A stretch of DNA of 64,000 bases, from positions 682,001 to 746,000 of the forward strand of contig JAACJP010000015.1 of assembly GCA_013368375.1 (NCBI GenBank), read 5' to 3'. Both the position numbers and the translations under genes were made by a program. Of the stretch, positions 1-64,000 are shown one piece after another; position 1 is the first letter of the stretch, and the number at the start of each line of letters is the position of its first letter. Under the pieces are notes generated by a model that ran no database searches, had not been told where the DNA came from, and worked only from the letters and a program-made list of their open reading frames with translations. The stretch comes from Tricholomella constricta (taxonomy: Eukaryota > Basidiomycota > Agaricomycetes > Agaricales > Lyophyllaceae).

Positions 1-2376
1 TACGTTCTTGGTCAGTAATGGTGGCTGGGGCAGGTCTGGAAGTCGCGCAGCGGGTGACGACGCCAGAGAAGAAACGCTGGAGGCTGTGGTCGTTTGTGAA
101 GAGGGCCTTTTTGCCGTTGGCTAAGGTTGTGATCTCAACTTTTTCCTCGGATAATAATTATCGATGGGTTGTCAATGTTTCGGGTCATTCCGAATCTCCT
201 GACAAGGTCTTCATATCTAAAAATTCAACCACCCCAAACTCACTGGCCTGCCTGTTGCTGCTCGCGAGGGAGGCGTAGCCCGGAGCATTCGTTCCATTAT
301 GCTTTAACTTTCAGGGTTGGCCGTATCCCGCCGTAATCGATTGTCGAGATCACTGACAACATGCGGGAATTCAGCCACCAGTTCCAAACTGAGCATCGAA
401 GGGCAGCATAAACTACAATGGTGCGAAGGACATTTGACAGATTCCTATCTATATATCAACCAACCAGCTCCTCCTTCTTCTCCAAGTACCCCACTTATAT
501 TTGCCCTCTAAGTGCAACGCATCCCACACAGGCACACCTGCGATCAGCCTCTCCGAATTCAAACTCCTCGTTCTCAGCCTCGGTATTTTATCATTTACGA
601 CGCAAGCTGAACGCGTATTCAAAGCAGCAGGACTGACTCGTCGGAAGGTCCCTCACGGCGGCCACTTATTCTTTTTTTTTGACAGCCGAGCTGTTTTCCA
701 GAGTGAGGCCAAGCGTATGGGCCTTGACGCCGTGGTCGTGTTAGCATCAGAAACATATCTAGGCGTCGACAGCCTTGGAAACATCCCTCCATTCTCGCCG
801 GGCTCCACAAGGTACCGTTTCTATTTTGCGTCTGACATCTTCCCCAATCACCGGTCCCGCAATTGAAGGGGAGCGGATTCAGCGGAGCCCCCCTCCCCCC
901 CAGTGCGACATGCGACATGCCGAGGAAACGCTCTGCCTTCGGACGTTACTGTTTAGTGTATCGGATATAAATACACCTGCCCATGTCTAAAACATGGAAC
1001 CACGGTCCCACACGCCTCTCCACTGATCATCCGGACATCCGCACGGGGAGGGGTCCTCTTAGTCCACTGGGGTGTCGTCCATTTGGCATAGATCTGCCCG
1101 CGTACCCTGCACATGCTTCGATTCAATACAGCACCTTGACACCTGCGGCCATCGATTAAATATCTCCCATGATCTCGTCTGAATGGAATACACACACACA
1201 CATGTATGTACAACCAGAATATATTGGGGGCGCTCGCGAGAGAGAGCTCCAGACTTTCACAGCCCTGGAGCTTCGATTTATCTGTCAATCAGGGACCTTG
1301 TATGTATGTAACATAATGCTGGTAGGGGCGGACTGACCGACCCACTTCGATCGAGGAATCGCCGAGTCCGAGTCTGATAGAGTTGTTATCCCTACAGCAT
1401 GCCGTTCACTATCTTACCTTTACCCCTGTCCCGAACTCCCACCTGCTGGCAAATTAATACCTCCGAGAGCATGTCTTCGTCTCGATTAGCGCTTGCATGA
1501 ACGCTGCTGCATAAGGCAACTCATTACTCTTTTCTCGAACGAAAAGGAAAGGTCGGTTGTCACTCGAAACATCTAAAATTCCTCCTTTCCCGGAAGCTCA
1601 GATGATAACTTAATGTCGTTGCTGCCGCTGGCGATATCTTATCCCCCTTGGGAGTGAGTCCTGGGTCCTGGTTGCAAGGCAATGTTATGTTGCAGTTAGC
1701 CGTTTTTCTCATGAACTCTTTAAGCCGAACTGAGATGGCCTGGGTTTCCCGCGGAATTTCGTTTTTGCCTCCTTCAGCTATTGTACTTACTGTATGTGTG
1801 TGTGATCTGCCAAGTGCGATCTTTTCATATCGGCCGACATTGCTGGCTTCCCAGCCAGCCTTTGAGTTCTCGAAGCCCCGTCACAAAAACGAGGCATCCA
1901 TACCCACGAAACCGGTGCAAACGGTCCTGGCTGCGATCATTACGGGGGAGGGAGTGGCTTCGAGGAATGGGATATGATTGAAATCTATCCAGGTCGCAAC
2001 TTATTTCTACCACTAGCACACAAACGAACACGGGGGGCTTTCACGAGGGTGACAGCGCGAGAACATCTCATTAGCGGAAATTTCCCGTTACGTCGAATCT
2101 TCGCGCGAGCGCTCGGAGGGTCCTACTGTATGACTTGCCTAAACAAGAAATTGGTTTCTCTCGTTACGTCTTTCTGTACCTACAGGGTGATAGCGCTCCC
2201 CACGACCACGCGAGCCTTGACTACGATGCACTGGTTAAAACAGAGTGGATCTCTGCTGGGAGACTCCGTGCAAAGGATCTATGCTCCCAAGTCCTGCTAA
2301 ACCCGCCGATTAAGAGGTAGCGGCCGAAGCGGGGTAGATGTCGCACTATGTAACTCGCGTACGGGGAGAGTGAGGT
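1..2376. other. No supported gene (intergenic or decayed DNA)
   Basis: I find no open frame here with a recognisable domain or a convincing exon chain. A short plus-strand reading at about 501-866 is open but resembles nothing I know and has no clear start or continuation. A CA/TG microsatellite lies near 1190-1206. The last bases before 2377 are the 3' flank of the minus-strand PTPA gene. Confidence 0.5.
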
Positions 2377-3672
2377 TCAGGTACGGGCCCATGGGGCCTG
2401 AGTAGCATGATCGTGGAGGTTCGCCACGTCCAGCGGCGGGGGCATGGCTGTATCCGAGCCCAAGCTGCCGTTATCCCACTCTAGCAGCCCTCCCAAGGGA
2501 AGGTGCTGCACGACGACCCGCTTTCCTAGGACTTCGGCCTAAAAGAAATCGAGCATTGAGCACCTCACCTAATTCCTGTCAAACCCTTCCAGAAAGAAAG
2601 TGCTTACTTCATACATCTTAAACAGCCCCGAGTTGACTTTTCTCCAGTTTGGGACGCCCACAGCGATGGAATGCAGCTGCGAAGAGTGCTCGTGGAACGG
2701 CCCGAGCTTGACTTGCCGAATCCGCGTGATCTGCATGAAGTACAGGTTCGTCGACGGTAGGTCAGGCTGCAGGACAGCCGACACCGGAATGTCGCTCTCT
2801 GAAGTGAAAAGTCTTGTCAGTGGGAAAATCCTCGGCGACAGGGGTAAATAAGACAAACCTCGTAGCTGGCCGCTTCCAAATATGTATCCGAGGAAAGCAG
2901 AGTCGTCAAGGCCCCAGACCCCATGGCTCCCTGCAGGTTCCAAGCGGTATGTGTCTTGCAGCTTCCAACAGAGCTGCAAATATCGCACAAAGACGCTTAG
3001 AACGAGGTCACACTCCTCTGCCTCGACCGGCTGATAGAATCGCACAAGCGTCAAAGCGAGCATGAATAGACCGAATGACGTCTCGTGTCCTGTTCCATAG
3101 TCCATCCTCGTGAATGACCCAAAAGAGGTCAGAAGCAGCGGTTTTACATGGGGTTTTACGGCAGAGAATTCGGCAGTCAAGAGAGAGTCCAGCAGACCGT
3201 CCACCCTCTTTGAGTATAACGCAAAGGAACATTAATTAATCTCTAGGGTTAACAGAGTTTAGATAAGTTGGGCCAACCTCTTCGAGACGCGCACCCCAGG
3301 TGCGAAATGCAAGGTTTCCAAAGCGCTGGGGAGAGTCCTGGGGTGGTATATCAACAATCCACCGGTCTAATGTGTCCAGGAGCTCCAGTGTCTTCAGGAT
3401 CGCCTGACAGGACAAGATCAGCCAAGGGTCCGCGACGAGTGGAGCATGCAGGGCTGTACTTGGCTCGGAGTTGAATTCCAAGGCAGGAATTTCCCGACTA
3501 CGGCTTCGTTTAAGCGGCGCAGAAAAATTGCATAGTCTTGATACGATTGCTTTTTCTTCCAGGCCTGGACGTCGTTATCGGTCTTGATTTTGGGTCCTGG
3601 GAGCGTTGCGATGTCTGACAGGGAGGAGAGAGGTACTTCACGGAGTTGCGATATAGATCCAGTCTCCGACAT
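2377..3672 (-). CDS. Serine/threonine phosphatase 2A activator (PTPA / Rrd family peptidyl-prolyl isomerase)
   Basis: The product is the phosphotyrosyl phosphatase activator, a cytosolic/nuclear protein known to help assemble and activate PP2A catalytic subunits. Five exons give 346 aa, a normal length: 3460-3672, 3278-3403, 2859-3207, 2608-2798 and 2377-2538. Family signatures are the stretch LDTLDRWI..IPP, RFGNLAFRTWGARLEE, SFGSFTRMDYGTGHE, GSHGVWGLDD and, after the last intron, AEVLGKRVVVQHLPLG. The 56-nt first intron (3404-3459) restores continuity between AVVGKFLP and AILKTLELLDTLDRW. The segment after GSGQLR is shorter than I expect for the family. The gene is divergent from Ku70, 248 bp apart, so the two may share a promoter. 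Recognition is confident. Exon ends are inferred. Confidence 0.93.
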
Positions 3673-3920
3673 GGCTTTGTGAAATATGTAGTGGTTTTAT
3701 ACAGAGATCCTTGAGGAACTTTTGAGACAACGTGAGGTTGTGGTGGTGGTGGTGGTGGTGGCGTCTAGAATTGTCGCGCCCGATTTGGGCGGATGACTCG
3801 GGGCGTGACTCGAAGTGACATGTGCCGTGACCGACGCGACCTCATAATACCTTGTTTAGCCATCACTGCGACCTTTGACGTGTGTGCTACCCATTCAATA
3901 TTCTATCATAAAAGACCACT
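3673..3920. promoter_or_regulatory. Bidirectional intergenic region between PTPA and Ku70
   Basis: These 248 bp separate the start codons of two divergent genes and must contain both 5' UTRs and core promoters. A (GTG/TGG)n triplet repeat lies at about 3739-3762. I could not identify a TATA box or a specific factor site with confidence. Confidence 0.45.
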
Positions 3921-6900
3921 ATGGCGCCCTACGATGATTGGAACAAGATTGACGAAGAAGAGGATGAGGAACTGCAGGACGCAGCAGTGAGTTGTCAACG
4001 AACTTGGTCTCTTCGTGACGACGACGACATCGTTTCCAGTATTTTGAAGGAAAGCGAGACGTTATTCTATTTTGTATCGACTGCTCAGAGTCAATGCTCG
4101 AGCTCCGGGACGATCCCGACTATGAAGATACCCAAACATGTCATCTCTTTACGGTCCTGGAAGCCGCTGTGCAGATTCAGAAGAAGAAAGTCATAGTCGG
4201 ACCTAATGACGCTGTTGGAATCATGCTCTTCAACACGGTGAGAAATTGAATACTCTGTACGCATCACCTCACACTATAACTTCGTGACATCTAGACTAGA
4301 AAGTCAGAAACCAGCCGGACGCAATCAGAGCTCAAGAGGGGCACCTACGCGTACCAGCCGATATCTCCCCTGAGCGCCCCGACGATACAAGAGACAATTC
4401 AACTGCTGGATGGTTCGTGTATCTCGAATGAGCGGCTTGCAGCACTTTTCAATTAAATTCCTTTGAAAGCTTTTCGTGAAGATCCTGAAGAACTACGCCG
4501 CGCCTTCCCCCCCGTGAAAGGCAAAAAGGTCCCTATGGGAGACGTCTTTACGAGCTGCAATTGGGTCCTCCGGGATGGGTTAGTCTAAAAGCATGGGGAT
4601 CACGGAGGCTGCGACTGAACCTTGAATCTGCAGAGCTCCCAAGACTGCGACGAAGCGAGTCTTCCTTATCACGGACGAAGACGACCCCCATTCCGGCCCC
4701 GGAAGTCAGCAACTTATAACGTCCGCGAGAACGACGTTGATTGTAAAGTGCCCATACGCACCGTTGCGGCTAATCTCATTTTAATAACAGGACTTGACGC
4801 AAGCTGGCGTAACTGTGGAGCCGTTCTTCATCAGTACTCCAGAAAAGCCTTTCGATGTCTCGAAATTCTATTCTGTAAGCCATACCTTCCGCTGTGTATT
4901 TCAACAATTGATCGAGAGCGTCTAGTCGGTTTTACTTCCCACTAACCTTGCTGACGAGGACGAAATAGACTCGTCAGACCCGTCCGTTCTTCCAGAGTCC
5001 ATTTCTATCTCGCGTATTGAGGACCTCCTTGCCCAAATGCGCTTTCACGAAGTACCGAAACGTGCTCACTTTAGCATTCCGTTCAAACTTGCCGAAGGCC
5101 TCTCCATTGGCGTTAAAGGGTAGGCAACGAGGATATCTCACCGTTTCCCTTGACTGATGCGAGGTCATGGGCTGATAAAGGTATGGCCTAGTGACTGAGC
5201 AAAAGAAAGGCACCTACAAGTACTTCATCGATCTCGGAGAGAGGATGGAGGTGGCGTCAGTACGCACTGTTTATATTGATGAGGTGTGTACTTGTTGCCA
5301 GAGTAGTTCACGAAAACCCATAGTTCTCTGCAGGCTAGAGAAGCGGAGGTCGACAAGAATAAGATGGTTTATGGCATGTCGCTTGGCTACACTGCAGCAG
5401 CCGCCGAGGAGGACGAAGAGGACGAGAGCAAGATTGACTCAAATGTCAGGATTGTGAAAGTAGGAAAACGAGTAAGCTACACGCCCGACCCACTTCAGAA
5501 CACTTTGTTGACGAACAAACGAATCAGCCCTTCTACACAGCCGAAGATATCAGGTCTTTCCGAACCTTAGGTCTAGAACCAGGTGAGCCTGTCATTATTT
5601 CGACAGCCTTCTCGATCGTCACACTGGCCCAGGCATCAAGCTTCTGGGGTTCAAGGATCGTAATGAACTGGCTTTTGAAGACAACATCAAACACTCGCAA
5701 TTCATTTATCCCGACGAATTGGTGAGGTTAGGCACAATACCTCCCGACAGAGTTTGACATCTCGCAACAGGCTTATTCCGGCAGCAAACGCACTTTTAGC
5801 GCTCTTATCAAATCATTGGTGAAAAAGAAGAAGATTGGACTCGTGTTGGCTTTGACGAGAAAGAACGCTACACCAATGTTCTACGCGCTCCTACCCCAGG
5901 TTCTTTTCATGATCTATTTTTCCCGGGGTCTGCAGACCATCTAATCGACGCATATGGCCCTCTATTTTAGGAAGAGAAGGTAGACGAAGGAGGCTGGAAC
6001 GATCCTGCAGGGTTCCACCTTATTCCGCTTCCATTTGCGGACGACATCCGTGCAGCGGCAGTGGAGAAGGGCTTCCGGGGTTCGTTATCCGCCCATGTGG
6101 TCGAGCCAGGCCGGCGGACTGACGTGTCTTCTTTTGCAGCCTCGGACGAGCTCAAAGACGCAGCTCGTGCCTGGATCGATAAACTATCTGTGAAAAACGG
6201 AGCATACCCGCCCGATTCGTATCCCAACCCTGGTGAGTTCTGGTGTGCATGCAACCTTACTATCTCCTTTCGCTTTTTCGCCACGGTCCCCCCAACCCAA
6301 ACTAATATGGATATGGTGTGTTCTTCCCGTGCGTGTTAATCGAACAGCACTGGCGTATCACAATGCGCAGCTGGAGGCAAGCGCGTTCCGGGAACAATAT
6401 GATCCTGATTCGTTTGAAGACCTCACGCTCCCCAAATATGAAATGATACACAAGGTGCGTGTGGTGATAGTGGTGGTGGTGGTGTTTCCGCTCCGCGACG
6501 TGGTTCTTGCTTGACATCTGATATCTCTCCGTTCTTCACGCAGCGCGCTGGAGCTTTGATGAAGGCCTGGAAAAGGGCACTGGTGAATGATAAGTCAGCT
6601 GACGTCGTCACTGCTCCCGGTAAACTCGCCGGGACGAAACGCAAGGCTGCAAGTCTCTTTCCTCTCTCCCTTCTCTTTTAGTCGTTAACAAATCAATTGC
6701 CTCTATACAGGAAATGAGTGTCGATGAGGCGGAGATTCGCAGCATGTATTTGGCGGATAATCTGGGGAAGGTATGTTTTTATTTTATTTTGTGCGCCCTC
6801 GGATTAATCTCATTTGTATGTTCCCTGCAATCTCCTCGGGATTTGGTTTTGTGTCTCCAGATGCGTGTGGATCAGCTGAAGGTAAATGATAATAAAAACA

Positions 6901-7061
6901 TGGCCGTGTCGATCCCAGAGAACGTTATACTGATGCTACGGAATTGGTCTTCCTTTCTTTCCTTCTTTATTCAGGAGTTCTTGAAAAGTAGGAGCATGCC
7001 TGTTTCGGGGAGGAAGGCTGACTTGATGGAGCGTGTGGCTGAATGGCTTGATACGCATTGA
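3921..7061 (+). CDS. KU70: Ku70 subunit of the non-homologous end-joining Ku heterodimer (C-terminal SAP domain)
   Basis: Ku70 pairs with Ku80, encircles DNA ends in the nucleus and starts non-homologous end joining. It is also a ring-associated telomere factor in many fungi. The first exon starts MAPYDDWNKIDEEEDEEL and is followed by the vWA-like N-terminal domain (DVILFCIDCSESMLEL, VFLITDEDDPHSG, DLTQAGVTVEPFFIS, FDVSKFYS). The Ku core follows (GTYKYFIDLGER, FYTAEDIRSFRTLGLEPG, IKLLGFKDRNELAFEDNIKH, GSKRTFSALIKSL, LALTRKNATPMFYALLPQ, GFHLIPLPFADDIR). The C-terminal exon (about 6975-7061) is a SAP-type DNA-binding motif, FLKSRSMPVSGRKADLMERV. More than ten short introns interrupt it. Two intronic GTG repeats are visible. 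No disruption was found. The large transposon lies only 219 bp past the stop codon. Confidence 0.93.
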
Positions 7062-7280
7062 GCAGAACTTTAACTCTGTGACTTCTGTCTTTCTTTGAGT
7101 TTGCGCACTTCCTCCCTTCACCCCCCCTCCTTTTGCCCCTGATCTGCGTGGTTGTGGCACCTTGTATCTATGTATTTATGTATGTATGTATGTCATTCGT
7201 CTCTTCCTTCATTTGGGCAGACGCTCATTGTATAGCTAAGTATGTATAAATGATGAACGTCCCTCGACGGTCGAGACTAA

Positions 7281-7355
7281 CACCGGAGGCATTTCCCACG
7301 GCATGTTGTACAATATGAATTCACTTCACTTGACATGTACATCAAGTGCCATCAT
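7281..7355 (+). repeat. Left terminal inverted repeat of the CACTA-like element
   Basis: It matches the reverse complement of 17675-17749 with four substitutions (positions 15, 29, 44 and 69 of the repeat). Within it is a perfect hairpin-capable palindrome, CACTTGA-CATGTACA-TCAAGTG. The TAA just outside is the target duplication. Confidence 0.92.
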
Positions 7356-7454
7356 GAGGAAAAGTCAATCAATTACATAATGAAAAGTCTAGTGCAATTC
7401 TACCTTTTCGGTAGTTGGAAATCGGAACGGCGAGATATCGGATTTGGAATTGGG

Positions 7455-7515
7455 AATGGTCACATGAAATTATGGTCATGTGAAATATGACGGTCATGTG
7501 AAATGCATGTGACCT
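7455..7515 (+). repeat. Subterminal short repeats, GGTCATGTGAAAT type
   Basis: The 13-mer GGTCATGTGAAAT occurs twice within about 30 bp, and close variants (GGTCACATGAAAT, GCATGTGACC) lie on either side. Clustered subterminal motifs in CACTA elements are known to be transposase-complex binding sites. That role is inferred here. Confidence 0.5.
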
Positions 7516-7598
7516 CATTTGTTCCTTGTCGACGCGCACCTTTGTGCACCTTTGTCCTGTCCTTCCTATATTTCCTTTGTTACATCTTCTCTTCTTCA

Positions 7599-9101
7599 AT
7601 GTCTTCCCCTGCAGGACCGTCTACACCCAAGCGAAAGAGAACAACTTCTTCTTTCAAGAATTCTCCAGATTCATCGCGGAAGAAACGAGGCGTCATACCC
7701 CCTGATACTGATTCTTCAAGGTTTAGGCAAAACGTCTATCATCTGAAAAAAGGGGATATCCCAGATGATGCTAGAGGCTTCAAGGTAAATTCTTAATTTC
7801 TTGCATTTTTGCCTTTGCTTTTGCCTTTACCTTTGTCTTTGTCGTTGTCTTTGTCTTTGTCTTGAACTAATATTATATTATGTTGCAGACTGCTTTAGAG
7901 ACACACCTTCGTATACTTCTGGGTGCTGTTACCAATGTTTCAGTCCCAGAGCAACCTGATGTGCATGCCATCCGGACTTTTGAGCAGCGGTTCACCATTG
8001 CTAGCGAGGTTGATCGGTTGCTGAAAGGCAATCACACGAGCTTCCAATCTGTCGACCAATTGGCACTGAATGCTATCAGAGAGCTTCGAATCAAGTGCGC
8101 CACTGATCCCACTTCTTTAATCGTTCTTGCTATTGGTCGAGTTCCAGAAAATGCTCTTCGCATGATGTTTGGCACGATTCATTCCTTTGGTCTTTCTTCA
8201 TGGTGTCCTGACCTCATCGGTGGTACCCCAACATCTTCCTATAACGGTGCTCTCGAATCCATTGCTATATGGACTTTCGAGCAATCTGCGTCCATTTTTG
8301 CTTACCAACATCTCTCACCAAATCTTCGCTACCTCAAGGATACGATCATGATACAGAAGCTGTATCGTAACTTTCTGTGGTCATATATGAAGGATTTGGT
8401 TCTGAAGGAACAGAAGGAACCTGGAAGCCTTGTTCGAGCCAAACAGGAGAACAAGGCTTATAAACATCGTCTGGAGGTATGAGATTGCTTATTTCTACAA
8501 TAATTCTATTCTTATTATTTTTTGACAGCTAACAAATCGCCGCCACAAGTACCTCCATGATAATGGTTGGAATGATCGTGTTCGGCTCCTTGCTGTTGAC
8601 CCAGAATGTACCTCGGATCAGGAAGACAATCCCACTGGACCTGGATTTCTTATTATGAACAAACCTGCTCGTAACATCCACATCACCCATTTCCTTCACA
8701 CAATCGATTCTCGTCGACAAACTGGAACCCCTTTGTTTCGTGGTCAAAAGCGTAACACTCGGCGTGAAGAGCCTCGAATTCCCCATCCTGAAGGTCGGAC
8801 GAGCCGGATATCCGAACGTTTACCTCAAAACTGTCCTTTGGATTGGTTCTCTCCTGCTTATTTCAACAGCATGGATATTACTTTCCGTGCCCTCTATATC
8901 AAAGCTCCGATCGCTCTTCCTCTCAAAGACGCATGTGACTCAAATCCTACTCCGGACTGGAAGAAGATGCCTGAAGACGAGTTCATGACAAAGTATGGAA
9001 ATTCAGTCAAAGCACTCTATAACCTTCCGACAGAGGAAGAATTAGAGCTGTTGAACTTGGATAACAAGGACAATGAGGATGAGGATGGGGACATGTTGTA
9101 G
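7599..9101 (+). CDS. Transposon passenger gene A, unknown function (448 aa)
   Basis: Three exons (7599-7784, 7889-8476, 8529-9101) join in frame to 448 aa. The N-terminus is basic and Ser/Pro-rich with a nuclear-localisation-like KRKR. The middle is helical and contains LYRNFLWSYMKDLVLKEQKEPG and RRHKYLHDNGWNDRVRLLAVDP. The C-terminus is strongly acidic (NLDNKDNEDEDGD). I recognise no domain. The general look is that of lineage-specific, multicopy hypothetical proteins of mushrooms, but I cannot check this. Its place just inside the left terminal repeat and its intact frame suggest it belongs to the element rather than being captured by chance. It might be an accessory DNA-binding factor (the role of plant TNPA), but nothing in the sequence proves that. 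Confidence 0.7.
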
Positions 9102-9339
9102 ATTGGAACAAGTCAAATGGACTTGATGGCATGGTACGTCTGACCAAATATCTTGTGAATGCTCCAGCTTAATATACTCACAGATTTCGATTATGATGTT
9201 TTCATTTTCTTTTCATTTTTTTTCCTTCATGCTCTTCCTCCTTCTTCGCAAAAGTTTTATGTCGAATATGATTCATCCTACTTCATATATTCAAACCATC
9301 TTACCTATGCTACATGAAAATATATGATATTATGCTATG

Positions 9340-10700
9340 CTATATAGAACACTGATAGAAATGGTCATGATAGCAGAGGTGGTGGAAGCAATGAGAAGAT
9401 GGAGCGACAGTGGTGGGGGTCGCGCTCATCAGTGCTGCCTCCCTGAAGCCCGGATCAACCCCCAACACAAACATCACCCCTACCCCACCCATCCCTCCAA
9501 TCACCACCTCCTCGAGAACGTTCTCGAGGACGTCCAGCACTGAAGTCCAGTGTGATTCGCAGGCCAGCGGCAGCGCGCTCGTCGGTGCTGCCTCCTGAAG
9601 CCCGGATCAACCCCCCGACGCGAACATTGCCCCCATATCCCATGCATCCATTGCTGAGTGGTGGCGATGACCAAGGAGTGGTGGCTGATAACTGATGACG
9701 GAAGGCAGGACGATACCAGTAGTGACAGAGATGATGTGTGGGACGACGATAAAGGTGATGAAGGTAGGTATGTGGGGCGACGGTGATGAAGGTAGGTATG
9801 TGGGGCGACGGAGACGATGGTGTGTAGGTATGTGAGGCAACGGAGACAATGGTGTGTGGGGTGACGATGAAGGTAGGTGTGTGGGGTGGTGTGTGGGGGC
9901 GACGACAAAGGTTGGTGTGTGGGGTGACGACAAAGGTAGGGAGGGGTGATGCCGGGAGATGGTGGAGATGAGGGAAGTGGGGCCATGGTAGGGGCCATGG
10001 CCATGGCAGAGGCTGGTGAGGGCGACGATCCAGTGGTGACTGATGGTAGGGGTGCCGTGAGGCCACGCTCATCCCAGGCTCTGAATTGGACGAATACGCA
10101 CCGCTCGAATTCTAAATGTCCTGCTCGAATCCTAAATGTTCCAAATGTTCGCCGATTAGTACTGTGTCGATACCACTGCAGATTCTTGCATATTTGCAAG
10201 CATCAGGAACGCCTCGTGAAAGGCATTGAAGGGAGAAGCATCTGAGCTTGGTCGTGTAGGCAGTGTTGGGGTTGATGAGCGCATGGGATTGTGAGAGCCG
10301 GCAGCCTGTAGATGAGCGTAATGAAGGCAAGGTGGATTGAAGAGGATGTACCGCCAGGGCAAAAATGCATGCTCGAACATCTAGTCAGGGCTGATGAGCA
10401 CCAGCAGCCTGTAAATGAGCGCAATGAAGGTGTGTCGAGCACAATGAACGCAGATTGCATTGTCTGGAAGAGAGCATACTGTGTATAACACTGAGCATAG
10501 ATGAACGCTGGATCGAAAGCGCTGGCCTGCAAAATGAAGCAGAGGACATACCATGGACAAAGACGGACACTCTGTTGGCTGATTGTAGTTTACCTTTTTT
10601 CAAGTATTGTGAGCTTTCTGGAGGTGGCGTCAGGGCTGATGGTAGTCACAGATCGGAGCGGAATGAAGGTGCCGCAATGTGTCCTTGATTTGTGGTTGCG
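9340..10700. repeat. Low-complexity and minisatellite-like block inside the CACTA-like element
   Basis: A segment near 9420-9480 (CTGAAGCCCGGATCAACCCC) recurs near 9577-9640. From about 9745 to 9950 a degenerate GGTGTGTGGGG / GATGAAGGTAGG unit is repeated many times. Near 10265-10330 and 10395-10430 a third unit (CAGCCTGTAGATGAGCG and its variant) is duplicated. The long reading frames here on the minus strand (His/Pro/Ser/Thr repeats) are by-products of the repeat and are not called as genes. Confidence 0.65.
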
Positions 10701-11225
10701 AAGGTTTGTTTACATTGTAGTCTATTGTCAAACAATATACATGCACTTTTCACCACTCATTATTTCATAGGAACATTGAGGCTGCATATATTTTCAAGAG
10801 CTTCACATGCATTGTCCAATGCTAATACCATATACAGACTTTCAATTTTCCCTCATCTTTCAAAGAGTATTAATCAATGTTTGCAGAATGGAGGTCAAGT
10901 CACATGCACTTTGGTCTAGGGTTAGGGTTTAAGCACATGACCATGATTACCTTATCATTGTCAATGGGGTCTGGCAACGCTGCGGGAAAATGTGTGATAG
11001 CAAAACTGGTCCCGTCTGAATTTGGAAACGAGCAGATCCGAGATTTTTCCGCGAGGTTCAAGCCCCGCGCTTAATCAACGGTGAGACTCTCACACCGTCG
11101 ACATTGTCTATGACCATCTTTCCATCCCACCGAGGACTCTTCAATGGCTAGTTTTACAAGGTATACACTATTGATCATGTATTATACTAAGATATCTATG
11201 AATTAAGACTTCCATTAGTGGCATG

Positions 11226-11640
11226 AATTAGTCAATGTCCAACATATCTGCATCCTCAAGATCCTCGACATCCTCCCAATCCATCAGCTCGTCGCGTGTG
11301 ATTGGAGGCGTTACTGGCCCCTCTGACTCAACTCTGACTGGCTGACAACAACCGTGATCCTGAAGTGCGAGGGTGGCGGGTGTATGGGAATGACGACGTC
11401 GAGCGTTGATTATTCCGATGCTTTGTTGGGAATGGGCCTTCTGTAGGGCGGTCTGCCTGTGTCCCACCATCTGGGACGCCAGGAACGCATGAAATCCCCG
11501 CTAGCCGACCAGTACACAAAGCGCGACGCGTCGGTGCGTGATTTCTCGATCGCGTCAATTTCCTTTTTCGGTGGTGCCCGAGATGTCATTCTGCTATACT
11601 CATCGTCTGCTTCCACAACACCTGGAGGCCTCAAGTAAAG
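11226..11640 (-). pseudogene. Possible small gene fragment with acidic tail inside the transposon
   Basis: Two overlapping minus-strand readings could be joined: one contains SRFVYWSASGDFMRSWRPRWW, the other ends LMDWEDVEDLEDADMLDID before a stop at about 11228. They are in different frames and I found no convincing splice pair. It may be a decayed exon of a third passenger gene or chance. No domain was recognised. Confidence 0.25.
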
Positions 11641-11676
11641 TACGGAAAAGTTGTTTTTCTACCCCCTGATCCAATC

Positions 11677-11789
11677 CCCTCGTGCAGAATCTTTCAAAAC
11701 TTGTTCATTTCTGAAATATGTGTGTTTTGAGGTCGGCATTTGTGCTATATAACATGAACCACAACTTCCATAAAGTTTCTGCACGAGGG
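11677..11789. repeat. Short inverted repeat (about 18 bp arms) in the transposon interior
   Basis: CCCCTCGTGCAGAATCTTT at 11677-11695 is nearly the reverse complement of AAAGTTTCTGCACGAGGG at 11772-11789. It lies just upstream of passenger gene B and could form a stem with a loop of about 76 nt. Its role is unknown. Confidence 0.6.
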
Positions 11790-11998
11790 AAACTGTTTAT
11801 TATTATCTTGCAGTAAATTCTTCTCATACAAGCGAGTATTTTCGTGCGCTAGATGAGGCTACAAAAACGAGGACCATATTTTCTGTACAGCGTCGGAGTT
11901 TAAATTGGCAGGGCGTTGCTGGACCCCATTGTCAACTCTCATTCCTCAGCTTGACACCTTGGCCTCTTCCTTCTCCAAACTTCTTCCTAGCTTATCCT

Positions 11999-14034
11999 AT
12001 GCCTGAAGGGGGTGAAATAAATGCAATGGCCCATGTGGTCAGCACTGGAAAGGGCACTCCGTATGCAAAAAAGACATGTTTTCCAGACTGTATGTGTTTC
12101 AAATTTTGTAGCAGTGTTTTGCATCTAACTTTGCATTTCATTGATAGTTCAGGCTGTATTCCACCCATCAAATTATCCAACTGGCTCTGAAAATCGACCC
12201 TACAAGGTTTTGACTGTTGACCAGGCCCAATACTCTGGAATTCATGGCGAAATCCTGTCATCTTCGTTGGACAACGTTCAGCCATCAAAATTTGATATTC
12301 TACGGTCAGAAAACCAAGATTGGAGATATCTTTTGGGTCCTCAGAGAAGTGGACCATTGATTTGCAAGGGGAGAGGGAAGCTTATGCTTCTGGCTTGTGG
12401 ACAGGTGCGTAAATTTTATTTATCAAAGTCCAGCTTTTAAATTGAACATTTAAATTTATATAGCATGCTGTAACCATCAGTCTTGCACTCGAAGGCCACA
12501 TCACTGGTGTACCTCGTTCTGTCTACAATAAAATTGTGGATACCAGCATACCTGGGCCTGGAGAACATGGAGACTTAGTTCGTTCATTTCCCTTTCCACA
12601 GGAATTCATAACTGCAGATTCATCACCTGCGCAACGTACCCTCACCATCTTTGTGGCTTTTGTATCTGCTGAATGGGCCTGGATACTTCTGGACTTCTCT
12701 CGTTTATCGCGGATGCATGTCATCAGTCGAAATGAGATATGGCAGGAAAATGATTTTGAGACTGGTTCAGAAGTAAGTAAAAGCCTTTATTATTTCAAGA
12801 TACATCTGAAGAAATTTTATAAGTGTTGGCTTGCATCATTTGGAGTATTCAAAGGTGGACCAGATTGGTTTCGTGAACCAGTTGCTGCCGGAGATGCATT
12901 GGATTCCTGGCGACAAGAAGTAGTTGGAGGAGGATTGACAAAGTTTGGAAAAATGAAAAAAGGTCGCCAGCAGGTGAGTGGAGTTGACTATATTGCTTAC
13001 AAACTAGCTTATTTTTTTTTCAAGTCGATTTTTCAAGAAATGACCTCAAATCGCAACAATTCATTTGCAGGTTTTGGACAACATCTCATTAACGACTTCC
13101 TTTATCAACAAGTCATCTATCCTGGCATGCCCGCACGTCTCATCTGTCGGAAGAAGCATTACTACCCATTCAAAGCTGCTTTGCATGATTTTATGGCGCG
13201 TTTTTCTTCTGAAGAATTTTTGAAAGATGAAACTACAGTTCCAAACACCAACAACCCATTCGAATTCAACGAAAATTCCAATCGCATATATCTTTCAAAA
13301 TATGTCGACATTTTTCGACGAGCTTCAGTAATAGTTCCTCGAGCATTATATGACAAATATGCATCGGAAGGTTTATTGGATCCTAATTATGTTATAGGTG
13401 CGTGTGTAGAAGCTTTTTCACTATATTTAAATATTGAAAATGAAATATCAGGCCAACCATATCCTTCTGAAATGATTTGCAAATGCCAACACACAACAAA
13501 AAAAGTGCAAGTAGTCCGTATCAAAGCACTTTCACCTTTCTATACAATCATTCGAGCTCAGCGACCTCCTGGATGGCTCGATGGCAAAGAGGTCAATTTC
13601 TTCCTCATTATTCTGGTCAATTTAATTTGTTTCTATTTAGGAGGAAGTTACCAAAGACATTTCAGCATTCTCATATTCAACTACAATTGGTCCAGCTCAA
13701 TTTCATGAGACGGTGTTAAACAGAGTCAACATGAAGGAAATAAAGAGCATTATCTATCGTGGACGTCCATCAAAGGTATTTGTCAATTGGTTATTGATTT
13801 ATGTATCTGATCGTATTCTTTTGATAGATCAGAACTGGGCGTAAAGGAAAACCTCGAGCAGCAAAGGTCACAGCAAAGGCTTTGTTACTGCAAGGCCATC
13901 GAGGTCGAAAAATGGAATTTCATGCAGAAAAAAGGTATCATGCTTGGCTAAAAGCAAAATTGGTTTTAAAAAAAGAGAAAGCAAAGAAGGAAAGGGAGAG
14001 GAGGAAAAAGGAAAAGAAGAAGCAATCAAAATAA
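11999..14034 (+). CDS. Transposon passenger gene B, unknown function (about 588 aa)
   Basis: Six exons join in frame (11999-12089, 12148-12404, 12464-12973, 13025-13591, 13641-13775, 13828-14034). The ATG at 11999 is the first in frame, but an upstream exon is possible. Visible features are VFHPSNYPTG, LTIFVAFVSAEWAWILLDFSR, a Cys pair in MICKCQHTTKK, and a C-terminus of about 70 residues that is mostly Lys/Arg/Glu and could bind nucleic acid or form a helix. I recognise no domain, and I see no HxD dioxygenase signature of the kind found in transposon-linked TET/JBP genes. The gene converges on the transposase, with 22 bp between the two stop codons, so antisense overlap of their transcripts is likely. 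Confidence 0.68.
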
Positions 14035-14056
14035 TTCTAAAGTATCTCTTTTGTAT

Positions 14057-17000
14057 CTATCTACGTCTTCGATTTAGTCCCCAGCATATTGTCAGTGTTT
14101 CTCCGATAATTCCATATGTACCAGATGGATTTTTGATACTCGAAAGATGACATATAATGTGTCGAGGTTCAATAATAAAAACCTGAATAGATGGTTCTGA
14201 GTTTACAATTTTAGTTTGCAAATTTGAGCATGGCTCATATGTATAAGGGCTTTGTTTTAATTGAGTTGGAGAAAGTGCTCGGTGTTGTCGAATCAGAAGA
14301 AATGATTGCCAAATTCCTTCGAGTGGAAGTTCCCAAATTGCTTCTATATATCCTGTTTCTGTTACATCATCTGATGCTCCTGGAATATAAAATTGAATAT
14401 GACTGTTTCCTGTATGACTATCGTTTCGGCTGTATGTACGATTTTCAAAGTTAATCTGATGTGGTTTTTTAACTGAAGGTGGAAGAATAAGTGTTCCCAA
14501 GACTTTAGGAATAGTTTCATATACGGAATGATAATCTTTTCGTACAATCAATTTGAGATATTGGAGAAGCATGAGATAATGCCTTTCATCTAGTCTAATT
14601 GCACTGGCATGAGCCTTAGCAATTTCCATGTCATTTAGAACACTTGTAGGTTTAGACTGAAAGTTGTCAGGTTCCAGAATTTTAGCTAGTTCAGATTCTG
14701 CAGTAGTTTTAAAATTGTTATCATGGAGAAATGCTTCTAAACGTCCTCGACGTGCAGTTTGTTGAAGCATTGTCAACTCCATTTGATCTATGATTTAAAT
14801 GAATAGATGTTAAATGATTTTTAGTATAAAAACTCACAGAGACGACGATTAGTCTTAATTCTTCCCATATCACCATTTACACGTTCACCAGGAAATTCAC
14901 TTAACAGAGAAAGAGGTCCCCAAACTTTCAACATCTCACCATTATGCATGGCATAATGGTGATTAGGCCTTGAATGAAAAATAGGATAGAGCTTTTGCAT
15001 TGAAGAACGATATTTGATGTAATGATTCATATATGCATCTGCTTCAGCATTTGTGACAGAGTATGCTGCAATGATATTTGTAGAACAAACTAAATCACAA
15101 AAACTCTCGAGTAGCTGTTTTTTATGATTGTTTCTATTCCACCAAAGTTTTGGCATGACAAGAGGGAATATAACAGAAAAAAGGACTAGTAGCTCATGCG
15201 CTTTAAGTTTTCCATGACTAGCTTCTCCAAGGTTTCCTGGTGGCCTTTGAACCCATGTTGGAAGCTGAACTTCACATATACAAGATCGAATTATATGTAA
15301 TTCCTGGTCCGTAAATTTAAATGCATCTGTGAGATTTTCATAGTCATGATTATCGATATCCTCATCTTCATCTTCAGGTGACATCAATACAATATTTTCA
15401 AGAGCAGGGGTAGTTGGAGCACTGGGAGTAGGAGTATTACTGTTGTCCAAACTCCATTGGATAAACTCTTCATCAATATCCATCATATCAAAATCAGCTG
15501 TTAGCCCTGATGTACTAGCATTTTCAGCATTTTCAACATCACTTTCATTATCTAGCTCTTCAGATATGGAAGTGGTATCAGATATTTTGTCATCCTTTTC
15601 TGAATCTGCAATTGCTTTAAGTGCTGCTTTTGTACGACCAATACCCCAGAGAACACGGAGTTGATATTGAAGGACTCCTTCTAGAAAATTATGCATATAA
15701 CCCAGAAGAACATATCGGACTGGATCCCAATAATGAATATCATGTAAAGGTGTCCATCGAACACCAGTTTGCTTGGCAAGAATTTCTTTATCTTTGACTG
15801 TAACAAGGTTTCGCCATTGTTCAGCTTGAGCTCGAACTTCTGCACCTTGTCTCATCTCCCATTCGTGATAGTTCAGATTTTCTATATCTTTTTTCTTGCA
15901 TTTACAAAAAGAGCAAAAAGGACCAGCTCCATGAGACAAGAACCCAGTCACCTTTTTTATACCTCCCAGATCTGCAATTAAAGGAATAATCCGAGCAGCA
16001 ACTGCAGTACCGTCAGGATGCTGATGTGTTGGTAATAATTTTCCAGGGAGGTCAAATTCCATTATCATAGTTCGAATTGAATGAAGAATATGAGAAATTG
16101 TCCAAACATTTGGAGCATGAGGAACTGGAGTCATGCCAATGATAAAAGTATTTTCTCGAAGAAATCTGATTGATAATGGCAGATTCAAACAGTAGAGTAT
16201 AATTGCACCACATGATACAACCTTGCCAGCAATTTTGTTGGTAAATGGGTTGAACCAATCAATATAAATAGCAAATACCAGATGATGACAAGATTGTAAA
16301 TAGGGCCGTAGTGAATTCCAAATAGGACTATCATGAATATCATGCATTCGAGTGGTGTTGCCAAGGTGCTGAGTTTTTGCAAATGTTTGTTGTAAACTTT
16401 CTTCAATATTGGCCCGAGAAAGTAAAAAGATAAGCCAGGATTCAAATGATTGAGTATTGAAAAGACATTTCGGAACTCTGCGAGTTCCATTTCGAGTTTG
16501 CCGTTCAACAGAAAGCTCAGTACCACAAGGTTTAGATCGTGGAGAGCGTTTCCATGTGCACCGTATAGGAATTACACCTATAGGATATTGTTTGAAACAT
16601 TGAGGGCAACAGACAGTTCGTACAATTACTGGGTTGAGTTGGCTATAAGAATAAACTGTTCGGATATCCAAGGGAAAATTGTCGAGTTTTTTCTGAGTGA
16701 CGGTGACATTTACTCCAGTCGATCTGAGTGCAATCTGAATAAGCCTGAGCATCGTTGTAATGATGAAACTAAAAGCCTTTAGCATAGTATTGGCTGTGTT
16801 TCTGCTAACTCCAGCATGCAAGGATAGCCAAGCAACTACAATACAGCAGAGATCAAGAACAGGTGCAGCAACTTCAGCAAGATCTAGTACATGTGCAGTC
16901 TGAGATGACAGCGTTGCTGATGTAAAAGAGGATCCAATCCTTTCTGAATGTATAGACGGAGACGATGATCTAACTCTCTGACTATCTTGATTTCTTGCTC

Positions 17001-17151
17001 TCTGACTATCTCGATTTCTTGGAAATCGTAGATCTTGAAGCTCATGATTTCTACGTGTTTGAGTACTGACTTTTTGCCCAGAAACTTGATGTCCATGATC
17101 AGTACAAGTATACTGATTACACTTGCTGCAAGTGCAGAGGACCTTTCTCAT
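14057..17151 (-). CDS. TNP2-family (CACTA/EnSpm-type) transposase
   Basis: Two exons (14838-17151 and 14057-14787, intron of 50 nt) give 1,014 aa. The family pattern is clear: an N-terminal cysteine cluster (LCTCSKCNQYTC), then the catalytic RNase-H-like core with IDWFNPFTNKIAGK, SCGAIILYCLNLP, FIIGMTPVPHAPN, ARIIPLIADLGG and CSFCKCKKKD, a MHNFLEGVLQYQLR segment, and the late LPTWVQRPPGNLGEASHGKLK and NHHYAMHNGEMLKVWGPL motifs. Candidate catalytic acids are the Asp of IDWFNP and the Asp of LIADLGG. An acidic stretch of about 100 residues interrupts the core, as is common in this family. The start chosen (17151) is the Met that begins MRKVLCTC. An upstream frame extension lacks support. No stop or frameshift was seen, so it may be active. 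Confidence 0.85.
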
Positions 17152-17164
17152 TTTCTCAGATACC

Positions 17165-17310
17165 CAGAAAAGACCAGAGCGACAAGCAAGCAGAGCAGAT
17201 GCCAAAAATATCCAGAAGACTGGAACTCAAGCTCTCAAAGACCAGACCAGACACCAGAAATCAAAACTCAGGCTCTCAAAGACCAGATAGAGATGCCAGA
17301 AATCAGAGAA
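17165..17310. repeat. AAAGACCAGA-type short repeats upstream of the transposase
   Basis: The motif AAAGACCAGA or AAAAGACCAGA appears three times, and CCAGAAATCA appears twice, between the transposase start and the right terminal repeat. These may be subterminal transposase-binding repeats or part of the 5' untranslated leader. Confidence 0.45.
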
Positions 17311-17674
17311 TCTGGATGCAGCTGTTGAGATCTGTAGATAAGAGAAAAATAATCAGTGATCGGATATACTGGGTTATTTGATTGTATACCTACCACCTTA
17401 CAAGTTGCAAACTGCATCAGTATCAGTATGAAATAAATGAATTGAAAGTTATGACAAGAACTCACAATGTGGGGACAAGGGGAGAGTAAAGGCTGAAGGT
17501 TGAGAAAAGAACTAATCTGATTATGAGTGATTGTGAGCGTGCAGCCTATTTCCGAGTTTGATTCTGAGTTCGATTTCAAAATTCCAAAATCCGGTACTCG
17601 GATTCTAGTTTGCCGAAATTTGCCGAATTTCCGACTACCGACTACCAAAAAGTCAATTTTATGTAATCAATTGC

Positions 17675-17749
17675 GTGATGCCACTTGATGTACATGTCAA
17701 GTGAACTGAATTCATATTGTTCAACATGCCGTGGCAAATGCCTCCGGTG
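17675..17749 (-). repeat. Right terminal inverted repeat of the CACTA-like element
   Basis: Partner of the left repeat, read on the minus strand from 17749 inwards. Similarity continues weakly past the 75-bp core, through an ATTACATAA motif present on both sides. TAA follows at 17750-17752. Confidence 0.92.
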
Positions 17750-17752
17750 TAA

Positions 17753-18700
17753 GTAGGGAAGTATGGACCGCATTGCGCTGATGGCCCTGGGGATCCGGGG
17801 AGGGGCGAAGGAGGGGCCCGACGTCGTTCTCGTTCGTTCTGCATCCGCCCTCGCAACGCACTATCTATAGTTTCCTGCGACGCTGGAATTCTGGAAATCA
17901 TCTAACTTAATAATATGAGGGATATTCATGTCCTGGAGAGCAAGAATGGTCAGCCTGACGACCCAAGGGGCTGGGGTTTACGGAATGCAATGAGCAATCG
18001 AGCGCCCCCCCCCCCTCCAACGCGTCACCTTATAGTTATATACTTTACATACATACTTAAGTACTCGGGCTGCTTGGACAGGCACTCTCGACCCTCAGTT
18101 GGAGTAGACCGGAGTTCCAAATGAGTGTGCTTTCTTTCTGATCCGACAGCGCCGGCGGCTTGCCGGTTACCATCCCGCCTCGCGCCCCTCTCGCCGTTGG
18201 CAAGCAGCATTTGATACAGGCCGAGGAAGGCTTAAGCGTCCGATAGTCCAATGTTTAACCACGATGGGTTAAGTCAGGGCCATACGATTTATCGATTTTG
18301 TTCCCGAGCTTCTTCTTGGAAATTCCACGTTACGACAGGTTAGGACGCACAAAAAATTGTGGTCCGTAAGTACATTATGTTCATGTTACGCACACCACCG
18401 GCAGGCCTGACATGTCAATGATGTATTTATACACGTCGGTGTGGCCCGAGCACTAGTGGCGTCTTTTTAATTTTCTTGGGACAATTCAAACGACTCGTTG
18501 TCCGCGTTAAGTGCACTACTCACTAACCAAGTAATGCTAAATTTACATGAGGAATTTGATATATAATTATTACATCGTGGTGGAAGGGGGGTTGTGTTCA
18601 TTATTCCACGGAAACGGAACGCCACTGCTCACGGGGGTGCGGGTTTTCAGCGTGGGGCCTCTCTAGATCTTGACGCGATATGGGTGTGTGGCAAATACGG
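17753..18700. other. Intergenic, no supported gene
   Basis: A C-homopolymer run lies near 18005. A short minus-strand frame next to the transposon end (about 17753-17901, ISRIPASQETIDSAL) is open but runs into the terminal repeat and resembles nothing known. I see no RNA gene. Confidence 0.5.
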
Positions 18701-18929
18701 CTAAGAGACACCTCGGTTGCTCGGTCGCTCGATCACGATGAAATAGATACACAGACAAAACGAACGAATGCGTATTTCCAAACGCCGTGCATTATTAAGC
18801 TCCAACGGTAACGGTCGCATTGGGCATCGAGACTTATTGGGAATTCCAATGATGGCGCGAGCGCTCGGTGATATGTACGGCTGCATTCGCTCACTTGAAA
18901 GGACGCCGAGCGACAAGGACGGTGCTCCG

Positions 18930-19278
18930 TGCTTTATCAATGGAAATTCCACGATGAGATGTACATACCTCATTGCGCCGGGGCGCTGTCCGAACGTCCG
19001 TATGTAGAACGTCCCGTTCTGAAACCGCATGAATGTCTCGTCAATTGGATTGTTCGTGGCCTCGAGAACAAGAAAACAGGGTTGTGAGGCCAAGGCCTGC
19101 TTGTTCGCATAATGATTGAACGTACCAGTATCCATAGATAGATATGAAATAGAACCAGACAGCACCCGTGTTGTGTGATACAATAGGTCAGATCCAGAGC
19201 CTCCTGTGTTCGCGTTGTTCTGTGAAGTTCGGGTCCAGGACCAGGGACGATTGGGGCACCATTACCGCGTTGGGCCAT
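18930..19278 (-). CDS. Hypothetical protein or gene fragment
   Basis: A minus-strand frame reads continuously through GSGSDLLYHTTRVLSGSIS, FNHYANKQALASQPCF, LVLEATNNPIDETFMRF and NGTFYIRTFGQRPGAMR. It then reaches a plausible donor (GTATGT, near 18966). The ATG at 19278 is in a different frame, so at least one further intron or a frameshift would be needed. The composition looks coding, but I recognise no family and find no convincing 3' exon. It could be a real gene with a missed exon or a decayed copy. Confidence 0.35.
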
Positions 19279-19673
19279 TTTTAATTTGGCAATTCCCCAG
19301 ATCCTGGACCTGCGCCATGCAGTCCTTTATTCATGCGCATTGAAATTCCCGTCGGGGACGCCAAATTTAAAGCTCTCGGAGTCGAGTCGGAATGCTTTAG
19401 CGAGTTCCGTTAAACGTTCCCATGAGACGGTCACAGTCGTCGTCGCGAGGGCGTCGACCTTTAATTGGCCACATACTTACTTAGACCTGGAGGAATGTAC
19501 AGTTGAAATTACGAAAAGCATGAATTCTTCGTGTGCGACGTCCGGCACGCGCTCACGTGGAATCATCGACATCTATCAGCCCACAACTTGAACAAACTAG
19601 AGTGGGGCCACAGTAAAACTCCGGGAGTGGGGTGGGTACTTTGCGAATAAAAAGGGCAGCGTTCAGAGTTTCG

Positions 19674-20801
19674 ATGCCGAAGTCTCAGGTGGGGCAGCGG
19701 CACGTGGGTGCGGCCGCGAGCGACAGTGGCATTGGCAATGACCCTTTGCCTCCGCCTCTGACGACGAGGAACCTCCGACCGCGCCAGCTCAAGCTCAAGC
19801 ACAAGCGCAGGCTCCAGCTCCAGGCGCGTGCATCTCACCGTAACGCGTGCGACCGTCATATCAATAACCCTGGACCCACCATGCAATCGAGCGCTCCATC
19901 GTCGTCCAACGCGGGTTCATCCTCTAGCAGGATGCAGGTGCAGGATGTGGGTGGTGGCGGTCCCTCTAGAGCCGCAAAGAAGAAGGGGCGCACAGTTCGA
20001 GGCGCGAGGACGATCCCTGACTCGGACTCGAACTCGGACTCGAGCTGTTCTGATGCTACATCGGAAGACACGGACATGGTAGATCAGCTGATCTCTGACG
20101 ACGACGATAACAGCGCCTACGTCCCGCTCTCTGGATCCGGGACCAGATCAGGCCGGCAGATCAGTGCCCTTGCGAGCTCGAGCATTCAGCCGCCCGACGG
20201 TACCACAACACCCACACTAACGCCAACAACACATGTCCCCGTGAGCAGCCCCAGCCTCCGCAAAATTCTTCATCCGTCCAATATAGAACATTTTCAGGAC
20301 TCATCTTCTACCTTCGCCTCCACATCCACATCCACATCCATACCGCACATCCAGGACCCCCCACCCGCACCCGCAGTCGCATCCGCACCCGCTGGACCGC
20401 CCCCTCCGGAGCCGCTCTCAGAATACACATGCCCGATCTGTTTCTTCCCCCCGACGCACGCGACGCTGACGCCGTGCGGCCACATCTGCTGCGGCGCGTG
20501 CCTCTTTGCCGCCGTCAAGTCCACTATGCAGCGCGGGGCGCTGGTTAGAGCTGGGGATATGAATGTCGCTAGGTGCGTTTGCTGTGATTCTGATAATGAT
20601 TTTTATTTTGGTTATGAGTGTGGCAATTCATCAATTCCCCTCACACTGTCGTTGTCGTGTTGTCCTATGTGCGGAGTGGTACTGATTGCTGTGATGGCGC
20701 TGTTATATAGGTGTCCGGTGTGCAGAGCGGATATACCGGGGTGGGATGGAAAGGGAGGGGGTGTTGTTGGTCTCAGGCCTCGCGCGGTATTCAGCCTGTG
20801 A
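19674..20801 (+). CDS. RING-finger protein, Slx8-like E3 ubiquitin ligase
   Basis: Two exons (19674-20572 and 20711-20801, intron 138 nt) give 329 aa. The N-terminal 240 residues are low-complexity Ser/Pro/Asp-rich with a basic RAAKKKGRTVRG patch and an acidic SDDDDNSAYVPLSGSG run. The C-terminus is a C3HC4 RING: CPICFFPPTHATLTPCGHICCGAC, then, across the intron, CPVCRADIPGW. The tail GGGVVGLRPRAVFSL is of the type seen after the RING in fungal Slx8-like proteins. Slx8 with its partner forms a SUMO-targeted ubiquitin ligase in the nucleus. That specific role is inferred from the tail pattern. ATG 19674 is the first Met in frame. The gene is convergent with the Con-13-like gene. Confidence 0.82.
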   Translation: MPKSQVGQRHVGAAASDSGIGNDPLPPPLTTRNLRPRQLKLKHKRRLQLQARASHRNACDRHINNPGPTMQSSAPSSSNAGSSSSRMQVQDVGGGGPSRAAKKKGRTVRGARTIPDSDSNSDSSCSDATSEDTDMVDQLISDDDDNSAYVPLSGSGTRSGRQISALASSSIQPPDGTTTPTLTPTTHVPVSSPSLRKILHPSNIEHFQDSSSTFASTSTSTSIPHIQDPPPAPAVASAPAGPPPPEPLSEYTCPICFFPPTHATLTPCGHICCGACLFAAVKSTMQRGALVRAGDMNVARCVCCDSDNDFYFGYECGNSSIPLTLSLSCCPMCGVVLIAVMALLYRCPVCRADIPGWDGKGGGVVGLRPRAVFSL

Positions 20802-21215
20802 TCTTCTTGTCTTCATCTCAGACGACATCACGCACGCGTTGGGGAGGAGAGATCGCTTCTGCTTCCCAAGCAAGGGCCTTGACAATATCGTTCTCACTCA
20901 TCTTTATCATGCATGTGCATGTCAGTCAGAACATCCTCTCCTTTCCTAATCCCTAACCTCTACACTACAGAGAGAGCGGATATGAGAGGAGAGCACGTAT
21001 AACACATAACATGGTTTCCTTCCTATCTGTTCCCCAAAAATATGTCCTTGCTCTTGCCCTTGCTCTTGCACGCACATGCACAACAGTCCAACAATCAGTG
21101 CGAGCCCGCGCGCGATCCCGATCCCATCCGGTGGCACGCATCGTGCATGTGCGCATATGTGTACCGCCACCCATTCCACCGAGTGATGAGTGACGCCCGC
21201 TAGCTAGCACTAGCA

Positions 21216-22582
21216 CTAGCACAAGAACGAACCGGAAAGGACCACCCCGCACGCGACTACCAGGGCAAGCTGCCATCCGCCGCGCAGCGGCGGTGCGGCG
21301 GCGTTATCCTGTTTAGGGCCCGACGGCGGGCTCTCCGTCCCCATCCCCGTATTCGTTTCTGGCGCGGCGGCGGCGGCAGCGGCGGCCAGCGGCAGAGTCT
21401 GCGTCTGTGCCTCGGGTGGAAAAGTGGGCTGTATGCGTGTTGGGAGTGTCGGTGGCGGGGTGGAGTGTCTGTGTATCCGGTGAAGAGGGTTTAGTAAGTA
21501 GCAGCGAGAGAGCAAAAGAGGGGGAGGGAGAGAGGGAGAGAGAGGGAGCGCACCGTGAGAACGTATCCGCGCCGTCGCCCTCGATGGCACACGTGTTCGC
21601 GAAGAGCGTGGACCAGGTGAACAGCGGGAGAGCGGCGAGGTAGGCCAGCTGGTGGGCCATGCAGTCGGGCGTCCACCCCGGCGGGAGGGTGTCGCTGTGC
21701 AGGAGGGCGTAAGTCTTTAGCACGACCACCTGCGCAAAGTCCTATATAATATATATATGTAAGGAGGGTGGGGGTGGGGATTGCGTTAGCGTGTGAGCGG
21801 GGAGGGGAGGGGGGGGGGAAGAAAAACGCACCTCGCCGGCGCTAGTAGCGGAGTACACGTCCGGCACGCAGGAGTCCTCCGCCAGCGCGCCCAGCCACCC
21901 CTCCGAACCAGAGTGCGGCGAGCCCGTCGCCCAATCCAACGCATGCGCCGCCTGCCCAAAAACAAACAAACAAACACCCTTCTCAGCTTCACCCACCCTT
22001 TACTCGATCCTTAAAACGCGCGAGAAGAACGAAAAAAAAACTCACCTCGTGCACCCACGCATCGACGCCCGGATCCCCAAAGACATGCACCTCCCCGTCC
22101 GTCAGCGTGTACGCGCGCGGGGCGGGCCCGCCGGGGAGGACCAGCACCGTCGCGACGTAGCGCCTTAGGCCCACGGGGACGCGGCCCAATTGCTCGACGG
22201 CCCCGTCCATACTCAGGTCGGCGGTGCTGCAGCGGCAGACGGTCCAGGCGTCGCCGCAGTCGTCGTATGTCACGTTCGCGGCTTCGAAGTAGGTCGGGCA
22301 TTCGCTTTGTGGGGTGGGGCTGTTGTGGAGGGCGCAGGTGGTGGGGATGGAGGGGAGGGGCTGGATTGTGCTTTGTGGGAGGAGGAGGAGTGGGGAGAGG
22401 GTGAAGGTGGAGAAGCTTTGTTGTTGGGCTTGGAGGGTTAGTGGGGTTGGAGGTGCGTCGCGTCGGATCCGGGGCGGGGGCCGGGTGAGGAGGGGGGCGG
22501 CGCTGCCTGAGCTGAAGATGGAGGAGAGGAGGAGGAGGAGGAGGAGGAAGGGGAGAAAGACCAGCTTTGGGAAGGGCGCCAT
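21216..22582 (-). CDS. Secreted Con-13-like zincin-fold protein, probably GPI-anchored
   Basis: Four exons (22046-22582, 21832-21951, 21554-21741, 21216-21468) give 365 aa. It begins with a clear signal peptide (MAPFPKLVFLPFLLLLLLLSS). Splicing exon 1 to exon 2 creates VDAWVHEAAHALDWA, that is a HEXXH zinc-binding motif split by an intron. The following EDSCVPDVYSATSAGEDFAQV and the Cys spacing fit the conidiation-specific protein 13 (Con-13) family of fungal secreted putative metalloproteases. The C-terminus is Ala/Pro/Gly-rich and ends in a hydrophobic segment (LALVVACGVVLSGSFLC), as in GPI-anchored proteins. Substrate and biological role are unknown. Confidence 0.8.
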
Positions 22583-23556
22583 GGCCGTTGTTGGTCCAAC
22601 CAGTGGATAGAGGGGAGGAACACAGATCGCTCGAGAGACTTCATGTCGTCGCCGGGTGGTTTATATACACCTCTCGACGGCCATCTGTTTCGTGCTTTGA
22701 TGTGATGGTGGATCAGTTTGAACTTTGAATGCGGTGCTGGCTAATGGCTATAGTCCGGACATCTAGTCATCTTGTCCGAGGGGAGTCCACCGTGCGCCTG
22801 ATGTGGTCGATACTTTGAGAACATCGAGGTAGGTATTTTCTAGCTCGCTGATTCAGAGGGTTCCGCCCCCAAACCTCGACCCTGTCTGTCTGTGCTGAGA
22901 GGTCAGCACACCAAAGACCAACGAATCAATGAAGACTTACAGTCCATTGGAGGCTCCAGCTTCGTCAATGTATCGCTTGTAGATTCGTTACCGTCGGCGT
23001 CAAGTCGGCGTCCGGCTGGTTCTCTTTTCATTTGATCCATGAAGCCCTGATTGCTTCTCATCAACCATCATCGATCCTTTCGTAGATCCACTGACTCGGA
23101 ATAGCTGATTACAGTCTCGGCAGTTTGGAGGGTTCTGGTACAAGAGGACTCGTCCTTGGGTACGTTGACCCCATTTTTGAGCCGCGGGTACGTGTTGAAC
23201 GGCTGTTATTTCGCTAACCTTGATCAAGTTCGTAACGTGGACCTCTTCACAAGTTCACGTCAACGGGGAGCTTGGCAAGCCTCGCTCTAGTTTCTCATTA
23301 TGTGTACTTGACGCGGAAGGTTACAACTTGCAGGCATACCCGCGCCTGCAGGCGTCCTCGAGGCATCAGCGGCACCAGATAAAACAATGGACAGACTTCC
23401 ATCAGACAACGAAGCCACCACGTGTATCTAGCCCTGGATCCCGAATTTAACGCGCAGCTTGACCTGCTCTATCGATATCTCTCTCCCTCTTCTTCTTCTT
23501 CTCATCCTTCCAAGGCAGCCTTCCCGTCCTTTGGACAGCAGGCCGACATCCTTCTC
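22583..23556. other. Intergenic, divergent promoters of the Con-13-like and BTB genes
   Basis: No reading frame with recognisable content. This region must hold the promoters and 5' leaders of the minus-strand secreted protein and the plus-strand BTB gene. Confidence 0.5.
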
Positions 23557-25645
23557 ATGGCCACCTCCTTCAACGCCCAAGCCCACCACCACCACTCGCA
23601 CTCCCATTCCAGCGACTCGGGCTCCTTCCGCGCCCTCTCGAAGCACGAACAGTACTTTATCAACGGCGGCGATCTCTACTTCCTGGTGAGTGCCCCTTCC
23701 TCCCCCCTAATCAAAAGAACCTCCAGTCCTCATCCCATTCCATTTCCATCCATAAACAGGTCGAACATGTCCATTTCCGTGTACACCGATACTTTTTCGA
23801 GCGCGAGAGCCCATTCTTCCAGAGCAGACTCATGGTCCCCGCCTCGCCTGGCGCGACGCGCCAGGGCACCACCGAGTCCACCGCCATCGTCCTCGACGAG
23901 AAGAGCGAGGATTTCGCAAAGTTCCTCTGGGTCTTCTACAACCCGTAAGTTCCCCCCCTCCTTCCCCTTCCCCTTCTCCTTCCCCCTCCTCTCACCGCCA
24001 CTCACGCCCTCCCCAGCCGCTACTCCCTCTACAAAACCTCCGCCGCCGACTGGAAAACCATCCTGCGGCTCGCACACCAATGGCAATTCAGCGAGGTCCA
24101 AGCCCTAGTCGTGCGGGAGCTGGAGCAGCTCCCTCTCCCCGACGTCGACCGCATCGCCACATACCACCGCTACGGCGTCGACCGCCGCCTGCTCGTCCCG
24201 CGCTACGCCGCCCTGTGTGCGCGCGAAGAACCGCTTTCTCTCCATGAGGGCCTCGATCTGGGCATGGAGACGACCCTGCAGATCGCGAGGGGCCGCGAGC
24301 TGGCCAGGGGACGGGTGGTGAGTCCTGGTGGCGCGAGGAGCCCGGTCAGGGCGGGCGTGGATGAGGAGGAGATGCGGGGGCTTGTGAGGGCGCTTTTCGA
24401 GATTGAGGAGCCCGAGGTCGAGGTGGAGCCCGAGGTGGAGTCGGAGAAGGGGAAGGGGAAGGTGAGGGTGAATGGGGCGCATGGACATACGGAGGCGGAT
24501 GGCAGTGGTGGTGGTGCGGGCGCAACGACTCCCCCAGGTGGATTGGTGACGATCTCTCCAGTTGGAGGTCTCCAGACGGGCTCATGATGTTTCTTTTTTT
24601 TTCTTTTCCCTTTTCCTTTTTCTTCTTCTTATAGACACCCAAGCCACCGTCGTCGGCAGCAGCGCGAACGGCAAAGCAGGTGCAGGCGCAGGCGCAAACG
24701 GACAACACGCCTCCGGCGCCTCCCCCGAAACAAACCAAACCCCCGCCCCCGGCGCCGCTCAAAACCCAGGTCCAGGCCCAGGTGCCCCTGCCGGTGGAGC
24801 AGGCGCGCCCAGAAACGGGGAAGAAAAACAGAAAGGGCAAGGGACAGCAGCCGCAGCCGTGGCCGGCGGCGGCGGCGGCACTGGCAACTCCAACGTCGGC
24901 GAGGACTCCGACGACGCCCTCCGCGCCTCCACCCCCAATGGCACCCGCGGGCGGGGCAATAATAAACGAGGGCGCAAGTGAGGGTGGGTTGATGTTGGAT
25001 TTGGGGATGGGGATGGGGCTGGGGCTGGGGGAGAGTAGCGGGGCTGGCGACGGGGCGGGGCCGGGGGCGGGGTCGTTCAGTTTTGGGATGCGTGGGGCGG
25101 GGGCGGGGTTGTTTGGGATGTTTGGCGAGGATAAGGTGGATGCTGGAGCGGATGCTCAAGCCAAGGCGGCGAAGGTTGCGGCGGATGCTAAAGCTGAGGC
25201 GGATGCTAAAGCCAAGGTTGAGGCTGAAGCGATGGCCAAAGCTGAGGCGGATGCCAAGGCTGAGGCTGACGCCAAAGCGAAAGCTGAAGCTGAAGCTAAG
25301 GCTGAGGCGGATGCTAAGGCTGAGGCGGATGCTAAGGCTGAAGCGGATGCTAAGGCTGAGGCCGACGCTAAAGCCAAGGTTGACGCTGAAGCGAAAGCGA
25401 AAGCTGAAGCCGATGCTAAAGCAGAGGCCGACGCCAAAGCCAAAGCCGAAGCTGAAACCAAACCCAAACCCAAAGCTGACGCGGACGCGGACGCCGTGCT
25501 GGACCCGGCTGGCGCACCTAACCCTGAGACGACGACGACGAGGACTGCTGCTGCGGCTGTTGGTGGATCAGACACGGACAAGAAGGGGGAGGAGGAGGAG
25601 GCGGAGAAGGCTAAGGGGGCGCTCGCGGGCGAAACGCAGAGTTAG
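23557..25645 (+). CDS. BTB/POZ domain protein with long Ala-Lys-Glu-Asp repeat tail
   Basis: Four exons (23557-23685, 23760-23944, 24017-24545, 24635-25645) give about 617 aa. Residues about 20-230 are a BTB/POZ domain of the type expanded in mushrooms: HEQYFINGGDLYFLVEHVHF, FRVHRYFFERESPFF, AIVLDEKSEDFAKFLW, FYNPRYSLYKT, TILRLAHQWQFSEVQAL, YGVDRRLLVPRYAALC. Such domains mediate dimerisation or bind Cullin-3, though the role here is unknown. Before the BTB is a His/Ser-rich stretch. The last exon is Pro/Ala/Gly-rich and then has about 110 residues of AEADAKAEADAK-like repeats (25140-25480). The donor of intron 3 and the frame of the last exon are uncertain: a different splice would end the protein at 24981. 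I chose the longer frame. Confidence 0.8.
25130..25490 (+). repeat. GCTGAGGCGGATGCTAAG-type tandem repeat (coding)
   Basis: A degenerate unit of about 18 nt, GCTGAGGCGGATGCTAAG, is repeated some 20 times in the last exon of the BTB gene. It encodes A-E-A-D-A-K. Because the unit is a multiple of three and free of stops in several frames, other long frames here are artefacts of the repeat. Confidence 0.85.
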
Positions 25646-27704
25646 CTGGGGGATGGATGGAGGAATGCAAATGTAATTGTGTCGTGTGTCTGGTGTCTAG
25701 TGTCTGTGTCTGTGTCTGTGTCTGTACCCACTTTTGCCAACGTCTCAATCAATCAATCAATCGTCGCGTCGAACCCAAAAGTCGAAGTGGTGGTGTTGAG
25801 TTGGTTTGGTGCTTCGAGTCGCGGTACACGCACACTATACATTCCTTTGCAATTGCAAGTGAGTGGGTGGGACTTCAAATAACAATAAGTTTTTTCTTTC
25901 TCGTCCAACCTGGCAGCTCCTGTAGTCCTGTAGCTAGCCCCACACAGCGAGATTTGAGTATTAGTATGAGCAATTTAATTTACCATGTATCATGCATCAC
26001 AGCTGGGCCAGCCCCCGCACTAAACTTTCTTCCAATTTCGAACGTCGACAGCCCCTTTGACTCTCGGTTCAGAAACGCCTTAGACTTGCATCAAACAGAT
26101 TTTGCGCCTTAGCTTCCTGTCAGTCTATTAATATCTATTCTATCTATATATATGTTCTTCCGTGCTAGTCATTTGCTAGTCATTTGCTAGTCTTTTTTTT
26201 TTTCACATGTTCCGTGGACCGTGCCACGGCCCGGCTGCGCGTGAGGGCCTGGAACCCCTTAGATGGAGAGCGAGCGTAACCAGCCAAAACCCTCGGGGTG
26301 TTATTAGTGTCAGTATCGGTATCATCAAATCAAAATCAATCGGTGCCAGGAAGTGAAAGTCATCGCTGAGCGCTGACACCTTGGCCGCCCCCGCCAGCAT
26401 TGTGTCAACAATCTAAAATGGTCAACGAGTTATACCTCCTAAATTTATTTCGCTACGGCACTCCGCACTCTATGCTATTTTTAGTTTCTTCTTAAGAAAA
26501 AATATATGATGTCAATGCCATGGCCACGCGTGGCTCTTGACGACAGCTTTTTCTCATGTACGTGTACATACAAGTTATAGGGTAGGCTGGGGGCTAGGCC
26601 GAGACTTCTTCATGTCAAGTCTTTTTTTTTTGTTTTCTTTTTTGTTTTCCTTCCTATTTGTTCAAGGAAACGTTCCGCTTTCAGATCAAGGGGAGAGGGG
26701 CAGGGAAGGGGGGCGTCAATTTTGACGTTGGACGTTGCGGCTCCGACCACTGCTAGTGATTGACACACGCTTTGTTATTGGTAACGATGTGGCGCTGTGC
26801 GATATTACAATATCATACCTCCGCGCATGGTCTGTCTGTTCAGTGCGCGCTTATCATCTACATGATAGATAGGTCGTCGTATTGGTCTTGATCTGACTCT
26901 GCAGCAGCAGTCCTCTGTCCGTCTGTCACGTCTATCAAGCTGCTCGGCGAGCTCATATTCCACCTACACTTGGTTGATTTGATGGACGCCTGTGCGTCTC
27001 TCCCATGTTCCGGAATATGCTCATTGTTCTCTGATGATATTGATATTACTTATATAGGTATGTGTCCTGTCGTGCCACGGACTCTAAATCTTTGATCTGT
27101 CGTCAACCCAGCAGAGCTGAGGGCAAAGTGATTTCGATGATCGATCAGGATAAGGCTTTTTGTCCTGAAGTTATATATCTCATGGAGCTCGCTCATATCT
27201 AACCTTTAAAAGAGTAAAGTGGAGACTACTTACTGTATCGAGGCATTCTTCAACCAGGATGTCTTCTATCATCTGATATCACATGCCGGCGTGCGGCCCG
27301 CTTTCGACTTAAGTATATGTCGCCACAACCTAAAACGGTTAACCCTATCCAAACCTTCACGGCTCCAAACTTCTTGTACTTTTCTTTACACTGTAAAGCG
27401 ACGTGGAGGTAATATCGAGAGAAAAGCGCAATAATGCGTTTCCTCGCTGTTCTCCAGCGTTGTATCTAATCTAATCGCATCACATGCCCAACTGGACATG
27501 CGCAGACCACGAGGATTTGCTTCCTTTTCGCATCAGTGTCAGTGCAGTCTCAGTCTGGCCAATTACTGGCCTCACACGACTTTACTGCCTGATAGATTGA
27601 TAGTGCGATTTCCATCGCAACCCCAATTTCCACCGCGCTCAAACGCCCTATCTAACGCTCAACAATAACGCTAGCGATCCGGGGGCGATACACATCAATA
27701 TTCA
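25646..27704. other. Intergenic, no supported gene
   Basis: A (TGTGTC)n microsatellite lies at about 25698-25725. A TTTGCTAGTCA unit is repeated three times near 26163-26193. I found no coding region, tRNA or transposon end in these 2 kb. Confidence 0.5.
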
Positions 27705-28313
27705 ATGTCAGCCACGCCCCGTCCCGAAGCCGTCAACGCCATCGTCACCACTTCCCGGCGGGTCCTTCTGCTGCTGGACATCCAAATGTCCATGCTCTCC
27801 GATCCACCCATCGGCGTCCCCTCCTCCAAAGACGTCCAAGCCAACCTCGCGCGCATCCTCACGCAAGCCCGGAGCGCGCGCCCGCCGCCCCTCATCGTGC
27901 ACGTCCGCAACACCGGCGACGTGGGCGACCCGGACGAGCCGCACACCCCGGGGTGGCAGCTCATCTTCCCGCCTGCGCCCGGGCCCGCGGAGCTGGTGAT
28001 CGACAAGCGCAAGAACAACGCGTTCGCGGGCACGGCGCTCGGGGAGATCGTGCCCCCCGACGCGGAGATTGTGGTCGCGGGCTTCCAGACGGACTACTCA
28101 ATTAGGGCGACGTGCAGTGATGCGCTGAAGAGGGGCAATGAGGTGCTCCTCATTCGGGGCGCGCATGCGACGCATGACCGGATTGAGGTGCTGCACGGCG
28201 GCGGGATTACACCCGCTGCGCGGATAGAGGCGGAGATTGAGGCTGAGCTGGAGGAGGCAGGGGTCCATCTCTTGGATATGAAGGATCTGCCTGGGATCTT
28301 TACCAACCGTTGA
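27705..28313 (+). CDS. Isochorismatase-family (cysteine hydrolase-like) protein with Ser at the catalytic Cys position
   Basis: An intronless frame of 202 aa has the length and layout of the isochorismatase/nicotinamidase superfamily. The first catalytic Asp is in VLLLLDIQMSML, the Lys in LVIDKRKNNAFAGT and the nucleophile loop at VVAGFQTDYSIRATCSDAL. In most members this loop reads TxxCV or T(D/E)YCI with Cys as nucleophile. Here the residue is Ser (TDYSI), although the second conserved Cys (RATC) is kept. The protein may therefore be a non-catalytic or altered homologue. Substrate is unknown. The ATG at 27705 fits the N-terminus. It lies 288 bp upstream of the PIG-X-like gene on the same strand. 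Confidence 0.85.
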   Translation: MSATPRPEAVNAIVTTSRRVLLLLDIQMSMLSDPPIGVPSSKDVQANLARILTQARSARPPPLIVHVRNTGDVGDPDEPHTPGWQLIFPPAPGPAELVIDKRKNNAFAGTALGEIVPPDAEIVVAGFQTDYSIRATCSDALKRGNEVLLIRGAHATHDRIEVLHGGGITPAARIEAEIEAELEEAGVHLLDMKDLPGIFTNR

Positions 28314-28601
28314 TGTCATTTTCTGTGCGTCGTCACCTCTTGCTGGCTCGAGACTTCCTTGTTGACGGTATCCAGGAGGTCGTCTAGTACATAGAGGGGT
28401 TGCCCTGATGTCCTCCTCATCCTTGGGTCTCTGTCAGAGTTCTGTTTATATCTTACATGTCGCGGGATAATTTAAAGTCATGGTTCATGAATGTATAAAG
28501 CAATAATGACCGGTGTTGTATAAGTAGCCTTTGCTTTGCACGTATTTGGCAGTTATTAACCTCGCCGGCATCAAGTCTCGTCGCTGTTCTGAACCTCGAC
28601 C

Positions 28602-29346
28602 ATGGCACAGTTGGTTTCTTCAATTCTTCCAAAGGAAGGCTATCACCCAGTGTCCACTACAAAAGTTACTTTGGATCGACCAGAACTCCTTGCGGATTCC
28701 AAATGCTCTCTGTATCTGTATCTTCGGCTACCGCCTCTCGTTTTCGTGGATCCATACGAGCTGGCGCACCATGAGTCGTTCTATACGTTCAGGCATTGGG
28801 GCCCCTCGAACCTAGAGCTTCCTGTTAGCGCGGTACAACAGAACAACTCCCATCTTCTGCTCGACGTGACTCTTTCCAGCAACTCACATGAAATCAACGT
28901 GACATTGCCTCTGCATCTACGCTACGGCGATCTGTCCAAACGTTCGCCTTCCGGGCATCATACTGCGGAATTAGCTTGGCCCACCGGATTTCTCAAATGT
29001 CCCCTCTCCTGTGAGCGCTCCTGCTCTTATTGCGTCCCTGGGGCATCCAAAGCTCATCCCCTTGTCAGCGTCGAGTGCAATAAGGTCCCTTCCATCAGGC
29101 CTGCCGCATCTGCCAAGTGAGATCTCGTCGCTGTTCGACGCAGCATCAGCGCTCTTTATCCCTATATCACATTCTGGGCCCACGGCTGCCGACCTCGTGC
29201 GGGTCCCGACCGGCGCCCCGGGCGATCTCGCTTACGTGGAGTTTGGGACCGCGTTCACCGTCTTGGTGGCCTTCTGCTACCTCCTCCGCGCGTCTTGGCT
29301 GGCTGCGCGCGGGGTACGGCGTGCCTCGATGGATAAGACGGATTGA
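28602..29346 (+). CDS. PIG-X / Pbn1-like subunit of GPI mannosyltransferase I
   Basis: PIG-X (Pbn1 in yeast) stabilises the first mannosyltransferase of GPI-anchor synthesis in the ER membrane. Two exons (28602-29010 and 29069-29346) with a 58-nt intron give 228 aa. Family features are LRLPPLVFVDPYELAHH, FRHWGPSNLELPVSAV, the LDVTL and VTLPLHLRYGDLS strands, and WPTGFLKCP near the domain end. After a luminal stretch, APGDLAYVEFGTAFTVL begins the single C-terminal membrane segment (TVLVAFCYLLRASWL), followed by a short basic cytosolic tail. The splice restores one frame from two overlapping readings. Its end is 365 bp from the end of HUS1, and the two genes converge. Confidence 0.85.
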
Positions 29347-29711
29347 GAATGGATATCGTCGATAACGGACAGTAAGTACCGCGTGCTGGGGATTCCAGGC
29401 ACTGTTGTTCACCTTCGTACACAAGAATAGAAAGTGCCAGAAGGTACTTGATGGAATAAGGACTATCCTATCTAGTTCTACACGGGCCTTCCACCAACGG
29501 GGGCAATATTTAGGGCCCCCCCCCCCTCTCCCATATGCTCGTTGTCGGCGGCCGCTGCGATACTCGAATTCTAGCGGTCTTGGGTTTTCCTTGGAGAAGG
29601 AAGAAGTTCAACTTTGAGGATTTGGCATTAGGGCACAGGAGCGCCTCGTTGCGTAAATAATATAGCAGGTTAATTAAATGCTGGGTATATAGAGAATTTT
29701 GCTGGACGAGG
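29347..29711. other. Intergenic 3' region between convergent PIG-X-like and HUS1 genes
   Basis: No coding sequence seen. It contains a C-homopolymer run near 29517-29527 and presumably both polyadenylation sites. Confidence 0.5.
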
Positions 29712-30883
29712 TCAAATCTCGTCATCGATAATGGCAGGAACATAGAACGTCAGCACTCCGCCAGCATCAGCCACATCGCCGATGTAAACATAGAGTATCA
29801 TACAGTGGTTCTGGCATATACCTGGCACGATCCATGGGTAAAGGTCGCTAGCTGGGAGTCACACAAGGTTCAAACGCACAAGCAATGGTCGTTGTCGAGA
29901 CGACATGACTGTTCAGAAATTTGAGGAAACTTCGGATGGACACCAAGACTGCGAAGAACTGATCTGGGTCAGGAGTATCTTCGGCATCTTGTGCTTTATC
30001 TTTGGCTGCATGATGTTTTTTTTTTAGTCAGAATCAACTTGACTATGGAATCGAAAGCGGTGGTATACTTATGGGATGGCTACAGCGCTTCCATTCCGTA
30101 TCGACCTTGACGCTTTCGGTGTTGATGGATAAGCGGAGGCACCCGTTGTTATTAGCGCGTATGGCCAGGATATCCGACATTGGCTTCAGCCGGTCAACGA
30201 CCGTCCGCAACTTTTGCAGCGGGGGGAGTAGGATGTGCAGCTAAAAGCAATAAGCAAGATTCAATGTCGGCAAGATAAGCTTTACTTACGTCGGGCTCGG
30301 GACACATGGGCTCGCTGAGACGCGCAACGTCGGCCGGGCGCATGACTTCGATCTTCACGTCATGGGACACGCGCACCCTGCGGCCCACTCGCGTCAAGCT
30401 GTTGATCTCGAAGGCGAGTACGGCCTGAGCGTTCTTCTTGGCGAGCTTCATAACGACCTCTTCCGTTTCGTATGCGGACGTTCCGGAGGACGAGGCGGAC
30501 TTGAGAGCGGCGAGGAGGGCCTCGGAGGTGATGGTCATGGTGATCTCGTTGTTGGCGTTCGACTGGATGCGGTACCCGCTGAAGAGGGACGCGACTTTGA
30601 TTTGACTGTATAGACGTAGATGAGGCGGGTTATGGAAAGAGAAGGAGAGCATCGACGCGTCACGCACGACCAGACCTGGATGCCGCCCTCATTCGCGTCG
30701 TTGTTGCAGATGATGTGCATGTTCGTCTCCGTGAACTTGATTATGCACTTCTTCTGCAGTCTTTCGATAGATTGTATTATTTCTGTAGTTTTGGGAGGCG
30801 TTGAAGCACGTTTAGTGATGCTTTTGGTTCGACTACTCACTAAAAAATGTGGCTACATTTTCAATGGAAGCGCGAAAGCGCAT
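29712..30883 (-). CDS. HUS1: HUS1 subunit of the 9-1-1 DNA-damage checkpoint clamp
   Basis: HUS1 forms the PCNA-like Rad9-Rad1-Hus1 clamp that is loaded at damaged DNA and activates the checkpoint kinase. Six exons (30841-30883, 30668-30782, 30290-30605, 30069-30240, 29880-30005, 29712-29821) give 293 aa, a normal length. Signatures are MRFRASIENVATFFK, IIQSIERLQKKCIIKF, QIKVASLFSGYRIQSNA, HILLPPLQKLRTVVDRLK and the C-terminal SFLKFLNSHVVSTTTIAC spliced to ICQNHCMILYVYIGD and VLTFYVPAIIDD. The first exon is only 43 nt. Its start lies 153 bp from the left end of the second transposon, so the insertion sits in its promoter region. Confidence 0.92.
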
Positions 30884-31036
30884 TGTCCAATTCGAGTGTA
30901 AGCCTTTTTTTCAAATGAGACTGTGATAGTGATAGCACAAGTAAGAGTTATTGTTCCCTGACCTTTTGTATCCAGCTAGAGGATTGCGATGGAGTGCATC
31001 GTCGACCACGATGGCGAAGGTGAACAATAAGCTGCA

Positions 31037-31124
31037 CACGTGTACGGTTGCCTGGGAGTCCAAGGTCTAATTTTTCACACGCGACTTTTTTTTTTCCCAT
31101 CAGCAAACACTTACCCTTGGCCTG
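31037..31124 (+). repeat. Left terminal inverted repeat of the alpha-kinase transposon
   Basis: It begins near CACGTGTACGGTTGCC and ends near CTTACCCTTGGCCT. It matches 36590-36677 on the other strand. Confidence 0.88.
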
Positions 31125-31289
31125 TCCCCCTCCTCGCTGTTCGTTACATATGTACTCATGCAGCACTGCTGTTCATCTCTCCACTAGCTAAGATTTGCGT
31201 AGCTCTGGTCTTTGAACACTGTACCACGTCACTGGTGAGCTGGTCATCACTATATCTACTCACTTTGACTTATGAGTGTACAGCACATA

Positions 31290-31657
31290 CTATGTTACCC
31301 TGTACATTCGTCAACCCCGGTCATTCGTCGTTTTGAGAAAATCTCACCTCTTACGGCTCCTACTGGTCTGAAACTTGAGATGATGTACTTTAGAATATAT
31401 TGGAACCGTTTCGTGAAGGTTTGACGTTGAGAAACGAAGTATAAAAGAAGTCCCTTCTGAGGAGAGATTTTGGGCGTGATGCTTAGAAATGTCACTCTGC
31501 CGTGCACGCCGAAGGTGGAGCTTCAAACTATTTCGTCAGGCACAGGGCTAAATCGTCAGTCGTCGCTCTCGGGTGAAGCCAAATTTGATGGCGGCGAGTG
31601 TGACCTGATGTGACTCTGACGAATGACCGGGGTTGACGAATGTACAGGGTAACATAG
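31290..31657. mobile_element. Nested MITE, 368 bp, with 40-bp perfect TIRs and TA target duplication
   Basis: The first 40 bp (starting CTATGTTACCCTGTACATTC) are exactly the reverse complement of the last 40 bp. TA flanks both sides (31288-31289 and 31658-31659), the target choice of Tc1/mariner-type elements. There is no coding capacity. It lies just inside the left end of the larger transposon, upstream of the alpha-kinase-like gene. Confidence 0.85.
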
Positions 31658-32336
31658 TATTGACTGGCTCTGCGGCATCGTTTCAATCTGTAGCGCTCCC
31701 AATTATATCGCAAGGTCTCGCTTCTTTCTCTGGGCCTAGACGGGATTCGGTCACGATGGACTTTTGCACGCCGTGTACAGCCGGCCCTCTGGTATCGCAT
31801 TTATGTTGGAAAAGGTCCCGAGGCTTCACGTATGTCCGTCACTTTGCTTTTCAAGTTGCCGCTCATTTACTCTTTCAATGGGACGTGATATGTCCGCTTG
31901 GGCTTTGACAGTTTCATGCCTCAATTTCGATGATACGACGTGCAGGATCATTTTCTTTCACGCTGCTCCCCTTCCCACACCCTCTTCCTCCCGCTTGTGA
32001 ACCACCACTGCCTTTCTTGCCTCCTTAGTCTTGTCTATATAGTGATATTCTCGGGCCTCATCTAGCACCTTCCCAAGCCTGATAATGAAAAACTTTCTTT
32101 GCCTGATTGGCAGGTTCAACTTCCGGTTCATTCAATTAGAAAATGGATACCGTCATTACAGATATTGATTTTTGAGCAACAAGTGTCCATGATCACCTTG
32201 AGTCCTTGTTTCTGCGGACAGCTACATAACTGTCAGGCTATTTTAAATCTATTGTGAACCGACAAAAATCCTGACATATAAATTGGGTGCCGATTATTGT
32301 AATTGACACCTCACTCCTCATAGCAACTTGGAACTA
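31658..32336. other. Non-coding interior of the transposon, 5' region of the alpha-kinase-like gene
   Basis: I found no gene. The region must contain the promoter and leader of the alpha-kinase-like gene. Confidence 0.45.
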
Positions 32337-34651
32337 ATGGGCGTCACTTGCGAGGGCTGTGGCATCTACTTCGAAAACCTTAAGGAGCAGAAGGCCTGCG
32401 AGAAATGCAAAAAACGCGATGAAGCAGACGACGATGTTAGCCGGGGTGTCGTGGAGGTAAGTGCACGATTCATTTGCCATCGTGGATAAGATTTTCAATG
32501 TCGCTCTGTAGAAACTAGGCCAATGCCTGCACTGCGGGCTCACTTACAAGTTCTTGAAGGGCATAAAGTGTGGACGATGTGATCGCCTCCACAACGCAGG
32601 CTCAAAGGGTGAGAGTACCAATCAAGACCATGACATAGATCTGATCCATGTCATACAGTGGCCGACGCTGAAAACATGCCGAGCCCCAAGCCTGCCAAAC
32701 AAGCCATGAAGGCAAAGGAGGTCATTAGCATTATTGATGATTCCGATGATGGCGACAACTCTCGAAACTGTGTTCCCTTTGTCATGAGTGACGACGAGGA
32801 AAACATTCAACCTTTAAAGGACGCAATTACTCAGAACCGTAAGAACGCGACAAAGATTAGACTCACACGCAAGGATCCCAGCATACCAGAGCGGACAAAG
32901 AACTTTTTGAAGTTGCGAGAAGCGTCTCGTCAACATGATCCCTCAAAGCTCAGCTCCATCCTGTTTAGATGTGAATTAAGCCTTCAGACACGAAATGGAG
33001 TGAAGAAGGGTACCCGAGTTCCTATGCAAACACGAGGATTTGCAAGGGATGAGGTAATGTCACCGATGCCGACTCCTACCTGATGCCCAGAATTGACTTG
33101 ATGTTGGCCCAGCTACTTAAAGATGTCTACAGGAAGCTCATAGCGATGTTTACTGAGCCCAATGGGCAGTGGGTAAAGGAGTTTGGGAATAAGAGCATCG
33201 ACGAGTAAGTTTTCTCATTTCTTTATTCAAAATTCAGGCACTCACCGAGAATATGAAAATTTCAAGGTCCAAAGTCCATTTTACATTCAAAAATGGTACC
33301 GCAATCGTGCCAAATCAGCGAGACCAAACTGTAGAGCAGTTCTGGAGGAAACACAGTCAGATTTTGGATATTTACATCAAGAAGGCTGACATCGCAAATA
33401 ATGCCGTCCTGTTGATGATGCTTGTCCCTATTGAGACCGTGGAAGTATGTGTGCGCTTTTCATTATTCTGGAAGCAAGGCTGAGAACTGACTCTGGCATT
33501 TCCAGTCGGACTCTGGATCAGACACAGATGTTTTTGACAAAATTCTGGCTGGATCTAAGAGAAAACGCCAGCAGAGATCGTCGTCCCGGAAGAAGCAAAG
33601 CACAGGTGTCAAGGTCAAGAGAGAGGATTCTGATTCAGACAAGCTACCTCCATCGAAATCTTTGGTGAAGGAAGAAAGAGGTGGTATGTGCTTATGCTTT
33701 GAACGTGATATCATCCTCTCACGCACCGCCCAGCATCATCAGCACTTTCAAATGCTACCAGACCATCGACACGCAAATCTTCTGGCCCTCTCATTGGACT
33801 CACACGCCAGGTTCGCGTGACACAAGAGCTCTACGTTGATCATAGTGATCTATCCTCTGCCATAACCTATGAATTTGATGGAACTCTCACCATCATGCCA
33901 ATAAAGTCACCTTTGCTTCCGAACACATTTGAGGTTTGTTTATTTTTTGGGTCATCATTTTCAAATTTGCTGATCGTACAACTCTGACAGCTCCATATTG
34001 GTACCCACCACTATTTGGCTCGCCGTATTGAAGGCATATCAGCTCGACTGTCAGTCACAAAAGAAAAGACAGCTGCACAAACAGAGATTTTGCGGAGCGG
34101 CTGGCTAAAAGCGACCATCAAATCTTTCAAGGCTCTTTGCGTGAAAGAGCAGGTCACCTTTGATGGTGAGAAGATTGTCCTTTTTTATAGTTGTAATACT
34201 CATTCAAACGGGCCATTTACTAGATATTACAACACCCAACCTTTTTCTCGCCATGGTAAAGGAGTCGGGATCTGCGGTCTCTGTGTCCAATGAGTGTTCG
34301 GTCACTACCTTCGTCTGTCAGCCATCCATCCCATCAAGTGACATCACCACCGATGAATCCTCCCCACTGTTGGGTGCCTTTTCTCATTACTCATTAGCTG
34401 AATCAAACCAAGAGCGTGTTTTGGTGGACTTCAAAGGTACGCAGATCGAAATATTGATTACATTATCAAAGTTGATTATTTTCCCAGTTTGTGAAGATAT
34501 TTATGGTTCACAAGATGTTTTTGCGCCGATTACCCATACCATCACCGCAGACTCCGGGACTGGTAACCTTGGCTCTAGCGGGATTGAAGCCTTTAAGAAC
34601 AAACACCAGTGCGGCGAGCAATGTAAGGCTTTGAAATTGCCTGCCTTCTAA
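32337..34651 (+). CDS. Alpha-kinase-like protein with N-terminal Cys clusters and SUMO-interaction-like motif (transposon passenger)
   Basis: Ten exons (32337-32456, 32512-32608, 32659-33053, 33113-33204, 33267-33444, 33506-33683, 33734-33933, 33991-34165, 34224-34436, 34488-34651) join in frame to 603 aa. Residues 1-70 hold four CxxC pairs (CEGC, CEKC, CLHC, CGRC), a likely zinc module. Then comes EVISIIDDSDDGD, a textbook-looking SUMO-interaction motif. A basic SKRKRQQR patch and Ser/Lys-rich linkers follow. The last 270 residues match the C-terminal half of alpha-kinases: LLGAFSHYSL, VLVDFKG, THT, GTGNLGSSGIEAF and HQCGEQCKALKL, the His/Cys zinc site of that fold. I could not see the ATP-binding Lys and Gly-rich part clearly, so activity is uncertain. 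It is convergent with the transposase gene of the same element. Confidence 0.72.
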
Positions 34652-34797
34652 CGTGCTCCTACGCAACTTCTACCTATTATGGACAACTTAATTCATTGAT
34701 CCTCCCATCTTACCATCATTTTGCAGCCTACTCAGTCTCCCTTAATAGCTGCCCTTTTCGTTTCCCCAGTATGCAGTACATTACAACATTGCCCAAT

Positions 34798-36511
34798 CTA
34801 ATTCTCATCAACCGCTATATAATCAACTAACACGCGAAAAACATCCCAGGCAGAATGAAGAGTAATTTTTGGCCTACCCACGGCAATATAGGCTGTGTTT
34901 GCAATCTCTTCGAACTCCTCATCAACATATTGCATAAGGCGCCGTCCTTCGACAGCCTCGTCGAGAAGCTGATCAAGGACATTGATGTCAATGTCAATCA
35001 GGCACGACTGACCTCCGTAGCGGTCTGGATGTCGATAGAAATCATTGGGTGTACCACCACTGGGAAGGTTCTTCTCCTGCTGACGACGGATGCGATGATT
35101 ATTTTGGGTGTCAACAAAGTCGTCGAGTTCACGTTGGATGAGCGGAAACCATATCCAATTTGACATCTCCCTAGTCACAATCAATATTGTTCAGCGCGGG
35201 TGTAGCAAAGTGAAAAATTATGACAACTTACTTGTGGACCTCATTTTGGGCCTCGTAATATGCACCGTGGATGCCCGCATAGTAGAACTGTAGAATATTC
35301 ACTCCCCATGTATGAAACAAAGGACGCCAACCACGCTCGATTGTTATATTTTTCGGACTTTCAAGAAATCTCCATGCCGGTACAAGTGCCTTTAGCAGGT
35401 CTGGAGCAAAGTGATCGCTGCACAAAGCATTCAGATTGCAAAATAGAGATACAAAAGTGATCCTTGATTCACCGAAGTGCAGAAAAAATTGAAAAGGCAT
35501 CACGGACTTCTGAACCACGGTCAGTGGAGCCCTGAACGGCCATGCCTGAGACATCATCAAACACGAACTTCATTGAGAAGCAAGACATATTTTTTACCTC
35601 CGACTTTCTTAATGCATTCCAACTGGATGACTCCAACAACGGCGGCGTACCAATTAGATGGAACCACCTTATAGTAATGCCATTTCCCAGACCACTTATC
35701 ACGGATCCCATATATATCAAATCCTGCAACACGTAACTTGTCGTGGCCATCCATAGACCACTCCTCGTCAGGCCCAATACCTGTAAGTGGCGACCGTTTG
35801 ATCTGCTTCGACACTGGCATGCGTTTGTCGAAGCTCTCATCTGCAAAGTCATGCATGACCGATTCTATTTTATTCCTGTACAACGACACATTAAAAATGA
35901 GCGAAAATTCCTAAGAAATTGAATCTCACCGAGTGATGTGCTGCCCTTTGAGTGCGAGCCGTTCCTTAATTGTCCGAGGGCCCCTGGTTTGCCTGGGGTC
36001 GTTCCCAAGCTCGTCCAGTATCATTTGAGTGGCCTCGATATCGGGTATCAGCTTCTTTCGAGAACTGCCGATGCCCGTTTCCTTGAGGTACTTCGCCAGT
36101 GTACTTCGTCTGTAATATTCAATGAAAATGGGAATCCTTGACAATGAGAAGGCCACGCACCCGATTTTATATCCATGATCATCAGCAAGCCTCTCTCTCA
36201 GTGTTTCGTACCGGGTGATGTTGTTACGATTATAACCACGAAGGATCTCCTTCAGATCTTCGGTTAGTGGAGCTGAGGGGATGTCAGTTCTGAGCGTGCA
36301 CTCATGTGCAGGGAAATCATTACTTACGGACTGCGCCGTGCTGGTTTCTACCAGTTGGATTTCTGTTGTGCATCAGCTTCCCGCCACTATCACCTGCTGC
36401 AGAATTGCGGGAAGGCAACTCGGCGACATCAGACTCCTCATCGGTTCTTTCAGGAGCATCGTTGTCCGAAGTTCGACCATCAGCGGCGCGCGGTTTGTCC
36501 TTCCCCGTCAT
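34798..36511 (-). CDS. DDE integrase-type transposase (rve-like core)
   Basis: Seven exons (36328-36511, 36161-36272, 35930-36109, 35598-35875, 35473-35545, 35232-35417, 34798-35170) join in frame to 461 aa. The N-terminus is Asp/Glu/Ser-rich. A helix-turn-helix-like region follows (LTEDLKEILRGYNRNN, LADDHGYKIGRSTLAKYL). The catalytic core shows the three acids: Asp in EEWSMDGHDKL, Asp in QGSTDRGSEV, Glu in NITIERGWRPL, with the IYGIRDKWSGKW strand between the first two. It recalls integrase-core proteins common in mushroom genomes. I cannot assign a named superfamily. The C-terminus has an NDFYRHPDRYGG segment and an acidic end. Its start is 79 bp inside the right terminal repeat. Confidence 0.78.
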
Positions 36512-36589
36512 GATGGTTTATTTCTATGTAGCACAATAGACTAGAAGAAGAATGGCAGAAAGAAATCGAATAGGCGGAGGATGGGAAAC

Positions 36590-36677
36590 CGAGGCCAAGG
36601 GTAAGTGTTTGCTGATGGGAAAAAAAAGGTCGCGTGTGAAAAATTAGACCTTGGACTCCCAGGCAACCGTACACGTG
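36590..36677 (-). repeat. Right terminal inverted repeat of the alpha-kinase transposon
   Basis: Partner of 31037-31124. Its outer end is 32 bp before the start codon of the Maf-like gene, so it probably lies in that gene's 5' leader or core promoter. Confidence 0.88.
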
Positions 36678-36709
36678 ACCACAATCGCGCCTCTTCATCG
36701 CCCACTACG

Positions 36710-37767
36710 ATGTCAAAACAAGTTCTGCCCCATGCCCTCCAACTACCAGCGATCAAAAAGCTGTCAGGAAAGCGAATTGTGCTAGCATCTAACAGTCCGA
36801 GAAGGCAAGAAATCCTTCGCACATTCGTACGTGCTGGCTTGTTCTTGCCGTATCAAGGCTTACAGGCAAACTTAGGGTCTCGCGCCAGATATTGTGCCTT
36901 CGGTATTCGAGGAGGATTTATCTCCGGATACATTTGACGATATCCACGAGTATCCGGTGGCGACGGCGACTCACAAGGCCGTAGAAGTGTACGAACGGCT
37001 TGTGGTGAGACGCTTTGTCGATCGACATTTCAAAGGTCATTGAATTTAATCTAGAGTGAGGACGCAGACAACGCGCCAGACCTGGTAATAGCTGGTGAGC
37101 TTCATACTTATCTCTACGCTTGTACGCCCAATGACGAGGCGGAAAGCCGACACGATTGTCCTGAGCCATGCTCAACCTATCACCTCGGATGTGTCCCATA
37201 CGGTGTTCCCGATTGTGGACCAAGAGCTGCTGGAAAAGCCCTCCTCCAAGGAAGACAACCTTCGAATGCTCCTTGACCTGAACGGGAATGTCTGCGAAGT
37301 GGTGACGGGCGTTACGGTCGGTAAGCATAGGAGCACTTGTCGCGATCATAATCACAGGCCTTACTCCCTAATTTACAGTATACCCGGTACTAACTGCTCC
37401 TGGATACTCGATAAAGTAACTCATACCGACCTACGGGCAAACCGAGTTACTCACCCGCATGTCTTCAAAGGTCCATCGATGAACGCACCTTGGTGTATTT
37501 CGCCGATAATCCGCAGCATGTCGTAAAAGCCTACGTCGAAAGCGGCGAAGGTGTTGACCGAGCAGGTGGTTTTGCCATTCAGGTATTTTCTTCCGGATGT
37601 TTGGTACTGTGCCCGCTGAATTGAAGGGATATCATCAGGGACTTGGAGGTCTTCTGATTCGCAAGATCGAAGGCGACTACAACAACGTGGTCGGGTTTCC
37701 TGCGGCGTCATTCTTCGCTTTCCTGGATCTTTTACTGGAAGAGGATCCGGACTTTTTGCAGGTGTAA
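36710..37767 (+). CDS. Maf/HAM1-like nucleotide pyrophosphatase (ASMTL-type Maf domain)
   Basis: Maf proteins hydrolyse non-canonical or modified nucleoside triphosphates in the cytosol. Seven exons (36710-36826, 36876-37004, 37055-37094, 37147-37320, 37379-37415, 37471-37582, 37639-37767) give 245 aa. Signatures are RIVLASNSPRRQEILRTF at the start, APDIVPSVFEEDL, VATATHKA, ADTIV after the third intron, KEDNLRMLLDLNG, GEGVDRAGGFAIQGLGG and IEGDYNNVVGFP. The start codon is 32 bp from the end of the transposon's right repeat, so the element has replaced or pushed away its native promoter. Confidence 0.9.
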
Positions 37768-40700
37768 CCAGGCTGTGGCGTTTTTCTTTTTTTTTCAGGG
37801 CTTTATTTAGACGTGCACTTGTTGGATTTTTGACTTGCTAAATGCACATCATTTTCGACAACGACATTATTTTTTTCTGACTAGTAGGATCGTGATCAGT
37901 ATCGCTGGTGCATCACAAGTCGACATCCTCGCTGTTCACATGTTTCTCGATCATTTAACGCCTTAGGCCTTTCTGGGTATGGCTCTGGAATAAATGACAC
38001 CGACGCATCTCATTTTCCGTCTGGGGTTCGCACGGCCCACGAACGTCAATAACCCCTCTGGATACGATACACACAGATTTCCTAGATGTGTTAGCCGACA
38101 GCTAGAACGATTCCCGATTCCACCATTTTGCACACACACGCCCACTTGACAGGCGTGCGTGCACCTCGTTCTCACCCGTACCCTTCTCACCGACGCCGAC
38201 CTTGGCGACCTGTGATCGATTGACACAGAAGTCTACTTACACAGCATTGACAAGCCGACAAGCCCCTACAATCCTTCACAATCGATATGTCGTGCCAGTG
38301 GGGTATCGCGGCCCGCTTGTCTCCGTGCGTCGCGTGGATGCCACGACTTCAGACCCTTGGGGAAATCGTGATGCAGACGGAGAGAGACAGCTCGCATTCT
38401 TTAGAGTTGCGTCCAAGGGATCAAAGCCTTTCACGATGTTGATGTCTATTTCGGTGTACACGATAAGTATTTGTCCCTTGGATCCTAATCGTCAGCTTCA
38501 TTCGCATTTCACACAAGCCTCTTTACATTGAAAAATCAGCTTCTATATGATGCGTCCGCGTCGGCTCAATATTACAGGCGCCAACGGATCTAAGCCCCGT
38601 TCAACGATCTTTCTACTTTATGTAGTTAGGTACGGACTTCTGTGGGCCCTCCATGTGGGCGCGTTCCTGCTTTCATACGATCGAGAGCGATCGAAACCGA
38701 TACATCCTGAATCATTGATTGACGAGCGAGCGAGCCATCGAAGGAGTCCGGAGTCGACTCGGTGAAATTTCGAATTGAATTGAATATCTCGAATCCGAGC
38801 CAGAAAACCCGAAGAATCGAGCTGACCCGCATCATGATCAGGTAAGTTAAAGTAGTCCGGAAGGGGGAGCGCCCAATGCAATAATACTTTTGATATAAGA
38901 TAGAAAAAGGAATACTGACCACAAGTTGTGCCTGTGGAGATGTTCCCTTTCGGATGTCCGAGGCCTTCGTCACGAGCAAGCATTTGTAACTTTAAGCAAG
39001 TGCAAGTCACGGTGCGTCTGTGTCATCCAGATGATATGTAAGTTCTTACAAACGCGTCAAAGACATTGGTCCCGCCGTTGTGCACGCACGCGCGCACCCA
39101 CACACACTCGCTCGCTTGATTGTAGAATCGCCGAGTTGATTTCATGTCGGGCGAGTACGTGAGTTTACGAAAGTCATTGGTGAGCTATTACTAGACGGTT
39201 TGTCCATTAAGGACTCCGAGATCCAAGGAGGTGATTCAAGGGCTGGCCACAGTTCTTTAAGATACTAAGCTGTGATCTCGGTGCTCGCAAAACGAACGCG
39301 GAGTAAATATCCAACACGACAGAGAAGCAATAAACGCACCTCCGTTCCATCGCGATGCGGTCAGGACGACGCACGAGGTCGGAAAAATTCACGGTAGTGC
39401 CTTCAAGGGAATATCGTCGTCGGTGGCCAACATCGATTACGAGGTTTTGGGGCAGTACATGATACCTTTTTGAGACAGACCGGTGTCGGAAACGTGGATA
39501 ATGGAGAATTCACATCTGAGGTCAGTGTGCATTTGTTGCTCATTGATTACTGAGATCGAGCGTGGAGATCCGTGAGAGGCATTTAATACCAACCTATAAG
39601 CTTGCGTTATGCGATAAGCGAATCTGGGGATGATGTGGTTTCGGGCTGCTGATCAAAACAACCCAGCGCTAAAAGACCTCGGGGCTCTGTGGGTGTGTAC
39701 GGTCTATGAAATTCTTTGAAGCAACATTCGTGTGCAATAGATCTTGATCAATTGGTTCGGCGGAGAAATAAATGATTTCTTCTGTCAGTCTGCTTTTTTT
39801 TTTTTGGGTTCTGATTGCAATTGCGATAAGCGAAAATAGAATGTAAAACTCCATACCATTCGTTCACTGTGCCATTCCGTGAGCGTTTTGTACAAGGTCC
39901 AGCTGTGGACAGCGACTGAATTAGTGTGGTTTAGATTAGATTAGATTGACGGATGGTCAACGGTTCGAGTCCTCCCTCTTCACCTCATCACGTCAGATAA
40001 CAAGTTCAATTCAGCTCGAGTACGAGACCTAGAGCAGAATCTCCAAGGCTATATCACTGGGTTCCGCATGGAATATGTGGAGGACGTTAAAAATGGGAGA
40101 GAAAGCGCTGACGCCGATAAACTGAAGGAAAATACTTTTTCAGAAATCTCAGCGATGTCTGCAATATTATTCGCGACGCTATAGTCTTACCAGACCAGCA
40201 TTATCTACTCTATTCTGACAGGCTATTCAACAGGGTGTCAGATACGCTGATAAAAAAACCCACGAGGAGCCTCAAGGATTCTTTTAGGCATTCCGATGCT
40301 CTTCCCGAGGTGCGAGGTTTAGCGAAAGTATCGAGAATATCTTAGTGCGTTGGTTCAAAAAAGTACCTACTCTGATCAGTTTGCTAATTCTATTATAACG
40401 ACTGCTCAGATTTTGACGGCCACGGCCCCGTGTAGGGGCTGCTTCACATCTTCAAATATACTGGGCAATTTGTCGGTCCCTCCTACAAATATAAAGCACA
40501 ATCTTTAGCACGAGCAAGGTCACCACACCTGCACCCTTCCTCCAGCCGTCTGCCGCGCTTCAAGTCCGAACCAGCCGCTTCCGCAATCCCCTCGACACTC
40601 GCCGCGAACTTCGTCTGCGAGATCGCAAAAATCTTCATCTACAACCCCATCCGCGCCCAAATCTGCTTTATGGGCGCTTGCCTCGCCATCCCTAGCGCCG

Positions 40701-41182
40701 GAGGAGAGTCATGACTTCCTTCCTGCAGCATCACCTTCACGACGCCCCCTCCTTCGCCTTTCTCTTAAAGGCAACACTATGAACGCCATGTAACCATCGA
40801 TGAACGCAACCTTACCTTCGCCGAGGACACTCGCATCAAGTTGTTTGCATAATGCGCAGTTCCCAGAAGCGGCAGGTGCCCAGGTCTGCGCGCTGGCCAA
40901 TGTACACCATGTCATTCAGGCCATAGTAGGATGGCTTGGGACTCGGAGTATCACGCTTTGCCATCCATTGTTCTGGTGAATGGTTGTTCGCCGCGTGGCC
41001 AGCTCTATGCTACCATCTACCGCTTTGGCGGTACAATGGGTGTCCCCTGGCCATACCTTCATATAGTTTGTTGTACTGGCTGGCCACTTTCTTTATAACG
41101 CCCCGCTTTTTCTCAGTCAAAACCACAACTCTTCCTCGAACATCCCAACTCCTCTTCTTTCCCTCTGCCTTTGAACACGCCA
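37768..41182. other. Gene-poor region, no supported gene
   Basis: These 3.4 kb contain only short open frames with no recognisable domain. Near 40010-40330 one plus-strand reading (RNLSDVCNIIRDAIVLPDQH) and near 40520-40900 another (ASAIPSTLAANFVCEIAKIF) have coding-like composition but are broken by stops, so decayed gene pieces are possible. A TTAGA microsatellite lies near 39930-39946. Confidence 0.45.
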
Positions 41183-42327
41183 ATGGACATGCAAAATATT
41201 CACATCGCGACTACCATTCAATTACCATGCAGCGACGAGGTACAATATCTCCTCCCAATTGCACTCCCGACCCTCTTACCGTTCACCTTGACCTTGACCC
41301 CGCCTCATCCTGACGGCGCCGCGGCAAGGGCAACCGATCACCTGGATGGCAAAGATAATCATGCGGTTCCTTCACTTTTATTCGACTCCAGGCTGGCTCC
41401 TAGATCGTACAGGGCTCTCAGCCCTCTGTCGTCCCCTCTTCTGAAGCTGCCACTTCCATTCCTGCCCGCATCCGCCTCCCCGGCACCCCGCCGCACACTC
41501 AAGCACCTGGCTGTACCTTCTTTCACCTCTCCCGCCTTTGACTCTATATCCAGTTCAGACTCAGACCTGAGTGACGACACGGCGAACTTGGACGCTCTTT
41601 TCCTGCCCCCTCTTATCTCTTGCCCAAGGCTAGACTCCGACGCAGATTCCACCTCGTATTCCAGCAACGAGAGATTGGAAGCTGGCTCCTACTCCAGCTT
41701 TAACTCCAAACGCGCCCGCACGCCTGTATTTATTCCGCCGCCCTATCATGGGGAGAAAGATCACCACGATGACGATGAATACGATGGATTCCGTGCGTAC
41801 TTTGGCGACGATGAGGATAGCCTTGCATCCGACTCCGACGTTGGCTGGGAGGCAGACGAGAGCTCCTACGACGCAGGGATAGAAGCCTATGACTGTTTCG
41901 TGTGGCTTGATGGTGATTTGCCTTGTCTCTTTGCACATGAGGACTATGGAAGCGACGTATGTTAACTGTTCTTGCGTCACGGTGTCGCCTGAAGTGATCT
42001 GACATCACATCTATTCACAGGATCTTGATAATGATGAAGCTCGCTTTACCTCTTCCGGGCCTTCCTGGACTCGAATGCTTGACTGTGACGACGAGGTACG
42101 GCTGTTCGTCGATATACCTTGCTTTGCAATAACGCTAACGAAATTCGTTCCAGGATTGGGAGTTGCTATGTAAATCCTTGAGAGCGGTGAAGAGCCTCCT
42201 GCAAAATTTCCTAGAAAATGATGAGAGCGACTCCTATGATGGTGACTTTGAAGATGAAGGCATCTTCGATGACGAGTTACGTCGTGTGGCGAGGTACTAT
42301 ACTACCGCGTCTTGCTTGCATTTCTAG
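41183..42327 (+). CDS. Acidic, Ser/Asp-rich hypothetical protein (340 aa)
   Basis: Three exons (41183-41956, 42021-42095, 42154-42327) join in frame. The first third is Pro/Leu/Ser-rich, the rest is rich in Asp, Ser and Glu with runs such as SISSSDSDLSDDTANLD and DHHDDDEYDGFRAYFGDDED. No domain is recognised. The protein looks largely disordered. It is next to a second acidic gene (43581-45117) of similar style, with exons that also end in D-D-E or D codons before the intron. The two may be distant relatives. Confidence 0.6.
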
Positions 42328-43580
42328 AACCTAAAAACGACACATGAATTACTGACATTACACTTACCGACCACTGTAGCCCTTCCACTCGTTTCCTTTT
42401 CTCTACTTAAAGTCTCCATTAGTTAACCTCTATCTCATACCGCTCCTTTATCGTGTTGTCTTCATCTTATCTTGACTACTGTCTGTGCACTGTCCTCAAT
42501 CAGTACTTACAGAAAATACTTACTTCAATCCCAACTCTTCGAATCCCTTTCCGAAGTGCTTCATTTGGCCCCCGGTTGACATATACAAGTCAACGGGCTG
42601 GTTTGAGTCGGACGATCGTCCGATACTCGTGTCGTTGGAGAATGGACAAGTATCTGGCGATCAAAAGCTGAAGGCCTCGTCTTTCGGGCTCAGCAACGAG
42701 CCTGGCTTAAATGTCTTGAACACTTTGGGGCTCCAAGTTCGAAGTTGGGAGCGCTTGAGAGTTAGTATCCTATTATGACGCGGAATCATCGCAAGCTTGA
42801 AGGGGACGACGAGTCAAAGGAGTTTGCAAAATGCCTGATGCACGCGAACGTCACTCCATGTGATGTGACAAATCGTGGCAGATCTTTATTGTACCCAGAC
42901 CGCGAAAACACTCGGCAGCTCTCTTGTTCGACATTTTCCTCCATCGCTCAGATTCAGGACCACACCTACCTGAAATGCCTCTTGTCGGGTCTCTATCTCG
43001 CTTATTCCAACTGCTGGCTCTTGGCATCTTTGGGGACTCAGACTTGGCGGAATGCACCGTGTCAGATGTTCGATGTCGTAGTTGCAGAGCGGGGAGGAAT
43101 CGTTGTATACTTGTCAGCCAGCCGGTAAACGACGAAAACCGAAGCTCTACCCGACGAAGCGATGCATAAACCTGAGGTCGTGGCGTTTTTATAATAATTC
43201 TGAAGCTCCAGGAAAAATCACCGTGATGACAAGCCCATTTTGGCGGGTGCTGCGTGATGTGACCAGTATCGATCGAAGTCTCAATGGCGGCAGCGTTCGC
43301 AGGTGCATGTTCCTAGCATTATAATGAGACTTCAAAGGAATAGGCAACCTCTCAGACGCACATTTGATCCCTTCCCTTCAACCGACTCTGGCACATACGA
43401 GATTAGGCCAAATCCGTCCAACGATTCTCCGCGCACATGTTTGGCCAGCCTTTAACGGAGAACAATGGGATTTCGAGTCCCGACTATGGCCCCTTACCCG
43501 ATGGACTGCCGCTATAAAAGCCACCAGGTCCGATCGTGGCTCTTTGAACCTGTCTCCACCTCCCACACCATACCACCAGC
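42328..43580. other. Intergenic between the two acidic-protein genes
   Basis: Short frames only, no recognised content. A likely core promoter with CTATAAAAG lies at about 43510-43520, roughly 65 bp upstream of the next start codon. Confidence 0.45.
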
Positions 43581-45117
43581 ATGTCGCTGTTTGAGTCTAC
43601 GACTGCGGACGCGGCCCCGGACTTAACATTCCGTCATGATGAATCTGCTTTGTGTGTTCGTGGGCAGGCCACCGGTGATGTTCATGCACAGGCCAATGTC
43701 GACAGGCCCGCACCGTTGTCGAAGCTCGACATGTCTGAATTATTTTTTGATTTAAACACGACAACCTCTGATGGAGACGACTTATCGTCGGAGTCGCTTT
43801 ATACAAGCGATGACGAGGTTGGATGCTTTCTTACTATCCTGTCTGGACATGTTTCTTACGTGCGACATCGATAGCGTGAAGACGAAGAGATACATGAATA
43901 CGAAGACTTGACGGATGAGGACGACTGCCTTCTCGGGCTGTCATATGCCTGGCCGGAGGACGATGTCATGCAGATCCATCCTGATGCCGACATTATCGAG
44001 GCTCTAGCCGATGGCAATGTGGCGCTGGAAATCTCTTTCGATGCATCTCGGGCATCCGTCTCTGACGATTACTATCGACTCCTGGACCAACAACTTCGAG
44101 AACTTTTACTGGACGATTCAGCTACTATATCAGCAGTTGATTCAAGCGAGGCCCCCAACCAACGTGGTTATATAGACAAGGTATACTCCGGCGATGAATC
44201 AAACTTTGCTTCTGGAGGCGATGTGGTAGCCGCCCCGCCTTCTGCCGCAATTCGTCCAATATACCATTACGAGATCACTGCTGCGGACAAGGCGTTCGAA
44301 CGACCATATGTCGAGTCACTTCGCCACCATGCAAAGGCTGATGTCGAAGGCGAGGACGATCGCACTCCGGATTCCTCCACTCCGAGCGACTCCAACGACC
44401 TCTTGATAGAAAAATATTTAGTCTCAGCCACGCCTACCTATAGCTATAAAAGTGTGGCGGGCTCAGGTGCACGCACATCTACTGCTGCATCATCCCTTTC
44501 ATACAGCTTGCCCATTTCTAACTCGGGCTTTGGTCACTTTGGCGCTCTGAACGTCAAATATAATTATCAGGCGGATGACTCTTCACACTGCGACGACGGC
44601 GAGGATGACCAGTCATCGTACAGCGGTCAGACCAATCATTCTGGTGATGAAAGTGACGGGTCAGCTTATCACGAGGTCCGTCTATTTCCCCATTATCTGC
44701 TTTGCCTGCGTGTTGTTGAATGATCATTGGCTTGCAGGACTCTGCGGACGAAGACGCTGATGAGGAGGCTGACGAAGAGGAGTCGCAGTTCGCCTCTGAA
44801 ACTGAGAACTGTGATTCGGAAGTTGATAGCGAGGAACATGTCTCCTTCGACGCAGACGAGTTGACCGAGAATGATACTCGTTCTCTCCAAGCACAAGCAC
44901 ATGGACAAATTGTGGTTTGGCCCTGTCCCGACTGGGAACTCGACGCCGACGATGGGAGTGCAGATCATGACGAGGTCAGTGACAGCTGGAACAATACTTC
45001 TACGCTACTGACTCTTTGACTCTGCAGCGGTTGTTTGATGTCAGTGGCGATGATAATGGCGACGACGATAACGACTTTGCGTACAAACGGCCTGCTATTC
45101 GTGCTCGAGGGCTTTAG
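43581..45117 (+). CDS. Acidic, disordered hypothetical protein (454 aa)
   Basis: Four exons (43581-43817, 43875-44675, 44738-44974, 45028-45117) join in frame. Composition is dominated by Asp, Ser, Glu and Tyr, with stretches such as DEDADEEADEEESQ and DDNGDDDNDFAYKRP. There is no signal peptide, membrane segment or domain I recognise. Three of the exons end in the codon GAG directly before the intron (SDDE, YHE, HDE), a regular pattern. The last exon and its 3' flank are duplicated at about 47268-47415 with the second BTB gene. Confidence 0.68.
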
Positions 45118-45502
45118 AGGCTCCCAGTATAGTTGCTATCCTGTGTGGCTAAATCAGGTAGTTTTAGTCGTCCATGAGATTGCCTTGTTAAAACGGCAAC
45201 CGTGAAAAGCTCTCCGTTTTGTTACAAAAATACTCGATGGTTATATATTCGTTGAGATTTCTTTAGGCTTTTGTTAAATCATTTTTGCTGCATTGTCACG
45301 CGCAATCATGCCACAGCCACAAGGCGTTGGATTACCTCCAAATACCATTTAATTTGGGTTACCGATTGGTGGGCGCGGCGAAGGGGCTGTTTCGGGGTAT
45401 TTCAGTGTAGACGAGTCCGTTGTAATTTTGAGAATTGCGGTTCGAAAGTTCTCAAGTCCGACGCCCCAAAAGGGGGCCGAAACTCAAGCTAACTATGAGG
45501 GA

Positions 45503-46546
45503 CTATGTAGGAAACCTATATCTGCGCCTGGCCAAGGTTGTCTCTACTTGTGGCTGGGGATCAGTGAGAAACTGCGTGAAAGCGGGTATCCCTTGGATCC
45601 GTTTGATAAACTTCACGTTCCACTCTTGCATCTCCTTTACGCAGCAGTCCGAGTCGTTACGGCCAGTGCGCATCACCGCATTCAAATCCTCCTCCCGCGG
45701 CACACCCGGAAATTTCAATGCGCTTTCAACAACATTCGCCCAATGTGTGAGCCATACTGTACAATTGCCCCTATGGGAGCTGGAATATTCCTTGATGTTA
45801 TCGAGTTCATGTTTCCACGTAGCATAATAGCGCCACTGTTCACCGAGCCGTAAGGTTAATTTTATCACTCGTGGAAAATGAGGGACACACCCATGCATGG
45901 ACGACTTCAGGAGAGACCGTCTTTACTCCCTGCGCCATTTCAGCCAGCGTAACATATGTCGCAGCTTGATCACTCAAGGCTGCGTAGTCATGTTTGAAAG
46001 AATAGTCAAGAATCTCGAGCGCGTGCTTGGGCAGAGTCTTTCTGCATAGATCAATTCAAGAGAGCGCTTGAGTCAAGATTGTATAACTAGTAGTTAATAG
46101 TTACGCACGTCATCATCGAAGCACAGATCTGCTGCGCCGGATACACCATGTACTTCTCCACTGCCTCAGACAGCTGTGCGAGTACATTGAAATCAAGTTT
46201 TGCCAAAGAGGGTTGCCGTCGTGGATACACAAATTGGAATAGAAGCTCAAGGACCGCCGCGTTCTCAGGCAGATCGATGATGGGCACTTCATTGCCCTGG
46301 GCAAACTCTCGTGGTGGGAAACCCCCTGTCGTCGTCTTCAGATTCTTCGAGTGAATGTGGAAGCCGACATCGTCAGAGGAGCGAAATAGCAGATCTGCGT
46401 CGGGGGCATTGACTGCCAGATCGATAAAGATCAGCTCGAGCAGATATTGTGAAGAGAAAGTAATTACAGATTCCAGATGTTCCAGCCGGGACAACAGGCT
46501 GATCTACGTTCCGGGAGGGAGCGGAGGAGAGCACGGTCTGTCTCAT
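45503..46546 (-). CDS. BTB/POZ domain protein, tandem copy 1
   Basis: Four exons: an N-terminal exon from MRQTVLSSAPS, a 55-nt intron whose acceptor precedes NAPDADLLFRSSDDVGFH, then the BTB body (FHIHSKNLKTTTGGFPPREF, AAVLELLFQFVYPRRQPSL, LAQLSEAVEKYMVYPAQQIC), then TLPKHALEILDYSFKHDY..AW spliced to WRYYATWKHELDNI and the C-terminal Cys/Trp region to RRRYRFPT. This is the typical mushroom BTB layout. No disruption was found. Function is unknown. Upstream in-frame Met codons exist, but MRQTV aligns with the start of copy 2. Confidence 0.8.
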
Positions 46547-47204
46547 TGCTTCAAGACGTGAGTAGTGGAAGGCAAGGTGCGAATGGTCTGCCTCGTGCGG
46601 TTCTGAAGTACGACCATCCCACGTTACTGTAAAGTTGTGATAAGCGCTCGCTCGATAGGCGCTAAATTTGCGAAGCAATTGCATGCATGAATCAAACACA
46701 CATGTACTTGCATGTAGCCGTCAACACTTATTCGACTTCCGCTGCACCGTGATGAAACGAAATCAGGCGATGAGAATGCACACCCTGGTTTGTCCAGAGG
46801 AACGAGGCGAATTTCGAAAAATAAATGCCGTCAACAGCGAATCGTGATCAAGTATGATTACAATCTGAATATGCTGGGTATGAGGGACTGTGCTTAAAAA
46901 TCGATAAGTCACGCTATCTTACGCGTTGTATAATTGATTGTTGCACTCGAACCTGGGGAGGAGTCCTTGTTTGGAACAGCACCTCCATTTTTACAGTCGG
47001 ACTTGGTTCGCCGTTGAGCAGGGATCCGGCGTGCACGAGCAGTACAAGGTGTAATTCGCAGCGAGCGGTTGAATGGGCTATCATGTATTGATGTAAATAC
47101 CTAAACATATTAGTCTACAGCAGTATCAGTAAGAAATTCAGTAAAGTACTTACATGAACGAGCTCAGCAAGGTGCCGACGAGCATTTGGGGTGCTGATGG
47201 TGCC
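46547..47204. other. Intergenic, 5' flank of BTB copy 1 (duplicated)
   Basis: Much of 46560-46900 is clearly similar to 48740-49060 upstream of BTB copy 2, including the shared ACACATGTACTTGCATGTAG segment. No separate gene is seen. Confidence 0.6.
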
Positions 47205-47415
47205 TTATTATGACCGAGGTCCGATACGCCGACGATGGGGATGCAGGCGAGTCGGTGACAGCCATTACGCCGCAGCGGTTGGTTGGGGACAGTGGCGATG
47301 ATGGTGGAGACGACGGCGATGACTTTGCGTACAAAAGACCCGTCATCCGTGATCGAGGGCTTTCGTGTTGGCTCCCAATAGAGTTCCTATCCTGTGTGGC
47401 TAAGTGAGGTAGTTA
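47205..47415 (+). pseudogene. Truncated duplicate of the last exon of the acidic-protein gene
   Basis: This stretch, encoding DSGDDGGDDGDDFAYKRPVI, matches exon 4 of the acidic gene at 45028-45117 (DDNDFAYKRPAI), and the similarity runs on into the 3' flank (CTATCCTGTGTGGCTAA). The upstream exons are absent. It marks the left part of the second unit of a tandem duplication. Confidence 0.75.
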
Positions 47416-47687
47416 GCATACTTACAAAGAATCATGCACGTTATGATATGTTTGGCACACTACTGTGTGATAGTATAATGTATAACGAATATTTCATCGC
47501 CAATATACGAGCACAAGTACATTGAAAATAGCTCCTTGAATTTATTAATCAGATGTTCTACCAAGTCCGGAAAGAGTAAACTTGATTGAAGAGAAATGTG
47601 GCGACGCAAGCATTGTTTACAATTTTGCAAGGTGAGGAATGTGAACGAGGAGAATGTCAGCGTTATGTTGAAAGATCTGAAATATGC

Positions 47688-48726
47688 TCAGATTTCCTCG
47701 TAATCTCCGTACTCGTTAATAAACTTTACTTGTGGCTGAGGATCAGTGAGAAAATCCTTGAAAGCAGGAATCCCTCGAATCCGTTGTAAGAAGTTCATTT
47801 TCCACTTTCGCATCCCCTCTTCGCAGCAGGTTATTTCGTAACGGCCAGAAGTGCGCATCACCGCATCCAAATCCTCCTCCCGAGGCACACCCGGAAATTT
47901 CAATACACTTTCAAGGACAATCGCCCAATGCTTGTGCCACATGTTACAACTGACAGTATGGCTCGGTAAATAGCTCTTGATGTTACTGAGTTCACGCTTC
48001 CACGTAGCGTAGTAGCGCAACTGTTCACAGAGCCGTAAGATCAACATTCTCGTGGAAAACAAAGGACACACCCATGCATAGACGACTTCAGGAGAGAGAG
48101 TCTTTATTCCCTGCGCCATTTCAGCCACCGTAACATATGGCGCAGCTTTATCACTCAAGTCTACGTAGTCGTGTATTACCGAATAATCGAGAATCTCGAG
48201 CGCGTGCTTAGGTAGAGTATCTCTGCAATCCAGGATCAATTAAAGAGGTTGTAGGAATCAAGGACGCATAAGTAGTAGTTACGCACGACATCGTCGAAGC
48301 ACAGATCTCCTGCGCCGGATACACCATGTACTTCTCCACTGCCTCAGACAGCTGTGCGAGTACATTGAAATCAAGTTTTGCCAAAGAGGGTTGCCGTCGT
48401 GGATACACAAATTGAAACAGAAGCTCAAGGACCGCCGCGTTCTCAGAGAGATCGACGATGGGAACTTCATTGCCCTGAGCAAACTCGATTGGCGGAAAGC
48501 CTCCTGTCGTCATCTCCAGATTCTTCGAGTGGATGTGGAAGACGACTTGGTCAGAGGAGCGGAAAATCAGATCTGCGTCGGGGGCGTTGACTGCCAGATC
48601 GATAAAGATCAGCTCGAGCAGATGTTGCATGAGGAGGAAGTAATTACAGATTTCAGATGTTCCAGCCAGGACGACAGGCTGATCGACATTCTGGGAGGGT
48701 GTGGAAGAGAGCACGGTCTGTTTCAT
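47688..48726 (-). CDS. BTB/POZ domain protein, tandem copy 2
   Basis: Same exon plan as copy 1 and strongly similar throughout: MKQTVLSSTPSQNVDQPV, intron of 57 nt, NAPDADLIFRSSDQVVFHIH, LLFQFVYPRRQPSLAKLDF, EKYMVYPAQEIC, LPKHALEILDYSVIHDYVDL, LRYYATWKRELSNI, and a divergent C-terminus (FINEYGDYEEI). The intron length differs by two bases between copies without breaking the frame, which supports the exon call. Both copies look functional. The role is unknown. Confidence 0.8.
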
Positions 48727-49175
48727 TGCTTCAAGACGTGAGTAGTGGAGGACAAGGTGCGACTGGTCTGCCTCGTGCGGTTCTGAAGTAAGACCAGTCC
48801 ACGTTGCTGTAAAGTTGTGATAGGCGCTCGCTCAATGGGCGCTTTTGTGAAGCAATTTCACACTTGAATCAAGCACACATGTACTTGCATGTAGCCGTCG
48901 ATGCGTATTCGACTTTTCACCGCACATGAAACGGGATCAGGCGATGAGAATGCACATCCTGTTCGTCCAGAGGGACGAGGCGGGTTTTGGAAGTAAAGGC
49001 TAAATTAATAGAGAATCGTGATCGATTATTGTTACAATTGAATACGCTGGGTATGAGGGGATGACTGTGCATTAAATCGATAAGTCATGCTATCTTAAGT
49101 GTTGAATAATCAAAGACTTGCGTTGAGCAACCAGAGGAACCCTCTTAAGATGCCACAGCTGGGCGCGTCGAGCGT

Positions 49176-50112
49176 CTAACAAAACTTTGTGAATGGAGGT
49201 ATGTCGCCAATTTGCTGTATGAAGTCTTTTTGCCATCGGTTTGCATCGTCTTTGCAACAAATGGACGCAAAGTGTGGTACGGAGATGACGGAGGCGATAG
49301 ATTCGTCATTCTTGACTCCCGCAAATTCTCCGAGGGCGAAGAAAATCTTTCGTTGGTACTCCGACCAGTTTGCACATTTATGACCATAGGGCGCGGTGAG
49401 AATGGCATGGCGTATCTTTGCATTCCATGTGTCATAGTATCGTATCTAAGAATAAGAATGTTTGGTTTCTGCAGCACATCCAAGTGTATATCGACTCACC
49501 CAGGCATGGAGGAGACCAGGCGGTAGCGACTTTAGGGATGAAGAAATCTTGGCCAATGTGACGAAAGGTGCTGCGCGGTTACTCAACAGAGGATAACCAT
49601 GTCTCATGGAGTATTCGAGGATGTCAAGTGCATGGTCAGGTAACGCTTTCCTGTATAACAATTATAAGAATACTCAAAGAAGAACCTCTGAGCAACAACG
49701 GACGTCATATATACATTGCAAATCTGCATAGCGGGGTAAACTTGGTACTTTTCCACGGCCTCCGCGAGTCGTGCGAGTGTGTCGAAGGGTAGCCCCTCTA
49801 GCAGTGGTTGCGAACGAGGATAGACGAATTGGAAGAGGAGTTCAAGCGTCGAAGCATCCTCAGTGATGTCGACGACCTGATCAGCGGGAGAGAATTCGGC
49901 AGGCGGGAAGCCGCCAGTTGTGATCTCAAGATTTCGAGCATGGATCCGGAACAAGACGTTGTCCGAGGAGCGAAACACAATGTCCGCATCGGGAGCATCA
50001 ACTAAATCGTCGCAAAGGTCAGAAGTCTGGAGCACACTGGCGTGATGCGCTTACAAAGTTCGGACGTTGAACTTGAGGGCCGATAGTCTTTCGTCGAGTA
50101 GTATGAGGGCAT
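49176..50112 (-). CDS. BTB/POZ domain protein, diverged copy 3
   Basis: A short first exon (MPSYYSTKDYRPSSSTSELF) is spliced to DAPDADIVFRSSDNVLFRIH, then ARNLEITTGGFPPAEF, TLELLFQFVYPRSQPLLEG, LAEAVEKYQVYPAMQICN, LPDHALDILEYSMRHGYPLL, a further intron, RYYDTWNAKIRHAIL, and a tail ending IGDIPPFTKFC before the stop at 49176-49178. Intact as far as I can see. It is clearly more distant from copies 1 and 2 than they are from each other. Confidence 0.75.
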
Positions 50113-50906
50113 CGTTCGTCGTTGGTAGCGGTCAAAGTTGGTAAAAAGGTGCTGGATCCCTGTCGTCAACCGCCTTTTTAAATGTCTGGTAATACGGCCT
50201 TATGACCTCGAGTACCGGAGCATACAGAAGAAGTTACGTCGCATTGGAGGCTGGGCATCGTCATGAAGAAGCCGACGTGACAGTGCAGGGAAAGCCAAGG
50301 GCCCAAAAAGGAAGTCCATCAGCGGAAAGAGAACGGACGATTGCAGTATACGTGAACACAACTGGAAAGATTCAACAGGAACTCGTTCAGAGGCGTTCAT
50401 GGTCAATCGCGCAGTATACTGGTCGATGAACACGAACTTCCAGTGAGGCTCTTCCTGGTAGGCTTGTGATGAGCTCCACAGGCGTGGATCACGGTTAACC
50501 TTTCCAGTGACATGTCAGTTTGAAAGTTGAAGCACGTCACCCCTCCGTATCCGCTTGGCATCAGAATTTTGGAGATTCATTCGACGAGGGGCTTTCAAGG
50601 GTCATCATCAGTCACGACCGTGGCCTGCATATCACCTCCGCTCAGAGAGAGTGAGGAGAGTTGGCACACACCTCTGTCGTTATAAGTAGCGGCGTGCGCT
50701 GCGCTTCCAATCGACACCCTCACGCTTAAGAGAGCCGAAGGTGGCCGCGTCGTCTTGAGCAAAGTTTGTGCAGCGTGTCAAACGCGAGGGAAAGCCAAGG
50801 AAGCGCGTGCGAAGTTTCAGTCGGAGATAACTCCAACAGGTTTGAAAGTTGAATTGAAGGTATGAATATTTCATAACATGAGGGAAGTCGTGGCAGGCGT
50901 TCTGCT
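50113..50906. other. Intergenic, no supported gene
   Basis: Short frames on both strands without recognisable content. Confidence 0.45.
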
Positions 50907-50929
50907 TTATATTGTAACCTTATAAGCAC

Positions 50930-51990
50930 AATCGCTGATAAATGAAAGGCCTGGGAATGTATAGAGCCACGCACCCAGCGACCCTACGAACGGAGCAATG
51001 GGGAAATGCGGAAAATTGTTCCATCGCAAAGTTTTTCTAGTGTTGTGCTTCATATGAGCAACAGCTCGGAGCGTCGGGGGGAAGCGTAATTGGTGACGAT
51101 ATCGACGGATCGCTTTTGGTACCTGCGATCTTGAGTTGTCCTTCTGATAATCACGCCAGCTAGGGCAGTCCCCGGAAATTTCGTTGAGGCCATGCGGATC
51201 GTGCATTCTTGATGGCAAAGGAGGAGATGGTCATGATATAGATTGCATTGACCCATCCACTATAATAGGGTAACTTCATCCAACCCGTCATTGTTCTTTC
51301 ATAGCGAGTGGTTAGAAGACCATACTCAAGCACGGAAAGTCTCTGGAGAGAGAGTATGATAAGGCGCGCTTCAAATAAGTGCCCAAGTGGCGCAGACGGC
51401 ACAGCAGAACTGGGTGAAGCTAAACAAAGGTCTGAACAGCGACCACGTTATCCGGTAGCGTCTGCCTGTAGAGAAAAGTAAGCTTGAGTGAGAAAACTTG
51501 ACTTGAGGTCTGTGATGAATTTTATGAGCGCCATATACATCTTGCACAGGCATCCCAATGTGAGTGAATCTGGTTTTCTTCTACCGCCCTCGCCAGCGCA
51601 TCGAAGTCTACACCATCTAAGGAGGCATGTGTAGGCGTTAAATAGAACAGAACATCATCTCCAGCGTCTTTGCGTCCTCAATGAGTTCAAAAATCTGATT
51701 GTCGGCTGAAACCCGGGTGGCGGTTACCCATCGCTTCCATCGTCGCGATTTTGGTTTGGTGCCAAAAAACAAACACTGTGAAAGAGGGTCGAAAGCCGAC
51801 ACCTGCGGCCTCAAAGTCCATCGAAAAGGGCGATGATGATGTACGATGAAAAAAATTCAGAAAATTTCGAAAATGTAATAGCCAGCTTCCTGTCCTCGAT
51901 GTTCGATTAAAGTTTGATGTCATCTCGCACCAGGTAGCACTTGTCATGTCTGTGGAGAGCAGAATCTGCAAGTGCGGCCTCATGTCAGAA
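50930..51990 (-). pseudogene. BTB/POZ gene remnant
   Basis: Minus-strand pieces in several frames line up with the BTB family order: EDAKTLEMMF, then LDGVDFDALARAVEE, then VLEYGLLTTRYE, LPYYSGWVNAIY and RWNNFPHFPIAPF, the last matching the end region of the intact copies. Stops and frame changes separate the pieces (for example a stop right after EMMFCSI), and I cannot find splices that repair them. Confidence 0.6.
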
Positions 51991-52375
51991 GTTTCTGCCT
52001 GTCGATGAGCGTCTGATGAACGCTTCTCAAAGTCTGCAGAAATTCTTTAACGTACCTGTAAATATCGCGATGCTCCTAATCATCCCTCCCCTAGCGAAGA
52101 AGTTGTATTCCAAGGGTTAAACCATAACGATATATATACGTAAGATATTTGAGAGCCCCAAAATCATATCAATGGGTGATAGATAGATTCGTAGATTGCG
52201 CGGGTCGTGACAGGTCATGAGAATCGTGAAGGAGCGTGAGTATGAACATGGACTGAGTGAGGAGGGGTATGCGCATGTACAAGCGTCGAAGCGCCACGAA
52301 GCGAATGAACCAGGGTATTTCCATGGAAAGAAAGATGGAGGGACTGAACACAGATCCAGATCCTGTCGTCCATGC
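51991..52375. other. 3' flank of the SAM-domain gene, no gene
   Basis: About 380 bp with no coding signal I can support. Probably contains the 3' UTR of the minus-strand SAM gene. Confidence 0.45.
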
Positions 52376-54997
52376 TCACTGTTTCCTCACCCCACGGGTA
52401 CCAACAACCCCCACTCCCCGCATGCCCTTTACGCCCCAGCGCATCAGGCCCCTCAGCATAATTGCACACATTCCAATTCCGAGTAGCAGCGCGTAGCGCC
52501 GTACAGACTTGGGGTAAAGCGTCTGTATCACCGCATCCCGGTCACCACGGCGGCGGCGTGTCGGGGATGCATCCGTATTGGCTTCATTAGTCCCAGCCGG
52601 AGCGCCCTCGTTAGCTGGCGCTGCGAGAAATTTTGCCAGTGGGACGCCTATAGCTGCGGGAATGACCGCACCAAGGGGCGTAGATAGGGCCCAGACGGCG
52701 AGAACACGGAGGCGGCGCACGACGCATGTTTTGGGGTCGGTTTCCTTTCCTTCGTTCATGCTTGTGCCCCTTTCCACATGTGCCTTCAAGATGATTTCCG
52801 GCTGCAACGATGCAGCCTCCAGGTCCTCCACGCGGCGTTCGACTTCCTCCAACCGGCCCTGGAGCACATTTAGCAGGCGCCGGTTCTCCTCAATCGACGA
52901 AGCCAAATGCTCTTCTAACTGCTCCTGCTCCTCCCTACGTCTCTTCGCGATGTCATTCTCCGCTTGTGTGGGCTGCTTCTGTGCCTGTGCCTCCCGCAGT
53001 TCCTGTACTTCTGCCTCTGCCAACTGAAGCTTACGTGCCATCTCCTCCGTCTCCAGCCTGGCCCTCTCCTTGTCTGCCTCTTGTTGCCACTCGGCCTTTG
53101 CATACTCGGCATCATGCCTAAGTCTCTCGCTCTCTTCCGCTCGCCGCATCGCCTGCTCCCTTTCCATCTGTTGCACCTCCTCTGGAGATAATCCCTCCCC
53201 GATCCCATCCGCATCCGCAAATGAGAAAAGCTCCCCGACACGCCTTGCCTGCTTCTTCCCCTGCCCCTGCGTCACCCGACCCGCACTCAACGAGATGCGC
53301 TGCGCCCCTTTACTAGTTCCCCTGCTGATGCTGTCGAATCGCTGTTGACTCCTGCCTAGCCCTCCGGCAAAAGCATCATCCTCTTCAACATGCTTCATCG
53401 TCAGCCCCATCACCGGCTCGTCTACCAGTGCCGCCGTACCCACACCCACTCCCCCTTCTAGCGCAAGCAGCTCCTCCACACTCAACTCCTCTTCCACAAC
53501 TTGAGATCGTTGTGTATGTGCCAGCGTCGGAGGTGGTGGTACAGGCGGAGCGCGTTTGACAGTCTCCCCAAGCCCGAAATCCATCTCCCACGCCGCAGCA
53601 CCCTCGACGGCCTTCCGCCCCTTTTTCTTGCCCCTATCCTTCTCACGCCGGCTGGTGTTCACGAACGCATCGGCTGGGACACTACCGTCGGCTACAGCAT
53701 CAGCGTTGAGCACGGCGATGAGATCGTCCATTGTCATCTCGCCGGACATGTTCTTCGCATCAGTGGCTTGATTAACCCTTTGCTCGTCCTCGTTCGTGAG
53801 CGTGGGAGCGGATCGCAGAGAGGGGTGGGAAGGAAGGGAGGGAAGTGGTCTATAAGTGTTGCCGTTGCCGGTCGCATGCGGAGTGGTGTGGAGCATTCCA
53901 TTGCCATTGCCCGTAGCTTGCGGTGTGTTAAACGGCGAGGACAGCGACGGCGGAAATGACGAGGTAGGGAGGAGCAGGGGACCGCCAGATGGCGGCGGAA
54001 AGGGTAGTAGATGCTCATTTCCAGTACTTTGCGGCTGTTGAAAATAAGGCTCGTCGAAGCTGTCAACGCTGCTTGTGCTTCCGCTGCGCTCCCGTACTCC
54101 GTGGCCTTCATCGACGCTTGAAGAACGCTCGAAGGACGCAACCATCCCGTGTACGCGGCCATTAGGCCTGTAACGACGCTTTCTGCGGCCGCTGAGCGAG
54201 GATGCAGAGGAGATGGAGGAGGAAGATAGGTAGGCTTCATCTTCGTCGTTTGGGAGGGGAAGTGGACGCGATTTGGAAGGAGAGACGGACAGGCGGCCAC
54301 TTGTCGTGCCAAGATCAGTCGTCTCAAAGCTATGCTGCGGCCATATGCGATCGTTGAGAACTGATTTACGCAGCTGTCGGGACGCAGCCAGCAGAAGTGA
54401 GCGCTGCCACTGTTGGCTGACACCGTAACTGTTCAAGAATTGTCAACGACACTGAAGCGATATAGTGGCATTTTTTTTCGATACTCACGCATCAAGAACG
54501 CCCTCGTCGAATCGAAGAAAAGCCCTGCCGGTGATCTCATGTTCCTTCACGAACTCCGCGATCTCTGGGACATTTGCAGCCAGCTGCTCTGGTGTCCATG
54601 ATTTCGGGTTCGCATTGGAGTCGGACAATTCAGCAGGAAGAGTGTCGGCCCTAGATCGCGTATGTCCAGGCGCAGGCTTCTGTTGATAGTACAGCTCCTC
54701 GGGTGGTACAGGCAACGGACGTGGGATATCATCCGTCAGGCTCCGGCTGTAACGATGGCGCGATCCACGTTCAGAATGGCCTCTGTGGGATGCTTTCGTC
54801 GGCGATGGTGATGGTGAGACAGGAACATAGTGGTTGTGCGAGAGGGAAACAGAGCTGGAGGTCGTTGCTGACCGCGAGAGGATCCCGGTGGACGTTGTCT
54901 TGATAGCATATGGATGAGGGTTCGCCTTCAGCCCCTCAGGTAGAGCAACTCCAGGTTTCGTCGGCGACGACGGCCGCGATGAGGACGGTACGCTCAT
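52376..54997 (-). CDS. SAM-domain, coiled-coil protein with C-terminal membrane segments
   Basis: Two exons (54489-54997 and 52376-54428, intron 60 nt) give 853 aa. The N-terminus is Ser/Pro-rich. A SAM-like domain spans the splice: SWTPEQLAANVPEIAEFVKE, EITGRAFLRFDEGVLDAYGV, WQRSLLLAASRQLRK. The long middle is disordered (many Pro/Ser/Gly), followed by a charged coiled coil of about 150 residues (EQAMRRAEESERLRHDAEYA onwards). Near the end are two hydrophobic stretches, VLAVWALSTPLGAVIPAAIG and RYALLLGIGMCAIML, with a short basic tail. I recognise the layout but no named fungal protein. The start at 54997 is the first ATG in frame. An upstream exon is possible. Confidence 0.72.
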
Positions 54998-55411
54998 CGT
55001 CGAAGACGTTGTCAAAGGGGTCGCCAGGAACGCCGGATCGTCACGGTCACCGCTCACATGAATATCACCTGTCACGCACTCAGGGGCGCGACCGAGTTCC
55101 GAAAAACCTCGGCTTGTCCGTATTGATAGTGTAACTGTGTGTATCTACAATGTACATTGAGGTTAACGTTGCGGTTAGGGATAGGAGGCCTTGATGGCAA
55201 CTCAAATAACTGTGTCTTCAAATTATCTGGCTTGCGAACATTTCATCGCGTTAGTGGAGATCTACCATCAAAATGCAGCTTCATTTCCCCATGAACGAAG
55301 ACACACTGGCATCCATTCGTCGTGGATACTTGAATAGACAATAACGGAGGTCCGAAAAGCTTTTTTGATGAAATGGACGACTGGAAATGAGACTGATCTC
55401 GAGGATTACAT

Positions 55412-55753
55412 TAGGGCTGCACACCGTCCGTCATACGGCCACGGCCGTACACTTCACGGCCGTGGACCGTGTTGCTCAGAGGATGCACGGTACGGCAACG
55501 GTACGGCCGTATACCGTGTTTATTGATTGACGGCCGGCCATCGGTCCCTTGAAGTACAAAAGTCAATGCATCAAAGTGAGTATTTAGCATGTATATAAAC
55601 TTACGGTCACATATGAAGCTGAAAAAGCATCGCGTTACAGAGCCGTACAAAAGCCGTATGATGGAAAAGGTCCCGAGATCCTCGACGGTACGGCACGGTG
55701 GCCGTATTACGGTGCCGTACAACCGTGTTTGTACGGCACGGTGTGCAGCCCTA
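55412..55753. mobile_element. hAT-type MITE, 342 bp, with 8-bp target duplication GATTACAT
   Basis: The ends are perfect inverted repeats TAGGGCTGCACACCGT and ACGGTGTGCAGCCCTA. Exactly outside on both sides is GATTACAT (55404-55411 and 55754-55761), an 8-bp duplication as made by hAT-superfamily transposases. Terminal TAGGG/CCCTA also fits hAT. The interior is rich in ACGGCCGTAC and CACGGCCGT palindromes near both ends and has no coding capacity, so it must be mobilised in trans. Confidence 0.9.
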
Positions 55754-55761
55754 GATTACAT

Positions 55762-56514
55762 TTGCCGTTAGCAGAAAAAATCATAAGAATGTTATTGTGG
55801 AGGACGCGTGAAAAATATAACGAAGGTCTCTGAAACACACACCTGTCGATACATCGAGGTACTCCAACGTCCAAGCTCCTTTTCCCTGGGGACCCACTGG
55901 ATTCGCATGAGCTTTCTGGATGTGTTTTGTGTTTTGTAACGAAAAACGCAGTTTGTTGACTCCAGGAATGGTAATATTCAGCGAGAAAGGAGAACACATG
56001 GTCGCCAGGCAGCGGCTCACTGTTTCGCAGCAAACGCTAACGTCAACCCACATGCCTCGCTTTCATGCTTGACCTGAGAGCAGTAAATGCATAGTAGAAC
56101 ATAGGGCTAAAGCTTACTTACAAGGATCGCGTGGTTAAATTTTCGTGGAGTTTGTGAAATGTGGAAACCCTGCTCGCCTCGACAACGACTTTCAAGCAAC
56201 ATACCCAAGACACATGGTAAATTCCGAATGAGAAATTATCTCACTCAGTATTCACACGGAATTGTACCCAGCTCTGGATCGATGCGTTCAGGCCAGCAGT
56301 GTGTTTTGCCACAGATCAGGGCATATGAATACACACAGCTTAGCGCATTCTGGAATCATCTCCCCTTTCGATAGAATTATGGCTTCGAATAGAAGACGGT
56401 CCGCGACAGGCAACAACATTGAGCAGTGCACAGCACAAGTTGGAGCCGAGACGCATTCGGCGATGAAAAATGCTCCAGCTTGCCGTTGAAGCAATAAATA
56501 CAACACAGCTCAAC
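55762..56514. other. Intergenic 3' flank of the AlkB-like gene
   Basis: No gene recognised. Short minus-strand frames here have no domain content. Confidence 0.45.
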
Positions 56515-57491
56515 TCAATAAACGAGCTGCCGAAATGTGAGACTAATTCGCCCCTTTTTCACATTGGGTTCCCTGTGCAATATGGATGAACCCATCACAC
56601 AGGAGGGATGAGCACAACTTACTTGGGAATTTCATGTTTCCAAAACCGTTGCGTGTCGCCTTGCATGACCACTAAAGACCCCGGCTCCAATGTCCATCGC
56701 TTTTTTAGTACAGAGGCATTAGATACGGTGTTTTGGGCCTCTGTGGAACTTCGGTGGGCGGGGGCGTCTCGTTGTTTTTTGGCAGGTGACTGATTTATCT
56801 GCTTGGAGCGTTTGGGCGCGTCATGGGTCATGATGAAAGTTCGAGGTGCGCCAAGGGACAGAGATGCGATCACTCTCCAATCACTAGAATGAGATACACA
56901 AAGCATTCACTGGCCCTTGCCTCACCGATTCTCCAGGTTGTCTCGATGGTTACCGATATAGACGGTTCCGTCCTCGTAAAGGTTGAGCAGGACATGGTTG
57001 AACGTCACCCCGAGCTTTCCTTCCACCTTGTCCTGGATACTCCGTAGTAGGGATGGGTATTCGTACTTCATATCCACCATCTGGCCGCTGTACTTCAACG
57101 TAAGCGTCGGCTCTGTCGCGTATGCTATGAATTACGATGCTTAACTTCAAGGTGGGTAGATAAGAGATAGTCCTGTGTTAAACGCACCTGCAATCTTCCT
57201 GGACTGCAAGACCTCCTTTCCGTAGACCTTCAACATCGGTTGATACCCTGAAAACGTTATTACGAAACGCGTAAGTCAAGCCGCACACTATGATTATCAT
57301 ATAGACGTGCAGCTGTCCAGCTCGATGAGACCTGTATACCACTCGGCGGCGGTTGTTTCGTCGACGAAAGAAGGTACATAAAAGACTTCAGCATCAGGCA
57401 TGTCTGTGAGCTGACAATCCTGGATATTCTTGACTTTTTCAAGTTCAGAGTCTGATATTTCTTGCCGTGCACGTTTCGCATGTCGAACCAT
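56515..57491 (-). CDS. AlkB-like 2-oxoglutarate/Fe(II) dioxygenase (ALKBH2/3-type)
   Basis: AlkB enzymes remove alkyl groups from DNA or RNA bases by oxidation. The first exon begins MVRHAKRARQEISDSELEKV. Key parts follow in order: AEVFYVPSFVDETTAAEWY, WYQPMLKVYGKEVLQSRKIA, the FNHVLLNLYEDGTVYIGNHRD strand with the HxD iron ligands, VIASLSLGAPRTFIM, and after an insert of about 40 polar residues GSLVVMQGDTQRFWKHEIPK with the second His. The final exon ends GRISLTFRQLVY. The expected Trp of WYQPML is made only if the first intron uses a GC donor (T|GCACGT...CAG|GG). The insert before the last His (residues SKQINQSPAKKQRDAP) is typical of fungal members. Confidence 0.87.
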
Positions 57492-58259
57492 GATTAGGAT
57501 CTACAGGAATGAATCAATGTCGTTAGGTGACTCTGCGATGGTCCGAAACTCTGGAGTTGGCGTCAGAGCAAAGTTTGAACCAACTTCAAACAAATGCAAA
57601 TCTCACGCCACTTTGTAGTGTTACGGGCCCTGACTCTCTGCAGCGTAGCTTGACCGACTGCTGCAGTATAAACCGCCTTCATCATCATCAATTTCCTACC
57701 CATCGACCGCGGGCTCGCGATGGCTGACCTCAATGATCTACTTCAGTAATTAAGGCATTCGACAAGAGTCTTTGAGACAGACGTGGCGAGTTGACAACTT
57801 AGAAGCGCTTTTCGCCGTCACGGTATCAAACGCCTCCTGCATCTCCTCAGGGAGAGTACATCCCTTTTGGGGAAGTGGTAGTATGGGTGTGTGGATGGTG
57901 GATATCTCTGCGTAAGTCACCCATATCTACCAATTGAGATCCTTCTAACATATATTGGACTTGTTTATAGGTAACATTTGCGGCAATTCGTGATCGGCTG
58001 AAACAGCGTCAGGAACACATTCGTTTAAACTGCCCCTATTACCGACATTTTCAGACCGTCATTCTGCAACCAGATAGCGCTCCTACTGCTCACACCCATA
58101 AAACCGAACCTATAACGGTTCGTCCCACTTTCGCATCTCCAATCAGACAAACTAAGTCCGAAACCTCAGACCTTCATTGAGCCAGCACAACGCCCTGCCA
58201 TACATCATAAGGAGGTTCAAACTTGTACGGCAAGTCCGATTTTTCCTACTCGCAGCCCC
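57492..58259. other. Intergenic, no clear gene
   Basis: Short frames only. A plus-strand reading from about 57975 (RDRLKQRQEHIRLNCPYYRH) might be an upstream piece of the BTB pseudogene that follows, but no splice chain is convincing. Confidence 0.4.
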
Positions 58260-59544
58260 GAACCTCAACTTACCAGCAACATCATTCAGATAAACCCTAA
58301 GTCACAGAAGGTTTCCTATCACTGCTGGTGCTGCGAAAATCTCCCAGATCCTCTGAGCTTCTGGGATATCGACGAGGAGAGCAGCATCGAATATAGCTGC
58401 CTTGAAGCTGAGGAGAGCATTGAGGATGGATTGGCAGTTGATTCTATCCCAGAGGAACACGATAACGGTCTCCTATCTACTGCCTCCCTTCCCACAAATT
58501 CGATAACAGAACTGGGTCTCAGTGATTCTCAGACCCAGCGGTCCAAACGTCAACACTTTGTGAGCATTAATAAGCTTGTAGCTCGTCCTCCGCGCAGCTC
58601 ATACCCGGGATACCCTACTATTGTCCTTGTAGTCAATTCGTCAAATGCAGACGTCGTATTTCGTTCTTCCGACGGTGTCGTTATCCGCATTCACAGGTAG
58701 AATCTCGAGTTCTCTGGTGATAGTTTTTCCAAATCATCACCTGGCATTAACGAGATCATCTCGGATCTCCCAGAGAGCGCCTCGACTCTGGAGCTCATGT
58801 TCCAATTCATCTATCCTTGCATGCAACCATCTTTGGAGGGCATCTACTTCGCCACTCTCGCAGCATTATGGGATGCAGTGGACAAGTATGAGTGAGAGCT
58901 TCCCGGCCATGTAGCTCTGCTGCATCTGCATGCTGATGGCGTTCGTCCAAGCCCTGACTAGTACCGTATAACTTTAATTAACCTTACACTGGACTCCTAT
59001 ACGGTCACGGTGCAGACAAACACTCCCGGAGCATCCAGTCGCGGTCCTCGACTACGCGATGAAGTACAAGCGCAGCGGCCCATGTGTGTCACATTGGACG
59101 AGTTGGTGGCCTTATCCAACACCATATGCCCCCCGCTTCTACGGGCTTGGGTAATACGATTCTTACCTGCCCCCCCCTCCCCCGCCGCTCCCTCGATTGT
59201 TGGTTACTTGTGCTGATACCGGTGCCGTGAAGGTTCCTTACTACAATGAATGGACGAAGGTGCTGCGCACCGTGAGTCGATCCTCGTACGCGACCAAGGA
59301 GCCTGAGGATCATGACAGTCGTCCGTCGTGTCCGAATTGGCAAGGTTATCAACGGGACATTTTGGATGTCCTCTCGAATGCTGCGGCGTTATTGAGTAAT
59401 GAGTCTGTTGCTTCGCTCATCGTCACCGCTCCACGCGGTGCATCGAATTGTTGCGTTGATGAGGCCCGGCGGTGGAGGAAAGAGTTCGGTGACCTGATTC
59501 GTAAAATGCCAATGCCTCCCTTCACCGAGGACAGTTGCTTCTGA
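58260..59544 (+). pseudogene. BTB/POZ gene, broken copy
   Basis: The BTB frame reads NADVVFRSSDGVVIRIHR and then meets TAG exactly where intact copies have a Lys or Arg codon before NLE. After it the same frame continues NLEFSGDSFSKSS, ASTLELMFQFIYPCMQPSL, WDAVDKYE and a second stop (TGA). Further on, VPYYNEWTKVLRTVSRSSY and RRWRKEFGDLIRKMPMPPF match the C-terminal region of the family up to a stop at about 59542-59544. At least two stops plus a frame change make it a probable pseudogene. It is on the opposite strand to the array at 45-50 kb. Confidence 0.72.
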
Positions 59545-59719
59545 GGAGTGTAATCTTTGATTTCTGGCATGGAATGTATGAGTGACTGATGTTGGAATGG
59601 GGTATGTGAATGTACAGGACAGATTTTACAAGACAAATGTACAAGATATTTCCTACAACTACAAATACAGAGCCGACTGCCAATCGTCGAAACCGCCACG
59701 ATACATAGCAGAAATCACT

Positions 59720-61533
59720 CTACCCCTCCCTAAGGACCTGCCTCACAGCCTGCCCAAAGATCTCAGCGCCCTTCTTCAAATCCTGATGGCTGATGTTGAG
59801 AGGCGGGATGAAACGGACGACCTCATAAGCGCTGGTGGTCATTATCAAGAGGCCCTTATCGATGCACGCCTTGACCACGCGTGACGCGAGGCTCTTGGGG
59901 CTGTCAGCCTTAGTAACTGGATCAAACTGTGCGCCAGGGCCGTTCGGGGAGCTGAACTCGACGGCGACCATCAAGCCCGCGCCGCGGACGTCGAGGATGT
60001 ACGGAAAGACGTCGGGGTCGGAGCGAAGGGCCTCGAGAGAGTCGAAAAGCTCGCGCGAACTAATAGAGTATGCAGTATGGTTAGATGATGTTGGGAACTA
60101 TGAAATGGGGGGTGACCGTACCGGTCTTGGACGTTAGCGAGTATGTTTTCGCCTTTGATGACGTCTGCCACTGCCACTGCTGCAGCGCAGGAGACGGCGT
60201 TTCCGGCGTACGTGCCTCCCTGGATCGAGTCGGTGAGAAAAAAAAAAGATCATGAAGTGGGGAAAGCTCTGGCATACCATGGTTCCGGGCTTGAGTTTGT
60301 CAGTATGTTCTTTGCGGCCCACGACGCCGCTAAGAGGGAACCCATTTGCTAAACCCTAAAATGGACCGTGTGTGAGCTAAAGGACGGCGACGAGGAACGG
60401 TCGCGAAGGAACCTTGGCGATAACCATGATATCAGGGCGCACTCCGCTGTGTTCGATCATGAAGAATTTCCCAGTTCGCGCAAATCCGCTCTGAACCTCG
60501 TCGACGATCAGTAAGATACCGTGTTTGTCGCATACGTCCCTAAGGCCTTGGAGGAACTCAGGCGCGGCGGGCACGTAGCCCCCCTCACCCAAGAGAGGTT
60601 CAACGATGATAGCAGCAGTGTCCCGCGGGGCGCTCTGCTGGGCAAGAAGCAGGTCGAGCTGATACAAGGACCGGGAGACGAGAGTGGAAGTGGGAGTGGA
60701 TGGAGGTAACCCGTGTTGGTGCCAGTATGGATAAGGGATGGAGAATACGCCGGGCTACGGCGTTTGAGATTAGTACGATTATGAAAACTTTGGAGATGGT
60801 GAGTAATGCGTACCATGACGGGGAAGACGCCTTCAGAGTATATGGTCTTACTTTTGGTGACGGCCATGGCGCCGTAGGTGCGTCCGTGGTATCCACCTTG
60901 TAGTCGACGAAGAATGGTGTATCAGATTACGCTCGAACGTCGACATTCAAGGATATGTCACCTTGCATGCAAATTATGTGTTGCCTGCCCGTTGCAACGC
61001 GCGCGAGCTTAATGGCAGCCTCGACGGCTTCAGAACCAGAGTTCCAAAAGAAGAAAGAATCGAGAGACGGGTGTGGCATCACTGGCAGCAACCTTTCGAC
61101 AAGCTGAAGGTATGGTTTATGGAACGCGATGCTACACTGTATTGAACCAAGAAAAAAATAAGCATCGTTTAACACTAATGCAATGGAAGTTGGAACCGAC
61201 CTGGGCATGGACAAGGGTCAGGCATTGTTCAGCTGCAGCTTGACTGACTTTTGGATGGCAATGCCCTGTAAAGCAGGTATTGATGATCGCGATCAATGAA
61301 AAGCAATTTCATGGAGGCCTACCTAGACTAGTGACGCCAATACCGCTTGTGAAGTCGAGTAGCCTTTTGCCGTCTTCGTACTCGACATAGGAGCCACTGC
61401 CTTTCGCCATGATCCCTTCAGTGAGCCTCCCAAGACCATTGGTAACGTGTCGTCGTCCGAGTTCACACAAGTCATCTGCAGACGTAGAGACTCCCCTGGA
61501 TTGCAACGCCGCGGGTCCTCCGTTGATCGACAT
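59720..61533 (-). CDS. Class III PLP-dependent aminotransferase (4-aminobutyrate aminotransferase type)
   Basis: This family moves an amino group from 4-aminobutyrate or a related omega-amino acid to 2-oxoglutarate, usually in mitochondria or cytosol. The N-terminus is MSINGGPAALQSRGVS. Motifs in order: YVEYEDGKRLLDFTSGIGV, LDSFFFWNSGSEAVEAAIKL, ARVATGRQHIICMQG, YHGRTYGAMAVTKSK, AAIIVEPLLGEGGYVPA, GILLIVDEVQSGFARTGKF, PDIMVIAK followed after an intron by GLANGFPLSG (the Lys at the junction is the expected PLP site), GGTYAGNAVSCAAA, and the C-terminal VRGAGLMVAVEF and VRFIPPLNISHQDL. About eight introns. No disruption was found. The N-terminus has no obvious long mitochondrial presequence. Confidence 0.9.
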
Positions 61534-64000
61534 TCTGTTAAGTCTGTAAACAGAAGTGCCAAAGAGCTCGAGTCAATCAAACCGCATCCAGGGTTGAGTT
61601 TGAGACGCACGTTGAGCCTTTGATGATGCGGCTTAGGGCTAATCTACGTGTAGCTTGTAACATGGTAAAGCCAATTCAGCGAGGCCTTTAAGGATTTCAA
61701 GGCAGCCTCGAGGCACCTGACAGACGTCATTCACGAGTCGGAACGTCGGAACTGGAACGGACGGCCAACAAGACCAAACACTCCCGAGTTCTGAGAAGAA
61801 AAATTTTGGGCTGCTGCACCTCTTCTCCTCCAGCCTTCTGTTCTCCCCCATGATGAGCAAGCGTCGCGATTTCAAGTACAAACGATTCACGGCTCTACGG
61901 GTTGGAGAAATCCTCACTGGGACCCTCTAGGGGATCGGAGCACCTACTGGAGCAAAAAAATCGAACAAGAACTGATGACTCCACTCAGGTCCTTCGCTGG
62001 CCATTTCGAAGGCTCCGTCTTATCGCATGACTCAACGTTCCAAGGGTCTTCAGACATCTATGAGCCTCAACAGGAAACCTGTCGATAGCTTGGTCAGTAA
62101 GCGTCCTTCTGGCCGAACAATGTTCTGTCACTTGACTGCCCTGCACTACCGTTCCCCGAAGGGCAAGATATTTGAATTAGCACGGAACTCGAGTTCCGCG
62201 TCCTTTGATCTATCTCGATTCTCGATTATACGAATGTTCTACCCAGCTGAAGCAGCAGGGCGGGCATGCAATCGTTCGTCTGGGCTGAATACTAGTGTCA
62301 CTCTCGTTTCGCTGCAGCTATCTGGACTGTGCATCCACTTTCTTCCTGCCTTTGTGTGTATGATTAAACCAGCGAATTACCTCAGTCAGAATCATCAAAG
62401 GCTTGGATTCTCTGTCCCGTCTTCCCCGAAGGGAAAGGTCTACTCCGTCACCCTCATCTATCTACACGGCTCCATATCTCACCGCGTAGTCGTTATCGAT
62501 GTGATACGGGCTTATTTGACTTTGAGCCCTCAAATTGCCCGCAAGTTTCCTCGAAGGGAAAGGACTTGTGGCAGCCGGGCGGCTCATGGATGGCGCGATT
62601 TGTGTCTGTAAGTGGAGACTTACGACACGCACACCTCTTTTATAATATTAGAAGGATTCATCGATATCTATGACTAGTGAATCTACTGCAGACGTCCTTG
62701 GTCACCACCGTCTTGGACAATTTCTCTAGAACAGCATATCTGTAAGTTTCCCAGAGGATACGAGTAAGATCGTTCAGTAGATACACTGTGTCTGCTCTGC
62801 GTGTTCAAGCGTAAAAGCTAGGTGACATTTGACAGGTGTTTTGAGAAGATCAATGAAAATATGCGCTGTTCTCCAAGGCTATCGTATTAAAGGCCCAGAA
62901 TGCATGTATTTCGCAACGCTGCACACGTCAAAGGTGGTCATAATCTTTTCAACACGTTTCAAACTCCTGGTATATGGAACCAGCTACGCCGCTCAAGGTC
63001 GGTCACCTCAGATAAAAGAATTCCATCAGCGCCGGAAAACAAGGAATCCCTACAGGGTCTGGATGCACCCTTTTTAAATTCTCATGTCCTCGAAGAGTGT
63101 CTCAGCCTAGAGAACCTTATCATCTACCTCCCGGACCACTGGCATCGGGACATTGTTTCGCGCTCTGCTCTGAATCGCCAGCGCCCGCCCATCGAAGCGG
63201 GTGCGCGCGCAACAGACTCGATTACGAATTGTCACTATTACAAAGCGCGCAGCACGGATTACCGTCGCCCTGCTTGATGAGATTGCTTATACCACATGCG
63301 CAGTGTGCGGGCGGGAACTTGTGGGCTCGAAGGATAGATAGCTCTTGGCCTTCAAGAAGGTTACTATCTCAGCCAAAAGGAATTGGAGCCGCACTTAAGG
63401 TGGGTACGCGTCTGCCGAAGAGCTGAAGGGGAACAAAGGGAGCTCGCCTGGACTTCAGGCGGCGTAGTAGGCAATGTGAAAGGGTTCACAGTCGAATTAT
63501 AAAGCATGCGGAACGCAGTGGCAGGCGAGGTCAGGATCCATTCAATCAGTGAGGTAATTCTCCAGAGCATGCATGCAACAAAACAAGGCGGGAAGATACG
63601 GGAAGGAGCGTGGAAAGCCCGCAATGCAGATGCAGCGGGCTGGGAGAGATGAGATGAGATGGGAGGGAAAGAGAGACGGAGGGAAAGGAGCGTGTATGTG
63701 GACGGCTGAAGGTCCCAAAAACCAAGTATTCCAAAAAAACAGAAATTATTAAGTACGGTCGCAAAAAAAAAAAAAACACGGAGGGTCAGTCACGGTCATT
63801 TATCCTATCCACGGCGCGGCGCGGCGCGAGAGAGTCAGAGAGTCAAGAGTCCAAAGTAAGCTTCCTTCAAAAGTGTCTGTTGATATGGCGCACGATTCAA
63901 TGTGAGCCAAGCAAGAGATGTACCCTCCTCAACCGCCGCAACATCTTCTTCCACCACACCTGGGAGCCACCGTGACTTTTCGATTCCAGCGCGGCGTCCT
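61534..64000. other. Intergenic, no supported gene
   Basis: A 194-codon plus-strand frame at 62027-62611 is open but of uncertain meaning. It spans three copies of a CCCCGAAGGG / CCTCGAAGGG hairpin-like motif (about 62153, 62424 and 62549). Other frames are short. Poly-A near 63765 and a (GGCGC)n run near 63813 are simple sequence. No tRNA or rRNA was recognised. Confidence 0.45.

Follow-up and report, generated by a model that had tools for sequence, protein, structure and literature searches.

The window, i.e., the whole stretch of 64,000 nucleotides of the Tricholomella constricta genome analysed here (contig JAACJP010000015.1, positions 682,001 to 746,000), carries a transposon of two genes inserted between a Hus1-like gene and a Maf-like gene (Table 1). 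The 3′ ends of an alpha-kinase-like gene and a DDE transposase gene face each other 146 bp apart, and both models, with 10 and 7 exons respectively, splice into open frames with zero stops. The joined exons equal the deposited T. constricta proteins D9615_005815 (kinase-like) and D9615_005816 (transposase) over their full length at 100% identity. An earlier note, made from the letters alone, had described such an intact convergent pair enclosed by repeats, and in this it was right. The inverted repeats of about 88 bp that it reported do exist as near-identical arms, but the true terminal inverted repeats (TIRs) are 81 and 80 bp long, the larger figure having counted in the palindromic 6-bp duplication CACGTG.

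The inverted arms were detected as 31037-31097/36617-36677 (97% complementary) and 31088-31123/36592-36627 (100%); the two TIRs are one substitution and one indel apart, and the termini read TACGG...CCGTA. A scan for TA..TA ends plus duplication, with thresholds of at least 16/24 matching end positions and at least 5/6 of a 6-bp duplication, gave one TIR pair around both genes, scoring 24/24 for the ends and 6/6 for the duplication. As a control, 10 shuffles of a separate 9.9-kb locus (L045) were scanned, with 0 hits in nine and 1 hit in the remaining one. The exact duplication, the near-identity of the arms, and the two open frames suggest a recent insertion with little time for decay, so that the element is probably young; the earlier note had it as a two-gene DDE transposon, which holds, and had offered youth as one alternative beside selection. 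The full element is single-copy in the 44-Mb genome: no second one was found among 12 matches to its ends in a genome search. Neither an empty site nor a transposition event was seen.

Table 1. Features of the transposon in the window and of the other alpha-kinase loci found in the genome
Feature	Position	Strand or arrangement	Basis or details
Left target-site duplication, CACGTG, palindromic	31037..31042	.	Flank comparison
Transposon, 5,629 bp	31043-36671		CACGTG on both sides
Left TIR, 81 bp, starts TACGGTTGCCTGGGAGTCCAAGGTCTA	31043..31123	+	Arm search, flank comparison
Nested small element, perfect 43-bp inverted repeat around 288 bp	31287..31660	.	Repeat search
Alpha-kinase-like gene, 10 exons, 603 aa	32337..34651	+	In-frame joins; identical to D9615_005815
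Kinase-like exons	32337-32456, 32512-32608, 32659-33053, 33113-33204, 33267-33444, 33506-33683, 33734-33933, 33991-34165, 34224-34436, 34488-34651	+	
DDE transposase gene, 7 exons, 461 aa	34798..36511	-	In-frame joins; identical to D9615_005816
Transposase exons	36511-36328, 36272-36161, 36109-35930, 35875-35598, 35545-35473, 35417-35232, 35170-34798	-	
Right TIR, 80 bp, ends ...CCGTA	36592..36671	-	Arm search, flank comparison
Right target-site duplication, CACGTG	36672..36677	.	Flank comparison
Kinase + transposase, contig C24	C24:256610 + C24:253821	Convergent	CxxC N-terminus in common with the window kinase; spliced protein matches PF02816 at 57.9 bits
Kinase + transposase, contig C3	C3:1753378 + C3:1756306	Divergent	
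Kinase, contig C22	C22:681287		Complete element, 499-8870 within C22:676500-686400 (L049); perfect TIRs of 154 bp, TATGG start, duplication CGGAAC
Kinase, contig C24	C24:543549		Complete element, 1696-8642 within C24:538700-548600 (L050); perfect TIRs of 162 bp, TATGG start, duplication CTGTTG

Of the two neighbours, the Maf-like gene matched its family above the cut-off (E = 3.6e-10), and the Hus1-like gene matched in two fragments (E = 0.0083 and 1.5e-5), both under the curated cut-off. The predicted Maf-like ATG lies 38 bp from the end of the element, duplication included (36672-36710); with the insertion so close upstream and at a CACGTG palindrome, a promoter effect is possible. The nested repeat between the left arm and the kinase-like gene appears, by eye, to be a small non-autonomous element with a TA duplication.

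Transposase, superfamily, and a short family with the same ends

The three catalytic acids that had been picked out in the motifs WSMDGHDK, STDRGSE, and TIERGW are all present, as D201, D260, and E303 of a protein that matches PF24764. Among 38 aligned transposase homologues, PF24764 was found in all 38 and HTH_21 in 12, and at E up to 1 the NCBIfam IS3 model matched 27 and IS481 11; the window transposase itself matched the IS3 and IS481 models weakly (E = 0.14 and 0.076). The region before the core is predicted to be helical and carries no HHCC zinc domain, residues 1-242 containing zero cysteines. In Foldseek comparisons the core domain alone matched, the whole-chain TM-scores by query length being low (0.15 to 0.32 in the rows shown), and a profile search against the sequences of solved structures returned only weak sigma-factor matches (E = 0.035 to 0.91). 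The transposase probably has an RNase H fold of the IS3/retroviral-integrase type, preceded by a helical region that is probably a helix-turn-helix. A protein search found a transposase of Crassisporium funariophilum that is 68% identical.

The element resembles IS3EU/GingerRoot in its IS3/IS481-related DDE transposase, in the lack of an HHCC domain, in its TA..TA termini, which complete IS3EU families always have, and in the 6-bp duplication, which they usually have (PMC10045372). The IS3EU families of rusts share with it the 6-bp duplications, TIRs of more than 30 bp with the termini TAYGG..CCRTA, and an alpha-kinase gene opposite the transposase (Kojima 2025, PMC12730594). IS481EU, considered first, was ruled out by the TA termini and the 6-bp duplication, its own being TG..CA and ~4, ~15, or ~25 bp, respectively (PMC10045372). 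By termini, duplication length, and transposase, the transposon thus fits the IS3EU superfamily.

The ends of the element are not confined to it, contrary to what the earlier note had named as refuting its reading. A non-autonomous family of ~960 bp has the same outer 27 bp, identical at 10/10 ends printed for seven copies. This family occupies at least 15 places, of which 10 are full-length and the other 5 interrupted or incomplete, and a few small fragments were matched as well; the grouping was made from the 59 rows of a search with one ~960-bp copy, to which the places are 95 to 98% identical. Both ends were located in six of the seven copies fetched, with duplications of 6 bp in five and 5 bp in one. 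A 6.2-kb match on contig C55, a candidate second full copy, was rejected as a member of the ~960-bp family containing a nested Copia-type retrotransposon. This interrupted copy (974-7219 within C55:111000-120000, L009) includes an open frame of 1543 aa in the retrotransposon, the latter recognised by eye.

The kinase-like protein and its recurrent pairing with transposases

The second protein has the CxxC clusters, here placed N-terminally, and the C-terminal alpha-kinase region that the earlier note had pointed out (PF02816, residues 520-595, E = 1.3e-8, 35.6 bits, the cut-off being 21.3). Among proteins of solved structure it is closest to myosin heavy chain kinase A (MHCK A; E = 8.3e-7), TRPM7 (1.1e-4), and eEF2K (1.4e-4), with which it shares the fold family, the glycine-rich stretch, and the C-terminal H-x-C-x3-C motif (HQCGEQC). 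Unlike these kinases, it has a CxxC N-terminus and altered catalytic residues. The ATP-binding lysine is missing (ARRIEG versus AKRFFK in the relative on C3) in an N-lobe alignment that is modest, at 24 to 26% identity overall. The first catalytic Asp of D-x-Q-G is kept (VLVDFK), with Lys in place of the Gln that the C3 relative has (DLQG). The second Asp, that of the D-P-Q motif (D766 in MHCK A), is an Ala in the MAFFT alignment (APITHT versus DPMTHT of the C3 relative) and a Ser when the protein is aligned to MHCK A with HMMER. With the lysine and one catalytic Asp gone, the protein is probably a pseudokinase. The term alpha-kinase hence holds for the fold family, but catalysis by the window copy is doubtful, given what is conserved in the solved relatives and in the relative from the same genome. 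These losses argue for either a binding role or decay. The proposed SUMO-interaction-like motif is there (ISIIDDSDDG at residue 95), but it carries little weight, since the kinase at C24:256k, the sole relative scanned, has none at that place; a role in SUMO or repair responses, also put forward in the earlier note, found no supporting evidence. A single-sequence structure model of the protein was useless (pLDDT 34). Two protein searches for relatives outside T. constricta, which scored the ~8000 candidates with most 5-residue words in common, returned the protein itself only.

Within the T. constricta genome, a census with PF02816, which sets a lower bound, gave at least five hits at five loci, all above the cut-off (E = 9.2e-10 to 4.3e-4), and all five loci found adjoin IS3EU-type transposases. 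The kinase-like gene thus does lie next to an integrase-like gene elsewhere, as the earlier note had surmised. Two extra kinase queries added no new locus; they have small weight, each having missed loci found with Pfam (one recovered C3 and the window only, the other C22 and C24:543k only). About 14 transposase-type places were seen, seven of which are PF24764 matches not established as IS3EU elements, and nine have no alpha-kinase match in the census. By our own arithmetic the 14 places with 5 kb on either side cover ~0.3% of the genome, so pairing at 5/5 loci by chance would be negligible. The transposases at C22 and C24:543k were first noticed beside kinases, which is an ascertainment bias; their TIRs and duplications are independent of it, and the C22 transposase matches PF24764 above the cut-off (E = 1.8e-8). 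In matched pieces, the window transposase is 22 to 47% identical to those paired with the other kinases. Since every alpha-kinase gene found in the genome adjoins such a transposase, the kinase looks like a part of the transposon, not a host gene.

The remaining loci are less complete. Two scans found no TIR or duplication at C24:253821-256807 or C3:1753378-1757391 and no TIRs at C2:2241k; one scan found no TIRs at the C3:931k copy; and the PF24764 census contributed nine further short loci, each of ~3.1 to 3.4 kb, in which none were found either. The kinase at C24:256k reads open through its joined exons, with the lysine apparently lost. The C24 and C3 pairs without recognisable TIRs may be old relics or, possibly, co-opted pairs. 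The transposase copies at C2:2241k (L046) and C3:931k (L047) are 99% identical over ~2.4 kb, pointing to a recent duplication; the census gave no kinase beside either, nor did a comparison of the C2:2241k locus.

The two complete elements at C22 and C24:543k form a sister family, 77 to 84% identical across the main aligned blocks. All three of their genes lie on one strand: a transposase, an alpha-kinase, and a third gene that lies after the kinase, not between it and the transposase. Between the two copies, dN/dS (NG86) was 0.031 for the transposase (297 codons; bootstrap 0.014 to 0.054), 0.061 for the kinase (185 codons; 0.028 to 0.109), and 0.079 for the third gene (136 codons; 0.036 to 0.155); the kinase value covers the C-terminal part only, the C24:543k kinase having lost ~1.1 kb. 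In the exon encoding the kinase C-lobe, third positions account for 46/57 differences, and the wrong-frame ratios were 5.1 and 3.3. The kinase exons of the sister family are under purifying selection nearly as strong as that on the transposase. We take the third gene to be TET/JBP-like, from a motif and from its place in an IS3EU element; against Pfam Tet_JBP one fragment matched below the cut-off (E = 0.079), and a rough longer model gave no match.

Relation to described elements and interpretation

The earlier note knew of no described element of this kind. One has been described: PMC12730594 mentions IS3EU families that carry an alpha-kinase gene in opposite orientation to the transposase, and reports this arrangement for TET+ families. 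The window element belongs to the same superfamily as these families and is not a TET+ family: 146 bp separate its two genes, with no TET/JBP gene between them. The hosts also differ, a mushroom here versus rusts and Tuber indicum for the IS3EU families of that paper, whose main text does not include Tricholomella by name. Its passages on these families give no description of kinase residues, which are altered in the window element. Its section 3.2 on Agaricomycotina names five TET+ lineages, IS3EU not being one, so that the order seen in the sister family, with a TET/JBP-like gene downstream of the kinase, would be new, provided that the TET assignment is correct. The word kinase appears nowhere in the main text of the IS3EU/GingerRoot account (PMC10045372). 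Styx of Zymoseptoria is likewise an IS3EU-related multi-gene fungal element, both of its quoted duplications being 6 bp, and its authors suggest that an ancestral IS3EU encoded two proteins; unlike the window element, it is from an ascomycete, is 7.9 kb long, and has four reading frames, for which the passages concerned do not state a kinase (PMC10853768). Literature searches on alpha-kinases, IS3EU, and fungal transposons found no paper discussing the role of the IS3EU kinase.

We read the locus, with a probability of about 0.82, as an autonomous IS3EU cut-and-paste transposon whose second gene, an integral part of it, encodes a conserved alpha-kinase-like accessory protein. The transposase would bind the TACGG...CCGTA ends, excise the element, and reinsert it with a 6-bp duplication, if the element is still mobile; it would probably also mobilise the ~960-bp family through the common outer 27 bp. 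The accessory protein consists of an N-terminal CxxC (zinc-type) region and an alpha-kinase fold. Its function is a more tentative matter: the likeliest role, though one to which we give less than even odds, would be that of a trans-acting helper that lets transposition proceed, its target being either the transposase complex or a chromatin or repair factor of the host. Such help could take the form of phosphorylation in the sister families and, because the ATP lysine and a catalytic Asp are gone, probably of binding only in the window copy. Against the overall reading stand the single copy of the full element, with neither an empty site nor a transposition event seen, the two other pairs without TIRs, the nine kinase-free places of ~14, the damage to the kinases in the window, at C24:256k, and at C24:543k, the failure of the word-based searches to find kinase relatives outside T. 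constricta, and the weak or low-scoring matches of the transposase to the IS3 and IS481 models, in Foldseek, and to sequences of solved structures.

These points weigh in part for other explanations. The transposase might be intact and the kinase a dead remnant, in an element that is immobile or kept by the host owing to its site 38 bp before the Maf-like gene. The single copy, the insertion between Hus1-like and Maf-like genes, and the catalytic losses would agree with this, but the exact 6-bp duplication, the near-identical arms, and the open state of both frames do not, and we consider such decay or co-option unlikely. Slightly less plausible still is neutral cargo, a kinase-like gene picked up a single time and passively carried. 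Many transposase-type places lack a kinase match, and kinases of this group show damage (catalytic residues in the window, apparently the lysine at C24:256k, an internal deletion at C24:543k). Already weakened by the purifying selection on the sister-family kinase, where dN/dS is 0.061 against 0.031 for the transposase, passive carriage is also at odds with the fully open 10-exon frame in the window and with a pairing that recurs across such divergent transposases and, according to PMC12730594, in other fungi. Finally, since ~960-bp elements that lack these genes are bounded by the 27-bp ends too, a host alpha-kinase gene might by chance lie between two unrelated short-repeat copies; this is hardly credible and already contradicted, as the duplication together with the TIRs marks out one insertion and all five alpha-kinases found adjoin IS3EU-type transposases, two of them within complete elements that have TIRs and duplications of their own.

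The reading of the locus as an IS3EU transposon with its own accessory protein has a wider extension, on which we are nearly evenly divided, with a slight inclination to doubt: the alpha-kinases of Basidiomycota would be essentially a transposon family, the long-carried accessory gene of IS3EU, needed for mobility or escape from silencing and reduced to a pseudokinase scaffold in some lineages, including that of the window. An earlier survey of fungal kinomes found alpha-kinases to be very rare (1 domain; PMC2838846), and in rusts they are reported to be highly expanded, one table giving 79 and 39 genes in two of its columns (PMC4469406); a paper on candidate effectors lists one among 46 genes under diversifying selection (PMC4150398). 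If the extension were true, the rust expansions counted as host gene families would be mostly transposon genes. The linkage at 5/5 loci bears on annotation in any case: if rust alpha-kinases also sit in IS3EU elements, as Kojima's statement suggests for some families (PMC12730594), their gene counts partly measure transposon load.

The combination of IS3EU and alpha-kinase was thus already known, from a brief mention in 2025 that concerned other fungi (PMC12730594). Added here are the 5/5 linkage, the purifying selection on the sister kinase, the probable pseudokinase, and the ~960-bp family with the same 27-bp ends. It is unusual for a DNA transposon to retain a protein kinase on which purifying selection acts, and the window copy, compact with its two genes and no TET/JBP gene between them, offers a simple system for testing in yeast.
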